Source: Alphaproteobacteria bacterium (GTDB lineage: Bacteria; Pseudomonadota; Alphaproteobacteria; MPNO01; VGEU01). Taken from it: a DNA stretch of 57,416 bases. Position numbers and translations under genes: made by a program. Where the stretch lies: assembly GCA_016869145.1 (NCBI GenBank), contig VGEU01000010.1:1-57416 (forward strand), written 5' to 3'. This document shows positions 1 to 57,416 of the stretch, piece by piece (the first letter of the stretch is position 1; each line of letters opens with the position of its first letter). The notes under the pieces were generated by a model, which had not been told where the DNA came from, ran no database searches, and was given only the letters and a program-made list of their open reading frames with translations.

Positions 1-357
1 AAGACGACGGAGTGGAAGAGCGAGGGGCTGCGGGCGTATCAGCGGCGCACGCTTGCCGCCGAGGCGCTGATCGCGGGCTGCTACCTCGCCGGCACCAACA
101 CGCGCCGGGTGCGCCGGGCGCTGGGCGCCCTGTTTGGCGGCGCGGTCGGCAAGGACATCGTGAGCCGGACGTGGCGCAAGGTGAAGGGCGATTGGGACGC
201 CTGGAACACCCGCTCGCTGGCTGGGGAGCCGATTGTGCGATTGATCCTCGACGGCACGGTGGTACGCGTGCGGCTCGACCGCAAAGCGACCTCGATCTCG
301 CTGCTTGTTGTCCTGGGCGTGCGCGAAGAGGTGCCGTCGCGAACGCCGTCGGATTGA
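1..357 (+). pseudogene. IS256-family (mutator-type) transposase remnant
   Basis: The reading frame is open from the first base of the window to a stop at 355. It matches the central part of IS256-family transposases: an N-terminal helical region that resembles 'GTNTRRVRRALGALFGG', then the RNase H-like core entry 'LILDGTVVRVRLDRKA', which carries the first catalytic Asp, then 'ISLLVVLGVRE'. Family similarity stops abruptly at about base 330, and the second Asp and the Glu of the DDE triad, about 200 residues further on in intact members, are missing. The 5' end lies outside the window. It is therefore a dead insertion-sequence relic. Bases 358-569 after it show no further transposase similarity and no recognisable gene. 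Confidence 0.8.
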
Positions 358-569
358 TCGCCGACGACGGACAGGGCATCGAGTTTGTCCAATCACCCTC
401 GTGCCACTTAGACCAATCGGCCGACGGGTCAAAGTGTTTTTTTGCCGAATCTCGGTTGGGGCGCTCGCGGCCTCTGGTGTATCGTCGGCGTCATCGCATA
501 TCAGCAGACGAAAATTCGTTAACCAAGAACCGATGCGTCGCCGTCGGGCAAGATCAGGAGAACCAGGAC

Positions 570-935
570 GTGGCTGAGCTGTTCGTGGGCAAGGAAACTG
601 AGTTCGGCGAACGCGATCGCAAGATCATCGCCCAGGGCGAGCTCGAGATCGGCATATTCCGGCTCGACGGTCAGTTCTATGCCTGGGAGAACAATTGCGT
701 CCACCAGGGCGGCCCGATCTGCCAGGGCAAGATCCTGGGCAGGGTCGAGGAGATTCTCGGCCCCGACAAGACCAGCAAGGGGCTCAAGTTCTCCGAGACC
801 GACACCCACATCGTCTGCCCCTGGCACGGCTACGAATACAACATCAAGACCGGCCGCCACCCCGGCGACCGCAACGTGCGGCTGAAGCCGTACGAGGTGA
901 AGGTGAAGAACGGAGACGTGTATGTTGTCGTCTAA
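570..935 (+). CDS. Rieske [2Fe-2S] ferredoxin-like protein
   Basis: A 121-residue single-domain Rieske protein. The two cluster-binding boxes are 'NNCVHQGGP' (Cys-X-His) and 'CPWHGYEYN' (Cys-X2-His). About 40 residues separate them, more than in typical bacterial Rieske ferredoxins because of an insert containing 'ILGPDKTSKGLKFSE'. It should carry electrons to an oxygenase or to a partner enzyme in the cytoplasm. The GTG at 570 is chosen because AGGAG lies at 556-560 with normal spacing and the Rieske fold begins just after it; the frame is open far upstream but that part has no similarity. It overlaps the next gene by 14 bases, so the two are probably translated together. The physiological partner is not known. 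Confidence 0.85.
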   Translation: MAELFVGKETEFGERDRKIIAQGELEIGIFRLDGQFYAWENNCVHQGGPICQGKILGRVEEILGPDKTSKGLKFSETDTHIVCPWHGYEYNIKTGRHPGDRNVRLKPYEVKVKNGDVYVVV

Positions 936-1263
936 GCCGCAACCGCAGGATCAATCCGACGGCGCCGCGAGCATCGAGGCGGCGGCCCTGACCGCCCTGG
1001 CGGTCGCCGAGAAGGCGCTCGCCGAGGGCACGACCGACCAGATCTCGCGCGAGGCGGTCCAACGCCTCCTGACCGCGGGCGCCCGCCTGTTCGCCAACAA
1101 GATCGAGATGGAGGAGAAGTTCTTCCTGCCCTTCATCTCGCGCGATGCGGCGACGGCGACCGACGTGGTGGTCACGGTGTCGGAGATGCTGCGCGCGGTG
1201 AACCTCAATACCTTCGACCTCGCGATGTGGTTCCGCCGGCCGCGTCCGGACGACGCGCCCTGA
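922..1263 (+). CDS. small conserved-context protein of unknown function
   Basis: A 113-residue protein with no family I can name. It starts inside the end of the Rieske gene (ATG at 922, 14-base overlap). It has an Ala-rich N-terminal half predicted to be helical, a middle segment 'FANKIEMEEKFFLPFISRDA', and a short tail 'MWFRRPRPDDAP'. No signal peptide, membrane segment or Cys motif is visible. The overlap with a Rieske gene and the following amidohydrolase suggest it is a subunit or accessory factor of the same enzyme system; that is inference from position only. Confidence 0.65.
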   Translation: MLSSKPQPQDQSDGAASIEAAALTALAVAEKALAEGTTDQISREAVQRLLTAGARLFANKIEMEEKFFLPFISRDAATATDVVVTVSEMLRAVNLNTFDLAMWFRRPRPDDAP

Positions 1264-1296
1264 ACCGGCCCCGCGAGCGAACGCGACCTGACGACG

Positions 1297-1328
1297 GAAC
1301 ATCGAACAGACTGAACATCGAACAGACT
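1297..1328 (+). repeat. perfect 16-bp tandem duplication
   Basis: Bases 1297-1312 (GAACATCGAACAGACT) are repeated exactly at 1313-1328. The pair lies in the 116-base gap between the small unknown gene and the amidohydrolase. It looks like a slipped-strand duplication; no binding function can be assigned. Confidence 0.85.
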
Positions 1329-1379
1329 GGGACGGATCAACCTGGAGGGCATCGCGCGCGATGCCGATGGAGATAGTGA

Positions 1380-2615
1380 ATGGACACGGGCATCGAGCAG
1401 GTCAAGGAAATCCCGATCAAGCAGATCGACGTCTACACCGACACGCGTGACATCCTGGCCCGCGCCCGGAAATACGCGGTCAAGAACAAGCTCGAGGACG
1501 TGTTCATCTGCGACATCGATTCGCACCACACCGAGACCGAGCACTGGCACGAGATCATCAAGTTCATCTCCGATCCGGTCCTCCGCGCGCAGGCGATGGA
1601 GTACCAGTCGAGCCGCACCGGCGCGCCGCCATACGGCCTCAACGGCGATTTCGGCCTGCGCTACCAGGACATCGGCGGCCGCGTGCCGCATCAGTCGTCC
1701 CGGCGCGAGAAGGTCGAGGACACCAGCGTCCACCGCGACGTGACACTGGCGCGCCGCGCCTATGAGAGCCTCGGGCTCGACTACCAGATCATCTTCCCGA
1801 CCCCGATGCTGTTCCTCGGGGTCCATCCGCAGCCCGAGATGGAGGTCTATCTCGGCGACGCCTACAACCGCTGGACCGTCGAGAACGTGCTCAAGGCCGA
1901 CGACAAGCTCAAGATCATGGCCTATCTGCCGTTCGGCGATCCCGATGCCTGCATGCGGACGATCGAGGAGTTCGGCGGCGCACCCGGCGTCATCGGCTTC
2001 ATGGTCACCTCCGTCCGCTTCAAGCCGATCCATCACAACCAGTACATGAAGATCTACCGCGCGCTCGAGGAGCGCGGTCTGCCGATCGGGTTCCACGCCG
2101 GCTACTACTGGCAGGACCCCTCGATGCTCCAGGTGAACCGCTTCGGCTCGATGCACGCGCTCTCGTTCGTGTGGTGCAACGTGCTGCACATGACCAACTG
2201 GGTCATGAACGGCCTGCCCGAGCGCTTCCCCGGGCTCAAGCCGGTGTGGATCGAATCCGGCCTCTCCTGGGTGCCGTGGCTGATGCAGCGCCTCGACCAC
2301 ACCTACATGATGCGGACCTCGGAGGCGCCGCTCCTCAAGCGCAAGCCGAGCGAGTATATGCGCGAGATGTTCTACACCTCGCAACCGCTCGAGCTCGACC
2401 ACATGAAGGCGGTCGAGTGCACCTTCGACATGATCGACGCGAAGAACTCGCTTCTCTACGCGTCGGACTGGCCGCACTGGGACTTCGATGCGCCGTCGAC
2501 GATCTGGGACCTGCCGTTCCTCGACGAGCAGGCCAAGCGCAACATCCTCGGCATGAGCGCCTCGAAGCTGTTCAAGCTGAAGGTGCCCGCGACCAAGAAG
2601 AAGATCGCCGCCTGA
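1380..2615 (+). CDS. amidohydrolase-superfamily protein (amidohydrolase 2 type)
   Basis: A 411-residue TIM-barrel metal-dependent hydrolase or decarboxylase. The N-terminal metal motif is D47-S48-H49-x-x-E52, the D-S-H-x-x-E variant rather than H-x-H. Other expected active-site positions are H239 in 'GFHAGYYW' and D363 in 'YASDWPHWDFD'. The family includes hydrolases and nonoxidative decarboxylases of aromatic or muconate acids, so the reaction cannot be read from sequence. It is the third gene after the Rieske protein and the small unknown protein, in the same direction, with a hairpin terminator after it. The gene is longer than 2-amino-3-carboxymuconate semialdehyde decarboxylases (about 330 residues) and lies 11 kb from the catabolic cluster, so that identity is not favoured. 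Confidence 0.85.
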   Translation: MDTGIEQVKEIPIKQIDVYTDTRDILARARKYAVKNKLEDVFICDIDSHHTETEHWHEIIKFISDPVLRAQAMEYQSSRTGAPPYGLNGDFGLRYQDIGGRVPHQSSRREKVEDTSVHRDVTLARRAYESLGLDYQIIFPTPMLFLGVHPQPEMEVYLGDAYNRWTVENVLKADDKLKIMAYLPFGDPDACMRTIEEFGGAPGVIGFMVTSVRFKPIHHNQYMKIYRALEERGLPIGFHAGYYWQDPSMLQVNRFGSMHALSFVWCNVLHMTNWVMNGLPERFPGLKPVWIESGLSWVPWLMQRLDHTYMMRTSEAPLLKRKPSEYMREMFYTSQPLELDHMKAVECTFDMIDAKNSLLYASDWPHWDFDAPSTIWDLPFLDEQAKRNILGMSASKLFKLKVPATKKKIAA

Positions 2616-2642
2616 GGACGGGCGCGGTCGCGACCGAGACGG

Positions 2643-2672
2643 AGGGCCGGCCCGCGCCGGCCCTTCTTCGTT
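2643..2672 (+). terminator. rho-independent terminator after the amidohydrolase gene
   Basis: A perfect 9-bp stem (AGGGCCGGC at 2643-2651, GCCGGCCCT at 2656-2664) with a 4-base loop is followed by a pyrimidine-rich TCTTCGTT tail. It sits 27 bases after the amidohydrolase stop and just before the next gene, so it probably separates two transcripts. Confidence 0.75.
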
Positions 2673-2684
2673 GAGGGTGAGGCG

Positions 2685-3626
2685 ATGGCGGAAGAGCCCG
2701 CGGTCACGATCGTCGGCGCCGGCGCGACGGGGTGCTATCTCGCCGGGCGCATGGCTGCGGCCGGCATTCCGGTCGCACTTCTCGCGCGCGGCGCGAGCCT
2801 CGCCGCGATCGGCGCCGACGGCATCCGCATCGAGGGGCCCGATGGAACACTGCGCGCGCGGCCGGCGCGCCTCTTCGCCGCCGGCGACCGCCCGCCGCCG
2901 ACTGACGTCGTGATCCTGCTCGTCAAGTCCTACGACACCGACGGCGTGCACGCCCTCCTGCCGGCCCTGATCGGCGTGCGCGGCTACGTGCTGACGCTCC
3001 AGAACGGGATCGAGAACGAGACCATCCTCGCCGCGGCGCTCGGGCCGGATCGCGTGATGTCGGGGAGCCTCTATATCGGTGTCGCGCGCACGGCACCCGG
3101 CGTCGTCGCGGCGCGCACCGGCGCCCGCATCGTGATGGGCCGCGGCGGCGCCGACGCGGCCGCACCCGTCGCGGCCCTCGCCGCCATGTTCGCACGCGCC
3201 GGCATCGACTGCGCGGTCGAGACCGATGTGCTTCGCGCCAAATGGCAGAAGTTTCTCTTCAACTGCGGACTCAACCCGCTCTCCGCCGTCGCCGGTGTGC
3301 GCCTCGGCGCGATCATGGCCGACGCCGAGGGCGCGCGGCTCTTCACCGCGCTCGTCGACGAGGCCTACCGCGCGGGCCGCGCTGCCGGCGCTCCGATCGA
3401 TGAGGCCGCGCGCGAGGCCGTTCTCGCCCTCGCGGCGCGGACCGACATCGGCTCGTCGATGGCCGAGGATCTAGCGGCCGGGCGCCCGCTCGAGGCCGAT
3501 GCGTTCGCCGGCACCGTCCAGCGCCTCGCCCGTCGCCACGGTCTCGCGACGCCCGCAACCGATTCCGTCGCCGCGCTCCTCGGCCTTCTCGACCGGGGTC
3601 GTCAGCGCCAGTCGTCGGCGACGTAG
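2685..3626 (+). CDS. 2-dehydropantoate 2-reductase family protein (PanE/ApbA-like)
   Basis: A 313-residue NADP-dependent reductase. The N-terminal Rossmann motif is 'IVGAGATGCYLAGRM' (GxGxxG at 11-16). Typical ketopantoate-reductase landmarks follow: K81 in 'LLVKSYD', 'LQNGIEN' around 106-111, and the catalytic-lysine region 'AKWQKFLFNCGLNPLSA' at 185-201. The authentic panE enzyme reduces ketopantoate in pantothenate synthesis, but paralogues acting on other keto acids are common, so the substrate is open. The ATG at 2685 follows the purine-rich GAGGGTGAGG. The last 25 bases overlap the end of the convergent GNAT gene. Confidence 0.85.
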   Translation: MAEEPAVTIVGAGATGCYLAGRMAAAGIPVALLARGASLAAIGADGIRIEGPDGTLRARPARLFAAGDRPPPTDVVILLVKSYDTDGVHALLPALIGVRGYVLTLQNGIENETILAAALGPDRVMSGSLYIGVARTAPGVVAARTGARIVMGRGGADAAAPVAALAAMFARAGIDCAVETDVLRAKWQKFLFNCGLNPLSAVAGVRLGAIMADAEGARLFTALVDEAYRAGRAAGAPIDEAAREAVLALAARTDIGSSMAEDLAAGRPLEADAFAGTVQRLARRHGLATPATDSVAALLGLLDRGRQRQSSAT

Positions 3627-4618
3627 ACGCCCGCGCGGTTGTAGCCGGCCGCGTGCGGACGGAACATCGCGATGCCGTTCATGAAGCTGCGATAGCCTGC
3701 GTCCCGCATCCGCCGGTAGGCGTCATGCCGGTTGGCGTTGCAGCCGGCGACGAGGCGTTTCTGCCCGGCCGTCGCGGCGGCCGCCTCGGCGGCGGCGAGG
3801 AGGCGCGAGAAACGCTCGCCCGCGCCCGCACCATCGGCGCCCGAACCATCTGAGCCCGAACCATCTGAGCCCGAACCGTCTGAGCCCGAACTATCAGAGA
3901 CCACGGCGAACTTCACATAGAACGTGCCGCCACCGGCCTCCGATCCGGCGCCGATGTGACAGACGGCGAAGCCGGCGATGGCCCCGCTCTCGTAGAGGAG
4001 GAGCCCATCGCCGATCCCCTGGGCGACGCAATGCTCGATCTCGCGACCGAGGTCGAGACCGCGGTGCACGCGGTCGGCGACGGCACGGCAGCCGTCGAGC
4101 GCGGCGGCCCGCGCCGCACGATCGAGCGTCGAGAACGACACCGTGGCAGAATCAGGCGTTGCGTGGCCGACCGGTTTTTCCATCACCGCCGTCATCGCCG
4201 CCGGCCAGAAGCCATAGGTCTCGTAGAGGCGGATGTGCCTCGTGCTCTGCGGATGGGTGAACAGGCCGACGAAGCCGACGCCCCGACGATCGAACTCGGC
4301 GACCATCGCCGGCATCAGGAGCCGCGCGATCCCCTTGCTCCACCAGTCGGGGTGGACGGTGATCGGGCCGAGGATTCCGGCCGAGCCCCAGTGCATGCCG
4401 ATCACCGAGCCGATCACGGCGCCGTGGACATCGGCGACGAAGAGCAGCGCCGGATCGGTGCGGTAGCGGGTGCGGACGGTATCGGCATCGGCGCGGAACT
4501 TGGTCGGATCGGGGAGGCCGAAGAAGGTGCCGAACGCGAGACGGTGGACGCGGGCGACGGCGTCGAGATCGGCCTCGCGCGCCGGCCGGATGGTGACCGG
4601 CGGATCGGCGGCGTTCAT
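3602..4618 (-). CDS. GNAT-family N-acetyltransferase with a repeat linker
   Basis: A 338-residue protein with an N-terminal GNAT domain (about 8-150). The acetyl-CoA-binding strand-loop-helix is 'ITVHPDWWSKGIARLLM' at 86-102. The second half (155-338) looks like a divergent second GNAT-like lobe. A low-complexity Ser-Gly-Ser-Asp-Gly linker (about 241-267), encoded by a 15-bp minisatellite, interrupts it. The start codon overlaps the stop of the preceding bicupin gene as ATGA, so the two are translationally coupled in one operon. It is the last of four minus-strand genes. The acceptor substrate is unknown; the operon suggests a small carboxylate, an amine or a metabolite repair role. Confidence 0.85.
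   Translation of the reverse strand: MNAADPPVTIRPAREADLDAVARVHRLAFGTFFGLPDPTKFRADADTVRTRYRTDPALLFVADVHGAVIGSVIGMHWGSAGILGPITVHPDWWSKGIARLLMPAMVAEFDRRGVGFVGLFTHPQSTRHIRLYETYGFWPAAMTAVMEKPVGHATPDSATVSFSTLDRAARAAALDGCRAVADRVHRGLDLGREIEHCVAQGIGDGLLLYESGAIAGFAVCHIGAGSEAGGGTFYVKFAVVSDSSGSDGSGSDGSGSDGSGADGAGAGERFSRLLAAAEAAAATAGQKRLVAGCNANRHDAYRRMRDAGYRSFMNGIAMFRPHAAGYNRAGVYVADDWR
3825..3898. repeat. 15-bp minisatellite inside the GNAT gene
   Basis: About five imperfect copies of a 15-bp unit (plus strand, roughly GCCCGAACCATCTGA) lie end to end; the outer copies are most diverged. The unit length is a multiple of three, so copy-number changes keep the frame and alter the length of a Ser-Gly-Asp linker in the encoded protein. 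Confidence 0.85.
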
Positions 4619-5661
4619 GGCCGCTCTTCGCGCCAGAGGCCGAGCTTCTCCTGCGTCGCGCGGTCGGAGAAGCTGAACAGGATCGCGGTCTCGTCCGCCT
4701 CGTGCGCGTGGCTCGCCCAGCTCGGCACGACGAAGATGTCGCGCGGTCCCCAGGCGAAGCTGCGCGCGCCGATCACGGTGCGCCCCGATCCTTCCGCCAC
4801 CATGAAGATCGCGCCGTCGGTCGAGCGGTAGGGCGCGCCACGGAAGCCCGCGGGCAGGCGCTGCAGGAAGACGCCCATCGTCGGCATCGCATCGCCACCC
4901 GTCGCCGGGTTCACGAAGCGCATCTTGTGGCCGTGGCAGAGATCGGGCGGCGCGGCGGCGGCCATGGCCGCGAGCGCGGCGCGGCTCCGCGCGAAGGGGT
5001 AATGAACGAGCGGCGAGGTCGCGCGGTCGGGGCGGAAGGTCTCGGGCAGCATGTTCGACCCGAACCGCGCCAGCGTATCGCCGGCCGGCCGCGTCGCCGC
5101 CGCGCCGCCCGGACGCGCCGGCTCGAAGAAGGTGGTGTCGAGGAGCGCGAGGAGCCCGTTGTCGAGGCCGTCGAGCCAGACCATCGGCTGGTCGCCGTCA
5201 TGGCCGTGACCATGCCAGGTCCAGCTCGGCGTGATGATGAAGTCGCCCGCGGCCATCGGGATGCGCTCGCCGTCGACCATCGTATAGGCGCCCTCGCCCT
5301 CGACGATGAAGCGGAGCGCCGACTGGGTGTGACGGTGATCGGGCGCGGTCTCGCCGGGCATGATCAGCTGGAGACAGGCATAGAGGCTCCGCGTCGTTCC
5401 CTGGAACCCGTCGAGCGCCGGGTTCTGCAGCACGAGGACGCGCCGCGTCGCCTCCTCGGCGGTCACGAGGCGGCCCGCCTCGAGCAGCAGCGGACGGATG
5501 TCGTCATAGCGCCAGAGCGCCGGCACATAGGTCGGCGTCGGGCGCATCGGCACGAATCTCTGCGTTTCGACCCAGAGCGGCAGGATGTGGTGCGCGCCGA
5601 TGCGGCGGTAATAGTCGAGCCGTTCGGAAGTCTCAGGGACGGAAGTCTCAGGGACGGCCAC
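4615..5661 (-). CDS. bicupin dioxygenase, gentisate 1,2-dioxygenase-like
   Basis: A 348-residue bicupin of the gentisate/1-hydroxy-2-naphthoate dioxygenase family. The N-terminal cupin holds the Fe(II) ligands H109 and H111 ('PDHRHTQSALRFIVEGEG') and H150 ('PSWTWHGHGHDG'). The C-terminal cupin (about 240-340) contains 'DGAIFMVAEGSGRTVIG'. Authentic enzymes open the ring of gentisate between C1 and C2 to give maleylpyruvate; no maleylpyruvate isomerase or fumarylpyruvate hydrolase is next to it, so the substrate may differ. It follows the enolase-superfamily gene by 45 bases and overlaps the GNAT start by ATGA. The N-terminus contains a duplicated VPETS segment from a 15-bp tandem repeat. Confidence 0.85.
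   Translation of the reverse strand: MAVPETSVPETSERLDYYRRIGAHHILPLWVETQRFVPMRPTPTYVPALWRYDDIRPLLLEAGRLVTAEEATRRVLVLQNPALDGFQGTTRSLYACLQLIMPGETAPDHRHTQSALRFIVEGEGAYTMVDGERIPMAAGDFIITPSWTWHGHGHDGDQPMVWLDGLDNGLLALLDTTFFEPARPGGAAATRPAGDTLARFGSNMLPETFRPDRATSPLVHYPFARSRAALAAMAAAAPPDLCHGHKMRFVNPATGGDAMPTMGVFLQRLPAGFRGAPYRSTDGAIFMVAEGSGRTVIGARSFAWGPRDIFVVPSWASHAHEADETAILFSFSDRATQEKLGLWREERP
5626..5655. repeat. perfect 15-bp tandem duplication in the bicupin N-terminus
   Basis: GGAAGTCTCAGGGAC occurs twice in direct succession (5626-5640 and 5641-5655). It adds five residues (V-P-E-T-S) twice near the start of the bicupin protein, ahead of the folded domain. Confidence 0.85.
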
Positions 5662-5706
5662 GGCGGATCCCGTCTGTTGCGACGGCCCAGTCTAGCCGAG
5701 ACGCGT

Positions 5707-6789
5707 TCAGCCGGCGACGCGGTAGCGCTCGCGCACGCCATCCGCCCAGCGGAGCCCATGTCCGGGCACCTCCGACGGCGCGAGCGTGCCGTCGGCGGCG
5801 AGTGTGACGGGATCGGCGAACAGAGGTTCGAGCAGCGGGAAATGCTCGAGCCAGCGCACCGACGGCGCCGCGCACGCGAGATGGACGTAGAGCGCCGGCA
5901 GGAAATGCGGCGATACCGAGAGGCCATAGTGCTCGGCGACGGTCGCGACGCGCATCGATTCCGTGATGCCGCCGATCATCGCGAGATCGGGCTGGAGAAC
6001 CGCGACGCTCCGGTCGTCGAGAAGGGCCGCGAGCTCGACGAGACCCTGGTGGTGCTCGCCGGCAGCGATCGGCACCGGCGCGGTGCGGGCGAGCGCCGCA
6101 TAGCCGCCGGTGTCGGCGACCGGCAACGGCTCCTCGAGCCAGAGGAGGCCGAACTCGGCGCAAGCGCCGGCGAGCCATTGGGCGCGCGCGAGATCGCATT
6201 TCTCGTTGGCGTCCGCCATCAGATCGACATGGTCGGGCAGCGCCTCGCGCACGGCGCGGAGCCGGGCGAGATCGGCGCGGTTGCCGGCGACGCGGAGCTT
6301 CACCGCCGTGCAGCCCATCGCCACATAGGCCCGCGCGCGCTCGACCGCGGAGTCCGGCGCCTGGGTCGGGCCGAACCCGCCCGAGCCATAGACCGGCATT
6401 GCGCGCGCCGTGCCGCCGAGCGCCGCATAGAGCGGCATCCGCGCCGCCTTGGCCTGGCGATCCCAGGCCGCGACGTCGATCGCGGCGATCGCGAGATAGC
6501 CGGTGCCGCGGCCGAGCCGGTTGAGCGAGTCAGCGAGGAGGCGCCAGAGCGCGGGCGGCGGGATCGCGGGCCGGCCGCGGACGAAGCGCTCGAGGAGCGA
6601 GGACGCGGTCGCCGCGACCGTGTCGCCGCCGCCGCCGAGCACATAGGAGAACCCGGTGCCGGTATTGCCGTCGGAATCAGCGAGGTCGACGACGATCACA
6701 TCGACCGCGGTGATGCCGGAGCCGCCGGTCGGCCCGGCGAGCGGGAAGCGGAGAAGCGTCGTCTCGGCGCCGATGATCGTCACGGACAT
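5707..6789 (-). CDS. mandelate racemase/muconate lactonizing enzyme family protein
   Basis: A 360-residue enolase-superfamily enzyme with an N-terminal capping domain (1-125) and a C-terminal barrel. The metal ligands are D193 ('LMADANEK'), E219 ('LWLEEP') and E245 ('AAGEHH'). A D268/H295 dyad ('QPDLA', 'SPHFL') matches the mandelate racemase group. At the end of the second barrel strand the usual K-x-K is K164-L-R166, so the second catalytic Lys is replaced by Arg. Members racemise or dehydrate acid sugars and hydroxy acids. The start at 6789 is chosen because upstream codons give no similarity. The DUF120 gene ends 10 bases upstream and the bicupin follows 45 bases downstream, so it is the second gene of a four-gene operon. 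Confidence 0.88.
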   Translation of the reverse strand: MSVTIIGAETTLLRFPLAGPTGGSGITAVDVIVVDLADSDGNTGTGFSYVLGGGGDTVAATASSLLERFVRGRPAIPPPALWRLLADSLNRLGRGTGYLAIAAIDVAAWDRQAKAARMPLYAALGGTARAMPVYGSGGFGPTQAPDSAVERARAYVAMGCTAVKLRVAGNRADLARLRAVREALPDHVDLMADANEKCDLARAQWLAGACAEFGLLWLEEPLPVADTGGYAALARTAPVPIAAGEHHQGLVELAALLDDRSVAVLQPDLAMIGGITESMRVATVAEHYGLSVSPHFLPALYVHLACAAPSVRWLEHFPLLEPLFADPVTLAADGTLAPSEVPGHGLRWADGVRERYRVAG

Positions 6790-6799
6790 CGCGGACGCC

Positions 6800-7204
6800 T
6801 TAAGTCGAGACCAGCGGTGCCGCGATCTCGACGCGATCGCCGTCGGCGATGCCGAGCGCCGCGCGCACCGCGACCGGGGCAATGATCTCGATCTGGTCGG
6901 CCGGATAGCCCGCGACGGCGGGCACCACGATCGCGCCGTCGATGCGGCCGGCGATGCGGACGCGGTAGCAATAGCCGTCGCACCATTGCGGGTCGGGCGG
7001 GCGGATCACGAGGCCCGGCCGGGCGCGGATCGCGGCCCAGCCGGCACGTCCGACAATGTCGTCGACGACGAGATTGACGGTGCCGGGAAAAGGATCGATG
7101 CCGAGCGTCGCGACGAACTGCGCGCGCGCCCAGTCGAGGCCGGTGAAGTGCCTGCCCTCGCCGACCCCGGTCGCGAGGCGGCCCGTCAGAACGATGCTCG
7201 TCAT
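6800..7204 (-). CDS. DUF120 protein, CTP-dependent riboflavin kinase-like
   Basis: A 134-residue protein that looks like a stand-alone DUF120 domain, the fold of the archaeal CTP-dependent riboflavin kinase RibK. Family landmarks are present in order: 'ATGVGEGRHF' (11-20, Gly-rich loop), 'FPGTVNLVV' (39-47, the PGT-x-N segment near the nucleotide and Mg site), and 'IEIIAPVAVRAALGIADGD' (105-123), the C-terminal signature. Bacteria normally use the unrelated RibF for FMN synthesis, so this is an additional or moonlighting enzyme. The ATG at 7204 is chosen because the family similarity begins five residues later. It is the first gene of a minus-strand operon with an enolase-superfamily enzyme, a bicupin dioxygenase and a GNAT enzyme. 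The activity is inferred from motifs only. Confidence 0.75.
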   Translation of the reverse strand: MTSIVLTGRLATGVGEGRHFTGLDWARAQFVATLGIDPFPGTVNLVVDDIVGRAGWAAIRARPGLVIRPPDPQWCDGYCYRVRIAGRIDGAIVVPAVAGYPADQIEIIAPVAVRAALGIADGDRVEIAAPLVST

Positions 7205-7295
7205 CGCGCGTGTCCCGTCGCCTCGGCCTAATGCTGGGACGAACATGCGGAGGATGGCTGGCGCGGTCCAGCGGATTCCCGCGCGGCCCTTTCCC

Positions 7296-7323
7296 TTGCC
7301 CACGCGCCGCGAACGGTTAGAAT
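7296..7323 (+). promoter_or_regulatory. sigma-70-type promoter of tRNA-Gly
   Basis: TTGCCC at 7296-7301 and TAGAAT at 7318-7323 are separated by 16 bases. A start about seven bases downstream would fall at roughly 7330, just before the mature tRNA 5' end at 7333. Confidence 0.6.
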
Positions 7324-7332
7324 GCGGGAAGC

Positions 7333-7407
7333 GCGGGCGTAGTTCAGCGGTAGAACGTCAGCTTCCCAAGCTGAATGTCGTGGGTTCGACTCCCATCGCC
7401 CGCTCCA
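7333..7407 (+). tRNA. tRNA-Gly (anticodon CCC)
   Basis: A cloverleaf can be folded by eye. The acceptor GCGGGCG (7333-7339) pairs with CGCCCGC (7397-7403). The anticodon stem TCAGC/GCTGA encloses loop TTCCCAA, giving anticodon CCC. The T arm is GTGGG-TTCGACT-CCCAT. The 3' CCA is encoded (7405-7407). It would read the glycine codon GGG. No integrase or duplicated tRNA end is visible nearby. Confidence 0.92.
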
Positions 7408-7626
7408 ATCCGCCTTCCGCCTTCAATCCCCCTTCCGCCTCGATCCCCCTGCCCGCGCGAGACAGGGCCGGGCCCCGCGTTTCTACCCACGCGCGAGGAC
7501 CGCCCGGTGCTTTACCCGCGGTTAATGCGCCGGCGCGACCATCGGCCATGCCCGACGCGCCCCCCGCGTCATTCTGACCGGATAACCGTCATAACCGAAA
7601 CCGCCCGCGACTGGAGCCTTCGCCTC

Positions 7627-9204
7627 ATGCCCGACCGCGTGATCCGCGAACTGGGGCTCGGCTCCCCGTCGCCTGCCCTCGGCCACGTGGTCACGGTGAC
7701 CGGCGCGCGACTGACGGCGACCATCGAGGAAGCCGGCGCCGGCCTCGCCCTCGGCGCCATCGTGCAGCTCGCGACCGGCCGATCGACCGTCTTCGGCCTC
7801 GTCAGCAACATCGCCGCCGGTGCGCCCCACGCCGTCGCCGAGATCGAGTTCCTGGGCGAGATCGCCGAGGGCACATCGACGTTCCGTCGCGGCGTGTCGC
7901 GCTATCCGACGCTCGGTCAGGCGGTTCACGTGGCGAGCCACGACGACCTCGCGCTCGTCTACGCCCGCCCCGACCGCTCGACCATCCGGATCGGCACGCT
8001 GTTCCAGGACCCCGACATCCCGGTCTTCGCCCGGACCGACGAACTCCTCGGCAAGCATTGCGCGGTCCTCGGCACGACCGGCAGCGGCAAGTCCTGCGCG
8101 GTCTCGCTGATCCTGTCGGCGATCCTCGATCAGCATCCGAACGGCCACATCGTGCTCCTCGATCCGCACAGCGAGTACGCCGGCGCGTTCGGTGACAAGG
8201 CCGAAATCCTCAACCCCGACACGCTGCAGCTTCCGTACTGGCTCCTCGATTTCGAGGAAGCGCGCGCGCTCTTCACCGCCTATGCGGTCGGGGCGGCGGA
8301 GGCCGAGAGCGGCATCCTCGCGACGGCGATCCTCGCGGCGAAGAAGAAGTTCCTCGGCGCCACCGAGGCGGCGAAGACGGTGACCGTCGACACGCCGGTG
8401 CCGTACTCGCTGAGCGAGCTGATCCACGGCATCGACGCCGCGATGGGTCAGCTCGACAAGCCCGAGGACAGCGCCCCCTATCTCCGCCTCAAGGCGCGGA
8501 TCGAGAGCCTCAAGATCGATCGCCGTTTCCGCTTCCTGTTTCCGGGCCTCGTCGTCCGCGACAACCTGGCCGCGATCGTCTCGCGGATCATCCGCGTGCC
8601 GGTCGACGGCAAGCCGATCACCGTGATCAACCTCGCGGGCATCCCGGCCGAGATCGTCGATGTCGTCGTTTCGGTGCTGTGCCGCATGATCTTCGACGTC
8701 GCGGTATGGAGCGAGGCGCCGGGATCGCTGCCGGTCCTCCTGGTATGCGAGGAGGCGCACCGCTACGTCCCGGCGCGCGATGATCTCGGTTTCGGGCCGA
8801 CCAAGCGGGCGATCGCGCGGATCGCCAAGGAAGGGCGCAAATACGGCGTCTCGCTCCTCCTCGTCAGCCAGCGCCCGGCCGAGCTCTCGGCCGAGATCCT
8901 CTCTCAGTGCAACACCCTGTTCGCCTTGCGGCTCGGCAACGACCGGGATCAGGAACTGGTCCGCCGCGTGCTCCCCGAAAGCGCGCTCAGCCTGATGAAC
9001 GCGCTGACCGCGATGGGCGGACAGGAGGCGGTTGCGGTCGGGGAAGGCGTGCCGGTGTCGATGCGGCTCCGTTTCGACGATGTCGCCGATGAGCGCCGGC
9101 CGCGCAGCGCGACGAGCCGGTTCACCGAGGCCTGGCAGGGGGCGCCGCCCGCAACCGGCGTCCTCGAGAAGACCATCGAGCGCTGGCGCCACCAGACGCG
9201 CTGA
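7627..9204 (+). CDS. HerA-like ATP-binding protein (DUF87/FtsK-HerA superfamily)
   Basis: A 525-residue P-loop ATPase. An N-terminal beta-rich HAS-barrel-like region (1-130) precedes the motor domain. Walker A is 'LGTTGSGKS' with K155. Walker B is 'LLVCEEAHRY' near residue 375. A downstream motif 'LLLVSQRPAELSAEIL' fits sensor and arginine-finger regions of HerA helicases. HerA is a hexameric DNA translocase that usually works with the nuclease NurA in end processing; no NurA-like gene is next to it. The ATG at 7627 is used because the upstream open frame runs through the tRNA and has no similarity. The VOC gene follows in the same direction after about 85 bases. Confidence 0.85.
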   Translation: MPDRVIRELGLGSPSPALGHVVTVTGARLTATIEEAGAGLALGAIVQLATGRSTVFGLVSNIAAGAPHAVAEIEFLGEIAEGTSTFRRGVSRYPTLGQAVHVASHDDLALVYARPDRSTIRIGTLFQDPDIPVFARTDELLGKHCAVLGTTGSGKSCAVSLILSAILDQHPNGHIVLLDPHSEYAGAFGDKAEILNPDTLQLPYWLLDFEEARALFTAYAVGAAEAESGILATAILAAKKKFLGATEAAKTVTVDTPVPYSLSELIHGIDAAMGQLDKPEDSAPYLRLKARIESLKIDRRFRFLFPGLVVRDNLAAIVSRIIRVPVDGKPITVINLAGIPAEIVDVVVSVLCRMIFDVAVWSEAPGSLPVLLVCEEAHRYVPARDDLGFGPTKRAIARIAKEGRKYGVSLLLVSQRPAELSAEILSQCNTLFALRLGNDRDQELVRRVLPESALSLMNALTAMGGQEAVAVGEGVPVSMRLRFDDVADERRPRSATSRFTEAWQGAPPATGVLEKTIERWRHQTR

Positions 9205-9288
9205 TCCCGTCCCCCCGCGCGCCGGCTTTGAGGTTGCGACCGACGCTGCTATGCTGGCGTCCTGTCGGCCGCGATGAAGGATCCACCC

Positions 9289-9696
9289 ATGGCGAAGCTC
9301 CGTCACCTCGCGATCACGGTTCCGGACCCGGAGGCGACCGCGCTCTTCTACCAGAAGACCTTCGGTCTGGAGCGCGTCGGCACCACCGATTCGAGCATCG
9401 CGAGCGGCGTCTATCTCTCGGATGGCGTCGTCAACTTGGCGATCCTCCGCTACAAGTCCGAGAAGGCGGCGGGCGAGCGGCAAGGTCTCGACTATGTCGG
9501 CCTGCATCACTTCGGCTTCTGGGTCGACGACGTTGATGCGACCAAGTCCGCGGTGCAGGGCAATGGCGGCGAGTTCCTGATGGGACCGCCGGTCGTGGTG
9601 AGCAATTCGTTCTACGAGATGAAGTTCACCGACCCCAACGGCATCATCTTCGACGTCAACCACACCGGCTGGCGCGGCGCCAAGCGCGAGCCCTGA
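9289..9696 (+). CDS. VOC-family (glyoxalase/bleomycin-resistance fold) protein
   Basis: A 135-residue single vicinal-oxygen-chelate domain made of two beta-alpha-beta-beta-beta modules. The first starts at 'LRHLAITVPDPEATALFYQ' and the second at 'YVGLHHFGFWVDDVDATK'. Putative metal-binding histidines occur at the start of each module. Members include glyoxalase I, methylmalonyl-CoA epimerase and extradiol dioxygenases; this short one lacks features that would pick a reaction, and it is too small and too far away to be the ring-cleavage enzyme of the catabolic cluster. The ATG at 9289 is preferred over 9274 because AAGG lies eight bases before it. A hairpin terminator follows the stop. Confidence 0.82.
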   Translation: MAKLRHLAITVPDPEATALFYQKTFGLERVGTTDSSIASGVYLSDGVVNLAILRYKSEKAAGERQGLDYVGLHHFGFWVDDVDATKSAVQGNGGEFLMGPPVVVSNSFYEMKFTDPNGIIFDVNHTGWRGAKREP

Positions 9697-9725
9697 CCTC
9701 TAGCCCATAGCCTAAACAAGGTCGG

Positions 9726-9750
9726 AAGCGCCCCCGCCGGGGCGCTTTTC
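9726..9750 (+). terminator. rho-independent terminator after the VOC gene
   Basis: A nine-base stem (AAGCGCCCC at 9726-9734, GGGGCGCTT at 9739-9747) with a CGCC loop runs into TTTTC. It lies between the convergent ends of the VOC gene and the histidine kinase gene and can act for the plus-strand transcript. Confidence 0.85.
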
Positions 9751-9763
9751 GTTTCGGCGCACC

Positions 9764-11743
9764 TCACGCGGCCGCGACCGCGGCGAGGTCGGGGTCCGTC
9801 GCGACGACCCGGTCTGCGGGCATGCGGAGCGACACCGTCGTCCCCTCGCCGACCCGGCTCGCGATCGCCATCGTGCCGCCGTGGAGCTCGACCAGCTTCT
9901 TCACCAGCGGCAGCCCGAGCCCGGTGCCGGTGTGGCGGCGCACCACGTCGCTGTGCGCCTGGCCGTAGGGCTCCATGACGCGGCCGAGATCCTCGGGCGC
10001 GATGCCGATCCCGGTGTCGGCGACCTCCATCGTGATCGCGCCGGCCGCGTCGAGGCCCGTCCGCACCGTGACGTGGCCGCCGCGCGGGGTGAACTTGATC
10101 GCGTTCGACAGGAGGTTGAGGAGCGCCTGCTTCAGGATGCGCTGATCGCCGCGCACCATCAGGGTCGGCCGCGCCTCGACATCGAGAGCGACGCCATGAT
10201 GCGCGGCGCGCTCGTGGACCAGCCGCAGCGCCGCCTGGACCAGCTCGCCGAGATCGAGCACCTGCTCGTGCAGCTCCATCTTGCCGGCCTCGAGCTTCGA
10301 CAGATCGAGGATGTCGTTGATGACCTCGAGAAGATGCTGGCCGCTGACGTGGATGTCGCGGGCGTACTCGATATATTGCGGCACATTGCAGTTGCCGAGC
10401 ATCTCGCTGCCGACGATCTCGGAGAAGCCGAGGATCGCGTTGAGCTGCGTCCGGAGCTCGTGGCTGACATTGGCGAGGAAATCCGACTTCGCGCGATTGG
10501 CGACCTCGGCCTGGCTCTTCGCCTCCTCGAGCGCGAGATCCGCGATCTTCTGCTCGGTGACGTCCTCGTGGATACCGATGAAGTGGGTGATCTCGCCCGA
10601 GGGCTTGCGGCTCGACCAGATCGAGAGATGGGCCCAGTAGAGCCGGCCGTCTTTGCGCCGGTTCTGGATCTCGCCGCGCCAGACGCGGCCCATCTCGATC
10701 GTCCGCCACAGCTCGTCATAGGTCTCAGGCGGCGTTTCGCCCGATCGCAGGATGTTCGAGCTCCGCCCCACGACCTCGTCGTGGCTGTAGCCGCTGATCT
10801 CGGTGAAGGCCGGATTGACGTACTCGATCGTCCCGTTGCGGTCGGTGAGCACGATCGCGCTCGGGCTGTGCTCGATCGCGTCGGAGAGCTTGCGCAGCGT
10901 ATCGACCATGCCGTCGAAGGCGGCGGCGACAGAATCGAGCTCGGGCAGCGTATTCTGGTCGCGGAACGAGGTGGCGTTGCCGCCGTTGCGGCGGATCTCG
11001 CCGGCCAGCCGGCTGAAGCGGTGGAGGCTCCGCCAGATCTGGATCAGGATCGCGATCACGAGCGCGGCCATGCCGAAATAGATCGCGATGGTGAGCTGGA
11101 CCTCGGTCGCCTGCCAGTAGGCCTTGCCGATCGAGGTGTCGAGGATCTCGGTGCCGCTGAGCGAGGTGACGACCGCCCAGCAGCCCTGCGCGGTCTGAAC
11201 CGGCCGGATCGAGGTCATCAGCTCCTCGCGCCCGTGCGGGGCGCGATAGCGGTGCGCGAGCGGCACATCCTGATCGCAGGTGTCGTCGAGCTGGTCGAGG
11301 ACGCCCTGCTGGAGGAGCCGGTGACGGAGCTCCGCGAGATGCTCATTGGCGACCGGCGGATTGCCCGCGACATAGAAGAACGCGCTCGCGTCCGACGCAC
11401 CCGCCGGCCGGAACAGGACCTTGACGTTGACGTTGGGACCGGCGAGCTCCTTCAGCCGGTCCATCATCATCGGAAGCGTGCCCGCGCCGGAGACGAGGAG
11501 TGGCTGGATCGCGTGCGCGATGAGGCGGCTCTGCTCCTGGGTCGCGCGGAGAACGAGCTGCGCCTTCTCGCGATCGGCCTCGCGGAACTGGCCGTAGACG
11601 ATGATCGGGACGGCTGCGAAGACGACGAGGAGGAGGAGCTTCCCTACGAGGCCGCGCAGCGAGCCCGCGACCGCGGCGCCGCGCGGCCCGACCGGCGCCG
11701 GCGCGAGATGGCGCTCGTCGCTTGTCGTCGGACGCGCCGCCAT
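9764..11743 (-). CDS. membrane sensor histidine kinase with PAS domain
   Basis: A 659-residue kinase. Transmembrane helices are near 34-52 and 216-237, bracketing a periplasmic sensor region of about 160 residues. A PAS domain with PAC motif follows (about 285-405, 'IVLTDRNGTIEYVNPAF'), then HisKA with phospho-acceptor H428 in 'SHELRTQLNAILGFSEIV', then HATPase_c with 'LLSNAIKFT', 'DTGIGI' and 'GTGLGL'. The H-box has Gln (433) where almost all kinases have Pro. No receiver domain is attached and no response regulator gene is adjacent. It is coupled to the upstream lipoprotein gene by a TGATG overlap. Two CtrA-type boxes lie upstream of that operon. Confidence 0.9.
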   Translation of the reverse strand: MAARPTTSDERHLAPAPVGPRGAAVAGSLRGLVGKLLLLVVFAAVPIIVYGQFREADREKAQLVLRATQEQSRLIAHAIQPLLVSGAGTLPMMMDRLKELAGPNVNVKVLFRPAGASDASAFFYVAGNPPVANEHLAELRHRLLQQGVLDQLDDTCDQDVPLAHRYRAPHGREELMTSIRPVQTAQGCWAVVTSLSGTEILDTSIGKAYWQATEVQLTIAIYFGMAALVIAILIQIWRSLHRFSRLAGEIRRNGGNATSFRDQNTLPELDSVAAAFDGMVDTLRKLSDAIEHSPSAIVLTDRNGTIEYVNPAFTEISGYSHDEVVGRSSNILRSGETPPETYDELWRTIEMGRVWRGEIQNRRKDGRLYWAHLSIWSSRKPSGEITHFIGIHEDVTEQKIADLALEEAKSQAEVANRAKSDFLANVSHELRTQLNAILGFSEIVGSEMLGNCNVPQYIEYARDIHVSGQHLLEVINDILDLSKLEAGKMELHEQVLDLGELVQAALRLVHERAAHHGVALDVEARPTLMVRGDQRILKQALLNLLSNAIKFTPRGGHVTVRTGLDAAGAITMEVADTGIGIAPEDLGRVMEPYGQAHSDVVRRHTGTGLGLPLVKKLVELHGGTMAIASRVGEGTTVSLRMPADRVVATDPDLAAVAAA

Positions 11744-12378
11744 CAGGCGCGATCCTTCGTCGCCGCGATCAGAGAGCCGAGGCCGCGCCCGAGATCGGAC
11801 GACGGCACATCCTCGCGCTCGGTCGCATAGAGGAGCGAGCGGTAGGCCTGTCGGCCGAGGTCGTAATAGAAGAAGAGCTGGAACGCGCAGCCATGCGCAT
11901 CATAGGACCACACCCGCGCCGGCGGCAGCTCGCGGCTCCGCGCCGGCGGCCCGATGAGCTTCGCCGCCTCGGCCTCGGTGAGGCCGATCAGCACGCTGGG
12001 ATCGGCGCTCGCCGGCGGCCGCCGGGCCGACAGCGCCCCCGGCTCGATCGAGACGGCGGGAGCGTCCGCGCCTGACACGAGCGGCATCGACGGCTGGGTC
12101 GGCTGGACGTCGTGCCGGCGCGGCGCCGGCCGTGGCTTTGGGCTCCGCGGCAGCGGCTCCGGTCGCGCCGCGGGTGGCGTCGGCTCGGCCGAGCCCGCGA
12201 TCTCGAAACTGGACGAGGCCTCGTCACGGGCATCGGCGGAACCGATCACCGAGCCGGCGCATCCGCCTAGGAAAGACAGCCCTGCAAGCACCGCGGCGGC
12301 GGCTACTGCCGCGCGCACCGCATCCCGCATGCCGAGCCCATATTTCTCATTCCGCGCGCAGTCCACCCGATTGGTCAC
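11743..12378 (-). CDS. putative lipoprotein cotranscribed with the sensor kinase
   Basis: A 211-residue protein with an N-terminal hydrophobic segment ending in a lipobox-like 'FLGGC' (Cys40), then a Pro/Ser-rich, probably disordered region (about 45-130), then a small C-terminal domain with 'LTEAEAAKLIGPP' and 'YDAHGCAFQLFFYYD'. This resembles the SmpA/BamE-like outer-membrane lipoprotein fold, but the resemblance is weak. GTG at 12378 is chosen because AGGGGGA precedes it by eight bases; the ATG at 12330 would give a shorter, more typical signal peptide and is a real alternative. Its stop overlaps the kinase start, so it may sense envelope state for the kinase. Confidence 0.7.
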   Translation of the reverse strand: MTNRVDCARNEKYGLGMRDAVRAAVAAAAVLAGLSFLGGCAGSVIGSADARDEASSSFEIAGSAEPTPPAARPEPLPRSPKPRPAPRRHDVQPTQPSMPLVSGADAPAVSIEPGALSARRPPASADPSVLIGLTEAEAAKLIGPPARSRELPPARVWSYDAHGCAFQLFFYYDLGRQAYRSLLYATEREDVPSSDLGRGLGSLIAATKDRA

Positions 12379-12433
12379 TCTTTAGTCCCCCTTTGCCGAC
12401 GCGTCGCCGCGGATCGACATCCCGGTTGGCGAA

Positions 12434-12467
12434 ACGTGAACACCGGCGGCGATGCGCCCGTTCACGT
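12434..12467. repeat. inverted repeat next to the CtrA-type boxes
   Basis: ACGTGAAC (12434-12441) and GTTCACGT (12460-12467) form a perfect 8-bp inverted repeat with an 18-base spacer. It ends four bases before the first TTAA-N7-TTAA box and could be a second operator for the lipoprotein-kinase operon. Confidence 0.5.
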
Positions 12468-12470
12468 GGG

Positions 12471-12506
12471 TTAAGACTGGCTTAAGCCGGGTTAAGGGAG
12501 TCTTAA
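12471..12506. promoter_or_regulatory. two tandem CtrA-type boxes (TTAA-N7-TTAA)
   Basis: TTAA occurs at 12471, 12482, 12492 and 12503. The first pair and the second pair each have exactly seven bases between them, which is the CtrA consensus TTAA-N7-TTAA twice, and six bases separate the two boxes. All four lie on one helical face. The boxes are 93-128 bases upstream of the GTG of the lipoprotein-kinase operon (minus strand). The remaining bases to 12614 are AT-richer and hold no gene. Confidence 0.65.
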
Positions 12507-12614
12507 GGGTGGCGGGCCGGGCTGTGAGAAAGCCGTGAACAACCCTGGGGGTGAATCAAAAGGCCCGTCGGCAAGTAGTTCAATTCTCTCAGAAAACAAT
12601 CTTATCCTCAGAAA

Positions 12615-13838
12615 TCAGATAACCTTGGCCTCCTTGAGCCTTGCGATCTCGTCCTTTCCGAGCCCGAGCTCCTCGCCGAGGACGGCCAGCGTATGCTCGC
12701 CGACGCGCGGCGGATGCCGGCGGTAGGCGACCGGCGTGGCCGAGAGCCGCAACGGGCTCCCGATGATCCGCGCCGGCGCGCCGCCGATCGCCGGGTGCGG
12801 CACCTCGACGACCATGCCGCGGTCGATCACGTGCGGGTCGGCGAAGACCTGAGCGAGCGTGTTGATCGGCCCGCAGCCGATCCCCTCCGCCTCGAGGGCC
12901 GCGAGCCAATCCGCCGATGTCCGCGTCGCGAATACGGCGCGGAGCTTCGGCACCAGCTCGGCCCGGTTGCGGACCCGGGCGTCGTTGGTCGCAAAGCGCG
13001 GGGCGGCGGCGAGATCGGCGACGGCCGCGACCTCGCAGAAGCGGGCGAACTGGCTGTCATTGCCGACCGCGACCACGATGAACCCGTCGGCGGTCGGAAA
13101 CACCTGGTAGGGGACGATGTTCGGGTGCGCATTGCCGAGGCGGCCGAGATCGCCCGAGTAGAGATAGTTCATCGCCGCGTTGGCGAGCCAGGCGACCTGG
13201 GTGTCGAGCATGCCGATATCGATGTACTGGCCCTCGCCGGTGCGATCGCGATGGCGGATCGCGGCGATCACCGAGACGGTCGCGAACATGCCCGCCATCA
13301 GGTCAGCGATCGGCACGCCGACCTTCTGCGGATCACCGTCCGGCTCGCCGGTGAGGCTCATGATCCCGCCCATGGCCTGGATCAGGAAGTCGTAGCCGGG
13401 CCGCTCGGCATAGGGGCCGGTCTGGCCGAAGCCGGTGATCGAGCAATAGACGAGGCCGGGGTGCTCCTTCCTGAGGTCGTCATAGCCGAGGCCGTATTTG
13501 GCGAGGTTGCCGGTCTTGAAATTCTCGACGACGACGTCGGCCTTGGCGATCAGCCGCCGCACGATCGCCTGGCCCTCGGGATGGGTGATGTCGAGCGCGA
13601 GCGAGCGCTTGTTGCGGTTCGCGCTCATGAAATAGGCGCTCTCGCGCGTCTCCTTGCCGTCGGTGCCCTTGAGGAAGGGCGGACCGAACCGCCGCGTGTC
13701 GTCGCCCGCGCCGGGCCGCTCGATCTTGATCACGTCGGCGCCGAGATCGCCGAGGAGCTGCGTGCAATAGGGGCCCGCCAGAACGCGCGTCAGGTCGACG
13801 ACCCGTATCCCGGCGAGCGCGCCGCCCGTTTCGGCCAT
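12615..13838 (-). CDS. CaiB/BaiF family (class III) CoA transferase
   Basis: A 407-residue formyl-CoA-transferase-type enzyme. The N-terminal signature is '[21 protein letters not shown]', followed by '[17 protein letters not shown]'. The catalytic Asp lies in '[14 protein letters not shown]'. The C-terminal part has '[17 protein letters not shown]'. Such enzymes move CoA between carboxylic acids; the donor and acceptor cannot be told from sequence. The ATG at 13838 fits the family start and has AAAGGA upstream. The gene is divergent from the meta-pathway operon, which may or may not be functionally linked. Confidence 0.9.
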
Positions 13839-13926
13839 GGCATGGTCCTTTCGACGATCCTCGCCCCAATTCGGCCCGTCATACGCCAACTCGACCGCGA
13901 CCGAAAGGCCGCGCGGGGCCGGTTTG

Positions 13927-13955
13927 TTGACAGCCTGGGGGGCCTCGCCTAGCTT
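13927..13955 (+). promoter_or_regulatory. promoter of the meta-cleavage operon
   Basis: A perfect TTGACA at 13927-13932 is followed after 17 bases by TAGCTT (13950-13955). This gives a transcript start near 13962 and a leader of about 65 bases before the GTG at 14027. Confidence 0.6.
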
Positions 13956-14026
13956 CCGCGACGGTGCCAGGCGCTCCGCCGGCGCCGCAACACCGACATC
14001 GCGCAGCGTCGCCCGAGGAGGCAATC

Positions 14027-15514
14027 GTGGCCAGCCGGACAACCGACACGCCGCACAACGTCAGGGAGCTCCGGAACTATGTCGGCGGATCCTTCGTCGA
14101 CGGCACGCGGACCTTCGACAACATTACGCCGGTCGACGGCACGCTCCTCGCGCGGGTGCACGAGGCCGATCAGGCGACCGTCGACCGGGCGGTCCTCGCC
14201 GCGCGCGAGACCTACGAGAAGGTCTGGGGCCGCATGCCGGTCGAGGGCCGGGCCAAGCTTCTGTACGCCGTCGCCGACGGCATCGAGAAGCGCTTCGACG
14301 AGTTCGTCGCGGCCGAATCGGCCGACACCGGCAAGCCGCGCTCGCTCTCGTCCCATCTCGACATCCCGCGCGGCGCCGCGAATTTCCGCATCTTCGCCGA
14401 CCTGATCAAGTCGGTCGGCACCGAGTGCTACCCGATGGACACGCCCGACGGAAAGGGTGCGCTCAACTACACGATCCGCCAGCCACACGGCGTCGTCGGC
14501 GTGATCTCGCCGTGGAACCTGCCGCTTCTCCTCTCGACGTGGAAGATCGCGCCCGCCATGGCGAGCGGCAATTGCGTGATCCTGAAGCCGTCGGAGGAGA
14601 CCCCGACCACGGCGACGCTCCTCGCCGAGGTCATGCACGAGGTGGGCATCCCGCCGGGTGCCTTCAATGTCGTGCACGGGTTCGGCCCCAATTCCGCCGG
14701 CGAGTTCATCGCGAGACACCGCGGCATCGACGCCCTCACCTTCACCGGCGAGACGCGGACGGGCTCGGAGATCATGCGCTCGGCGTCGGCCAACGTGAAG
14801 GCGCTCTCGTTCGAGCTCGGCGGCAAGAACCCGGCGATCGTGTTCGCCGACTGCGACTTCGACGCGGCGATCGACGGCACGACGCGCTCGGTCTTCGCCA
14901 ATTGCGGCCAGGTCTGTCTGTCGTCCGAGCGGGTCTATGTCGAGCGGCCGATCTTCGACCGGTTCGTCGCCGCGCTCAAGGCGCGCGCGGAGACGATGAA
15001 GATCGGTCGGCCCGAGGACGCATCGACGCAGATGGGCCCCCTGATCTCGCGCGAGCACCGCGACAAGGTGTTGTCCTACTACACCCTCGCCAAGGCCGAG
15101 GGCGCAACCGTCGTCACCGGCGGCGGCGCGCCGCGCTTCGGCGACGAGCGCGACGGCGGCGCTTATGTCGATCCGACGATCTTCACCGGATTGTCCGAGG
15201 CCTCGCGCGTCCAGAAGGAGGAGATCTTCGGCCCCGTCTGCCACATCACGCCGTTCGACCGCGAGGAGGACGCCGTGCGCATGGCCAACGACACCGACTA
15301 CGGCCTCGCCGCGGTGATCTGGACCACCAACCTCACCCGCGCGCATCGCGTGTCGCAGCAGGTCCTCGCCGGCATCACCTGGGTCAATTGCTGGTTCCTC
15401 CGCGACCTCCGCACGCCGTTCGGCGGCATGAAGCTCTCCGGCATCGGCCGCGAGGGCGGCCAGCACGCGCTCAACTTCTATTCCGAGCAGCGCAATATCT
15501 GCATCAAGCTTTAG
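14027..15514 (+). CDS. 2-hydroxymuconate/2-aminomuconate semialdehyde dehydrogenase
   Basis: A 495-residue NAD-dependent aldehyde dehydrogenase. The core motif is '[18 protein letters not shown]' with N164. The general base is E263 in 'FELGGK' and the catalytic Cys is C297 in '[14 protein letters not shown]'. R115 and R459 sit where Pseudomonas fluorescens 2-aminomuconate semialdehyde dehydrogenase has its two substrate-carboxylate arginines (R120 and R464, from memory). These also occur in 2-hydroxymuconic semialdehyde dehydrogenases, so they do not separate the two activities. The GTG at 14027 is chosen because GAGGAGG lies at 14015-14021. It is the first gene of the five-gene lower meta-cleavage operon. 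Confidence 0.9.
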
Positions 15515-15522
15515 GGACAGTC

Positions 15523-16308
15523 ATGACCGAAGCAGCGATCGAGACGGCGGCGCGCGACATCCGCACCGCGTGGGAGACGGGCAAGGCCATTCCGGCGGTG
15601 CGCGATTCGCTTCCCGCCGGCGACGTCGCCGCGGCCTATGCCGTCCAGAGCCGCAACACGCGGCACTGGATCGCGACCGGCCGCCGGCCGTCAGGGCGCA
15701 AGATCGGTCTCACCGCCAAGGCGGTGCAGAAGCAGCTCGGCGTCGACCAGCCCGACTACGGCATCCTCTACGCCGACATGGAGGTCGTCGACGGCGACGA
15801 GATCGCGGCCGGGCGCGTGCTCCAGCCGCGCGCCGAGGCCGAGATCGCGCTCGTCCTCGAGAAGGACCTCACCGACCGCCAGCTCACGCTGATCGACCTG
15901 ATCGCCGCCACCGCCTACGCGCTGCCGGCGATCGAGGTGGTCGGGAGCCGCATCGCCAACTGGGACATCAAGATCGTCGACACCATCGCCGACAACGCCT
16001 CGTCCGGGCTCTATGTCCTCGGCACCTCGCCCGTCACGCTCGACCGGATCGACCTCCGGCTGTGCGGCATGTCGCTCGAGAAGAAGGGCGAGCCGGTCTC
16101 GGTCGGCGCCGGGCTCGCCTGTCTCGGCAATCCGCTCAACGCGGCGCTCTGGCTCGCGCGCAAGATGGTCGATGTCGGCATGCCGCTCAAGGCGGGCGAC
16201 ACCATCCTCACCGGCGCGCTCGGCCCGATGGCCCCGATCGCGCCGGGCGACGTGATCGAGGCGCGCATCTCGGGCCTCGGCTCAGTGCGGGCCGCCTTCG
16301 CGGCCTGA
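15523..16308 (+). CDS. dmpE: 2-oxopent-4-enoate (2-hydroxypentadienoate) hydratase
   Basis: A 261-residue member of the hydratase/decarboxylase (fumarylacetoacetase-like) family. It adds water to 2-hydroxypenta-2,4-dienoate to make 4-hydroxy-2-oxovalerate. Hydratase-type features are '[17 protein letters not shown]', the acidic metal site in '[15 protein letters not shown]', and '[20 protein letters not shown]'. The R-I-x-N/D-W version of the last motif is typical of DmpE/MhpD rather than of the decarboxylase paralogue encoded at 18302. It starts eight bases after the dehydrogenase stop. Confidence 0.88.
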
Positions 16309-16321
16309 TCGGAGACCGGAC

Positions 16322-17251
16322 ATGGCGAAGACCAAGGTCGCGATCATCGGCTCGGGCAATATCGGCACCGATCTGATGATCAAGGTGATGCGCACCTCGA
16401 AGGTCCTCGAGATGGGCGTCCTCGTCGGCGTCGATCCGTCCTCCGACGGGCTCGCGCGCGCGAAGCGTCTCGGTGTGGCGACCACCGACAAGGGCATCGA
16501 TGGTCTCGTCGCGATGGCGGAATGGAAGGAGATCGCGATCGTCTTCGACGCCACGTCGGCGAAGGCGCACAAGCACAATTCCGATGTCTGCGTGAAGGCG
16601 GGCAAGAAAATCATCGATCTGACGCCGGCCGCGATCGGCCCCTATGTGGTGCCGGTCGTCAACATGGACGAGCATCTCGCGGCGCCCAACATCAACATGG
16701 TGAGCTGCGGCGGCCAGGCGACGATCCCGATCGTCCACGCCGTCGCCCGCGTCGCGCCGGTCCATTATGCCGAGATCGTCGCCTCGATCGCCTCCAAGTC
16801 GGCCGGCCCCGGCACGCGCGCCAATATCGACGAGTTCACCGAGACGACCTCGAAGGGGCTCGAGATCGTCGGCAGCGCCGACAAGGGCAAGGCGATCATC
16901 GTGCTCAACCCGGCCGAGCCACCGCTGATCATGCGCGATACCGTCTATGTCCTCTCCGGCGACGCCGACACCGATGCGATCGCGAAATCGGTCAAGGACA
17001 TGGTCAAGGAGGTCCAGGCCTATGTGCCGGGCTACCGGCTCAAGCAGGAGGTGCAGTTCGAGCGCTTCGGCTCGAACAACCCGCTCCGCATCCCCGGTCT
17101 CGGCGAGTTCCGCGGCATCAAATCGTCGGTCTTCCTCGAGGTCGAGGGCGCCGGCCACTACCTTCCCAACTACGCCGGCAATCTCGACATCATGACCTCG
17201 GCCGCGCTCAAGACGGCGGAGCGCCTGGTCGAGCGGCATCTCGCCGCCTAG
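16322..17251 (+). CDS. dmpF: acetaldehyde dehydrogenase (acetylating)
   Basis: A 309-residue DmpF/MhpF-type enzyme. It converts acetaldehyde, NAD+ and CoA to acetyl-CoA in complex with the aldolase encoded next. The nucleotide motif is '[18 protein letters not shown]'. The catalytic Cys is in '[16 protein letters not shown]', and '[19 protein letters not shown]' is a family signature. It starts 13 bases after the hydratase gene. Channelling of the toxic aldehyde between the two subunits is established for the family. Confidence 0.95.
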
Positions 17252-17261
17252 GAGAACCGCG

Positions 17262-18302
17262 ATGGCGATCGACAAGGCGAAGAAGATCTACGTCCAGGAT
17301 GTGACGCTCCGCGACGGCATGCACGCGATCCGTCACCAATACGGCCTCGACCATATCAAGGCGATCTGCCAGGTGCTCGACGCGGCGAACGTGTCCGCGA
17401 TCGAGATAAGCCATGGCGACGGGCTCGCCGGCATGTCGTTCAACTACGGCTTCGCCAAGAACACCGATCTCGAATATATCGAGGCGGCCGCGTCTGTGAC
17501 CAAGAACGCGAAGATCGCGACGCTCCTGATCCCGGGCATCGGCACGGTGCACGATCTCCGCGAGGCCTATGAGGCGGGCGCGCGCTCGGTCCGCATCGCG
17601 ACCCATTGCACCGAGGCCGACATCTCCAAGCAGCACATGGAGTATGCGCGCGAGATCGGGATGGACGTCGCCGGCTTCCTGATGATGGCGCATATGAGCC
17701 CGGCGAAGGAGCTCGGCGCGCAGGCGAAGCTCATGGAGTCCTATGGCGCGCATTGCGTCTATGTCACCGATTCGGGCGGTGCGCTCCTGATGGAGGGCGT
17801 CGCCGAGCGCTTCAAGGTGTTCCAGGACGTCCTGAAGCCGACGACGCAGACCGGCATGCACGCGCACCACAATCTGTCGCTCGGCGTCGCCAACTCGATC
17901 GTCGCGCTCGACCACGGCGCGACGCGCATCGATGCCTCGCTCGGCGGCATGGGCGCCGGCGCCGGCAATGCGCCGCTCGAGGTCTTCATCGCCGTCGCCG
18001 ACCGCATGGGCCTCAACCACGGCTGCGACGTCTTCAAGCTGATGGATGCCTGCGAGGAGCTCGTCCGGCCGCTCCAGGATCGCCCGGTCCGGGTCGACCG
18101 CGAGACGCTCACGCTCGGCTATGCCGGCGTCTATTCGAGCTTCCTCCGCCATGCCGAGACGGCCTCCAAGAACTACGGCATCGATACCCGCGAGATCCTG
18201 GTCGAGCTCGGCAAGCGGCGCATGGTCGGCGGCCAGGAGGATATGATCGTCGACGTCGCGCTCGATCTCACCAAGGGCCGCGGCGCGAGCAAGGGAGCCT
18301 GA
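17262..18302 (+). CDS. dmpG: 4-hydroxy-2-oxovalerate aldolase
   Basis: A 346-residue HMGL-like class II aldolase that splits 4-hydroxy-2-oxovalerate into pyruvate and acetaldehyde. The catalytic R-D-G-x-H box is in '[15 protein letters not shown]'. The Mn-binding histidines are in '[15 protein letters not shown]', and '[18 protein letters not shown]' is a family signature. The stop overlaps the next start (TGATG). It is expected to form a heterotetramer with the acetaldehyde dehydrogenase encoded just upstream. Confidence 0.95.
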
Positions 18303-19075
18303 TGATGGCCAATGTCGTCAAGATCGCCGAGACGCTCGACAACGCCGCGCGCCATGCCGAGGCGATCGAGCAGATTTCCAACTACGACAAGATGACCCTG
18401 CCCGAGGCCTACGAGGTGCAGCGCACGCTGATCCGCCGCCGCCTCGACCGCGGCGAGAAGCGCGTCGGCATGAAGATGGGCTTCACCAGCCGCGCCAAGA
18501 TGGTGCAGATGGGGCTTTCGGATCTCGTCTGGGGCCGGCTCACCGACCAGATGGTGATCGAGGACGGCGGCGTTCTCGCGTTCAAGAACTACGTCCATCC
18601 GCGCGTCGAGCCGGAGGTGGCCTTCCTCCTCAAACGCCCGCTCGGCTGGCCGGTCACCGGCGCCGAGGCGCTCGCCGCGGTCGAGGCCGTCGCGCCGGCG
18701 ATGGAGATCATCGATTCCCGCTACAAGAACTTCAAGTTCTCGCTCGAGGACGTCGTCGCCGACAACTCGTCGTCGTCGGGCTTCGTCGTCGGGCCGTGGC
18801 AGAAGGCCGACGGGGATCTGACCAATCTCGGCATGGTGCTCGAGTTCGACGGCCGCCCGGTGCAGATCGGCTCGTCGGCGGCGATTCTCGGCAACCCGAT
18901 CCGCTCGCTCGTCGCCGCCGCGCGGCTGACGCACGAGGCCGAGGAAGGCCTGCAGGCCGGCTGGATCGTCATGGCGGGCGGTGCGACGGCGGCCGAGGCG
19001 TTGAAGCCCGGCGTCCATGTCCGCCACATCGTCGAGACGCTCGGCTTCGTGAGCTTCACGGTCTCGGCGGGCTAG
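18302..19075 (+). CDS. dmpH: 4-oxalocrotonate (2-oxo-3-hexenedioate) decarboxylase
   Basis: A 257-residue paralogue of the hydratase. It has decarboxylase-type motifs: 'VGMKMGFTSRAKMVQMGL', 'HPRVEPEVAFLLKRPL' (metal site) and 'DSRYKNFKFSLEDVVADNSS', the R-Y-x-N-F-K-F version found in DmpH/XylI. It removes CO2 from 4-oxalocrotonate to give 2-hydroxypentadienoate for the hydratase, with which it normally forms a complex. Start codons at 18302 and 18305 are both possible (TGATGATG overlap with the aldolase stop). No 4-oxalocrotonate tautomerase is seen in the operon. Confidence 0.88.
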   Translation: MMANVVKIAETLDNAARHAEAIEQISNYDKMTLPEAYEVQRTLIRRRLDRGEKRVGMKMGFTSRAKMVQMGLSDLVWGRLTDQMVIEDGGVLAFKNYVHPRVEPEVAFLLKRPLGWPVTGAEALAAVEAVAPAMEIIDSRYKNFKFSLEDVVADNSSSSGFVVGPWQKADGDLTNLGMVLEFDGRPVQIGSSAAILGNPIRSLVAAARLTHEAEEGLQAGWIVMAGGATAAEALKPGVHVRHIVETLGFVSFTVSAG

Positions 19076-19130
19076 CGCGCATCGCGGCGACCCGGCATTC
19101 GCGACACCCCGCGCGAGGGAGCGACCGGCG

Positions 19131-19955
19131 ATGCTGATGCGCGCGATCCTGAAGACCGGGGAAGCGATCCCGGCGCTCGGGCTCGGCACCTGGAACGCCT
19201 TCGACGTCGGCGCTCAGATGCGCGACCGCGCCGGGCCCAAGGGCGTGCTCGATCTCTTCTTCGCGGCCGGCGGGCGCGTGATCGATTCCTCGCCCATGTA
19301 CGGCAAGGCCGAGACCGTGGTCGGCGATCTCCTCGATGCGACCGGCCAACGGGGCGCAGCCTGGATCGCGACCAAGGTGTGGACGACCGGCAAGGCCGCC
19401 GGCATCGAGCAGATGCGGTCCTCGGCGCGGAAGCTCCGAAAGCCGGCGCTCGATCTCATCCAGGTCCACAACCTCGTCGATTGCGAAACCCATCTCGACA
19501 CGCTCGCCGGCTGGAAGAAGGAGGGTGCGGTCCGCTATGTCGGGATCACCCACTACACGACCGGCGCGCTCAATGCGCTCGCCGACATCGTCGCCCGACG
19601 CGACATCGATTTCGTGCAGACGGTCTACTCGATCGGCACGCGCGAGGCCGAGCGACGCCTCTTGCCGCTCTGCGCCGACCGCGGCGTCGCGGTGATCGCG
19701 AACAAGCCGTTCGACACCGGCGCCCTCTTCCGCCGCGCCCGCGGCCGGAAACTGCCGCCCGTCGCCAAAGCGCTCGGCTGCCAGAGCTGGGCCGCGTTCT
19801 TCCTCAAGTTCATCCTCGGCCACCCGGCGATCACGGTCGCGATCCCGGCCTCGGGCGATCCCGATCACGCGCGCGACTGGGTGGATGCGGGCGCCGGCCC
19901 GATCCCCGACGAGGCGATGCGGCGGACGATGGCCGCGGCGTGGGACGCCTTGTAG
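19131..19955 (+). CDS. aldo/keto reductase
   Basis: A 274-residue NADPH-dependent oxidoreductase with a TIM-barrel fold. The catalytic tetrad is D52 and Y57 in 'VIDSSPMYGKAE', K82 in 'ATKVWTT' and H113 in 'LIQVHNL'. The nucleotide-binding end is 'VAIPASGDPDHARD'. The substrate is unknown. It follows the decarboxylase gene by 55 bases in the same direction, with purine-rich GAGGGAG upstream, so it may be the last gene of the meta operon. ATG codons at 19131 and 19137 are both possible starts. Confidence 0.88.
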   Translation: MLMRAILKTGEAIPALGLGTWNAFDVGAQMRDRAGPKGVLDLFFAAGGRVIDSSPMYGKAETVVGDLLDATGQRGAAWIATKVWTTGKAAGIEQMRSSARKLRKPALDLIQVHNLVDCETHLDTLAGWKKEGAVRYVGITHYTTGALNALADIVARRDIDFVQTVYSIGTREAERRLLPLCADRGVAVIANKPFDTGALFRRARGRKLPPVAKALGCQSWAAFFLKFILGHPAITVAIPASGDPDHARDWVDAGAGPIPDEAMRRTMAAAWDAL

Positions 19956-19981
19956 CGGCGCCCTTTTGTAGCGGCGCCCTT
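19951..19981. repeat. 15-bp direct duplication between convergent stops
   Basis: TGTAGCGGCGCCCTT occurs at 19951-19965 and again at 19967-19981. It spans the stop codon of the aldo/keto reductase and reaches the stop of the convergent cupin gene, so it looks like a recent tandem duplication of the gene junction. Confidence 0.8.
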
Positions 19982-20499
19982 CAGACCTGATCTGGGCGTG
20001 GCATCACGGTGCCGCAATTCGTGCAGGTCCGCGCCTTCTCGCTCTCGAAGAAGTTCTGATAGGCCTTCGACACCGGATCGCTCCGGTAGTCGGCGACCGT
20101 GAACGTCTCCTCGTGCAGGAAATTGTCGCAGGCCGGGCAGAACCAGTGGAACCGGTCGATCTCGCCCGGCTTGCGCATCCGCTCGATCACCAACAGGAAG
20201 GCATCCGGCGGGAAGCGCGGCGAGTGGGGCACGCCGGCGGCGGTGTAGATCGCCTGCCCCTCGTGCAGCACGTCAACCGCCTCCTTGCCCTCGGGCGTGC
20301 GGTAGTGGAGCCGCATGTCGCCCTTGATCATGTACATGACCTCGTCGGAGGCGTTCACGTGGAACTCGCTCCGGTACTCGCGCCCGCGCGCGATGAAGGC
20401 GAGCGATTCCGGGCGTTGCCAGAGGACGTGGACGCGCTTGCCCGACCGGGTGAGCTCGCCGCAGATCGGCGCGAAATCGGCAATCGGCATCGGCAGCAT
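19981..20499 (-). CDS. nbaC: 3-hydroxyanthranilate 3,4-dioxygenase-like cupin
   Basis: A 172-residue cupin with the features of bacterial 3-hydroxyanthranilate dioxygenase. The Fe(II) ligands are H47, E53 and H92. A rubredoxin-like C-terminal Cys4 site is formed by C121/C124 ('CPACD') and C159/C162 ('CTNCG'). R43, R95 and E106 line up with the substrate-binding residues R47, R99 and E110 of the Cupriavidus enzyme (from memory). The enzyme opens 3-hydroxyanthranilate to 2-amino-3-carboxymuconate semialdehyde. It is the last gene of the operon with the Rieske oxygenase and the PdxA-like dehydrogenase, so it is the likely ring-cleavage enzyme of this region; a related ortho-substituted benzoate as substrate is possible. 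Confidence 0.88.
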   Translation of the reverse strand: MLPMPIADFAPICGELTRSGKRVHVLWQRPESLAFIARGREYRSEFHVNASDEVMYMIKGDMRLHYRTPEGKEAVDVLHEGQAIYTAAGVPHSPRFPPDAFLLVIERMRKPGEIDRFHWFCPACDNFLHEETFTVADYRSDPVSKAYQNFFESEKARTCTNCGTVMPRPDQV

Positions 20500-20528
20500 G
20501 GCATCGCTCCCCGTCGGGTGTCGGCGCC

Positions 20529-21515
20529 CTAGACTACGCCTGAGACCCCGCTCATGGCGAGAAGGGTCGCGATCAGCGCCGACGGATCGGCGATGCCGCG
20601 GCCGGCGATGTCATAGGCCGAGCCGTGCGCGACGGAGGCGAAGAAGACCGGCGTCCCGATGGTGAACGCTGCGGTCCGGTCGAAGCCGGTGAGCTTGGCC
20701 GGGATATGGCCCTGGTCGTGGATCATGACGACGAAGCCGTCATAGCCGGGCTTGAGGAACATGATATCGGCGCCGAACGGGCCGTCGGCGCCGATGCCCG
20801 CGGCCTTCGCCGCGGCGATCGCGGGCACCACGGTCTCGATCTCCTCGCGGCCGAACAGCCCGCCTTCGCCGGCATGCGGGTTGACGCCCGAGACCGCGAT
20901 CCGGGGCCGCGCGATGCCGAGCCGGCGGAGCGCGTCGTCGGTCGCGGCGAGGCAGCGGAGGATGCGCGGGCGATCGATCAGCGCGAGCGCGCGGCGGAGC
21001 CCGACATGGAGGGTGACATGGGCGATCCGACGCTCCTCGTTCGCGAGCATCAGGAACACGTCCTCGGGCGCGGTCCCGGTGCGCAGGGCGATGAAGCCGG
21101 GATAGCCGTCGAAGGCGATGCCGGCGATTTCGATCGCCTTCTGCGTCTGCGGCGCGGCGACGATCGCCGCAATCGCGCCCGCCTGCGCGAGCTCGACTGC
21201 GCGCCCCGCCCAGTCGAGGATCGCCCGCCCGTTCTCGGCCCGGAGCGTCGCGGGCGCGAAGCCGGCGAGCGGAAACGGCGCCGCTTCGATCACATCGACC
21301 GTCCCCGGCGCGAATGCGGCCGCGGCGACGCTCGGGCACGGCCGGACCTCGAGCGGCAGCGCGAGATGCGCGATCCACCACCGGGCGAGCGCCGCATCGG
21401 CGACGAGAATCGGCCGCAACGCCCCGCGAACGCGCGGGTCAATCATCGCCTTGAGCGCGATCTCGGGCCCGATGCCGGCCGGGTCGCCCGGCGTGATCGC
21501 GATGACGGGTGGCAC
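20529..21515 (-). CDS. PdxA-family dehydrogenase (TphB-like)
   Basis: A 328-residue PdxA-fold NAD(P)-dependent dehydrogenase. The N-terminal signature is 'VIAITPGDPAGIGPEIALKA'. The metal ligands H170, H214 ('VNPHAGEGGLFGREE') and H266 ('MIHDQGHIPAKL') are conserved. PdxA oxidises 4-phosphohydroxy-threonine, but the family also includes TphB, which oxidatively decarboxylates the cis-diol made by terephthalate dioxygenase. Its position between oxygenase subunits and a ring-cleavage cupin makes a TphB-like role far more likely than a pyridoxine role. GTG at 21515 is chosen because AAAGGGGAG precedes it and the family start is met exactly. The beta-subunit gene ends 11 bases upstream. Confidence 0.85.
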   Translation of the reverse strand: MPPVIAITPGDPAGIGPEIALKAMIDPRVRGALRPILVADAALARWWIAHLALPLEVRPCPSVAAAAFAPGTVDVIEAAPFPLAGFAPATLRAENGRAILDWAGRAVELAQAGAIAAIVAAPQTQKAIEIAGIAFDGYPGFIALRTGTAPEDVFLMLANEERRIAHVTLHVGLRRALALIDRPRILRCLAATDDALRRLGIARPRIAVSGVNPHAGEGGLFGREEIETVVPAIAAAKAAGIGADGPFGADIMFLKPGYDGFVVMIHDQGHIPAKLTGFDRTAAFTIGTPVFFASVAHGSAYDIAGRGIADPSALIATLLAMSGVSGVV

Positions 21516-21526
21516 GCGCTCCCCTT

Positions 21527-22000
21527 TCAGATCGGCAGCACGATCAGCGTATCGATGCGCGCCGAATCGCAGATCACCAACCGCTCCTTGAACCGCGCCT
21601 TGCCGGCCTCGAATACGACGCGGTCGATGCATTTGCCGGAGCTGAACACCGCGATGTCGCCTTCCTGCATGGTGCGGATGACCGCATAGCCCGACCACAC
21701 CGTATAGACGCCCGCCGTCTCGTCGACGATGCGGAGCGCGCTCACGAGATGGCGGTACCAGTGCGGCTCGTAGATGTTGGCGCGGCGATAGGCGAGGACG
21801 CGGTCGCGCATCATGCCCGGGCTCGTGCAATTCATGATGCCGACGACCTGGCCCTTGGCCTGGTTCTCGCGCGGAATGATCGTGTAGGTGCCGTCGGCGG
21901 TGAAGAACGACGGCCATTCCTCGAGCCGGTCGTCGTCGATCGCGTGCGCATAGTCGGCGAGAAGATCCTCGATCGCGCGCCGGGTCTCCTCGCGCGTCAT
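21527..22000 (-). CDS. aromatic-ring-hydroxylating oxygenase, beta subunit
   Basis: A 157-residue NTF2/SnoaL-like protein typical of small subunits of Rieske oxygenases. It has 'LLADYAHAIDDDRLEEWPSF', 'ANIYEPHWYRHLVSALRIV' and a C-terminal strand 'ICDSARIDTLIVLPI'. The small subunit is structural in the alpha3beta3 enzyme and has no cofactor. The start overlaps the alpha-subunit stop (ATGA), so the two are made in equal amounts. It is similar in size to the beta subunits of anthranilate and terephthalate dioxygenases. Confidence 0.9.
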   Translation of the reverse strand: MTREETRRAIEDLLADYAHAIDDDRLEEWPSFFTADGTYTIIPRENQAKGQVVGIMNCTSPGMMRDRVLAYRRANIYEPHWYRHLVSALRIVDETAGVYTVWSGYAVIRTMQEGDIAVFSSGKCIDRVVFEAGKARFKERLVICDSARIDTLIVLPI

Positions 22001-23250
22001 CGGCCGGCACGTCCTTCCATGCAGTCGCGATAGCCGTTCCAGAAGCCGCGGATCGAGACCTCCGTCGCGCGCGAATCCCGGCTCGGCTCGACGGTGCGCC
22101 CGCCCATCTCGAGGATCGTCGCCTTGTCGCGATCGCCGCGCGTGCCGCGCTGGACCCAGCCGCCGACGACGCCGTCCTCCATCGAGATCAGCCCGCCGGG
22201 GCCGACCATGTTCGACTGGCGGACCCGGATCGCGTGCTGTGCGGGCGTATCGTCCTCGGTGCCGAGCACCCACCACATCAGCTCGCACGCCTCCGGTCCC
22301 CGCGGCAGGCAGAGCCGCACCGCGAGCGAGTTCGAGATCTGCTGTACGACGAAGTTGGGGAAGATGCTCTGGATCGCGAGCGTGGTGCCGCAGCTGAACT
22401 CGGCCCACTTGTCGATCAGCGACGGATCGGCGAGGCGGTATTCGTCGTCGACCGCGCGGAGCTTGTCGGCCGCGTACTGCTCCTCCTCGCGGTCGGTCGC
22501 CCCGATCGAGTAGCTGATATGGTGCCAGCCGCGGTCGGAGAGCTTGATGCCGCCGTCCATCGACAGCCGGTTGATGCGGAAGGTGGCCTGGAACAGATGG
22601 AGGAGGCTCGCGTGATAGGAATCACGCACGTTCTCCATGTAGAGCTTCCAGTTGTTCGGCATGTATTGGCTGTAGGTGCCGATCACCTTCATCCGCCGCC
22701 CGACCACGCGCTCGACATTGGGCCGCATCTCGGCGCCGATATAGTCGAAGAGCGAGGGCGCCGACGGGCTATAGGTCGCGAAGACGAGACCGGCGAAGGA
22801 CTCGCTCCGCAGCCGCCGCATGCCGTGCTTCGACATGTCGAAGTCGTCAGGCATGCCGCCCTTGTTGTTGAGCCCGCGCCGGAAGGCGACCGAGTTGAGC
22901 GCGCCGTCGAGATCGTAGGTCCAGTTGTGGTAGACGCAGGTCAGCCGCTCGAGGTTCTTCCCTTCCTTCTGGATGCAGACGAGATTGCCGCGATGGGCGC
23001 AACGGTTGACGAGCACGTTGATCCGCCCGTCGCGGCCGCGCACCATCACGACCGGCGTGTCGCCGACATAGTTGGTCTTGAAGTCGCCGGGCTGCGGGAC
23101 CTCCTGCTCGAGCCCGACGAAACTCCACGCCGGGCCGCGAAAGATGCGCGCCTGTTCCTCGGCGTAGACCGTGGGGTCGGTGTAGATCTGGTAGGGGACG
23201 GCGCTCACGCCCTCCCCAGGCCAGACGATCCGGTCATAGGCGGTGGCCAT
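21997..23250 (-). CDS. aromatic-ring-hydroxylating dioxygenase, alpha subunit
   Basis: A 417-residue catalytic subunit. The Rieske cluster ligands are C84/H86 ('NRCAHRGNLVC') and C105/H108 ('CVYHNWTYDLDG'). The mononuclear iron site is 'ENVRDSYHASLLHLF', with bridging D210 and ligands H213 and H218. Length and motifs fit the benzoate/anthranilate/terephthalate group of Rieske dioxygenases, which make cis-dihydrodiols of aromatic acids. The ATG at 23250 begins the family-similar region ('MATAYDRIVWPGEG'). It is the first gene of the minus-strand operon alpha-beta-PdxA-cupin, and it is divergent from the ferredoxin and reductase that should supply its electrons. The exact aromatic acid cannot be deduced. 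Confidence 0.93.
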   Translation of the reverse strand: MATAYDRIVWPGEGVSAVPYQIYTDPTVYAEEQARIFRGPAWSFVGLEQEVPQPGDFKTNYVGDTPVVMVRGRDGRINVLVNRCAHRGNLVCIQKEGKNLERLTCVYHNWTYDLDGALNSVAFRRGLNNKGGMPDDFDMSKHGMRRLRSESFAGLVFATYSPSAPSLFDYIGAEMRPNVERVVGRRMKVIGTYSQYMPNNWKLYMENVRDSYHASLLHLFQATFRINRLSMDGGIKLSDRGWHHISYSIGATDREEEQYAADKLRAVDDEYRLADPSLIDKWAEFSCGTTLAIQSIFPNFVVQQISNSLAVRLCLPRGPEACELMWWVLGTEDDTPAQHAIRVRQSNMVGPGGLISMEDGVVGGWVQRGTRGDRDKATILEMGGRTVEPSRDSRATEVSIRGFWNGYRDCMEGRAGR

Positions 23251-23352
23251 GCGATGCCCCGTGGACTGGTAAATGCCTGTGCGAGAATACCATAGGCGAC
23301 CGCGCGTCGGCGCTGGCTGCGGCGCGACGGCGCACCGATCGGGCATTCGCCG

Positions 23353-23381
23353 TTGGCAGGGCCCGAGGCCGGTTGTAAACT
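23353..23381 (+). promoter_or_regulatory. sigma-70-type promoter of the ferredoxin-reductase operon
   Basis: TTGGCA at 23353-23358 and TAAACT at 23376-23381 are 17 bases apart. The start would be near 23388, leaving a leader of about 30 bases with an AAGG ribosome site before the ATG at 23417. The same 166-base gap must hold the promoter of the divergent oxygenase operon, which I could not place. Confidence 0.5.
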
Positions 23382-23416
23382 CCGGCCGCTTTGTCTGGAC
23401 CCCGGAAAGGTGAACG

Positions 23417-23740
23417 ATGTCCGACCTCGAATTCCATGCCGTCCTCAAGACCTCCGACCTCGATCCCGGCGAGGCGAAGCAGGTGCTGATCGGCCGCAAG
23501 GAGATCGCGATCTATAACCTCGAGGGCGCGTTCTACGCCACCGATGACATCTGCACCCACGCCTATGCCTCGCTCGCCGACGGCTATATCGAGGGCGACC
23601 GGGTCGAGTGCCCGCTGCATGGCGGCTGCTTCGAGATCAAGACCGGCAAGGCCTGCACTCCGCCTTGCGTCGAGGACCTGAAGACCTACACGGTCAAGAT
23701 CGAGGGCGATCAGATCTTCGTCGGCCTGCCGCGCGGCTGA
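23417..23740 (+). CDS. Rieske-type ferredoxin of the ring-hydroxylating oxygenase
   Basis: A 107-residue single-domain Rieske ferredoxin. The cluster ligands are in 'DDICTHAYASLADGYIEGD' (C-x-H) and 'VECPLHGGCFE' (C-x2-H). It resembles the ferredoxins of three-component dioxygenases such as naphthalene or AndA-type anthranilate dioxygenase. It passes single electrons from the reductase encoded 25 bases downstream to the alpha subunit encoded on the opposite strand. The start has an AAGGTG ribosome site. Confidence 0.93.
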   Translation: MSDLEFHAVLKTSDLDPGEAKQVLIGRKEIAIYNLEGAFYATDDICTHAYASLADGYIEGDRVECPLHGGCFEIKTGKACTPPCVEDLKTYTVKIEGDQIFVGLPRG

Positions 23741-23765
23741 CCGCCCGGCCGCATCGCGTCCGCCG

Positions 23766-24986
23766 ATGAGCGCGGAAACCTACCTCGTCATCGGCACCGG
23801 ACAGTCCGGCGCCTGGACGGCGCGTACGCTCCGCGACGAGGGCTTCGCCGGGCGGATCGTCCTGATCGGCGACGAGCGCCACCCGCCTTATGAGCGGCCG
23901 CCGCTCTCCAAGGAGCTTCTGTTCGGCGACATGCCGGTCGAGAAGACCTATGTCTTCCCCGAGCCCTCCTATGGCGAGAAGTCGATCGAGTGCCGCCTCG
24001 GCGTCGCGGTGACGCGGATCGAGCCGGCGGCCAAGCGCGTCCATCTCGGCACCGGCGAGACGCTCGGCTACGACAAGCTGATGATCGCGACCGGGAGCCG
24101 GGCACGACCGCTTCCGGTTCCAGGCGCGCGCCTCCCGGGCGTCTTCTATCTCCGGACGATCGACGACACCCGCGCGATCCGCGCTGCGATCCGCCCCGGC
24201 GGCAACGTCGTCGTGATCGGCGCCGGCTGGATCGGGCTCGAGGTCGCGGCCGGCGCTATCAAGCTCGGCGCCGCGGTGACGGTCGTCGAGGCCGCCGACC
24301 GCGTCTGCGCCCGCGCGCTGACGCCCGACCTCTCCGCCTATCTCCTCGCCCGCCACCGCGCCAAGGGCGCCGACATACGTCTCGGCACCGGCATCGCGCG
24401 GATCACCGGCGAGCCCGGCGCCTCGGGCGTTGTCCTCGCCAACGGCACCACGATCGCGGCCGACCTCGTGGTGATCGGGATCGGCATCGTCCCCAATTGC
24501 GAGATCGCCGAGGCCGCCGGGCTCGCCGTCGACAACGGGATCGTCGTCGACGAGATGGGCCGGACCTCCGATCCGTCGATCTATGCCGCCGGCGATGTGA
24601 CCAATCACCCGAACGCGCAGCTCGGCCGGCGCATCCGCCTCGAATCCTGGGAGAACGCGCAGAACCAGGCGATCAACGCCGCCCGCGCGATGCTCGGCAA
24701 GGGCACCGCCTATGCCGAGATCCCGTGGTTCTGGTCCGACCAGTACGACCTCAACATCCAGCTCGTCGGCCTGCCGCTCGATGCCCGCGACGCCGTCACG
24801 CGCGGCGATCCGGCGGCCGACCAGTTCATCACGTTCTATCTCAAGGACGGCCGCATCGACAGCGCGGCCGCCATCAACGCCGGTCGCGACGTCCGCTTCG
24901 TCCGCCGGCTCATGCAAGCGGGCAAAATCGTCGACCGCGCCCTCCTCGCCGACCCCGCAACGAAGCTCCAGGGTCTCCTCAAATAG
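23766..24986 (+). CDS. ferredoxin reductase (FAD/NAD(P)H-dependent)
   Basis: A 406-residue flavoprotein. The FAD motif is 'LVIGTGQSGAWTARTL', the NAD motif is 'VVVIGAGWIGLEVAAGA', and the second FAD contact is 'SIYAAGDVTNHPN'. A C-terminal reductase domain covers about 320-406. This is the reductase type of three-component ring-hydroxylating oxygenases and cytochrome P450 systems. With the preceding ferredoxin it completes the electron chain NAD(P)H to FAD to Rieske ferredoxin to oxygenase. Its last eight bases overlap the end of the convergent TPR glycosyltransferase gene. Confidence 0.92.
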   Translation: MSAETYLVIGTGQSGAWTARTLRDEGFAGRIVLIGDERHPPYERPPLSKELLFGDMPVEKTYVFPEPSYGEKSIECRLGVAVTRIEPAAKRVHLGTGETLGYDKLMIATGSRARPLPVPGARLPGVFYLRTIDDTRAIRAAIRPGGNVVVIGAGWIGLEVAAGAIKLGAAVTVVEAADRVCARALTPDLSAYLLARHRAKGADIRLGTGIARITGEPGASGVVLANGTTIAADLVVIGIGIVPNCEIAEAAGLAVDNGIVVDEMGRTSDPSIYAAGDVTNHPNAQLGRRIRLESWENAQNQAINAARAMLGKGTAYAEIPWFWSDQYDLNIQLVGLPLDARDAVTRGDPAADQFITFYLKDGRIDSAAAINAGRDVRFVRRLMQAGKIVDRALLADPATKLQGLLK

Positions 24987-27012
24987 CCCACGCCGCACGC
25001 AGCACCGGCATGAGGCCGGCGACAAAGCGGTCGGCATCGACGAGCGCGGAGCCCCGCATGCGCGCCGGCAATGATGTTCGAAGTGCGGCCCGCCGCGCCG
25101 GATCGCCCGCGAGGCCGACCGCGATCGCGACATAACGCGCGCGGTCTTCGGCCGCGAGCGCCTCCGCCCCGACATTGGCGAGGAAGGAGAGCCCCATTCG
25201 GCCGGCAAATCGGTCGCCCACGAGCGTCACGACCGGAACCCCGCGAGAGAGCGCATCGCAGCTCGTCGTGCAGCCGCCGAACGGAAACGGGTCGAGCGCC
25301 ACGTCGATCGCGTCATAGGCGGCGAGATACGCCTCGGGGGGCACGAAGGCGGAGAGTTCCAGCCGCTCGGGCGCGAGGCCGGCCGCACCGAACAGCGCCC
25401 GCATCCGCTCGACACCGGCCGCGTCGGCGAGCCCCTGCGCCATCAGGACGAGCCGGCTCCCGGGCAACTCGGCGAGAATCTCGGCCCAGACCGACGCGAC
25501 GGCCGGATTGATCTTGGCGAGGCTGTTGAAGCAGCCGAACACTACCGGCCCGTCGGCTGCGCGCACGACCGGATTGCGGCGGAGCCCGGTCGCGTCGTAG
25601 CACCACGCGCTCTCGGGATGGCGGAGAACACGCTCGGAATAGTTCGCCTCCGCGCCCTCAGGCACCATGTGTCGATCGGTGAGGATGACATCGATCGCCG
25701 CGACGCCCGTCGTCCCCGGATAGCCGATCCAGGTGATCTGCAGCGGCGCGGCGCGGCGGGCGAACATGCCGAGCCGGTTGTTGTCGGTGTGGCCGGCGAG
25801 GTCGAAGAGCACATCGATGCCATCAGCGCGGATACGCGCCGCGAGCGCCTCGTCGTCGAGCGTCGCGCTCTCGACCCAGCCGCCCGAAGCGGCCCGGATG
25901 CGCGTCGTCACGGCATCGTCGTTGATGCGATCGGCGTAGCACACCGTCCGCACGCCGACGCGCGCCAGCGCCGCCAAGACCGCGACCGTGTAGAGCCCGA
26001 CCGGATGCTGGCCGAGATCGGCCGACACGAAGCCGAGCGTCAGCGCGGTCTTGGCCGGTCTCGCCATCGGCGCGGGCGGCGGCAGGCTCAAGTCCCGGGC
26101 CCAATGCTCGTGCGCGGTGCGCAGCATCGCGGCCGTCTGATCGGTCTGGTAGAGGCTCGCGAGGAGCGCGTTGCTGCGGAGGGTGGCGTTTCCCGGGGCG
26201 TGCGCGACGACGGCCCGATATTGCGCCGCCGCCGCCGTCGCATCGCCGGTGATGAGATGAACATTGGCAGCGTTGCCCATCGCCTCGACCAGGCCGGCAT
26301 CGATCGCCAGCGCCGTCCGGAAGGAGGCGAGCGCCTCGCCATAGCGGCCGAGATGCCGGAGCGCGACACCGAGATGGCTGTGGGCGCCCGCCCGCCTCGG
26401 GTCGCGCGCGATCGCGCCGCGCGCCGCCACTTCCGCCTCCTCGATCCGGCGCACCCGGATCAGCGCAGCGGCGAGATTGTCCCAGGTCTCGGCGTCGTCG
26501 GGACGAAGCGCGATTGCCCGTTGCAGGACCGCGATGCCGTCGAGATCGCGACGCGCCGACACGAGCGCGGTGCCCAGAACGTGATGGGCGAAACCGTCCT
26601 CCGGGGCCCGGCGGACCGCCTCCGCGGCCGTCACCGCGGCGTCCGCCGCGCGCCCCGCCGTGAACTGGATCAAGGCGAGATGGAGGAGGCAGGACACCGG
26701 ATGCGGCAGGCGCGCGACGACCCGACGCAGCGTCGCGACCGCATCGTCCGTCCGTCCGCATTGGACGAGCGCGAGGCCGTGGAGGTGGAGATACTCGCCC
26801 GAGACCGTCACGTCCGGGGCGAGCCCGGCGAGGACGGCGAGCGCATCCGCCGGCCGCCCGAGCCGAAGGAGCGCCTCGCCCTCGATCGCGCGCGCGGTCG
26901 GGTTCCGGCGATCGGCGGCGACGAGACGGGCCGCGCGCTTCCGCGCCGCCTCGAAGCGGCCCGCCCGGAGGTCGCCGAGCGCGGTCTCGATCTCCTTGGC
27001 GGCGCTGCTCAC
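24979..27012 (-). CDS. TPR protein with O-GlcNAc transferase-like (GT41) domain
   Basis: A 677-residue protein. Residues 1-305 form about eight tetratricopeptide repeats. Residues 320-677 are a GT41 glycosyltransferase domain of the OGT/SPINDLY type. Signatures are 'LGFVSADLGQHPVGLY' (H335 is the conserved D-x-G-x-H-P histidine), 'CFNSLAKINPAVASVWAEIL', and 'DPFPFGGCTTSCDALSRGVP'. Bacterial members glycosylate proteins or act on small acceptors; the target is unknown. No signal peptide is visible, so it should be cytoplasmic. GTG at 27012 overlaps the nucleoside hydrolase stop (GTGA) and is chosen for that reason. It ends the minus-strand run that starts with DUF1489 and putA. Confidence 0.87.
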   Translation of the reverse strand: MSSAAKEIETALGDLRAGRFEAARKRAARLVAADRRNPTARAIEGEALLRLGRPADALAVLAGLAPDVTVSGEYLHLHGLALVQCGRTDDAVATLRRVVARLPHPVSCLLHLALIQFTAGRAADAAVTAAEAVRRAPEDGFAHHVLGTALVSARRDLDGIAVLQRAIALRPDDAETWDNLAAALIRVRRIEEAEVAARGAIARDPRRAGAHSHLGVALRHLGRYGEALASFRTALAIDAGLVEAMGNAANVHLITGDATAAAAQYRAVVAHAPGNATLRSNALLASLYQTDQTAAMLRTAHEHWARDLSLPPPAPMARPAKTALTLGFVSADLGQHPVGLYTVAVLAALARVGVRTVCYADRINDDAVTTRIRAASGGWVESATLDDEALAARIRADGIDVLFDLAGHTDNNRLGMFARRAAPLQITWIGYPGTTGVAAIDVILTDRHMVPEGAEANYSERVLRHPESAWCYDATGLRRNPVVRAADGPVVFGCFNSLAKINPAVASVWAEILAELPGSRLVLMAQGLADAAGVERMRALFGAAGLAPERLELSAFVPPEAYLAAYDAIDVALDPFPFGGCTTSCDALSRGVPVVTLVGDRFAGRMGLSFLANVGAEALAAEDRARYVAIAVGLAGDPARRAALRTSLPARMRGSALVDADRFVAGLMPVLRAAWAI

Positions 27013-27917
27013 GATCGGCCCAACCGGTCGATGAGGAGCGCGAAGAACCCGTCCGCATCGACCGTCTCGAGGACGTGGCAATTGGGCTTCTCAGCCTTCC
27101 AGTCGACCGCGGTCCGACCGAGGGTGAGCGCGCTCGCGGTCTCGACCGCCACCTGCGCGGCACGGCCGGCGAAGAGGCGGGGCGCCATCAGATAGGCGAT
27201 CACGCATGGATCGTGCATCGCCGCCCCGGCGCCGCCGGTGCGCGCGAAGCCTGTCGTCATGATATCGGCGACGACGCCCGCCGCGCGCGTGCCGCTCCGC
27301 CGGAGCGCGGCGATCCGCGCGCAGTGCGCGATGACCTGGTGGGTCACGTCGAGGCCGATCATCGTCGCGCCGACGCCGCTCGCGAGCACGACCGCCGCTG
27401 CATGCGGATCGGCGTGAACGTTGAACTCGGCCGACGATGTCACGTTGCCGCGGCCGATCGCGCCCCCCATGAACACGATCGCGCCGATGCGGGCGGCGAT
27501 GTCGGGCGCCTTGACGAGCGCGACCGCGAGATTGGTCAGCGGTCCGAGTGCCGCGATCGTGATCCCGGGCGTCGCGCGGACCGTCTCGACCATCAGATCG
27601 ACGGCGTGGCGGGGATCGGCCGACGTCGCGGCCGGCGCGAGCGCGACACCGCCGAGACCGTCGGTGCCGTGGACATGGGTCGCGGTCTCGAGCCGGCGGA
27701 GGATCGGGCCCGGACAGCCGGCCGCGACCGGCACGTCCTCGCGGCCGGCGAGCGTCCGGAGCCGGCAGGCATTCGCGGTCGTCGTCGCGAGATCGACATT
27801 GCCGCCGACGGTCGTGACCGCGCGGATGTCGAGAAGGTCCGCGGCGGCGAAGGCGAGGAGAAGCGCGACCGCGTCATCGGTGCCCGGATCGCAATCGATC
27901 AGGAGCGGCTGCGGCAC
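27009..27917 (-). CDS. nucleoside hydrolase (inosine-uridine preferring type)
   Basis: A 302-residue Ca-dependent nucleoside N-ribohydrolase. The metal motif 'LLIDCDPGTDDAVALLLAF' is at the N-terminus. 'ALGPLTNLAVAL', 'IVFMGGAIGRGNVTSSAEF' and 'EFNVHADPHAAAVVL' are the standard family blocks. It releases ribose and a base from nucleosides in salvage; base preference cannot be told. GTG at 27917 starts two bases after the putA stop and gives the family N-terminus directly. Its stop overlaps the start of the TPR glycosyltransferase. Confidence 0.92.
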   Translation of the reverse strand: MPQPLLIDCDPGTDDAVALLLAFAAADLLDIRAVTTVGGNVDLATTTANACRLRTLAGREDVPVAAGCPGPILRRLETATHVHGTDGLGGVALAPAATSADPRHAVDLMVETVRATPGITIAALGPLTNLAVALVKAPDIAARIGAIVFMGGAIGRGNVTSSAEFNVHADPHAAAVVLASGVGATMIGLDVTHQVIAHCARIAALRRSGTRAAGVVADIMTTGFARTGGAGAAMHDPCVIAYLMAPRLFAGRAAQVAVETASALTLGRTAVDWKAEKPNCHVLETVDADGFFALLIDRLGRS

Positions 27918-27919
27918 CC

Positions 27920-30900
27920 TCAGTCCTCTTCGAGCGACAGGAGCGCGACATTGCCGCCGCTCGCGGTCGTATTCACCGAGACCGCGCGCTCGAGGGCGAA
28001 ACGCTGCAGATAATGCGGTCCGCCCGCCTTCGGACCGGTGCCGGAGAGACCCTCGCCACCGAAGGGCTGCATGCCGACGACGGCGCCGATCATGGCGCGA
28101 TTGACGTAGACATTGCCGACCGGGAGCGCGCGGCGGATCGCCTCGATCGTCGATTCGATCCGGCTGTGGACGCCGAGCGTGAGGCCGTAGCCGGTCCGCC
28201 GCACCGCGCCGATCACGTCCTCGAGCCAGTCGCCGGCGAAGCGGACGACGTGGAGGATCGGTCCGAACACCTCGCGGTCGAGGATGTCGAGGCGGTCGAT
28301 CGCGAAGGCCCGCGGCGCGAAGAACGTGCCATGTGCCGTCTCGGGCGGCAGCGCGCAGGCGTAAAGGAACCTCCCGTCGCGCGCCATGCGTCCGGCGTGG
28401 GACTCGAGCATCGTCCGGGCATCGGCGTCGATCACCGGACCGACATCGGTCGCGAGCAATACCGGATCGCCGATCGAGAGCTCCGCCATCGCGCCCGTCA
28501 GCATCCGGATCACCCGATCGGCGACGTCGTCCTGGAGGAACAGCACCCGGAGCGCCAAGCAGCGCTGACCGGCGGAGAGGAACGCCGAGATGACGACGTC
28601 CGCCACCACCTGCTCGGCGAGCGCGCTCGAATCGACGATCATCGCATTCTGGCCGCCGGTCTCGGCGATCAAGGGCACGATCGGGCCGTCGCGTCCGGCG
28701 AGTGTCCGGTTGATGAGGCGGCCGACCTCGGTCGAGCCGGTGAATGCGACACCCGCGACGCGCGGGTCGCCGACGAGCGCTGCGCCGATCGTCGCCCCGT
28801 CGCCCGGCACGAGGTTGACGACCGCGCCCGGCACGCCGGCGCGATGGAGGAGGCGGATGACCGCGGCGGCCGCGAGCGGCGTCTGCTCCGCCGGCTTCGC
28901 GATCACCGCGTTGCCGGCGGCGAGGGCGGCGATCACCTGGCCGGCGAAGATCGCGATCGGGAAGTTCCACGGGCTGATGCAGGCGAAGACGCCGCGACCA
29001 TGGAGCGCGAGCCGGTTCGATTCCCCCGCCGGCCCGGGGAGCGCGGCCGGCGCGGCGAAGTCCCGACGCGCCGCATCGGCGTAGAAGCGCGCATAGTCGA
29101 CCGCCTCGCGCACATCGGCGATCGCATCGGCGACCGTCTTGCCACCCTCGCGGATTGCGAGCGCGGCGAGCGCCGGCATCTCCGCCTCGAGTAGATCGCC
29201 GGCGCAGTCGAGGATATTGGCCCGCGCCGCGCCGCCGAGCGCGTCCCGGCCGTTCTGCGCCGCCGCCGCGGCCGTGAGCGCCGCATCGAGCGAGGCGCGG
29301 TCGGCATCGACCGCGATGCCGACGACGCGACGGCGATCGGCCGGATCGGTCACGTCACGCGCGCGTCCGGGCACCATCCGTCCATCGACGATCGGCGCCG
29401 CCTCGGCCCCGGTTGCGACGGCGCGTGCCAGCGCATCGGCGAGCGGATGGAGCGCGAGCGGGTCGGCAAAGTCGATCCCGCGCGCGACCCGGCGCGCGCC
29501 GCCCGCGATCTCGACCGGCAGCGGAATGCGCGGATGTGGGACCACGACGAGCGTCTCGGTTCGGCCGACCGGGTCGGCGACCACCGCCTCGATCGGCACG
29601 TCGTCGTCGATCCAGCGGTTGACGAAGGACGTATTGGCGCCATTCTCGAGGAGACGGCGTACGAGATAAGGCAGGAGATCCTCGTGGCTCCCGACCGGCG
29701 CGTAGACCCGGCACGGCCGCGTGCCGACGATCTGGTCATAGAGCGCCTCGCCCATGCCGTGGAGGCGCTGGTACTCGAACGGGCGGCCGGCCGCGATCGC
29801 GTCGATGGCGGCGACCGTGTGGGCGTTGTGCGTCGCGAACTGCGGATAGAGGCGCTCGCCCGCATCGAGGAGGCGCCGCGCAACCGCGAGGTAGGACACA
29901 TCGGTCGAGGCCTTCCGCGTATAGACCGGGAAGCCGTCGAGGCCGCGTTCCTGCGCGCGCTTGATCTCGGTATCCCAGTAGGCGCCCTTGACGAGGCGCA
30001 CCATGATCCGATCGTCGCGCGCGCGCGCGAGCCGCGCCAGGTGATCGACCACGTGCGGGGCGCGCTTCTGATAGGCCTGGACCGCGAGGCCGAACCCGCC
30101 CCAGCCGCGGAGCGCGGGCTCGGCGAAGACGATGCCGACGACCTCGAGCATCAGATCGCGGCGATGCGCCTCCTCGGCATCGACCGTGAGCCCGATGCCG
30201 ACATCGCGGGTACGGCGGGCGAGTGCGAGGAGCCGGGGCGCGAGCTCGGCGATCACGCGCGTCCGTTGCGCCGTCTCGAAACGCGGATGGAGGGCCGATT
30301 GCTTGACCGAGATGCCGGGCGAGGCGACCGGCCCCCGGCCGTCGGCCCAGGCGGCCACCGCATCGATCGCCGCCGCATAGGCCTCGTGATAGCGCCCTGC
30401 ATCCTCGGCCGTGTGCGCCGCCTCGCCCAGCATGTCGAACGAGTGGCGATAGGCGACGTGGTCGGACTCGGTCGAGCGTTCGAGCGCCTCCTCGATGGTC
30501 CGGCCCATCACGACCTGGCGGCTCAGGATGCGCGTCGCCTGGATCATCGCCTGGCGGATCACCGGCTCGCCGCTCCGCGCGACCAGGCGGCGCACGAAGC
30601 CCCCGATGCCGCCCTCGTCGTCGTCGAGCCGGATCAGGCGTCCGGTCAGCATCAGGCCCCAGATCGGGGCATTGACGAGCACCGATTCGCTGCCGCCAAG
30701 ATGGCGCTCGAAATCCGCGGCCGCGAGCTTGTCGCGGATCAGCCGATCGGCGGTTGCGGCGTCGGGGATGCGGAGCAGCGCCTCGGCGAGACACATGAGG
30801 ACGACGCCCTCGCGGCTCGAGAGCGCATAGGCGTTGAGGAAGGCATCGAGCCCGCCGAAGGCCGATCGCCGCCGACGTGCCTCGGCGACGAGCGCGCGCG

Positions 30901-31061
30901 ACCGCAGCGATCGCGTTCCGCGCCGCCGCCGAGAGGCCGATCTCGGCGAGCCGCGCCCGCACCGCGGCCGTCTCGTCGGCCCGCGTCGCCTCGCGCATCG
31001 GACGGAGCGCGGCATCGTCGGCCGGCAGCGGTCCAAGGAACGAGGGAACCGAGGCCGCCAT
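27920..31061 (-). pseudogene. putA: putA (proline dehydrogenase/P5C dehydrogenase) with a frameshift
   Basis: The gene encodes a short bifunctional PutA of about 1,047 residues without a DNA-binding domain. The proline dehydrogenase half has 'RIMVRLVKGAYWDTEIKRA', 'YQRLHGMGEALYDQ' and 'RVYAPVGSHEDLLPYLVRR'. The P5C dehydrogenase half has 'ACISPWNFPIAIFAGQV' and the catalytic Cys in 'SAGQRCLALRVL'. The reading frame is broken after about residue 57: the start (ATG at 31061, 'MAASVPSFLGPLP') is in one frame and the rest in another. The break is at GCGCGCGCG (30892-30900); two more bases there would restore one frame. Either the gene is recently inactivated or the assembly has a repeat error. 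Everything after the break is intact and well conserved. Confidence 0.85.
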
Positions 31062-31068
31062 GCCGCCG

Positions 31069-31503
31069 CTAGAGGAGACCGAGCTCGCGGAGCTCGGCCC
31101 GGAGCCGCGGCGGCAGCTTCGCCGCGGCGGAGCGATCGATATCGGGCGGTGCGTCGGCGACCTCGAGATAGCGCCAGCCCTGGAACGCCCGCATCGGTCG
31201 CGGCTCGACCTCGACAAGCTTCCGTTGCAGGACGATCGCCGCCCGTCCATGCGCATCGCCCGTCCGGTCGCCGTCGACGAACCGGATGATGCGTTGACGG
31301 GCGCGGATCGCGCCCCGGATGACCCAATAGATCGAGCCGCCGTCGACGATCTCGTCGGCGCGGCGCGGCACGTTGCGCGTCAGATGGCGGAGGATCGCCG
31401 GCCGGCCGGCCGCACGCGCCTCCGCGACGCGGCGCTTCTGGAATTTCGCGATGTCCTCGACCGACTCGGCGCCGACCGCGAGCTTGACGAGATGAAGTGG
31501 CAT
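31069..31503 (-). CDS. DUF1489 family protein
   Basis: A 144-residue protein typical of alphaproteobacteria. The start 'MPLHLVKLAVGAESVEDIA' and the middle 'GGSIYWVIRGAIRARQRIIRF' match the DUF1489 pattern. The function is unknown; no catalytic motif or membrane segment is visible. It ends seven bases before the putA start and is probably cotranscribed with it, as the first gene of the minus-strand run. Confidence 0.8.
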   Translation of the reverse strand: MPLHLVKLAVGAESVEDIAKFQKRRVAEARAAGRPAILRHLTRNVPRRADEIVDGGSIYWVIRGAIRARQRIIRFVDGDRTGDAHGRAAIVLQRKLVEVEPRPMRAFQGWRYLEVADAPPDIDRSAAAKLPPRLRAELRELGLL

Positions 31504-31600
31504 GACGCGCTCCCCGTGCGATGGCCGACCGCCGGCACGTTTCGCGTCCTACTATGGCACCGCCCGGCGTCGACGAGAAGCGCGCGCGATCGTCGGCGTC

Positions 31601-32104
31601 TCAGGTTTTCTTGGTGACGACGAGCGTCGCCTTGCCGAGGCCTTCGCGGATCTGGCGACCGAGTTCGCCGCCGTCGCCGATCAGGTTGTCGCGGAGCACC
31701 GCACGCATCGCATGCACGTGCGCGCCGATCACATCGAGCGTCTGGGGATTGCGTGCGCAACCCTGCCGCGTGAATTTCTCAAGCGAATCGCCGATGGTGG
31801 TGACGAGATCGTAGCCGAAGCTGCCGCCTTGTCCCTTGATCTCGAAGGCGAGCCGGTTGATCCGCTTGATCAGCGGCTCGTGCTCGTCGGGCGTCGCGGC
31901 GAGCTTCCGGTAGACCGTATCGAGCGCGGCGAGGTCCTCGTTCGCCCAATCGACATAGTTCTTGCCGACCTCCTTCACCGCCGCCTCGGCCTTGCGCAGG
32001 AGCGCCGCATCGAAGCTCGGCGCATCCGACGGCCCGGTCGAGAGCTTGGCCTTCAAGGCCCCTGACGCGGGCCTGATCACGACATCGTCCTTCCGATCGG
32101 CCAT
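31601..32104 (-). CDS. HPt-like phosphorelay protein lacking the His
   Basis: A 167-residue helical protein resembling the histidine-phosphotransfer proteins paired with CheY-like regulators in alphaproteobacteria. The family motif, usually A-H-x-I-K-G-Q-G-G-x-F-G-Y, reads 'RLAFEIKGQGGSFGYDLV', with Phe87 at the phospho-accepting His position (codon TTC). The helix-loop after it is otherwise conserved. Without the His it cannot act as a normal phosphotransfer protein, so it may be a docking partner or a decoy. It lies 31 bases after the response regulator gene on the same strand. Confidence 0.75.
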   Translation of the reverse strand: MADRKDDVVIRPASGALKAKLSTGPSDAPSFDAALLRKAEAAVKEVGKNYVDWANEDLAALDTVYRKLAATPDEHEPLIKRINRLAFEIKGQGGSFGYDLVTTIGDSLEKFTRQGCARNPQTLDVIGAHVHAMRAVLRDNLIGDGGELGRQIREGLGKATLVVTKKT

Positions 32105-32135
32105 CGTTTGTCCTTCCGTCGGTTACTTGGCGCGG

Positions 32136-32705
32136 CTACTTGCGCATCAGAGCGTCGATGTCGCTCGAAGACAGCGATGCGGCGTCCTTGTTCTTGCCGC
32201 CGGGCGTCTCCTTCCGCCGTTCCTCGCTCCAGCGCGGCGGACCGAGATTCTGCCGCCGTCGGTCGGGGCCGAAATAGGTCTTGGTCCGGATGAACGGGCG
32301 CGGATGCTCGATGATCGAGATGATCCGCGCATAGAGCGACTTGGCCGAGATCGGGTTGGCCAGGAACTCGTTGACGCCGGCATCCCGGGCATCGCAGATC
32401 CGTTGATGCTCGGTATGACCCGACAGCATGATCATCGGGACATAGGGGTTCGGGCTGTCCTTCGCCGTTCGCACCAGGCGGACGAAGTCAAGGCCGTCGA
32501 GCGGCTCCATGTGCCAGTCGATGATGATGACGTCGGCCGAGAAGTGCTGCAGCTCCTTGAACGCCTCGGCGGCGTCACCGGCCTCGCGGATCGCCTTGAT
32601 CCCGAGGGCGTGCAGGATCGACTGGACGAGCGCCCGCATGTGGCGGTTGTCGTCGACGATGAGGACGCTGAGCTTTTCGAGGCCGAAGCGCGGCTGAGTG
32701 GTCAT
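32136..32705 (-). CDS. CheY-like response regulator with C-terminal extension
   Basis: A 189-residue protein. The receiver domain (10-130) has the acidic pair D18/D19 ('SVLIVDDN'), phospho-acceptor D63 ('IIIDWHMEPLDG') and S95 ('MIMLSGH'). The invariant Lys of the fifth strand loop is replaced by N117 ('EFLANPIS', codon AAC). A basic, probably disordered tail (about 140-189) ends in 'SDIDALMRK'. It has no DNA-binding or enzymatic output domain. It is the first gene of a two-gene operon with the degenerate HPt protein, and a CtrA-type box lies 76-90 bases upstream. Confidence 0.88.
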   Translation of the reverse strand: MTTQPRFGLEKLSVLIVDDNRHMRALVQSILHALGIKAIREAGDAAEAFKELQHFSADVIIIDWHMEPLDGLDFVRLVRTAKDSPNPYVPMIMLSGHTEHQRICDARDAGVNEFLANPISAKSLYARIISIIEHPRPFIRTKTYFGPDRRRQNLGPPRWSEERRKETPGGKNKDAASLSSSDIDALMRK

Positions 32706-32780
32706 CGGGCTTGCATGTTCGCGGGCCGGACCGGCAGCGATGCGGGGCCGGTCGACGCCGCGAGGATGCGGCCGACATGC

Positions 32781-32795
32781 TTAAGGGTCGGTTAA
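32781..32795. promoter_or_regulatory. CtrA-type box (TTAA-N7-TTAA)
   Basis: TTAA at 32781-32784 and 32792-32795 with exactly seven bases between them match the CtrA consensus. The box is 76-90 bases upstream of the response regulator start and just after the transporter stop, so regulation of the response regulator operon is the natural reading. Confidence 0.6.
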
Positions 32796-32796
32796 G

Positions 32797-34185
32797 TCAG
32801 CCGCCCAATAGGCCAAGAAGCCTGAGCCAAAGATACTGGAGCGGCACCAGGACCACCCAGGCGATCGCCGTGAACAGCGTGAGGACGCGCGCCGCGGTCG
32901 CGAACCTGACCCCGCCGAGATGGCAGGCGACGACGACGGGCGGCAGCTCGTACGGGAAGAGGACGAGCGGCCAGCTCGCGACGATCGCCATCAGGACGTC
33001 GTAGACCGGCCAGCCGGTCGCCTCGGCGAGCCCGCCCGCGAGCGGCACCATGATGCCGGGCTGGCCCGGCATCGAGGCGACGAGCCCCATGCCCATGCCG
33101 AACGCGACGATGATCAGGTAGTTGGCGAAATCGGCGCCGCGCTGGAGCGCGCCGGCGGCGAGGATGCGCTCGGCGAGAAGCGCGCCGAGCCCGGTATGGG
33201 TCACGAAGGCCCCGATGCCGACGACGCCGGCGACGAAGAACCACGGGCCGTAATTGACCCGCTCGACCAGCGTCGTCGGCGGCAGGACGCCGATGCGCGG
33301 CAGAAGGATCATCACCGCGGCCGCCATCGCGACCCAGGCCGGGGCGATGCCGTGGAGGAAATCCGTGATCCAGAGAAGGAGCGCGGCGACGAGGACCACC
33401 GCGAGACGCGTCTCGCGCGCGCCGGGCGGCGCGATCGCCTCACCCCGGTCCGGCGGACGCGCCGTGTCGGGGAAGAGGCGCGCGATCAGCACCGGCAGCA
33501 CGATGATGGGGAGGAGACCGATCACCGGGAAATGCGTCTTGAGCCAGGTCCCGTAGGTGATGTGGATGCCGTAGATGCTCTCCGCCGCGCCGACCAGGCC
33601 GAGATTGGGAACCGCGGCGGGGAGGATCGCGAAGGTCGGCAACAGCGTGCCCGCGCCGACCGCGAGCGCCATGCCGATCCGCCCGGTGGTGCCCGAAACG
33701 AAGCCGAGCCGGTCGGCGAGCGCCATCACGATCGGCATCAGGATGACGACGCGCCCGGTCGAGGACGGCACCACGAAGCCGAGCGCGACCCCGACCATGA
33801 CGACGCCCGTGATGATGCCGAGATAGGAGCCCTGGAACAGCCCGACGAGGCGGCACGCGAGGCGGACGCCGAGGCCGGTCGCCTGCACCGCGACCCCGAT
33901 CACGAGGCCGCCGAAGATCACCCACACCGCGCCCGAATGGAAGCCGGAGAAGACGACCGCCGCCGGCGCGACGCCAGTCGCGACCGCGAGGAGGAAGAAG
34001 ATGATCGCCGCGAGATATTCCGGGAGCGCCGCCGTCGACCAGAGGCCGACGGAGACGAGGACGATCGCGGCGGCCTTGAGCGCGAGCGGGTTCGCGCCCT
34101 CGGGCGGCGGCGTGAACCACAGCGCGACGGCGATGACCACGAGTGCGGCTGCGATCAGCCGGGCGAGGCGTCCCGGGCCACCCAT
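32797..34185 (-). CDS. SLC13/DASS-type anion (dicarboxylate) transporter
   Basis: A 462-residue integral membrane protein with about twelve hydrophobic helices. It has the SLC13-type arrangement: 'GLWSTAALPEYLAAIIFFLL' in the N-terminal half, 'GFVVPSSTGRVVILMPI' (an S-x-T signature loop) and a repeat-related segment 'GLVASMPGQPGIMVPLAGG' in the C-terminal half. It should take up di- or tricarboxylates or sulfate with sodium or protons; the substrate is not fixed by sequence. The ATG at 34185 is one base after the mgtE stop, so the two genes are cotranscribed. Confidence 0.82.
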   Translation of the reverse strand: MGGPGRLARLIAAALVVIAVALWFTPPPEGANPLALKAAAIVLVSVGLWSTAALPEYLAAIIFFLLAVATGVAPAAVVFSGFHSGAVWVIFGGLVIGVAVQATGLGVRLACRLVGLFQGSYLGIITGVVMVGVALGFVVPSSTGRVVILMPIVMALADRLGFVSGTTGRIGMALAVGAGTLLPTFAILPAAVPNLGLVGAAESIYGIHITYGTWLKTHFPVIGLLPIIVLPVLIARLFPDTARPPDRGEAIAPPGARETRLAVVLVAALLLWITDFLHGIAPAWVAMAAAVMILLPRIGVLPPTTLVERVNYGPWFFVAGVVGIGAFVTHTGLGALLAERILAAGALQRGADFANYLIIVAFGMGMGLVASMPGQPGIMVPLAGGLAEATGWPVYDVLMAIVASWPLVLFPYELPPVVVACHLGGVRFATAARVLTLFTAIAWVVLVPLQYLWLRLLGLLGG

Positions 34186-34186
34186 G

Positions 34187-35590
34187 TCAGAGGAGCAACC
34201 AGGCGGCGAGGCCGAGGAAGGCACAGAAGCCGACGACGTCGGTGACGGTGGTGAGGAATACGCCCGAGGCGAGCGCGGGGTCGATCTTGAACCGGCTGAG
34301 CCCGAGCGGGATCGCCGTGCCGGCGAGGCCGGCCGCCAGCATGTTGACGATCATGGCGGCGCCGATGACGAGCCCGATCTCGATTTCGCTCGACCACAGC
34401 CACGCGACGCTGCCGACGAGGACGGCGAACAGGAGGCCGTTGAACAGCCCGACGAGTATCTCCTTGGTCAGGACGCGGCGGGCATTGCTCCGCGTCACCT
34501 CCTTGAGCGCGAGCGCGCGCACCACGACGGTGAGCGTCTGGGTCCCGGCATTGCCGCCCATCGAGGCGACGATCGGCATCAGCACCGCGAGCATGACGAT
34601 CTGTTCGATCGCGCCGCGGAACTGGCCGATCACCGCCGCGGCGAGGAACGCCGTCAGGAGATTGACGAAGAGCCAGGTGAAGCGCGCCTTGCCGGTGTCG
34701 AAGACGGCGGCATAGAGATCGCCCTCGCGCACGCCGCCGAGATGCATCAGGTCCTCGCCCGCCTCTTCCTCGATCACGTCGACGATGTCGTCGACCATGA
34801 TCGCCCCGATCAGCCGGCCGCCGTCGTCGACGACCGGCGCCGAGACGAGGTCGAGCTGCTTGAAGACGAAGGCCACCTCCTCCTGGTCCATGCGGACCGG
34901 AATCGTCGCCGGCTGGCTCGTCATGATGTCGGCGATGCGGACGGGGCGCTTCGAACGGAGGAGCCGGCTCAGGGCGACGGTGCCGATCGGGCGGTGGCGC
35001 GGATCGACGACGAAGATGTCGTAGAAGTCGTTGGGTAGCGTCGTCGCCTCGCGCGCGAAGTCGATCGTCTCACCGACGGTCCAGAAGCTCGGCACGGCGA
35101 CGAAGTCGCGCTGCATGAGCCGGCCCGCGCTGTCCTCGGGATAGGTGAGGCCCTCCTCGAGCGTGGCGCGGAGCGCGGCCGGGATCGCCGACAGGACGGC
35201 GCGCTGCTTGGTCTCCTCGAGCGAGGACAGGAGATAGAGCGCATCGTCGGATTCGAGCCGGGCGATCGCTTGCGCGAGGGTCGCGGTGCCGAGCTGCGAG
35301 GCGACCTCGTCGCGCACCGTCTCGTCGAGCTCGGGCAGGATCTCGGGATCGAACCGGTCGCGCATGATCTCGACCAGCCGACCCCGCCGCTCCGGCGTCA
35401 GGAGCTCGATCAGATCGGCGGTCTCGCCATACTGGAGCGGCGCGATCAGCGACTTGAGCTCATAGGCGAAATTGGAATCGATCGCGTCTTCGACGGTCGC
35501 GACGAGATCGGGTCCGAGACCGAGGATCGCCTCCGCGTTGACCGCGGCGGCCGGCTTGACGTCGGCGGCCTCAGAAACGGGATCGGTCAT
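34187..35590 (-). CDS. mgtE: magnesium transporter MgtE
   Basis: A 467-residue Mg2+ channel/transporter. An N-terminal superhelical domain covers about 15-140. Two CBS repeats follow (about 140-260, with 'IGTVALSRLLRSKRPVRI' and 'PVVDDGGRLIGAIMVDDIVD'). Five transmembrane helices (about 290-467) include 'MPIVASMGGNAGTQTLTVVV', the pore signature. The ATG at 35590 is preferred over an upstream in-frame start without similarity. The 177 bases between it and the tRNA-Leu gene hold no recognisable magnesium riboswitch. Confidence 0.93.
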   Translation of the reverse strand: MTDPVSEAADVKPAAAVNAEAILGLGPDLVATVEDAIDSNFAYELKSLIAPLQYGETADLIELLTPERRGRLVEIMRDRFDPEILPELDETVRDEVASQLGTATLAQAIARLESDDALYLLSSLEETKQRAVLSAIPAALRATLEEGLTYPEDSAGRLMQRDFVAVPSFWTVGETIDFAREATTLPNDFYDIFVVDPRHRPIGTVALSRLLRSKRPVRIADIMTSQPATIPVRMDQEEVAFVFKQLDLVSAPVVDDGGRLIGAIMVDDIVDVIEEEAGEDLMHLGGVREGDLYAAVFDTGKARFTWLFVNLLTAFLAAAVIGQFRGAIEQIVMLAVLMPIVASMGGNAGTQTLTVVVRALALKEVTRSNARRVLTKEILVGLFNGLLFAVLVGSVAWLWSSEIEIGLVIGAAMIVNMLAAGLAGTAIPLGLSRFKIDPALASGVFLTTVTDVVGFCAFLGLAAWLLL

Positions 35591-35767
35591 CGCGCTCCCT
35601 CTCGACCGACATGCCGGACCGTTCAAGGCCGAGGCGGCCGGAGAACGCGCATCGCACAGGTTCCATGGCCCCGCGATCGGACCGGAGCCGTCGCCGCCGT
35701 CGCCACCGCGGCCGAACGGGCGGGGCGGCGGATGTCGCGCCGTCGGCGCGCGACGGGGCTAGTTGTT

Positions 35768-35854
35768 TGGTGCGGTCGAGAAGACTCGAACTTCCACGGG
35801 GTTGCCCCCACAGCGACCTCAACGCTGCGCGTCTACCAGTTCCGCCACGACCGC
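35768..35854 (-). tRNA. tRNA-Leu (anticodon GAG)
   Basis: Read on the minus strand, acceptor GCGGTCG pairs with CGACCGC. The anticodon stem CAGCG/CGCTG encloses loop TTGAGGT, giving GAG, which reads CTC leucine codons. A long variable arm is present, as expected for a class II tRNA. The 3' CCA is encoded. The length of 87 bases is normal for tRNA-Leu. Confidence 0.92.
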
Positions 35855-35883
35855 TTTTTGGGTGCGCCGATCCGAACGGACCC

Positions 35884-35889
35884 TATAAT
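35884..35889. promoter_or_regulatory. possible -10 element between tRNA-Leu and lipB
   Basis: A perfect TATAAT stands in otherwise GC-rich sequence between the divergent tRNA-Leu and lipB genes. No good -35 partner is seen on either strand, so direction is uncertain: it could start lipB (leader of about 70 bases) or, read as ATTATA, the tRNA. Confidence 0.3.
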
Positions 35890-35963
35890 CGGCCTCTGAT
35901 AGCGAAGTCGGGCGCCAGCCGCAAGCGTCGCGAGCAGAGTCCGCTGACGGAGCGAAGATTTCG

Positions 35964-36662
35964 GTGCACGGTCCGGTCGAATGGCGCATCGAGCCGGGTC
36001 TCACGGCTTACGAAGCGGCGGTCGCGGCCATGGAGGAGAGGGTCGCCGCGATCCGTGCCGAGGCGGCCCGCGAGCTCGTCTGGCTGGTCGAGCACCCGCC
36101 CCTCTACACCGCCGGCACCGGCGCGCGCGGCCACGACCTCCTCGAGGCGGATTGCTTCCCGGTCCATCGCAGCGGGCGCGGCGGCCAGTACACCTATCAT
36201 GGTCCGGGTCAGCGTGTCGCCTACGTGATGCTCGACCTCGACCGGCGCGGCCGCGACGTGCGGCTCTTCGTGCACCGGCTCGAGGCGTGGCTGATCGCCG
36301 CGCTCGACCGCTTCGGGGTGCGCGGCGAGCGCCGTGTCGGACGCATCGGGATCTGGGTCGATCGGACGGCCTGGAACGGCCAGCCGGGCCAGGAGGACAA
36401 GATCGCGGCGATCGGCATCCGTCTCCGCCGCTGGGTCAGCTTTCACGGCGTCGCGCTCAACGTCGAGCCGGACCTCGGCCACTATGCCGGCATTGTGCCC
36501 TGCGGGATCGCCGAGCACGGCATCACCTCGCTCGTCGACCTCGGTCTCACGGTGACGATGGAGGAGGTCGACGCGGCGCTGCGGGCGGCCTTCGTCGTCA
36601 CCTTCGGCCCGGTCGAGGACGCGCCCCCGCTCGGGGTCAGCGCGCCTGCGCGAGCGCCATGA
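35964..36662 (+). CDS. lipB: lipoyl(octanoyl) transferase LipB
   Basis: A 232-residue enzyme that moves octanoyl from acyl carrier protein to the lipoyl domains of 2-oxoacid dehydrogenases and the glycine cleavage system. The signatures are '[12 protein letters not shown]', the catalytic-Lys block '[19 protein letters not shown]', and the catalytic Cys in 'GIVPCGI'. The start is GTG. The last 26 bases overlap the end of the convergent atp12 gene. Confidence 0.95.
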
Positions 36663-37350
36663 ACCGCGCGCCAGCCGCGATGTCGGCACGCAGCCGCGCG
36701 CGGCGCGCCGCGGCCGCCGCATCATCGCCCCAGCGCTCGGCCTGAAAGCGCTCGTCGAGGAGCGAGAGCGCCGAGGCCGCCTCGGCGTCGAGACGCGCCT
36801 CGAGGACGGCGAGCGCGATCACGACCGAGCCCGTCGCGCTGGTCGTCGCGTGCAGCCCCGTCAGGATGAAGTCGTCGCAGGCTGCGATCGCGGCGAGGAC
36901 GGCGTTGAGCGCGCCGGTCGGCTGCTCGACCGGCAGAATGCCCCGCGTCACCGCGAGCCGCGCCCCGTAGCGGTCGGCGAGCCAGTCGAGCAGCGGGTCC
37001 CATTCGCCGGCCTGGCGCGCGACGAGCGCGTCCGGCTCCTCGGCGCGATAGCAGAGGAGATCGGAGCGCCCATAGCCCGCGATCTCGGCGACGACCGCGC
37101 CGCGCTCTGCCGGCACGCGGTCGATCGTCGTGTTGGCGAGGCGGGTGAGCGGAAGCGACGCCGTGTCGAGCTCCTGGCCTTGCGCCTCCCACTCGTCGCG
37201 GACCGCCTCGGCCATCGCCCGCGTCGGCAAGACGAGCGCGGCGCGCGCGGGCGTGCGGATCGGCCGCCCATCGAGCGCGACCCCGAAGCCGCCCTCGGCC
37301 GCGACGACGCTCACGACTTTCCAGAACCGACGCGGCCGCGGCGTGTTCAT
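36637..37350 (-). CDS. ATP12-family F1-ATPase assembly chaperone
   Basis: A 237-residue protein of the ATP12 family, found in alphaproteobacteria and mitochondria, where it helps fold the F1 alpha subunit. The start '[20 protein letters not shown]' and the blocks '[18 protein letters not shown]' and '[20 protein letters not shown]' are characteristic. Its ATG overlaps the HAD phosphatase stop (ATGA). It is the last gene of the long minus-strand array that begins at tuf. Confidence 0.9.
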
Positions 37351-38024
37351 CCCGCGACGAGAGCGGCGATCGCCGGCGGCAGCTGATCGAACAGGCCGAC
37401 GACGCGGTGCGCGCCCGCCGCCTCGAGCTCGTGCACCTCGTGGACCCCCCACGACACGCCGATCGCCGCGGTGCCCGCGTTCCGCGCCATCTCGATGTCG
37501 AAGGTGGTGTCGCCGATCATCACGGTCTGGGCATTGGCGCCGCCGACCTCCGCGATCGCCTGCAGGAGCAGAAAGGGATTGGGCTTGCCCGGCCCGTGAT
37601 CGACGGTCTTGAGGGTCGCGAAGCGGTGGGCGATGCCTTGCGATTCGAGAAGCTCTTGGAGACGCCGGTTGCCGCGGCTGGTGACGATGCCGAGGACGTA
37701 GCCGTCGGCCTCGAGCCGGTCGAGCACCGCGCGCGCGCCGGGAAACAGCGCCTCGTTCCGCGGCGGGCGGGTGAGCTCGCCGCGCGCGACCCGGTCGTGA
37801 TAGTCGCGCACCATTTTGAACTCGCGCTCGCCGGCGCCCGGGATCAGCGTCCGGATGCCGTCCTCCCAGGGCAGGCCGATGATCCGTTGCACCGCGCGCC
37901 TCTCGGGCTCGGGGAAGCCGCAATACTCCCAGCAGGCGAGGACGCCCGTCACGATCGATTGCGCGCTGTCGAGGAGGGTGCCGTCGAGATCGAAGACGGC
38001 GAAGCGGAGATCGGTGTCCGGCAT
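37347..38024 (-). CDS. HAD-family hydrolase (phosphoglycolate phosphatase-like)
   Basis: A 225-residue haloacid-dehalogenase-fold phosphatase. Motif I is 'FAVFDLDGTLLDS' (nucleophile D12, acid D14), motif II is 'GIVTSRG', motif III has K in 'HGPGKPNPFLLLQAI', and motif IV is 'VMIGDTTFDIEMARNAG'. An alpha-helical cap lies between motifs I and II. It is similar to Gph-type enzymes; the natural substrate is not certain. The gene is coupled to atp12 and lies 62 bases after rluC. Confidence 0.87.
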   Translation of the reverse strand: MPDTDLRFAVFDLDGTLLDSAQSIVTGVLACWEYCGFPEPERRAVQRIIGLPWEDGIRTLIPGAGEREFKMVRDYHDRVARGELTRPPRNEALFPGARAVLDRLEADGYVLGIVTSRGNRRLQELLESQGIAHRFATLKTVDHGPGKPNPFLLLQAIAEVGGANAQTVMIGDTTFDIEMARNAGTAAIGVSWGVHEVHELEAAGAHRVVGLFDQLPPAIAALVAG

Positions 38025-38086
38025 CGGGCGGTGTCGTGTTCGGTCGCGGTCCATCATAGTGGCCGGGGTGGCAGCGGTCGAAGGGA

Positions 38087-39073
38087 TCAGTCGTCGAGGC
38101 CCGCGAACGGATCGCCGTCGAGACCGGGGTCGAAGCCGAGGAAGCGCCACGCCTCGGCCATCGCCGGCGGCAAAGGCGCGGTCACCGCGAGCGTGCCGCG
38201 GCGTAGCTGCGGGAGGCGGATCGCGCGCGCGTGCAGCATCAGCATATCGGGATCGCCGATCCCGGCCGGGAAGGCCTTCGCGTCGCCGTATTTGCGGTCG
38301 CCGATGATCGGCGTCCCGATCGCCGCGGCATGGACGCGGAGCTGGTGCGTGCGCCCGGTCAGCGGCCGGAGCGCGAGCCACGCGGCCCGCCGCCCGGCAC
38401 GCTCCATCACCCGGTAGAGCGTGATTGCGCGCTTGCCGCCGGCGTGATCGACGACGACCTTCTCCTCGCCGCCGATGAGACGCTTGGCGAGCGCGAGATC
38501 GATCCGGCCCGCCGGCTCCTTGGGGACGCCCGCGACGAGCGCCCAATAGGTCTTTTCCGCCGCGCGGCCGCGAAAGGCCTCGGCGAGGAGGGCGGCCGCC
38601 GTGGCGCTGCGTCCGAGGAGGAGGACGCCGCTCGTGTCGCGGTCGAGCCGGTGAACGAGCCGCGGCCGCTCGGGCGCGTCGTATTGCAGCGCATCGAGGA
38701 GCCCGTCGAGATGGCGCGCCACCTTGCTGCCGCCCTGGACCGCGATCCCGGGCGGCTTGTCGAGGACGATGACGTCGGCGTCGATGTGGAGGACGAGGCT
38801 CCGCATCCAGTCCACCGCGTCGGGATCGAGCCGCGGCGGGGGTGCGGATCTCCGCGCCTCGGCGTCCTCGCCGAGCGGCGGCACGCGCACCTTCATGCCG
38901 ACCTCGAGACGGAACGACGCCTTGGCGCGCCCGCCGTCGACGCGGACCTGGCCGGTGCGGATGAGCTTCTCGAGCCGCGCATGGCCGAGATCGGGGAAGT
39001 GGCGACGGAACCAGCGGTCGAGCCGCACGTCGCGGTCCGCCTCGCCCACCTCGATCACCCGAACCCCGCTCAT
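38087..39073 (-). CDS. rluC: RluC/RluD-family 23S rRNA pseudouridine synthase
   Basis: A 328-residue enzyme. An N-terminal S4 RNA-binding domain (about 15-75) contains 'ARLEKLIRTGQVRVDGGRA'. The catalytic domain carries Asp in 'LVHRLDRDTSGVLLLGR', and 'LRPLTGRTHQLRVHAAAIG' is a family signature. It converts specific uridines of 23S rRNA to pseudouridine; RluC-type specificity is suggested by the genomic setting, RluD-type is possible. It starts ten bases after the crcB stop. Confidence 0.9.
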   Translation of the reverse strand: MSGVRVIEVGEADRDVRLDRWFRRHFPDLGHARLEKLIRTGQVRVDGGRAKASFRLEVGMKVRVPPLGEDAEARRSAPPPRLDPDAVDWMRSLVLHIDADVIVLDKPPGIAVQGGSKVARHLDGLLDALQYDAPERPRLVHRLDRDTSGVLLLGRSATAAALLAEAFRGRAAEKTYWALVAGVPKEPAGRIDLALAKRLIGGEEKVVVDHAGGKRAITLYRVMERAGRRAAWLALRPLTGRTHQLRVHAAAIGTPIIGDRKYGDAKAFPAGIGDPDMLMLHARAIRLPQLRRGTLAVTAPLPPAMAEAWRFLGFDPGLDGDPFAGLDD

Positions 39074-39083
39074 CGCCGCCCGC

Positions 39084-39470
39084 TCAGCCGGCGACCGCGC
39101 GAACGAGACGAAGCCCCGCGAACAGCGCGCCGAGCGCTACGACGACCGAGCCCGCCATGTAGCCGAGCGCGAGATCGGTCCGCCCGCGCTCGATCAGGAG
39201 CATCGCATCCATCGAGAACGCCGAGAATGTCGTGAAGCCGCCGAGGAAGCCGACGGTGAGGACGGCGCGGAGCTCTGCCGACGGCGACCACAGCAGCGCC
39301 ATCGCGCCGGCGAGCACACCCATCACGAACGAACCGGCGACGTTGACCGCGAAAGTGCCCCACGGGAAGCCGGCACCGGTCCAGTGATAGACCTGGGTCG
39401 CCACCAGATGGCGCGCGACCGAGCCAAGACCGCCGCCGATCGCGATCGCGAGGAGAAGACGGATCGACAC
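39084..39470 (-). CDS. crcB: fluoride efflux channel CrcB (Fluc)
   Basis: A 128-residue protein with four transmembrane helices. The signatures are 'IGGGLGSVARHLV', the pore Asn in 'GTFAVNVAGSFVMG', and 'GFLGGFTTFSAFSMDAML' with the F-box phenylalanines. It works as a double-barrelled dimer that exports fluoride. It starts two bases after the rarA stop, leaving no space for its own fluoride riboswitch, so expression must follow the operon. Confidence 0.95.
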   Translation of the reverse strand: MSIRLLLAIAIGGGLGSVARHLVATQVYHWTGAGFPWGTFAVNVAGSFVMGVLAGAMALLWSPSAELRAVLTVGFLGGFTTFSAFSMDAMLLIERGRTDLALGYMAGSVVVALGALFAGLRLVRAVAG

Positions 39471-39472
39471 GC

Positions 39473-40783
39473 TCAGTCCTCGTCCTTGCCGCCGGCGCGC
39501 AGGCGATCCCAGTAGGCGAGACGCTTGCCCACCTCGCGCTCGAAGCCGCGGTCAGTCGGGGTGTAGAGCCGCCGGCGCGCCATGCCGTCGGGAAAATAGT
39601 TCTGGCCCGAGAATCCCTCCGGCGTGTCGTGATCATAGACATAGCCCTTGCCGTAGCCGATGTCCTTCATCAGCCGCGTCGGGGCATTGAGGATGTGCTT
39701 CGGCGGCATCAGCGATCCGGTCTCGCGCGCGATCGCATCGGCATCGCCGAGGGCGCGATAGAGCGCGTTCGACTTGGGCGCCGTCCCGAGATAGACGACG
39801 AGCTGGGCGATCGCGAGCTCGCCCTCGGGCGAGCCCAGCCGCTCATAGGCCTCCCACGCCGCGATCGCCTGGGTCAACGCGCCGGGATCGGCGAGGCCGA
39901 CGTCCTCGACGGCGAAACGCGCGAGCCGGCGGGCGATATAGCGCGGGTCCTCGCCGCCCGCGAGCATGCGCGCGAGCCAGTAGAGCGCCGCGTCGGTGTC
40001 CGAGCCGCGGAGCGACTTGTGGAGCGCGCTGATCAGGTTGAAATGGCCTTCCTGCGCCTTGTCGTAGAGCGCCGCGCGACGCTGCACGGCGGCGACGAGG
40101 GCCTGGGAATCGAGCGCCGGCGCCATCGGCAGCGCCGCGACCTCCTCGGCGAGATTGATCAGATAGCGGCCGTCGCCGTCGGCCATCGCCTTGAGGCTCG
40201 CGCGCGCCTCCGCCGTCAACGGGAGCGTCCGGCCGAGCGCGGTCTCGACGCGCGCGAAGAGCGCTTCGAGCGCGCGCTCGTCGAGCCGGTTGAGGACGAA
40301 GACCTGGCAGCGCGACAGGAGGGCCGCGTTGAGCTCGAAGGACGGGTTCTCCGTCGTCGCGCCGACCAGGATGACCGTGCCGTCCTCGACAAAGGGGAGG
40401 AATCCGTCCTGCTGGGCGCGGTTGAAGCGGTGGATCTCGTCGATGAAGAGGAGCGTCCCCTGCCCCATCGTCCGTCGCTTGGCTGCCTCGGCGAAGATCT
40501 TGCGGAGATCGGCGACGCCCGAGAACACCGCCGACAGCGGCTCGAAGTGGCAATCGGTCACGTCGGCGAGGAGGCGCGCGATCGTCGTCTTTCCGCTGCC
40601 GGGCGGCCCCCACAGGATCATCGACGACAGCCGGCGGAGCGCGACCATGCGCCCGATCGGCGCTTCGGCCGCGAGGAGATGATCCTGACCGAGAACATCG
40701 GCGAGCGTCTTCGGGCGGAGCCGATCGGCGAGCGGCCGCGGCGCGTCGGCCTCGAACAACCCGCCGGTGCGCGGCCCCGCCAC
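39473..40783 (-). CDS. rarA: replication-associated recombination protein RarA (MgsA)
   Basis: A 436-residue AAA+ ATPase related to the clamp loader and to RuvB. Walker A is 'LWGPPGSGKTT' (K65), Walker B is 'LLFIDEIHRFN', sensor 1 is 'VGATTENPSFELN', and the C-terminal tetramerisation part contains 'GSDTDAALYWLARMLAGGEDP'-type sequence. It acts at stalled replication forks. It begins three bases after the degP stop. Confidence 0.95.
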   Translation of the reverse strand: MAGPRTGGLFEADAPRPLADRLRPKTLADVLGQDHLLAAEAPIGRMVALRRLSSMILWGPPGSGKTTIARLLADVTDCHFEPLSAVFSGVADLRKIFAEAAKRRTMGQGTLLFIDEIHRFNRAQQDGFLPFVEDGTVILVGATTENPSFELNAALLSRCQVFVLNRLDERALEALFARVETALGRTLPLTAEARASLKAMADGDGRYLINLAEEVAALPMAPALDSQALVAAVQRRAALYDKAQEGHFNLISALHKSLRGSDTDAALYWLARMLAGGEDPRYIARRLARFAVEDVGLADPGALTQAIAAWEAYERLGSPEGELAIAQLVVYLGTAPKSNALYRALGDADAIARETGSLMPPKHILNAPTRLMKDIGYGKGYVYDHDTPEGFSGQNYFPDGMARRRLYTPTDRGFEREVGKRLAYWDRLRAGGKDED

Positions 40784-40786
40784 GGC

Positions 40787-42259
40787 CTAGCCCTGAATGA
40801 CGACCGAGCGCACCGCGCCGTCGCGGCGGAACGCGATCTGCCAGCGCGCCTCCGGGCGCTCGACGAGACGGCGGAGCTGGGTGACGGAGGCGACATCGGC
40901 GCCGTTCACCTGCGCGATCACATCGCCGCCGCGGAAGCCGACCCGTGCCGCGACGCTGCCGCGGCGGACATCGAGCACGACGACGCCCCGGTACTGCCCC
41001 GCGAGCCCGATCCCCTCCGACAAGGCGGGCGACAGATTGGCGACCGTCGCGCCGGCGAAAGGATGGCGCCCGTCGAGCTCGGCGGTCGCCCGCGGCGGGG
41101 TCTCCGGCGCCGCCTCGAGCGCCATCGCGAGCCGCCGCTCAGCGCCGGCCCGGACGACCGCGACATCGGCTGCGCTCCCGAGGGGAAGCGTCGCGATGCG
41201 GAACCGGAACGATGCACCATCGGCGACCTCGCGGCCGTTGACGGCGACAATCACGTCGCCGACGCGGATGCCGGCGCGTGCGGCCGGACCGCCCGGAAAG
41301 ACGTCGTTGACGAGAAGGCCGAGCGGACGCGGCAGACTGAGCGAGCTCGCGATGTCGGCCGTCACGTCCTGGCCGGCGAGCGCCATCCACGGCCGCCGCG
41401 GCTTGCCGCCGGCGAGCGCGCCGTCGAGGACGACGCGCACCATGTTGGAGGGCGCCGCGAAGCCGATTCCGTTGGACCCGCCGCTCCGCGTGTAGATCGC
41501 GGTGTTGATGCCGATCAGGCGGCCATCCATGGCGAACAGCGCGCCGCCGGAATTGCCCGGGTTGATCGCCGCATCGGTCTGGATGAAGAACCCGAAATCA
41601 GACACCCCGCGCGCGGTGCGGGCGAGCGCCGAGACGATGCCGTTGGTCACGGTCTGACCGACGCCGAACGGATTGCCGATCGCGAGCACGAGGTCGCCGA
41701 CCTCGAGCTCGTCCGAATCGCGGAGCTCGAGAAACGGAAACCGCTCGCCCGACGACTTGATCCGGAGGACGGCGAGATCGGTCGTCTGATCGGCGCCGAC
41801 GAGCGTCACATCGAACTCGCGGCGGTCGGCGAGGACGACCGTGATCTCGTCCGACTTGTCGATGACGTGGAAATTGGTGACGACGAGCCCGTCGGCGGCG
41901 ACGATGACGCCCGAGCCGAGCGAGTTCTGGATGCGCTCGCGCGGGAAGCCGAACGAGAAGCTGTCGCCGAAGAAGCGTCGGAAGAACGGGTCGTCCATGA
42001 ACGGCGAGGTGGGCTGCGCGCGGACGACGCGCTTGGCGTAGATGTTGACGACCGCCGGGGCGGCCCGCTTGACGAGCGGCGCGAAGGAGAGCGCGATTTC
42101 GCCGCGCGATTCCGGCACGCGCTGCGCGGCCGCCGGCGCCGCGGCGACGGCTATCGCGCACGCGGCGAGAAGGGCTGCCGCCCGGTGCGACCTCGAGACA
42201 AGAGAGGCAGCCCGCGAGGCTGCCTCTTTCCCTGTCGCCGAGTGTGCGCGGTGGATCAA
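40787..42259 (-). CDS. degP: periplasmic serine protease of the Do (DegP/DegQ) family
   Basis: A 490-residue exported protease and chaperone. A signal peptide core '[19 protein letters not shown]' lies at about 28-46. The triad is H131 ('[11 protein letters not shown]'), D161 ('[10 protein letters not shown]') and S237 ('[11 protein letters not shown]'). Two PDZ domains follow (about 300-390 and 400-490). The start is a TTG at 42259 that overlaps the rplQ stop (TTGA); it is supported by a perfect AGGAGG four bases before it and by the absence of any other start before the signal peptide. The codons of the n-region contain a strong hairpin. Confidence 0.9.
42203..42227. terminator. hairpin inside the degP 5' coding region
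   Basis: A perfect 10-bp stem (AGAGGCAGCC at 42203-42212, GGCTGCCTCT at 42218-42227) with a 5-base loop lies 30 bases after the rplQ stop but within the signal-peptide codons of degP. In the operon direction it is followed by CTTGTCT, a weak U-tract. It may attenuate ribosomal operon transcription before degP; as a full terminator it is doubtful. Confidence 0.4.
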
Positions 42260-42690
42260 GCGGCCTCCTGGGGCTCCGCCGTATCGTCCTTCTGGGTCGG
42301 CCCCGAATCCTGGCCCTTCGCGTCGGGATCGCGATCGACCAGCTCGATGACGGCCATCGGCGCCGAATCGCCGTAGCGGAAGCCCGCCTTGAGGACGCGC
42401 GTATAGCCGCCGGCGCGGCTCGCATAGCGCTCGGCGAGCGTCGTGAACAGCTTGTTCGCGATCGCCGCATCGCCATGGAGCTGGCTGATCGCCTGGCGCC
42501 GCGCATGGAGCCCGCCGCGCTTGCCGAGCGTGATCAGCTTGTCAACGACGGGCTTGAGCTCCTTCGCCTTGGGCAGTGTCGTCTTGATCTGCTCGTGCTT
42601 GATCAGCGTCGCCGCCAGGTTGCCGAACATCGCCTTGCGATGTCCGCTGGTGCGGTTGAGCTTCCGACCGCTCACGCCGTGACGCATCAC
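42256..42690 (-). CDS. rplQ: 50S ribosomal protein L17
   Basis: A 144-residue protein. The start '[20 protein letters not shown]' is diagnostic. The C-terminal acidic extension after about residue 120 is longer than in E. coli (127 residues) and is seen in other alphaproteobacteria. It closes the alpha operon (rpsM-rpsK-rpoA-rplQ). Its 3' end supplies the ribosome site for degP. Confidence 0.97.
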
Positions 42691-42733
42691 ACAACTCCCT
42701 CTTCAGATCGGGCTTCGCCGGGGCAGCGCCCGA

Positions 42734-43750
42734 TCAATACGGTTCCTCGAGCCGCTTGGCGAGCTCTTCGATGTTCTCGGGCGGCCAGTTCGCGATCTCC
42801 ATGCCGAGATGGAGGCCCATCTGCTGCAGGACCTCCTTGATCTCGTTCAGGGACTTGCGACCGAAATTCGGCGTCCGCAGCATCTCCTGCTCGCTCTTCT
42901 GCACCAGATCGCCGATATAGATGATGTTGTCGTTCTTGAGACAGTTGGCCGAGCGGACCGACAGCTCGAGCTCGTCGACCTTGCGCAAGAGGTTCTTGTT
43001 GAACAGCGGCTCGACCGCCTGCTCGATGATCGGCGCGTGACGCGGCTCCTCGAAGTTGATGAAGAGCTGGAGTTGGTCCTGGAGGATGCGCGCGGCGAGC
43101 GCGACCGCGTCCTCCGGCTTCACCGCGCCGTTGGTCTCGACGTCGAGCGACAGCTTGTCGTAGTCGGTCGCCTGGCCGACGCGCGTGTTGTCGATGCGGA
43201 AGGCGACGCGACGCACCGGGCTGAACACGGCATCGACCGGGATGAGCCCGATCGGGGCGTCCTCGGCGCGCGACTGGCTCGCCGGCACGTAGCCCTTGCC
43301 GGTGTTGACGGTCATTTCCACGCTGATCTTGGCACCGTCATCGAGGGTGCAGATCACCAGATCGGGATCGATCACCTCGATGTCGTGGCCGGTCTGGATC
43401 ATGCCCGCCGTGATCGCGCCGGGGCCGGTCGCGTTCAGCGTGATGCGCTTCGGTCCGTCGCCATGCATGCGGAGCGCGAGCGTCTTGATGTTGAGGACGA
43501 TGTCGGTGACGTCCTCGTGCACGCCGGGGATCGACGAGAACTCGTGCAGAACGCCGTCGATCTGGATCGCCGTCACCGCCGCGCCCTGGAGCGAGGAGAG
43601 GAGAATGCGACGGAGCGCGTTGCCGAGCGTCACGCCGAAACCGCGTTCGAGCGGCTCCGCGACGATCGTCGCCACGCGGGCGGGATCGGCGTTGGGCGAG
43701 ATCTCGAGCTTGTTGGGCTTGATCAGTTCCTGCCAGTTCTTCTGAATCAC
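42734..43750 (-). CDS. rpoA: DNA-directed RNA polymerase alpha subunit
   Basis: A 338-residue subunit. The N-terminal dimerisation domain (1-235) includes '[20 protein letters not shown]'. The C-terminal DNA- and activator-binding domain (about 255-320) includes '[19 protein letters not shown]' and '[13 protein letters not shown]'-like sequence, read here as '[18 protein letters not shown]'. Length is normal for alphaproteobacteria. The 145-base gap to rpsK holds nothing recognisable. Confidence 0.98.
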
Positions 43751-43895
43751 GAATGGGACCTCATGTCTCGCCGGAATGTCTCGCCGGTTCGTCGCGGGCG
43801 ACCGGGCCTTTCGCTCGTCCGCCGCCGGGATGAATGGCTGCCGTCGGGCCGGAAACGTTACCCGGACGGCACGCCGCCGCGCCCGCGGGCGCCGT

Positions 43896-44288
43896 TCAGA
43901 CGCGCCGGCGCTTGCGCGGCCGGCAACCGTTGTGCGGGATCGGCGTCACGTCACGGATCGAGGTGATCGTGAAGCCGACCGCCTGCAGCGCGCGAAGCGC
44001 CGATTCGCGGCCCGAGCCGGGGCCCTTGACCTCGATCTCGAGCGCCTTCATGCCGTGCTCGATCGCCTTCTTGCCGGCGTCCTCGGCCGCGACCTGCGCC
44101 GCGTAGGGCGTCGACTTGCGCGAGCCCTTGAAGCCCTGCGAGCCCGACGAGGCCCAGGCGATGGTATTGCCCTGCGCGTCGGTGATGGTGATCATCGTGT
44201 TGTTGAACGACGCGTTCACGTGCGCGACGCCCGTGGTGATGTTCTTGCGCTCGCGACGGCGGACGCGCGTAGCGGCTGGCTTGGCCAT
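43896..44288 (-). CDS. rpsK: 30S ribosomal protein S11
   Basis: A 130-residue platform protein. It has '[20 protein letters not shown]', '[16 protein letters not shown]' and the conserved C-terminus '[15 protein letters not shown]'. It binds near the 3' end of 16S rRNA at the E site. It starts 21 bases after the rpsM stop. Confidence 0.98.
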
Positions 44289-44309
44289 GTTGCTCCCCGT
44301 TCCCTCGGA

Positions 44310-44687
44310 CTACTTCTTGCCCGCCTGCGCCTTGCCGGCGATCGGTCGCGCGCGGCCCTTGCGGGTGCGCGCATTGGTGTGGGTGCGCTGGCCGCGGACC
44401 GGCAGGCCGCGGCGGTGCCGCAGCCCGCGATAGCACCCGAGATCCATCAGCCGCTTGACGTTCATCGCGACCTCGCGGCGGAGGTCGCCCTCGACCGTGT
44501 AGTCGCGGTCGATGATCTCGCGGATGCGGATCACCTCTTCCTCGCTGATCTGATTGACGCGAACCGCGCCGTCGACGGAGGCCTTGCCGCAGATCTCCCG
44601 CGCGCGGGTCCGCCCGATCCCGTGGATATAGGTGAGGGCGATGGCGACCGGCTTGTTGGGAAGATTGATTCCCGCGATGCGCGCCAC
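44310..44687 (-). CDS. rpsM: 30S ribosomal protein S13
   Basis: A 125-residue head protein. The start '[18 protein letters not shown]' and helix-two-turn-helix '[14 protein letters not shown]' are diagnostic, and the basic C-terminal tail '[18 protein letters not shown]' contacts the P-site tRNA. It is the first gene of the alpha operon part. In the 126-base gap before it, next to the adk stop, an 8-bp unit AAGTCAAC is repeated twice (44803-44818). Confidence 0.98.
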
Positions 44688-44813
44688 GTGGCTGCTCCTG
44701 TCTCAGGGATTTCGAGCCAGCCGCCCGACGATGGCGCAACGGCGTGCGCCCACCGGTCGCACGACTGGTCGGAGGCGAGCGATTATAGGGATCATGAACA
44801 TCAAGTCAACAAG

Positions 44814-45476
44814 TCAACGGGGTCCCGGCCGCGGCGCGACGAGGTCCTCGATCGCGGCCGAGACGGCGTCGATGTCCGCCGTCCCGTCGACGGTCACGAG
44901 GATGCCCTTGTCGCGATAATAGGGGAGAAGCGGCGCCGTCTGGCCGTGATAGGCGACGAGCCGCGCCTTGACGGTCTCGGCGTTGTCGTCCTTCCGCCGC
45001 GTGAAGCTGGTCGAGCCGCAGGAATCGCACACGCCGGCCTGCCGGGTCGGCTTGAAGTCGTCGTGATAGACCGCCCCGCACTGGGCGCAGGAGAACCGGC
45101 CGGCGACGCGCCGGACCAGCGCCGCGTCGTCGACCCGCATCTCGATCACCCGGTCGAGCCGGAGCCTCTTCGAGTCGAGCATGGTGTCGAGCGCCGCCGC
45201 CTGGGCGAGGGTGCGCGGAAACCCGTCGAGGACGAAGCCGCCGCGGCAGTCGGGGAGCGCGATGCGCTCGGCGATCATGGCGATCATCACGTCGTCGGGG
45301 ACGAGCTGGCCGGCCTCCATCACCGCCTTCGCCTTGAGGCCGAGCGCGGTGCCGGCGGCGACCGCGGCGCGCAGCATGTCGCCGGTCGAGAGCTGGATCA
45401 GCCCATGGCGATCCTCGAGGCGCTTGGCCTGGGTTCCCTTGCCCGCGCCGGGTGGCCCGAACAGGATGAGGTTCAT
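44814..45476 (-). CDS. adk: adenylate kinase
   Basis: A 220-residue enzyme (ATP + AMP = 2 ADP). The P-loop is '[15 protein letters not shown]' and the NMP site '[18 protein letters not shown]'. The LID is the zinc type with four cysteines in 'CAQCGAVYH' and 'CDSCGS'. The start overlaps the secY stop (TGATG). Location between secY and rpsM is the usual one in alphaproteobacteria. Confidence 0.97.
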
Positions 45477-46816
45477 CAACGCCGGCCTTTGAGCTTCGAT
45501 TTCTTGATGAGGCCTTCGTACTGGTGCGCGAGGAGGTGCGATTGCACCTGGGTGATGGTGTCCATCGTCACGGTCACGACGATGAGGAGGCTGGTGCCGC
45601 CGAAATAGAACGGCACCGAATAATTGGCGATCAGGATCTCGGGCAGGAGGCAGACCAGGACGAGATAGCCGGCACCGATCACGGTGAGCCGCGTCAGGAT
45701 GTAGTCGAGGTGCTCGGCGGTGTTCTTGCCCGGCCGGATGCCCGGCACGAAGCCGCCATATTTCTTGAGGTTGTCGGCGGTCTCGGTCGGGTTGAACACG
45801 ACGGAGGTGTAGAAGAACGCGAAGAAGATGATCATCAACGCGTAGAGGATGAGATAAAGCGGCCGCCCGTGGCCAAGATAGGTCGCGATGGTGGTGAGCC
45901 AGTCCGGCCCCTGCCCGTGCGAGAACCCGGCGATGGTCGCGGGCATCAGGAGGAGCGAGGACGCGAAGATCGGCGGGATGACGCCCGAGGTGTTGAGCTT
46001 GAGCGGCAGATGCGAGCTGTCGCCGCCAAACATCTTGTTGCCGACCTGGCGCTTCGGATACTGGACTACGATCCGCCTTTGCGCACGCTCGATGTAGACG
46101 ACGAACATCACAACGCCGACGGCGAGGATCATCAGGAAGATGATGAACAGCGCCGACATCGCCCCGGTGCGGCCGAGCTCGAGGGTCTGGACCATCGCCG
46201 CCGGCAGATTGGCGACGATGCCGGCGAAGATGATCAGCGAGATGCCGTTGCCGACGCCGCGCTGGGTGATCTGCTCGCCGAGCCACATCAGGAACATCGT
46301 GCCGCCGACCAGCGTGATGACGGTGGTAGCGCGGAAGAAGAGCCCGGGCTGCGCGACCGCGGGCCCGAGCGAGCCGCTCATCCCCTCGAGCCCGATCGAG
46401 ATGCCGTAGGCCTGGAAGGTGGCGAGGACGACGGTGCCGTAGCGGGTGTACTGGTTGAGCTTCTTGCGCCCGACCTCGCCTTCCTTCTTGAGCGCCTCGA
46501 AATGCGGCGAGATCGCGGTCAGGAGCTGGACGATGATCGCTGCCGAGATATACGGCATGATGTTGAGGGCGAAGATCGTCATCCGCCCGAGCGCGCCGCC
46601 GGCCAGCATGTCGAACATGCCGAGGATGCCGCCGCGGTTCTGCTGGAAGATCTCGGCGAGGACTGTCGGGTCGATCCCGGGAATCGGGATATAGGTGCCG
46701 AGCCGATAGACGACGAGCGCGCCCAGCGCAAACCAGATGCGCTTCTTCAGCTCCGTTGCCTTGGCGAAATTGGCGAAGCTGATGTTCGAGGCGAGTTGTT
46801 CGGCGGCGGAGGCCAT
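45476..46816 (-). CDS. secY: preprotein translocase subunit SecY
   Basis: A 446-residue channel protein with ten transmembrane helices. It has '[13 protein letters not shown]' after the first basic segment, '[16 protein letters not shown]'-type plug and lateral-gate sequence (here '[19 protein letters not shown]'), and '[14 protein letters not shown]' near the C-terminus. It forms the Sec pore with SecE and SecG. It starts 12 bases after rplO. Confidence 0.97.
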
Positions 46817-46828
46817 GACTTGATCCCG

Positions 46829-47311
46829 CTACGCTGCGCCCGTCGCTCCCGGGGCCGTGGCGACCACCACGTTGCCCCCCGCCTTCTCGACCGCCGCGAT
46901 CGCGGCGCCCGATGCGCCGGCGACCTCGATCGTTATCTTGGCGTTGAGGCTGCCCTTGGCAAGGAGCCGGACGCCGTCGCGCGTCGACTTGATCATGCCG
47001 GCGGCCTTGAGCGTCTCGGCGTTGATGGTGGCACCGGCGGCGAGCCGGCCGGCGTCGATCGCCTTCTGCAGCGCGCCGAGATTGATCACCCGGTACTCCT
47101 TGCGGAAAATGTTGGAGAAACCGCGCTTCGGCAGGCGGCGATGGAGCGGCATCTGGCCGCCCTCGAAGGCGCGCACGGCGACGCCGGTGCGCGCCTTCTG
47201 GCCCTTGTGGCCCTTGCCGCTGGTCTTGCCGAGACCGGAGCCGGTGCCGCGACCGAGACGCTTCTTGCCGCGCCGCGCGCCTGGATTGTCGGACAGCTGA
47301 TTGAGCTTCAT
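46829..47311 (-). CDS. rplO: 50S ribosomal protein L15
   Basis: A 160-residue protein. The basic Gly-rich N-terminus '[18 protein letters not shown]' and '[18 protein letters not shown]'-like sequence (here '[20 protein letters not shown]') are diagnostic. The C-terminus is Ala-rich and slightly longer than in E. coli (144 residues). Confidence 0.97.
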
Positions 47312-47373
47312 CTCTCACCACCTCATGGACTGGCGGACGCCGCGGGGGCGCCCGGCGCGAAGGCGATCCCGCC

Positions 47374-47568
47374 TCAGCGCGTCTCCTCGACGCGCAGCAG
47401 ATGCCGCACCTTGGCGATCATGCCGCGCACCGCCGGCGTATCCTCGAGCACACGCGTCCGGTTGAGCTTGTTGAGCCCGAGACCGATCAGCGTCGCGCGC
47501 TGGTCCTGGGTCCGCCCGATCGGGCTGCCGACCTGGGTGACCTTGATCGTGCCCTTGGTCCCGGCCAT
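47374..47568 (-). CDS. rpmD: 50S ribosomal protein L30
   Basis: A 64-residue single-domain protein with '[19 protein letters not shown]' and '[20 protein letters not shown]'. It starts two bases after the rpsE stop; 62 bases separate it from rplO. Confidence 0.95.
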
Positions 47569-47570
47569 GG

Positions 47571-48125
47571 CTAGCCTCGTGCCTCCTCGCCGCGCTCGCC
47601 GTCGCGCCGGTCGAGGATCTCGCCGACCCGCTTGCCGCGCCGCGTCGCGACCGCACGCGGCGAGCTCAAATCCTTGAGCGCCGCGAACGTCGCCTTGATC
47701 ATGTTGTGCGGGTTCGACGTCCCGACCGATTTCGCCACGATGTCCTGGACGCCGAGCGTCTCGAACACCGCGCGCATCGGGCCGCCGGCGATGATCCCGG
47801 TGCCCGGCGCCGCCGCACGCAGCACGACCTTGCCCGCGCCATAGGCGCCGCGCACGTCGTGATGGAGCGTGCGGCCCTCGCGCAAGGGCACCCGCATCAG
47901 CCTGCGCTTGGCCCGCTCGGTCGCCTTGCGGATCGCCTCCGGCACCTCGCGCGCCTTGCCCGAGCCGTAGCCGACCCGGCCCTTGGTGTCGCCCACGACA
48001 ACGAGTGCCGCGAAGCCGAACCGCCGCCCGCCCTTCACGACCTTGGCGACGCGGTTGATGCTGACCAGCTTGTCGACGAGTTCGCCCTGTTCCTGGCTGT
48101 CGTCGGATCTCGGGCCTCGTGCCAT
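47571..48125 (-). CDS. rpsE: 30S ribosomal protein S5
   Basis: A 184-residue protein. The N-terminal double-stranded RNA-binding fold has '[20 protein letters not shown]' and the second domain has '[15 protein letters not shown]'. S5 helps control decoding accuracy. The C-terminal charged tail is slightly extended. Confidence 0.97.
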
Positions 48126-48137
48126 TCTTCGCTCCCG

Positions 48138-48500
48138 TCAGAACTCGAGGCCACCTTCACGCGCGGCGTCCGCCAGCGCCTGGATGCGGCCGTGATACGG
48201 ATAGGGCCCGCGGTCGAACACGACCTTGGCGACGCCCTTGGCGCGCGCGCGCTCGGCGACCAGCTTGCCGACTGCCGCCGCCGCGGCCTTGTCGGCGCCG
48301 GTCTTGAGACCGCCGCGGACCGCCTTCTCGATCGTCGAGGCGGCGGCGAGCGTGACGCCCGCGCCGTCGTCGATCACCTGGGCGTAGATGTTCTTGCTCG
48401 ACCGGAACACCGATAGCCGCGGCACGCCGACCGCGACGCGGCGGATATGCGCCCGGACGCGGTTCTTGCGGCGTTCGCGGAGTTTCTTGAGATCTGCCAT
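48138..48500 (-). CDS. rplR: 50S ribosomal protein L18
   Basis: A 120-residue 5S rRNA-binding protein. The basic start '[15 protein letters not shown]', '[17 protein letters not shown]' and the C-terminal '[20 protein letters not shown]' match the family. Confidence 0.97.
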
Positions 48501-48506
48501 GGCGCG

Positions 48507-49040
48507 CTACTTCTTCTTCCCTTCCTTGCGGATCAGGATCTCGTCGGAATACTTGATGCCCTTGCCCTTATAGGGCTCGGGCTTGCGATAGCCGCGGATG
48601 ACGGCGGCGACCTGGCCGACCTTCTGACGATCGGCGCCGCTGATCGTGATCGCCGTCGGACGCTCGCACTTGATCGCGATGTCGGACGGAATCGGAAAGC
48701 GCACGTCGTGGCTGTAGCCGAGCTGGAGGACGAGCGTCTTGCCATCGATCGCGGCGCGATAGCCGACGCCGACGATGTCGAGGTTGCGGGTGAAGCCCTC
48801 GCTGACGCCGCGCACCATGTTGTTGATGTTGGCGCGCGTCGTGCCCCACAGCGTCTTCGCGCGCTGGCTGTCCTCGCGCGGCTTGACGACGATCGCGTCG
48901 CCCTCCTCGACGATCTCGACGAGCTTGTGCACGACGATGCTGAGCTCGCCGAGCTTGCCCTTCGCCGTGACGGTCTCGCCCGCCACCGTCACGTTGACCC
49001 CGGCCGGGATCTTCACCGGCACCTGACCTACGCGCGACAT
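48507..49040 (-). CDS. rplF: 50S ribosomal protein L6
   Basis: A 177-residue protein with the two repeated L6 folds: 'MSRVGQVPVKIPAGVNVTV' at the start and the C-terminal signature 'RKPEPYKGKGIKYSDE'. ATG at 49040 is used; a longer in-frame extension has no similarity. Confidence 0.97.
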   Translation of the reverse strand: MSRVGQVPVKIPAGVNVTVAGETVTAKGKLGELSIVVHKLVEIVEEGDAIVVKPREDSQRAKTLWGTTRANINNMVRGVSEGFTRNLDIVGVGYRAAIDGKTLVLQLGYSHDVRFPIPSDIAIKCERPTAITISGADRQKVGQVAAVIRGYRKPEPYKGKGIKYSDEILIRKEGKKK

Positions 49041-49068
49041 CGTCCGTTCTCCCTCGCCCGCGCCGTGC

Positions 49069-49467
49069 TCAGAACACGGTGCAGAGGACTTCGCCGCCGA
49101 CATTGGCGGCCCGAGCCTCGCCGTCGGACATCACGCCTCGCGGCGTCGACAGGATCGAGATGCCGAGCCCGTTATAGACGCGCGGCAGATCCTGGATGCG
49201 CGAATAGACGCGGCGGCCCGGCTTCGATACGCGACGGAGCTCGCGGATCACCGGCTGTCCGTCATGATACTTGAGCTCGACCGTGAAATGGGTCACGCCC
49301 TCGCGCACATCGGCGCTCGTATAGCCGCGGATATAGCCCTCGCGCTTGAGAACCTCGAGCACGTTCGCGCGGAGCCGCGATGCCGGCGTAATGACGGTCG
49401 TCTTCCGTGCCCGCTGGGCATTGCGGATCCGCGTCAGGAGATCGGCGATGGGGTCGTTCACGCTCAT
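49069..49467 (-). CDS. rpsH: 30S ribosomal protein S8
   Basis: A 132-residue protein. The start '[18 protein letters not shown]' and the C-terminal '[16 protein letters not shown]' are diagnostic. In E. coli S8 also represses the spc operon; whether this holds here is unknown. Confidence 0.97.
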
Positions 49468-49477
49468 CCCTCCGCTC

Positions 49478-49783
49478 CTACCAGCTCGCCTTCACGAGAC
49501 CGGGAATGAGGCCCCGCGAGCCCAGCTCGCGGAGCGCGATGCGCGACATCTTGAACTTGCGGTAGAAGGCCCGCGGGCGGCCGGTGAGCTGGCAGCGGTT
49601 GCGCTGGCGCACGGGCGAGGCGTTGCGCGGCACCTTGGCGAGCTTGAGCCGGGCGGCGAAACGCTCCTCCATCGGCAGCGACTTGTCGTTGGCGACACCC
49701 TTGAGACGCGCGCGCCGCGCGGCGTTCTTCTTCGCCAGACGCCGGCGCTTCTTGTCGCGTTCAACGGCACTGAGCTTCGCCAT
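49478..49783 (-). CDS. rpsN: 30S ribosomal protein S14
   Basis: A 101-residue long-form S14 without the zinc-ribbon cysteines (C-minus type). It has '[20 protein letters not shown]' and the C-terminal '[11 protein letters not shown]'. Confidence 0.97.
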
Positions 49784-49811
49784 CCTTCATTCTCCTCCGT
49801 CTCGCCTGCCG

Positions 49812-50351
49812 TCAGCGCGTGAACGGCATGCGGAAACCGCGCAGGAGCGCACGCGCCTCGTCGTCGCTCCTCGCCGTGGTGACGATGATGATGTCCATGC
49901 CCCGGACCTCGTCGATCTGGTCGTAGTTGATCTCGGGGAAGATGAGCTGCTCGCGCACGCCGAGCGCGTAATTGCCGCGCCCGTCGAAGCTCTTCGGCGA
50001 CAGGCCGCGGAAGTCGCGCACGCGCGGCAGCGCGATGGTGACCAGCCGGTCGAGGAACTCGTACATCCGCTCGCGCCGCAGCGTCACCTTGACGCCGATC
50101 GGCATGCCGGCGCGGAGCTTGTAGGTCGCGATCGACTTGCGCGACTTGATGATCACCGGCTTCTGGCCGGCGATCGCGGTCATATCGCGCGCCGCCATGT
50201 CGACCTTCTTGCCGTCCTTGATCGCCTCGCCGACGCCCATGTTGAGAACGATCCGGTCGAGGCGCGGGATCTGCATCGGGTTCGCGTATTTGAACTCCGC
50301 TTGGAGCGCCGGGCGGATGTCCTTGAGATAGAGTTCGTGTAGCCGCGCCAT
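49812..50351 (-). CDS. rplE: 50S ribosomal protein L5
   Basis: A 179-residue 5S rRNA-binding protein. '[17 protein letters not shown]' and '[20 protein letters not shown]' are conserved, and '[20 protein letters not shown]' is the C-terminal signature. It starts four bases after rplX. Confidence 0.97.
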
Positions 50352-50355
50352 CGCC

Positions 50356-50694
50356 CTAGCCCCGGTCGATCACTTCGCCCGAGCGGCGCGCGACGCGAAC
50401 CTTGCGCCCGCCCTCGAGGAACTTGAAGCCGACCCGCGTCGCCTTGCCGCCCTGCGGGTCGACGTGCGCCACGTTCGAGACGTGGATCGGCGCCTCGATC
50501 TCGACGATCCCACCCTGCTGGCGGGCCGTCTGCTTCTCGTGCTTGCGCGCCATGTTGACGCCCTGGACGACGACGCGGCCCTCCGCCGGGATGACCCGGA
50601 GGATGCTGCCGCGCTTGCCGCGATCGCGTCCGGTGATCACGATCACCTCGTCGCCCTTCTTGAACTTCCTGATGCGCGTTGGACTGCCTGCCAC
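50356..50694 (-). CDS. rplX: 50S ribosomal protein L24
   Basis: A 112-residue protein. The KOW motif is '[18 protein letters not shown]', and '[20 protein letters not shown]' follows. GTG at 50694 is chosen because GGGAG lies eight bases before it and the KOW region follows; the upstream frame overlaps rplN. Confidence 0.93.
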
Positions 50695-50717
50695 GACCCG
50701 AACTCCCGTATCGATTC

Positions 50718-51086
50718 CTAGAGCACCTCGGGTGCCAGCGAGATGATCTTCATGTACTGCTTCGCGCGGAGCTCGCGCGTGACCGGACCGAAGATGCGCG
50801 TTCCGATCGGCTCGCCCTGGTTGTTGATGAGGACCGCGGCGTTGGTGTCGAAGCGGATCGCGGTGCCGTCGGGCCGGCGGATGTCCTTCGCGGTGCGCAC
50901 GACGACGGCCTTGAGCACGTCGCCCTTCTTCACGCGCCCGCGCGGGATCGCCTCCTTCACCGAGACGACGATCACATCGCCCACGGTCGCATAGCGCCGG
51001 CGCGAACCGCCGAGCACGCGGATGCATTCAACGCGCCGCGCGCCGGAATTGTCGGCGACCTCGAGATGGGTCTGGACCTGGATCAT
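50718..51086 (-). CDS. rplN: 50S ribosomal protein L14
   Basis: A 122-residue protein. '[19 protein letters not shown]' at the start and '[14 protein letters not shown]' near the end are diagnostic. It contacts S12-side 16S rRNA through an intersubunit bridge. Confidence 0.98.
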
Positions 51087-51131
51087 CGTCGTCTCTCCGT
51101 CCGCGGATCGCGCCTCGCCCGGCTTCGCCGG

Positions 51132-51371
51132 TCAGCCGCGTCCCTCCGCGATCACTTCCCACGTCTTGGTCTTCGACAGCGGCCGGCACTCGCGGATCTG
51201 CACCACGTCGCCGATCTGGCAGCGGTTCGCCTCGTCGTGCGCCGAATACTTCTTCGAGCGGCGGATGAACTTCTTGTAGATCGGGTGCATCACGCGCCGC
51301 TCGACGCGGACGACGACGGTCTTGTCCATCTTGTTGCTGACGACGGTGCCCTGGAGGATTCGCTTCGGCAT
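51132..51371 (-). CDS. rpsQ: 30S ribosomal protein S17
   Basis: A 79-residue OB-fold protein. '[20 protein letters not shown]' and '[20 protein letters not shown]' match the family. Confidence 0.97.
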
Positions 51372-51381
51372 GGTCTGGTTC

Positions 51382-51579
51382 CTAGGACGCCTTCCGCGCC
51401 ATCTCGTTGAGGACCGTCTGGATGCGCGCGATGTCGCGCCGCACGGTGCGCACGCGCGCCGTCGAGGCGAGCTGGCCGCCCGCGCGCTGGAAGCGGAGGT
51501 TGAGCGCCTCCTTGCGGAGATCGCGCAATTCCTGCATCAGCTGGTCGCGCGATTTGGTCCGGAGATCGACCGCGTCCAT
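51382..51579 (-). CDS. rpmC: 50S ribosomal protein L29
   Basis: A 65-residue two-helix protein near the exit tunnel. '[20 protein letters not shown]' and '[16 protein letters not shown]' are conserved. It begins one base after the rplP stop. Confidence 0.97.
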
Positions 51580-51580
51580 G

Positions 51581-52000
51581 TCAGGCCCCCGTCGCTTCGC
51601 GGCGCACGATCCGCGTCTTGATCGGGAGCTTCGCGGCCGCGAGGTCGAAGGCGGTCCGCGCCGTCTCCCAGTCGACCCCGTCGATCTCGAACATGATGCG
51701 GCCCGGCTTGACGCGGCAGGCCCAGAACTCCGGCGTGCCCTTGCCCGAGCCCATGCGCACCTCGGCCGGCTTCATCGACACCGGCACGTCGGGAAAGATG
51801 CGGATCCACACCCGGCCCGCACGCTTCATCTGGCGCGTGAGCGTTCGCCGCGACGCCTCGATCTGGCGCGAGGAGAGCCGGCCCGGCTCCATCGCCTTGA
51901 GCCCGTAGGAGCCGAAGCTCAACGACGTGCCGGCCTTGGCGTTGCCGTGGATACGGCCCTTGTGGGCCTTGCGATACTTGGTCCGCTTGGGTGACAGCAT
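51581..52000 (-). CDS. rplP: 50S ribosomal protein L16
   Basis: A 139-residue protein. '[19 protein letters not shown]' and '[20 protein letters not shown]' are diagnostic. It lines the A-site region of the large subunit. It starts 15 bases after rpsC. Confidence 0.98.
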
Positions 52001-52015
52001 GACGGGAGTTCCTGG

Positions 52016-52693
52016 TCAGCGCGTCGGCTGCTGCTCGGCGAGGCGGCGGTCCTGCGCCATCGGGTCGTGCGCCATGATCTCGCCCTTGAAGACCCAGACC
52101 TTGACGCCGCACGTGCCGTAGGTGGTGCGCGCCGTCGCCTGGCCGTAGTCGACGTCGGCGCGGAGCGTATGGAGCGGCACGCGACCCTCGCGATACCACT
52201 CCAGGCGCGCGATCTCGGCGCCGCCGAGGCGACCCGAGCAGTTGATGCGGATGCCTTCCGCGCCGAGACGCATCGCCGACTGCACCGCGCGCTTCATCGC
52301 GCGGCGGAACGCGACGCGCCGCTCGAGCTGCTGGGCGATGTTCTCGGCGACGAGGCGGGCCTCGATCTCGGGCTTCCTGATCTCGACGATGTTGATGTGC
52401 ACCTCGCTGCTCGTCATCTTGGTGACGTCGCCGCGGAGCTTCTCGATGTCGGCGCCCTTCTTGCCGATGACGACGCCCGGCCGCGCGGAATGGATCGTGA
52501 TCCGCGCCTTCTTCGCCGGCCGCTCGATGACGATCCGGCTGATTCCCGCTTGCTGCAGCCGTTCATAGAGATATTTGCGGAGCCGCAGGTCCTCGTGCAG
52601 CAGATCCGCGTAATGCGAATCCGCATACCAGCGCGAATCCCACGTGCGGTTGATGCCGAGGCGGAGGCCGACGGGGTTGACCTTCTGTCCCAT
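52016..52693 (-). CDS. rpsC: 30S ribosomal protein S3
   Basis: A 225-residue protein with a KH RNA-binding domain ('[16 protein letters not shown]') and a C-terminal domain with 'GLRLGI'-type start ('[19 protein letters not shown]') and '[15 protein letters not shown]'. Its ATG overlaps the rplV stop by one base (TAATG). Confidence 0.98.
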
Positions 52694-53088
52694 TACTCCT
52701 TGCCTTCCTTCTCTTCGGCGCGCTCACGCACGATGACCGTCAGGTTGCTGAACGCCTTCTCGATGCGGGCGCCGCGGCCCCGCGCGCGCGCGTGGAAACG
52801 CTTCATGACGAACGAACGGCCGACCGTCGCCTCGGCGACGACCAGCCGGTCGACATCGAGCTGGTGGTTGTTCTCGGCGTTGGCGATCGCGGCCTGGAGG
52901 ACCTTCTTGACCTCGCCCGCGATGCGCCGGCGCGCAAAGGTGAGCGCGGCGAGCGCCGAGGCCGCGTCCTTGCCGCGGATGAGCTGCGCCATCAGGTTGA
53001 GCTTGCGCGCACTCGTCCGGATCACCCGCGCGTGCGCGCGCGCGGCGTTGTCCGGAAGCCTGCGCGGAAGGGAACGCTTGCCCATCAT
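52693..53088 (-). CDS. rplV: 50S ribosomal protein L22
   Basis: A 131-residue protein. The helical core '[20 protein letters not shown]' is present, as is the tunnel beta-hairpin region '[18 protein letters not shown]'. The start overlaps the rpsS stop (TGATGATG); the second Met is also possible. Confidence 0.97.
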
Positions 53089-53366
53089 CAGGCCCTCTTC
53101 GCCTTTTTGTCGCCGGCGTGGCCGTGGAAGGTGCGCGTCGGCGAGAACTCGCCGAACTTGTGGCCGACCATGTTCTCGGTCACCAGCACGGGAATGAACT
53201 TCTGGCCGTTATAGACGCCGAAGGTGATGCCGACGAATTGCGGCAGGATGGTCGAGCGGCGCGACCAGATCTTGATCACGTCCTTGCGCCCCGACTGGCG
53301 CGCGACCTCGGCCTTCTTCAGGAGAAAGCCGTCGACGAAGGGACCCTTCCAAACCGATCTCGCCAC
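53088..53366 (-). CDS. rpsS: 30S ribosomal protein S19
   Basis: A 92-residue protein. '[18 protein letters not shown]' and '[18 protein letters not shown]' are diagnostic. It sits in the head of the small subunit near S13. It starts ten bases after rplB. Confidence 0.98.
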
Positions 53367-53376
53367 GTCTCACCTC

Positions 53377-54204
53377 TTAGGATTTGTTGCGGCGGCGGAT
53401 GATCAACGCGTCGCTCCGCTTCTTGCCGCGCGTCTTCTTGCCCTTGGTCGGCAGGCCCCACGGGCTCACCGGATGGCGGCCACCGGAGGTGCGGCCCTCG
53501 CCGCCGCCATGCGGATGGTCGACCGGATTCATCGCGACGCCGCGGACATGGCCGCGCTTGCCCTTCCAGCGGTTGCGCCCGGCCTTGCCGATGTTCTGGT
53601 TCTGGTGATCGGGGTTGGAGACGGCGCCGATCGTCGCCATGCACTTGGCGAGCACCATGCGCATCTCGCCCGAGGCGAGGCGGAGCTGGGCGTAGCCGGC
53701 ATCCTTGCCGATGAGCTGGACGAAGGTGCCGGCCGACCGCGCGATCTGGCCGCCGCGGCCGGGGAGCATCTCGACATTGTGGATGATCGTGCCGACCGGG
53801 ATGTTCTCGAGCGGCAGCGCGTTGCCCGGCTTGATGTCGGCACCCGGGCCGGCGACGACCTTGTCGCCGATCTGGAGACGTTGCGGTGCGAGGATATAGG
53901 ACTGCTCGCCGTCGTCGTAATCGAGGAGCGCGATGAAGGCCGACCGGTTGGGATCATATTCGAGCCGCGCGACGGTCGCCGCCACGCCGAACTTGCGGCG
54001 GCGGAAATCGACCAGGCGGTAGCGGCGCTTGTGTCCGCCGCCGCGGAACCGCACCGTGATATGGCCGTGGTTGTTGCGCCCGCCCGAACTCGTCAGGCCC
54101 TCGGTCAGGTTCTTGACCGGCTTGCCCTTCCATAGCTCCGAGCGGTCGATCAGGACGAGCGCGCGGGTCGAGGGCGTGACCGGCTTGTAAGACTTGAGCG
54201 CCAT
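53377..54204 (-). CDS. rplB: 50S ribosomal protein L2
   Basis: A 275-residue protein. '[20 protein letters not shown]' in the N-terminal part and '[17 protein letters not shown]' (with the His near the peptidyl-transferase centre) are diagnostic. Confidence 0.98.
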
Positions 54205-54214
54205 GGTGCGTGCC

Positions 54215-54538
54215 TCAGATCCCGGTCGTCACGTCGATCGTGTTGCCCTCGACGAGCGTGACGACCGCTTTCTTGGTGTCGGAGCGGCGGCCGAGGGAAT
54301 TGCGGAACCGCTTCATCTTGCCCTGCTGTCGCAGCGTGTTGACCGCCTTCACCTTGACCTTGAACAAATGCTCGACCGCCTGCTTGATCTCGGGCTTGGT
54401 CGCGGTGAGCGGCACGCGGAACGTCACCTGGTTCCACGTGCTTCCCATCGTCGCCTTCTCGGTGATGACGGGCGACAGGATGATCTCGGTCGCACGGAAG
54501 GCGCTGATCTTGCGCTTGGGTGCGCTGCGGTTGGTCAT
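54215..54538 (-). CDS. rplW: 50S ribosomal protein L23
   Basis: A 107-residue protein. '[20 protein letters not shown]' and '[20 protein letters not shown]' are conserved. It is the docking site for trigger factor and SRP at the tunnel exit. Its ATG overlaps the rplD stop by four bases. The N-terminal basic extension is longer than in E. coli. Confidence 0.97.
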
Positions 54539-55155
54539 GCCAGTCGCTCCTGGAGATGGCGCACCGCATCGCGCGACAGCGCGAGCGTGTCGCAGCGCAG
54601 GATGTCGTAGACGTTGATGCCCTGCTGCGGCAGGACGTCGACGCCGGGAAGATTGGCCGCCGCGCGCACCAGATTGGTGTCGAGATCGGCGCCGCCGATG
54701 ATGAGGACCGACGACCAGCCGAGCTTCTCGAGCCGGGCAGCGAGGCCCTTGGTCTTGGGCTCGGCGAGGGTCGCCTGATCGAGGACGACGAGCTTGCCGT
54801 CGGCGCGCTTGCTCGACAGCGCCGAGCGGAGCGCGAGTGCTCGCACCTTCTTGGGCAGCTTGTAGCCGTGATCGCGCACGACCGGCCCGAAGATCACCGC
54901 ACCACCGCGAAACTGCGGCGAGCGGAGCGAGCCCTGGCGCGCGCGGCCGGTGCCCTTCTGCTTGTAGGGCTTCTTGGTCGTGCCGCTGATGTCGCTGATC
55001 CCCTTGGTCTTGTGCGTGCCGGCACGGCGCTTGGCGAGCTGCCACTGGATCATGCGGTGGATGATGTCCGCCCGCACGTCGGCCCCGAACACGCGGTCGT
55101 CGAGATCGATGTCGCCGGAGGCGGTGTTGTCGAGCGTGATGACGTCGCACTTCAT
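54535..55155 (-). CDS. rplD: 50S ribosomal protein L4
   Basis: A 206-residue protein. The tunnel loop '[19 protein letters not shown]' and the C-terminal '[19 protein letters not shown]' are diagnostic. In E. coli L4 represses the S10 operon; not testable here. It starts four bases after rplC. Confidence 0.97.
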
Positions 55156-55159
55156 CGGA

Positions 55160-55861
55160 TCAGGCCTTCGTCTCTGCACCCGCCGCGGCCGCCTTGACGG
55201 CCGCCGGGAACGGTACGCCGCCGGGGAGGCGGCGCTTCTTCGCATCCGACACGAGGACGAAGCCGCCGGCGGAGCCGGGGACCGAGCCTTTGATCATGAT
55301 CAGCCCGCGCGCCGGATCGGTGGCGACGACGGCAAGGCTCTGCGTCGTCACCCGCTCGTCGCCGAGATGGCCCGCCATCTTCTTGTTCTTGAAGGTCTTG
55401 CCGGGGTCCTGGCGGTTGCCGGTCGAACCGTGGCTGCGGTGCGAGATCGACACGCCGTGGCTCGCGCGGAGGCCGTGGAAATTGTGCCGCTTCATCGAGC
55501 CCGCGAAGCCCTTGCCAATCGAGGTGCCGACGACGTCGACAAACTGGCCGGGGACGAAGTGATCGGCGCTGATCTCGGCGCCGATGTCGAGAAGCGCATC
55601 GGCCGAGACGCGGAACTCGGCGAGCTTGCGTTTCGGCTCGACCTTCGCCTTGGCGAAGTGGCCGCGCATCGCCTTCGACATGTTCTTGACCTTGACGCCG
55701 CCGACACCGAGCTGGAGCGCGGTGTAGCCGTCCTTTTCCTCGGTCTTCACCGCGACGACCTGGCAGCCGTCCATCTGGAGGACGGTGACCGGCACGTCCG
55801 TGCCGTCGTCCTTGAGGAGACGGGTCATTCCGACCTTGCGTGCAATCACGCCCGTCCGCAT
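55160..55861 (-). CDS. rplC: 50S ribosomal protein L3
   Basis: A 233-residue protein. The start '[20 protein letters not shown]' and '[18 protein letters not shown]' are diagnostic. The C-terminal Ala/Lys-rich tail of about 15 residues is an extension compared with E. coli (209 residues). Confidence 0.98.
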
Positions 55862-55871
55862 GGCAGGGTTC

Positions 55872-56180
55872 CTAGAGCTTGATCTCGACGTCGACGCCGG
55901 CGGCGAGGTCGAGCTTCATCAGCGCGTCCACGGTCTGCGGCGTCGGATCGATGATGTCGAGAAGGCGCTTGTGGGTCCGGATCTCGAACTGCTCACGCGA
56001 CTTCTTGTCGATGTGCGGCGAGCGGTTGACGGTGAACCGCTCGATCTCGGTCGGCAGCGGGATCGGGCCGCGCACCTGCGCGCCCGAGCGCTTGGCGGTC
56101 GAGACGATCTCGCGCGTCGACTGGTCGAGCACGCGATGATCGAACGCCTTGAGGCGGATCCGGATGTTCTGGCCTTCCAT
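55872..56180 (-). CDS. rpsJ: 30S ribosomal protein S10 (NusE)
   Basis: A 102-residue protein. '[20 protein letters not shown]' and '[20 protein letters not shown]' are diagnostic. It also acts with NusB in antitermination. It starts 45 bases after the tuf stop. Confidence 0.98.
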
Positions 56181-56225
56181 CGTTGGCTTTTCCTTGTTCG
56201 GTGCTCGCTGGTCCGCCGTTCCGCC

Positions 56226-57416
<1,191 letters not shown>

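Follow-up and report, generated by a model that had tools for sequence, protein, structure and literature searches.

The window analysed here is the whole 57,416-nucleotide stretch of an alphaproteobacterial contig (VGEU01000010.1). At 19981-23250 it carries four minus-strand genes which form a real operon in the order alpha-beta-TphB type-cupin, encoding the two subunits of a Rieske oxygenase, a dehydrogenase of the PdxA superfamily and a cupin related to 3-hydroxyanthranilate dioxygenase (HAO) (Table 1). The oxygenase genes meet in an ATGA overlap (beta 22000-21527, alpha 23250-21997), and gaps of 11 bp and 29 bp separate beta from the PdxA-family gene and the latter from the cupin gene. An earlier, sequence-only reading of this DNA had described four tightly packed genes on one strand with this overlap, as the coordinates and junction bear out, and the protein families that it named concur with the Pfam, NCBIfam and PDB matches. 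Its choice of the four genes stands, but the interval leaves out divergent genes at 23417-24986 and convergent genes at 14027-19075, and is incomplete because the ferredoxin and reductase genes and the meta-cleavage cluster are needed to read the pathway. Together, the operon and these flanking genes may form a catabolic island of 11 kb (about 14.0-25.0 kb) whose substrate would be terephthalate or a closely related para-dicarboxylate. To this explanation as a whole, including the pathway set out below, we assign a probability of roughly 0.4. An assembly chimera seems unlikely from the sequence, because the closest relatives of alpha and of the cupin both belong to the same order and the base composition is even.

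Table 1. Genes of the putative catabolic island, with window positions and the basis of each assignment.
Feature	Position	Strand	Basis
2-hydroxymuconic semialdehyde dehydrogenase (DmpC/PraB type)	14027..15514	+	TIGR03216 842.8 bits (cut-off 693.25)
2-oxopent-4-enoate hydratase-like	15523..16308	+	NF008461 336.8 bits (cut-off 350)
Acetaldehyde dehydrogenase (acetylating)	16322..17251	+	TIGR03215 466.9 bits (cut-off 282.25)
4-hydroxy-2-oxovalerate aldolase	17262..18302	+	TIGR03217 567.5 bits (cut-off 286)
2-oxo-3-hexenedioate (4-oxalocrotonate) decarboxylase-like	18302..19075	+	TIGR03218 242.6 bits (cut-off 350.55); best of four related models
Aldo/keto reductase	19131..19955	+	Pfam Aldo_ket_red 4.3e-29; 3' end 25 bp from cupin 3' end
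HAO-related mononuclear-iron cupin, uncharacterised clade, 172 aa; putative ring-cleaving enzyme	19981..20499	-	Pfam/NCBIfam, clade alignment
TphB-type cis-dihydrodiol dehydrogenase (PdxA superfamily), 328 aa, GTG start	20529..21515	-	PDB match, signature, tree
Rieske oxygenase beta, 157 aa	21527..22000	-	NCBIfam AndAd 3.4e-50, under cut-off; ATGA overlap with alpha
Rieske oxygenase alpha, terephthalate-dioxygenase (TphA2) type, 417 aa	21997..23250	-	phmmer, pocket residues, tree
Rieske [2Fe-2S] ferredoxin	23417..23740	+	Pfam Rieske 3.4e-21; HcaC/AndAb-like, under cut-offs; divergent from alpha, 166-bp intergenic
Ferredoxin-NAD reductase, AndAa/HcaD-like	23766..24986	+	Pfam Pyr_redox_2, Reductase_C; AndAa 3.4e-133, under cut-off

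The alpha subunit matches two chains of terephthalate dioxygenase (TPADO), 7vju and 7q04, with phmmer values of 1.6e-131 and 7.6e-131. All eight TphA2 residues are present: the iron ligands H210, H215 and D356, and the five TPADO substrate contacts N224, S243, I290, R309 and R390. In our alignment, the pocket residues are missing from copies annotated AndAc and from salicylate-type oxygenases. Three of them (N224, S243 and R390) have been reported as exclusive to TPADO and suggested as a motif by which it may be recognised (PMC9060491). The motif also occurs in alpha subunits from this order and from its class without an accompanying TphB, and it is therefore not exclusive to terephthalate. 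A tree places alpha inside a wider TPADO-like group (100/99) and outside a clade of seven TphB-adjacent alphas from other bacteria (100/98), as sister to a same-order alpha that has no TphB. NCBIfam gives anthranilate dioxygenase as the best name for both subunits, but alpha and beta score under the cut-offs and the alpha pocket is unlike that of the two annotated AndAc copies, and the name was rejected; beta exceeds the Pfam cut-off for SnoaL_4 and falls under that for Ring_hydroxyl_B. The sequence argues strongly that alpha would act as a terephthalate-type dioxygenase.

The best PDB match of the PdxA-family protein is 4aty, terephthalate cis-dihydrodiol dehydrogenase (4.6e-65), and in the tree it groups with TphB (100/99) rather than with PdxA or D-threonate-4-phosphate dehydrogenase. 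The PdxA phosphate-substrate residues (the N-K motif, and the N and R after HDQG) are lost and replaced as in TphB, and the score against the PdxA equivalog TIGR00557 (254.0 bits) does not reach the cut-off of 290.35; score, residues and tree together rule out a true PdxA. It had been asked beforehand whether this protein groups with PdxA and is the sole copy in the genome. Neither holds: the other PF04166 copy, on contig C128, groups with E. coli PdxA and is the true PdxA. The earlier proposal, that the substrate is an aromatic diacid and that the diol dehydrogenase is decarboxylating and of TphB type, thus gains support from the alpha pocket, the TphB signature and the tree. Given the TPADO pocket, the TphB grouping and the separate true PdxA, we read alpha-beta-TphB as a terephthalate-type module, which would yield protocatechuate. 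The same gene order occurs in clusters of Rhodococcus jostii RHA1, Paenarthrobacter, Pseudomonas veronii, Variovorax and Paracoccus.

The order of the convergent cluster (2-hydroxymuconic semialdehyde dehydrogenase, hydratase, acetaldehyde dehydrogenase, aldolase, decarboxylase) is that of praB-E-G-F-D in the Paenibacillus 2,3-cleavage pathway (PMC12455638). All five lower enzymes of the pra pathway are present, the hydratase and decarboxylase scoring under their model cut-offs. We take the pra letters to correspond to these enzyme functions. There is no match to 4-oxalocrotonate tautomerase (PF01361) in the genome, which need not be fatal because an engineered Acinetobacter still grew when its pra pathway lacked the tautomerase PraC. 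Likewise, no PraH-type decarboxylase for 5-carboxy-2-hydroxymuconate-6-semialdehyde was found in the island by annotation. An amidohydrolase at 1380-2615 was considered as an orphan decarboxylase and set aside, there being nothing in its favour except one shared contig.

The cupin shares with HAO and NbaC its family, a 2-His-1-Glu iron site, a Cys4 site and equivalents of HAO R47 and E110. The sequence-only reading had recognised the two metal sites, and the residues concerned (H47, E53, H92, C121, C124, C159 and C162) are invariant in 36 of 36 clade members. Of the substrate residues that it proposed, R43 and E106 align with R47 and E110, but R95 aligns with Q98 and not with R99: H-S-P-Q-R99 of HAO corresponds without a gap to H-S-P-R95-F96, which leaves F96 at the R99 position. 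This position is Phe in all 36 clade members and Arg in all true HAOs of the alignment. The cupin exceeds the cut-off of the Pfam 3-HAO model (66.9 bits) and falls under those of two NCBIfam HAO models (119.9 against 220, and 108.8 against 145.95), whereas a protein on contig C40 passes both (260.5 and 256.7 bits) and is a true HAO. An identity as 3-hydroxyanthranilate dioxygenase, and the HAO-like role once suggested for the cupin, were rejected on these scores, the loss of R99 and the separate HAO.

Members of the cupin clade occur in 23 of 27 genomes of the order, where, unlike the cupin, the oxygenase-TphB module is not near-universal; outside the order they are rare. At 25 of 35 clade loci a RidA deaminase gene directly adjoins the cupin gene, a partnership which implies an amino substrate for the clade, and in the source genome this partner lies apart, on contig C18. 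With TphB as query, the four-gene operon was found neither in 385 genomes of the class nor in 398 of the phylum, and it was likewise missing from the 35 cupin loci, the order and class alpha loci and a plasmid collection, which speaks against a widely conserved operon. Co-conservation of cupin and oxygenase elsewhere was also checked, and the cupin accompanied the oxygenase or TphB at none of the 35 other cupin loci, other alpha loci or TphB plasmid loci. Because the pairing was seen only in this genome among those examined, the cupin is less firmly tied to the pathway, but its place in so compact an operon keeps that tie from being refuted; so far, the cupin-terephthalate link rests on one genome.

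Our preferred reading takes terephthalate to protocatechuate, opens the ring at C2-C3 with the cupin and finishes through 2-hydroxymuconate-6-semialdehyde (HMS). As a three-component Rieske dioxygenase, the reductase, the Rieske ferredoxin and alpha-beta would add O2 at a carboxylated carbon and its neighbour, and the TphB-type enzyme would oxidise and decarboxylate the cis-diol to protocatechuate; sequence comparison argues strongly for both steps. More tentatively, the cupin, through its 2-His-1-Glu iron, might cleave protocatechuate to 5-carboxy-2-hydroxymuconate-6-semialdehyde, which would then lose CO2 to give HMS, a step for which no enzyme was identified. The convergent operon, on good annotation, would convert HMS to pyruvate and acetyl-CoA, with tautomerisation either unenzymatic or due to some other protein. 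The lower cluster starts at HMS dehydrogenase, the entry point of protocatechuate 2,3-cleavage, an observation in favour of the cupin step. Taken on its own, it is doubtful that the cupin acts as a protocatechuate 2,3-dioxygenase recruited from an aminophenol-type enzyme that is RidA-linked across the order, and that terephthalate is degraded by 2,3-cleavage. Such an enzyme is undescribed in the sources searched, and neither a cupin protocatechuate 2,3-dioxygenase nor a terephthalate-HAO cluster was found in the open-licence literature.

Several observations weigh against this preferred reading, among them the RidA partnership, the missing 5-carboxy decarboxylase and the breadth of the TPADO motif, and a serious contender, at somewhat below even odds, is that alpha-beta-TphB makes protocatechuate for a LigB-family enzyme to open and that the cupin, a RidA-linked dioxygenase of the aminophenol type, has been relocated here and does something else (e.g. 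cleaving an aminohydroxybenzoate). The frequency of RidA pairing, the far wider spread of the cupin than of the oxygenase-TphB module in the order and the clade's retention of the aminophenol-dioxygenase iron site all fit such a relocation. The genome encodes four LigB-family proteins as candidates for protocatechuate cleavage, one of them near genes for a PobA-type hydroxylase and an RraA/LigK-like aldolase. However, none of the four reaches a protocatechuate 4,5-dioxygenase cut-off, and the island encodes an HMS pathway, which plays no part in 4,5-cleavage. Moreover, no intradiol dioxygenase occurs in the genome, and the cupin is the sole ring-cleaving-type enzyme within the island and lies co-directionally behind the TphB gene, away from its RidA partner.

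It is unlikely, though less so than the HAO-type scheme considered below, that the oxygenase uses another carboxylated aromatic, such as a lignin-derived or substituted para-dicarboxylate, and that the cupin is specific for the resulting substituted catechol. The placement of alpha beside a relative without TphB would suit this, as would the several terephthalate-dioxygenase-related clusters of unknown substrate in AromaDeg (PMC4250580), but the identity of all five substrate contacts and the presence of a TphB-type partner speak for terephthalate. The scheme originally proposed, in which 3-hydroxyanthranilate or a near relative is formed from an amino acid or diacid and then opened by the cupin in HAO fashion, appears very improbable. 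The Pfam match and the conserved iron and Cys4 sites agree with it; the equivalog scores, the clade-wide R99-to-Phe change and the true HAO do not. Furthermore, the product of a Rieske dioxygenase with a diol dehydrogenase is a catechol rather than an aminophenol, and the amino group of 2-aminoterephthalate is released by TPADO (PMC9060491).

The module shares its gene order, TPADO pocket and TphB signature with the tph/tpa operons of Comamonas sp. E6 and R. jostii RHA1. It differs from them in having a Rieske ferredoxin and a separate ferredoxin reductase in place of a single TphA1-type reductase, an alpha outside the TphB-linked clade and an added cupin, and its lower pathway is for HMS whereas strain E6 uses protocatechuate 4,5-cleavage. 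The proposed route through 5-carboxy-HMS is common to the pra pathway of Paenibacillus sp. JJ-1b, but here annotation shows no PraH-type decarboxylase in the island, the genome has no match for the tautomerase PraC, and it is a cupin that would fill the dioxygenase role of PraA. The opa o-phthalate pathway of Pseudomonas sp. PTH10 also joins a Rieske system for a phthalate isomer, complete with ferredoxin and reductase, to a diol dehydrogenase and a meta-cleavage lower pathway through HMS. Its dehydrogenase is BenD-type, however, its dioxygenase a DhbA-type 2,3-dihydroxybenzoate 3,4-dioxygenase and its decarboxylase NbaD-like, and OpaA is inactive on terephthalate. On published descriptions, the nearest precedent for the cupin would be AhdA of Bordetella sp. 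10d, a monocupin that splits the 2,3 bond of 4-amino-3-hydroxybenzoate (the amino analogue of protocatechuate). A deaminase of the RidA/YjgF type acts next, and the product decarboxylates non-enzymatically to HMS (PMC4539516, PMC6449761, PMC10306065). The RidA link of the cupin clade recalls that arrangement in most genomes, but it is missing at this locus, and strain 10d has no terephthalate module.

If the preferred reading is true, protocatechuate derived from terephthalate would gain a third mode of ring cleavage, beside 4,5- and 3,4-cleavage. Terephthalate is a building block of PET plastic, and a route giving pyruvate and acetyl-CoA directly would be relevant to PET upcycling. Regardless of the terephthalate link, our analysis defines an uncharacterised clade of HAO-related cupins which is paired with RidA and near-universal in one bacterial order.

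The reported operon is surrounded by a compact catabolic island of ~11 kb on contig C10, in a genome that is a 3.9-Mb draft of 247 contigs and the only one of its family in the sample examined. The four-gene minus-strand operon described by the sequence-only reading is present, and it faces a lower cluster that starts from 2-hydroxymuconate-6-semialdehyde (HMS). Three of the lower-pathway proteins (HMS dehydrogenase, acetaldehyde dehydrogenase, aldolase) score over their curated NCBIfam cut-offs; the hydratase and decarboxylase match best among four related models, yet score under the cut-offs of those models. A promoter resembling the consensus was spotted by eye upstream of the HMS dehydrogenase gene. 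The window also encodes a second ring-cleaving enzyme, a bicupin that exceeds the gentisate 1,2-dioxygenase cut-off (464.1 versus 442.1 bits, NCBIfam).

Features of the catabolic island and of the window around it
Feature	Position	Strand	Arrangement
Amidohydro_2 protein	1380-2615	+	
Gentisate-dioxygenase-type bicupin	4615-5661	-	
Promoter-like sequence	13927-13955		TTGACA, 17 bp, TAGCTT
HMS dehydrogenase, 2-oxopent-4-enoate hydratase-like, acetylating acetaldehyde dehydrogenase, 4-hydroxy-2-oxovalerate aldolase, oxalocrotonate-decarboxylase-like	14027-19075	+	in that order
Aldo/keto reductase	ends 19955	+	after the lower-pathway genes
Rieske alpha, beta, PdxA-family protein, cupin	19981-23250	-	alpha/beta ATGA overlap, then gaps of 11 and 29 bp; convergent with the lower-pathway genes
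Rieske ferredoxin, ferredoxin reductase			divergent from alpha, 166 bp between

The PdxA-family protein is of the TphB type. Among solved structures it matches terephthalate cis-dihydrodiol dehydrogenase (4aty) best, and in the alignment it shows the TphB-type replacements of an Asn-Lys motif and of an Asn and an Arg after HDQG, residues that are present in PdxA and D-threonate-4-phosphate dehydrogenase. In a tree that included the latter enzyme, E. coli PdxA and the genome's own PdxA (contig C128) as contrast, it joined seven TphB-type proteins with support of 100/99; the earlier assignment thus survived the prospect of grouping with true PdxA as the only copy. The alpha-beta-TphB order seen in the window is the standard one, common to Rhodococcus jostii RHA1, Paenarthrobacter aurescens TC1, Pseudomonas veronii, Variovorax sp. 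WDL1 and Paracoccus albus plasmids. On plasmid 4 of Variovorax sp. WDL1, a tph-type cluster is followed by genes for an alpha/beta hydrolase and a VOC-family protein, a sign that ring-cleaving enzymes of different kinds can become part of TphB modules.

The best NCBIfam names for the oxygenase subunits are anthranilate dioxygenase AndAc/AndAd, both under cut-off, and the nearest solved structures to alpha are a terephthalate dioxygenase chain (7q04) and a close homologue (7vju). In terephthalate dioxygenase the far carboxylate is bound by N224, S243 and R390, which among characterised relatives are reported from this enzyme only and have been proposed as a possible search motif (PMC9060491). 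Alignment showed that the window alpha keeps all three, plus I290 and R309, and that AndAc-annotated copies, a salicylate-type enzyme and salicylate 5-hydroxylase have different pocket residues. Some same-order and same-class alphas that have no adjoining TphB carry the motif as well; one of them is the window alpha's sister in the tree (67% identical, support 100/97), and the clade of TphB-linked alphas excludes the window alpha. Terephthalate thus heads the list of candidate substrates without being the only one. Two further alphas of the genome (on contigs C80 and C1) keep S243, R309 and R390, with V and N, respectively, at position 224; neither adjoins TphB. Three same-order relatives (L067-L069) form a separate terephthalate-dioxygenase-like lineage beside substrate-binding-protein-like genes with no TphB next to them; T243 replaces S243 in L067 and L068, the two read.

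The cupin keeps the iron site (two His, one Glu) and the four cysteines, as had been claimed, but the 3-hydroxyanthranilate 3,4-dioxygenase (HAO) role read from them did not hold. The protein scores under the cut-off of both HAO equivalog models (NCBIfam), and a separate protein of the genome, on contig C40, scores well above them. Moreover, where HAO reads H-S-P-Q-R(99), the window cupin and every one of its 35 relatives read H-S-P-R-F: R95, previously counted as a substrate arginine, aligns with Q98, and Phe replaces R99, which binds the substrate carboxylate in HAO. We therefore rejected HAO.

Of 27 genomes of the order, 23 carry a member of the cupin clade; a phylum-wide sample of 397 other genomes contained none, and scattered members occur elsewhere. 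At 25 of the 35 distinct loci, the cupin has a RidA-family gene 13-142 bp away. The RidA orthologue of the window genome (76% identity) lies on contig C18, with no catabolic cluster visible within the stretch read. The expected conservation of cupin with oxygenase failed to appear: at no locus examined other than the window's does the cupin adjoin an oxygenase or TphB gene. The Amidohydro_2 protein, which has no NCBIfam name, has a 66% identical homologue at another locus (L015, 8686-9909), where a cupin-clade gene lies at a distance of 8 kb, which points to a possible loose linkage of the two.

The best explanation, to which we give a probability of about 0.4, is that the three-component oxygenase and TphB would convert terephthalate to protocatechuate, which the cupin would open at the 2,3 bond, with loss of one CO2 giving HMS for the lower cluster. 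Protocatechuate can be cleaved in three known ways, of which only opening at the 2,3 bond, with one CO2 then lost, leads to HMS; the pra pathway of Paenibacillus sp. JJ-1b takes this route, and its lower genes have the same order as the island's (PMC12455638). The window genome lacks an intradiol dioxygenase, and the island encodes no ring-cleaving-type enzyme other than the cupin. Its proposed reaction is chemically reasonable given a monocupin of Bordetella sp. 10d that cleaves 4-amino-3-hydroxybenzoate, which is protocatechuate with an amino group for one hydroxyl, at the 2,3 bond; a RidA/YjgF-type deaminase and non-enzymatic decarboxylation then yield HMS (PMC4539516, PMC6449761, PMC10306065). 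The likeness, drawn from published description, is between that monocupin with its RidA-type partner and a cupin clade that is RidA-linked at most of its loci but not at the window's. A shift of the RidA-linked cupin from an aminophenol to its catechol analogue would make RidA superfluous, which would fit the separation of the two genes. The genome also has no match to the 4-oxalocrotonate tautomerase family (PF01361), a gap that is tolerable since a pra pathway with praC deleted, combined with other mutations, supported growth of engineered Acinetobacter.

Alternatively, the ring may be opened by a LigB-family dioxygenase, the cupin being a relocated aminophenol-type enzyme with a separate job. 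Any of four such proteins in the genome could be the real ring-opening enzyme, and one has a PobA-type hydroxylase and an RraA/LigK-like aldolase encoded nearby, but none reaches a protocatechuate 4,5-dioxygenase cut-off. Because the cupin-oxygenase link rests on one genome, LigB candidates exist and the island contains no 5-carboxy-HMS decarboxylase, we set this possibility level with the best explanation; the further-reaching claim that the cupin is a protocatechuate 2,3-dioxygenase we rate somewhat lower than either.

For a terephthalate-type module, the electron chain of Rieske ferredoxin and separate reductase is unusual. In the open-licence literature we found no published terephthalate cluster that includes such a cupin. 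Among complete systems, the closest counterpart is the opa cluster for o-phthalate. It likewise couples a ferredoxin-dependent Rieske system to a meta pathway through HMS, although its dehydrogenase and ring-cleavage enzymes belong to other families (PMC6362003). In a neighbouring family (L084-L088), the cupin and RidA genes lie near mraZ, rsmH and ftsL, recognised by eye. Here the pair is accompanied by a DUF1445-type hydro-lyase, a metallo-beta-lactamase-fold-like protein and an FAD-linked-oxidase-like protein, which suggests an unrecognised pathway.
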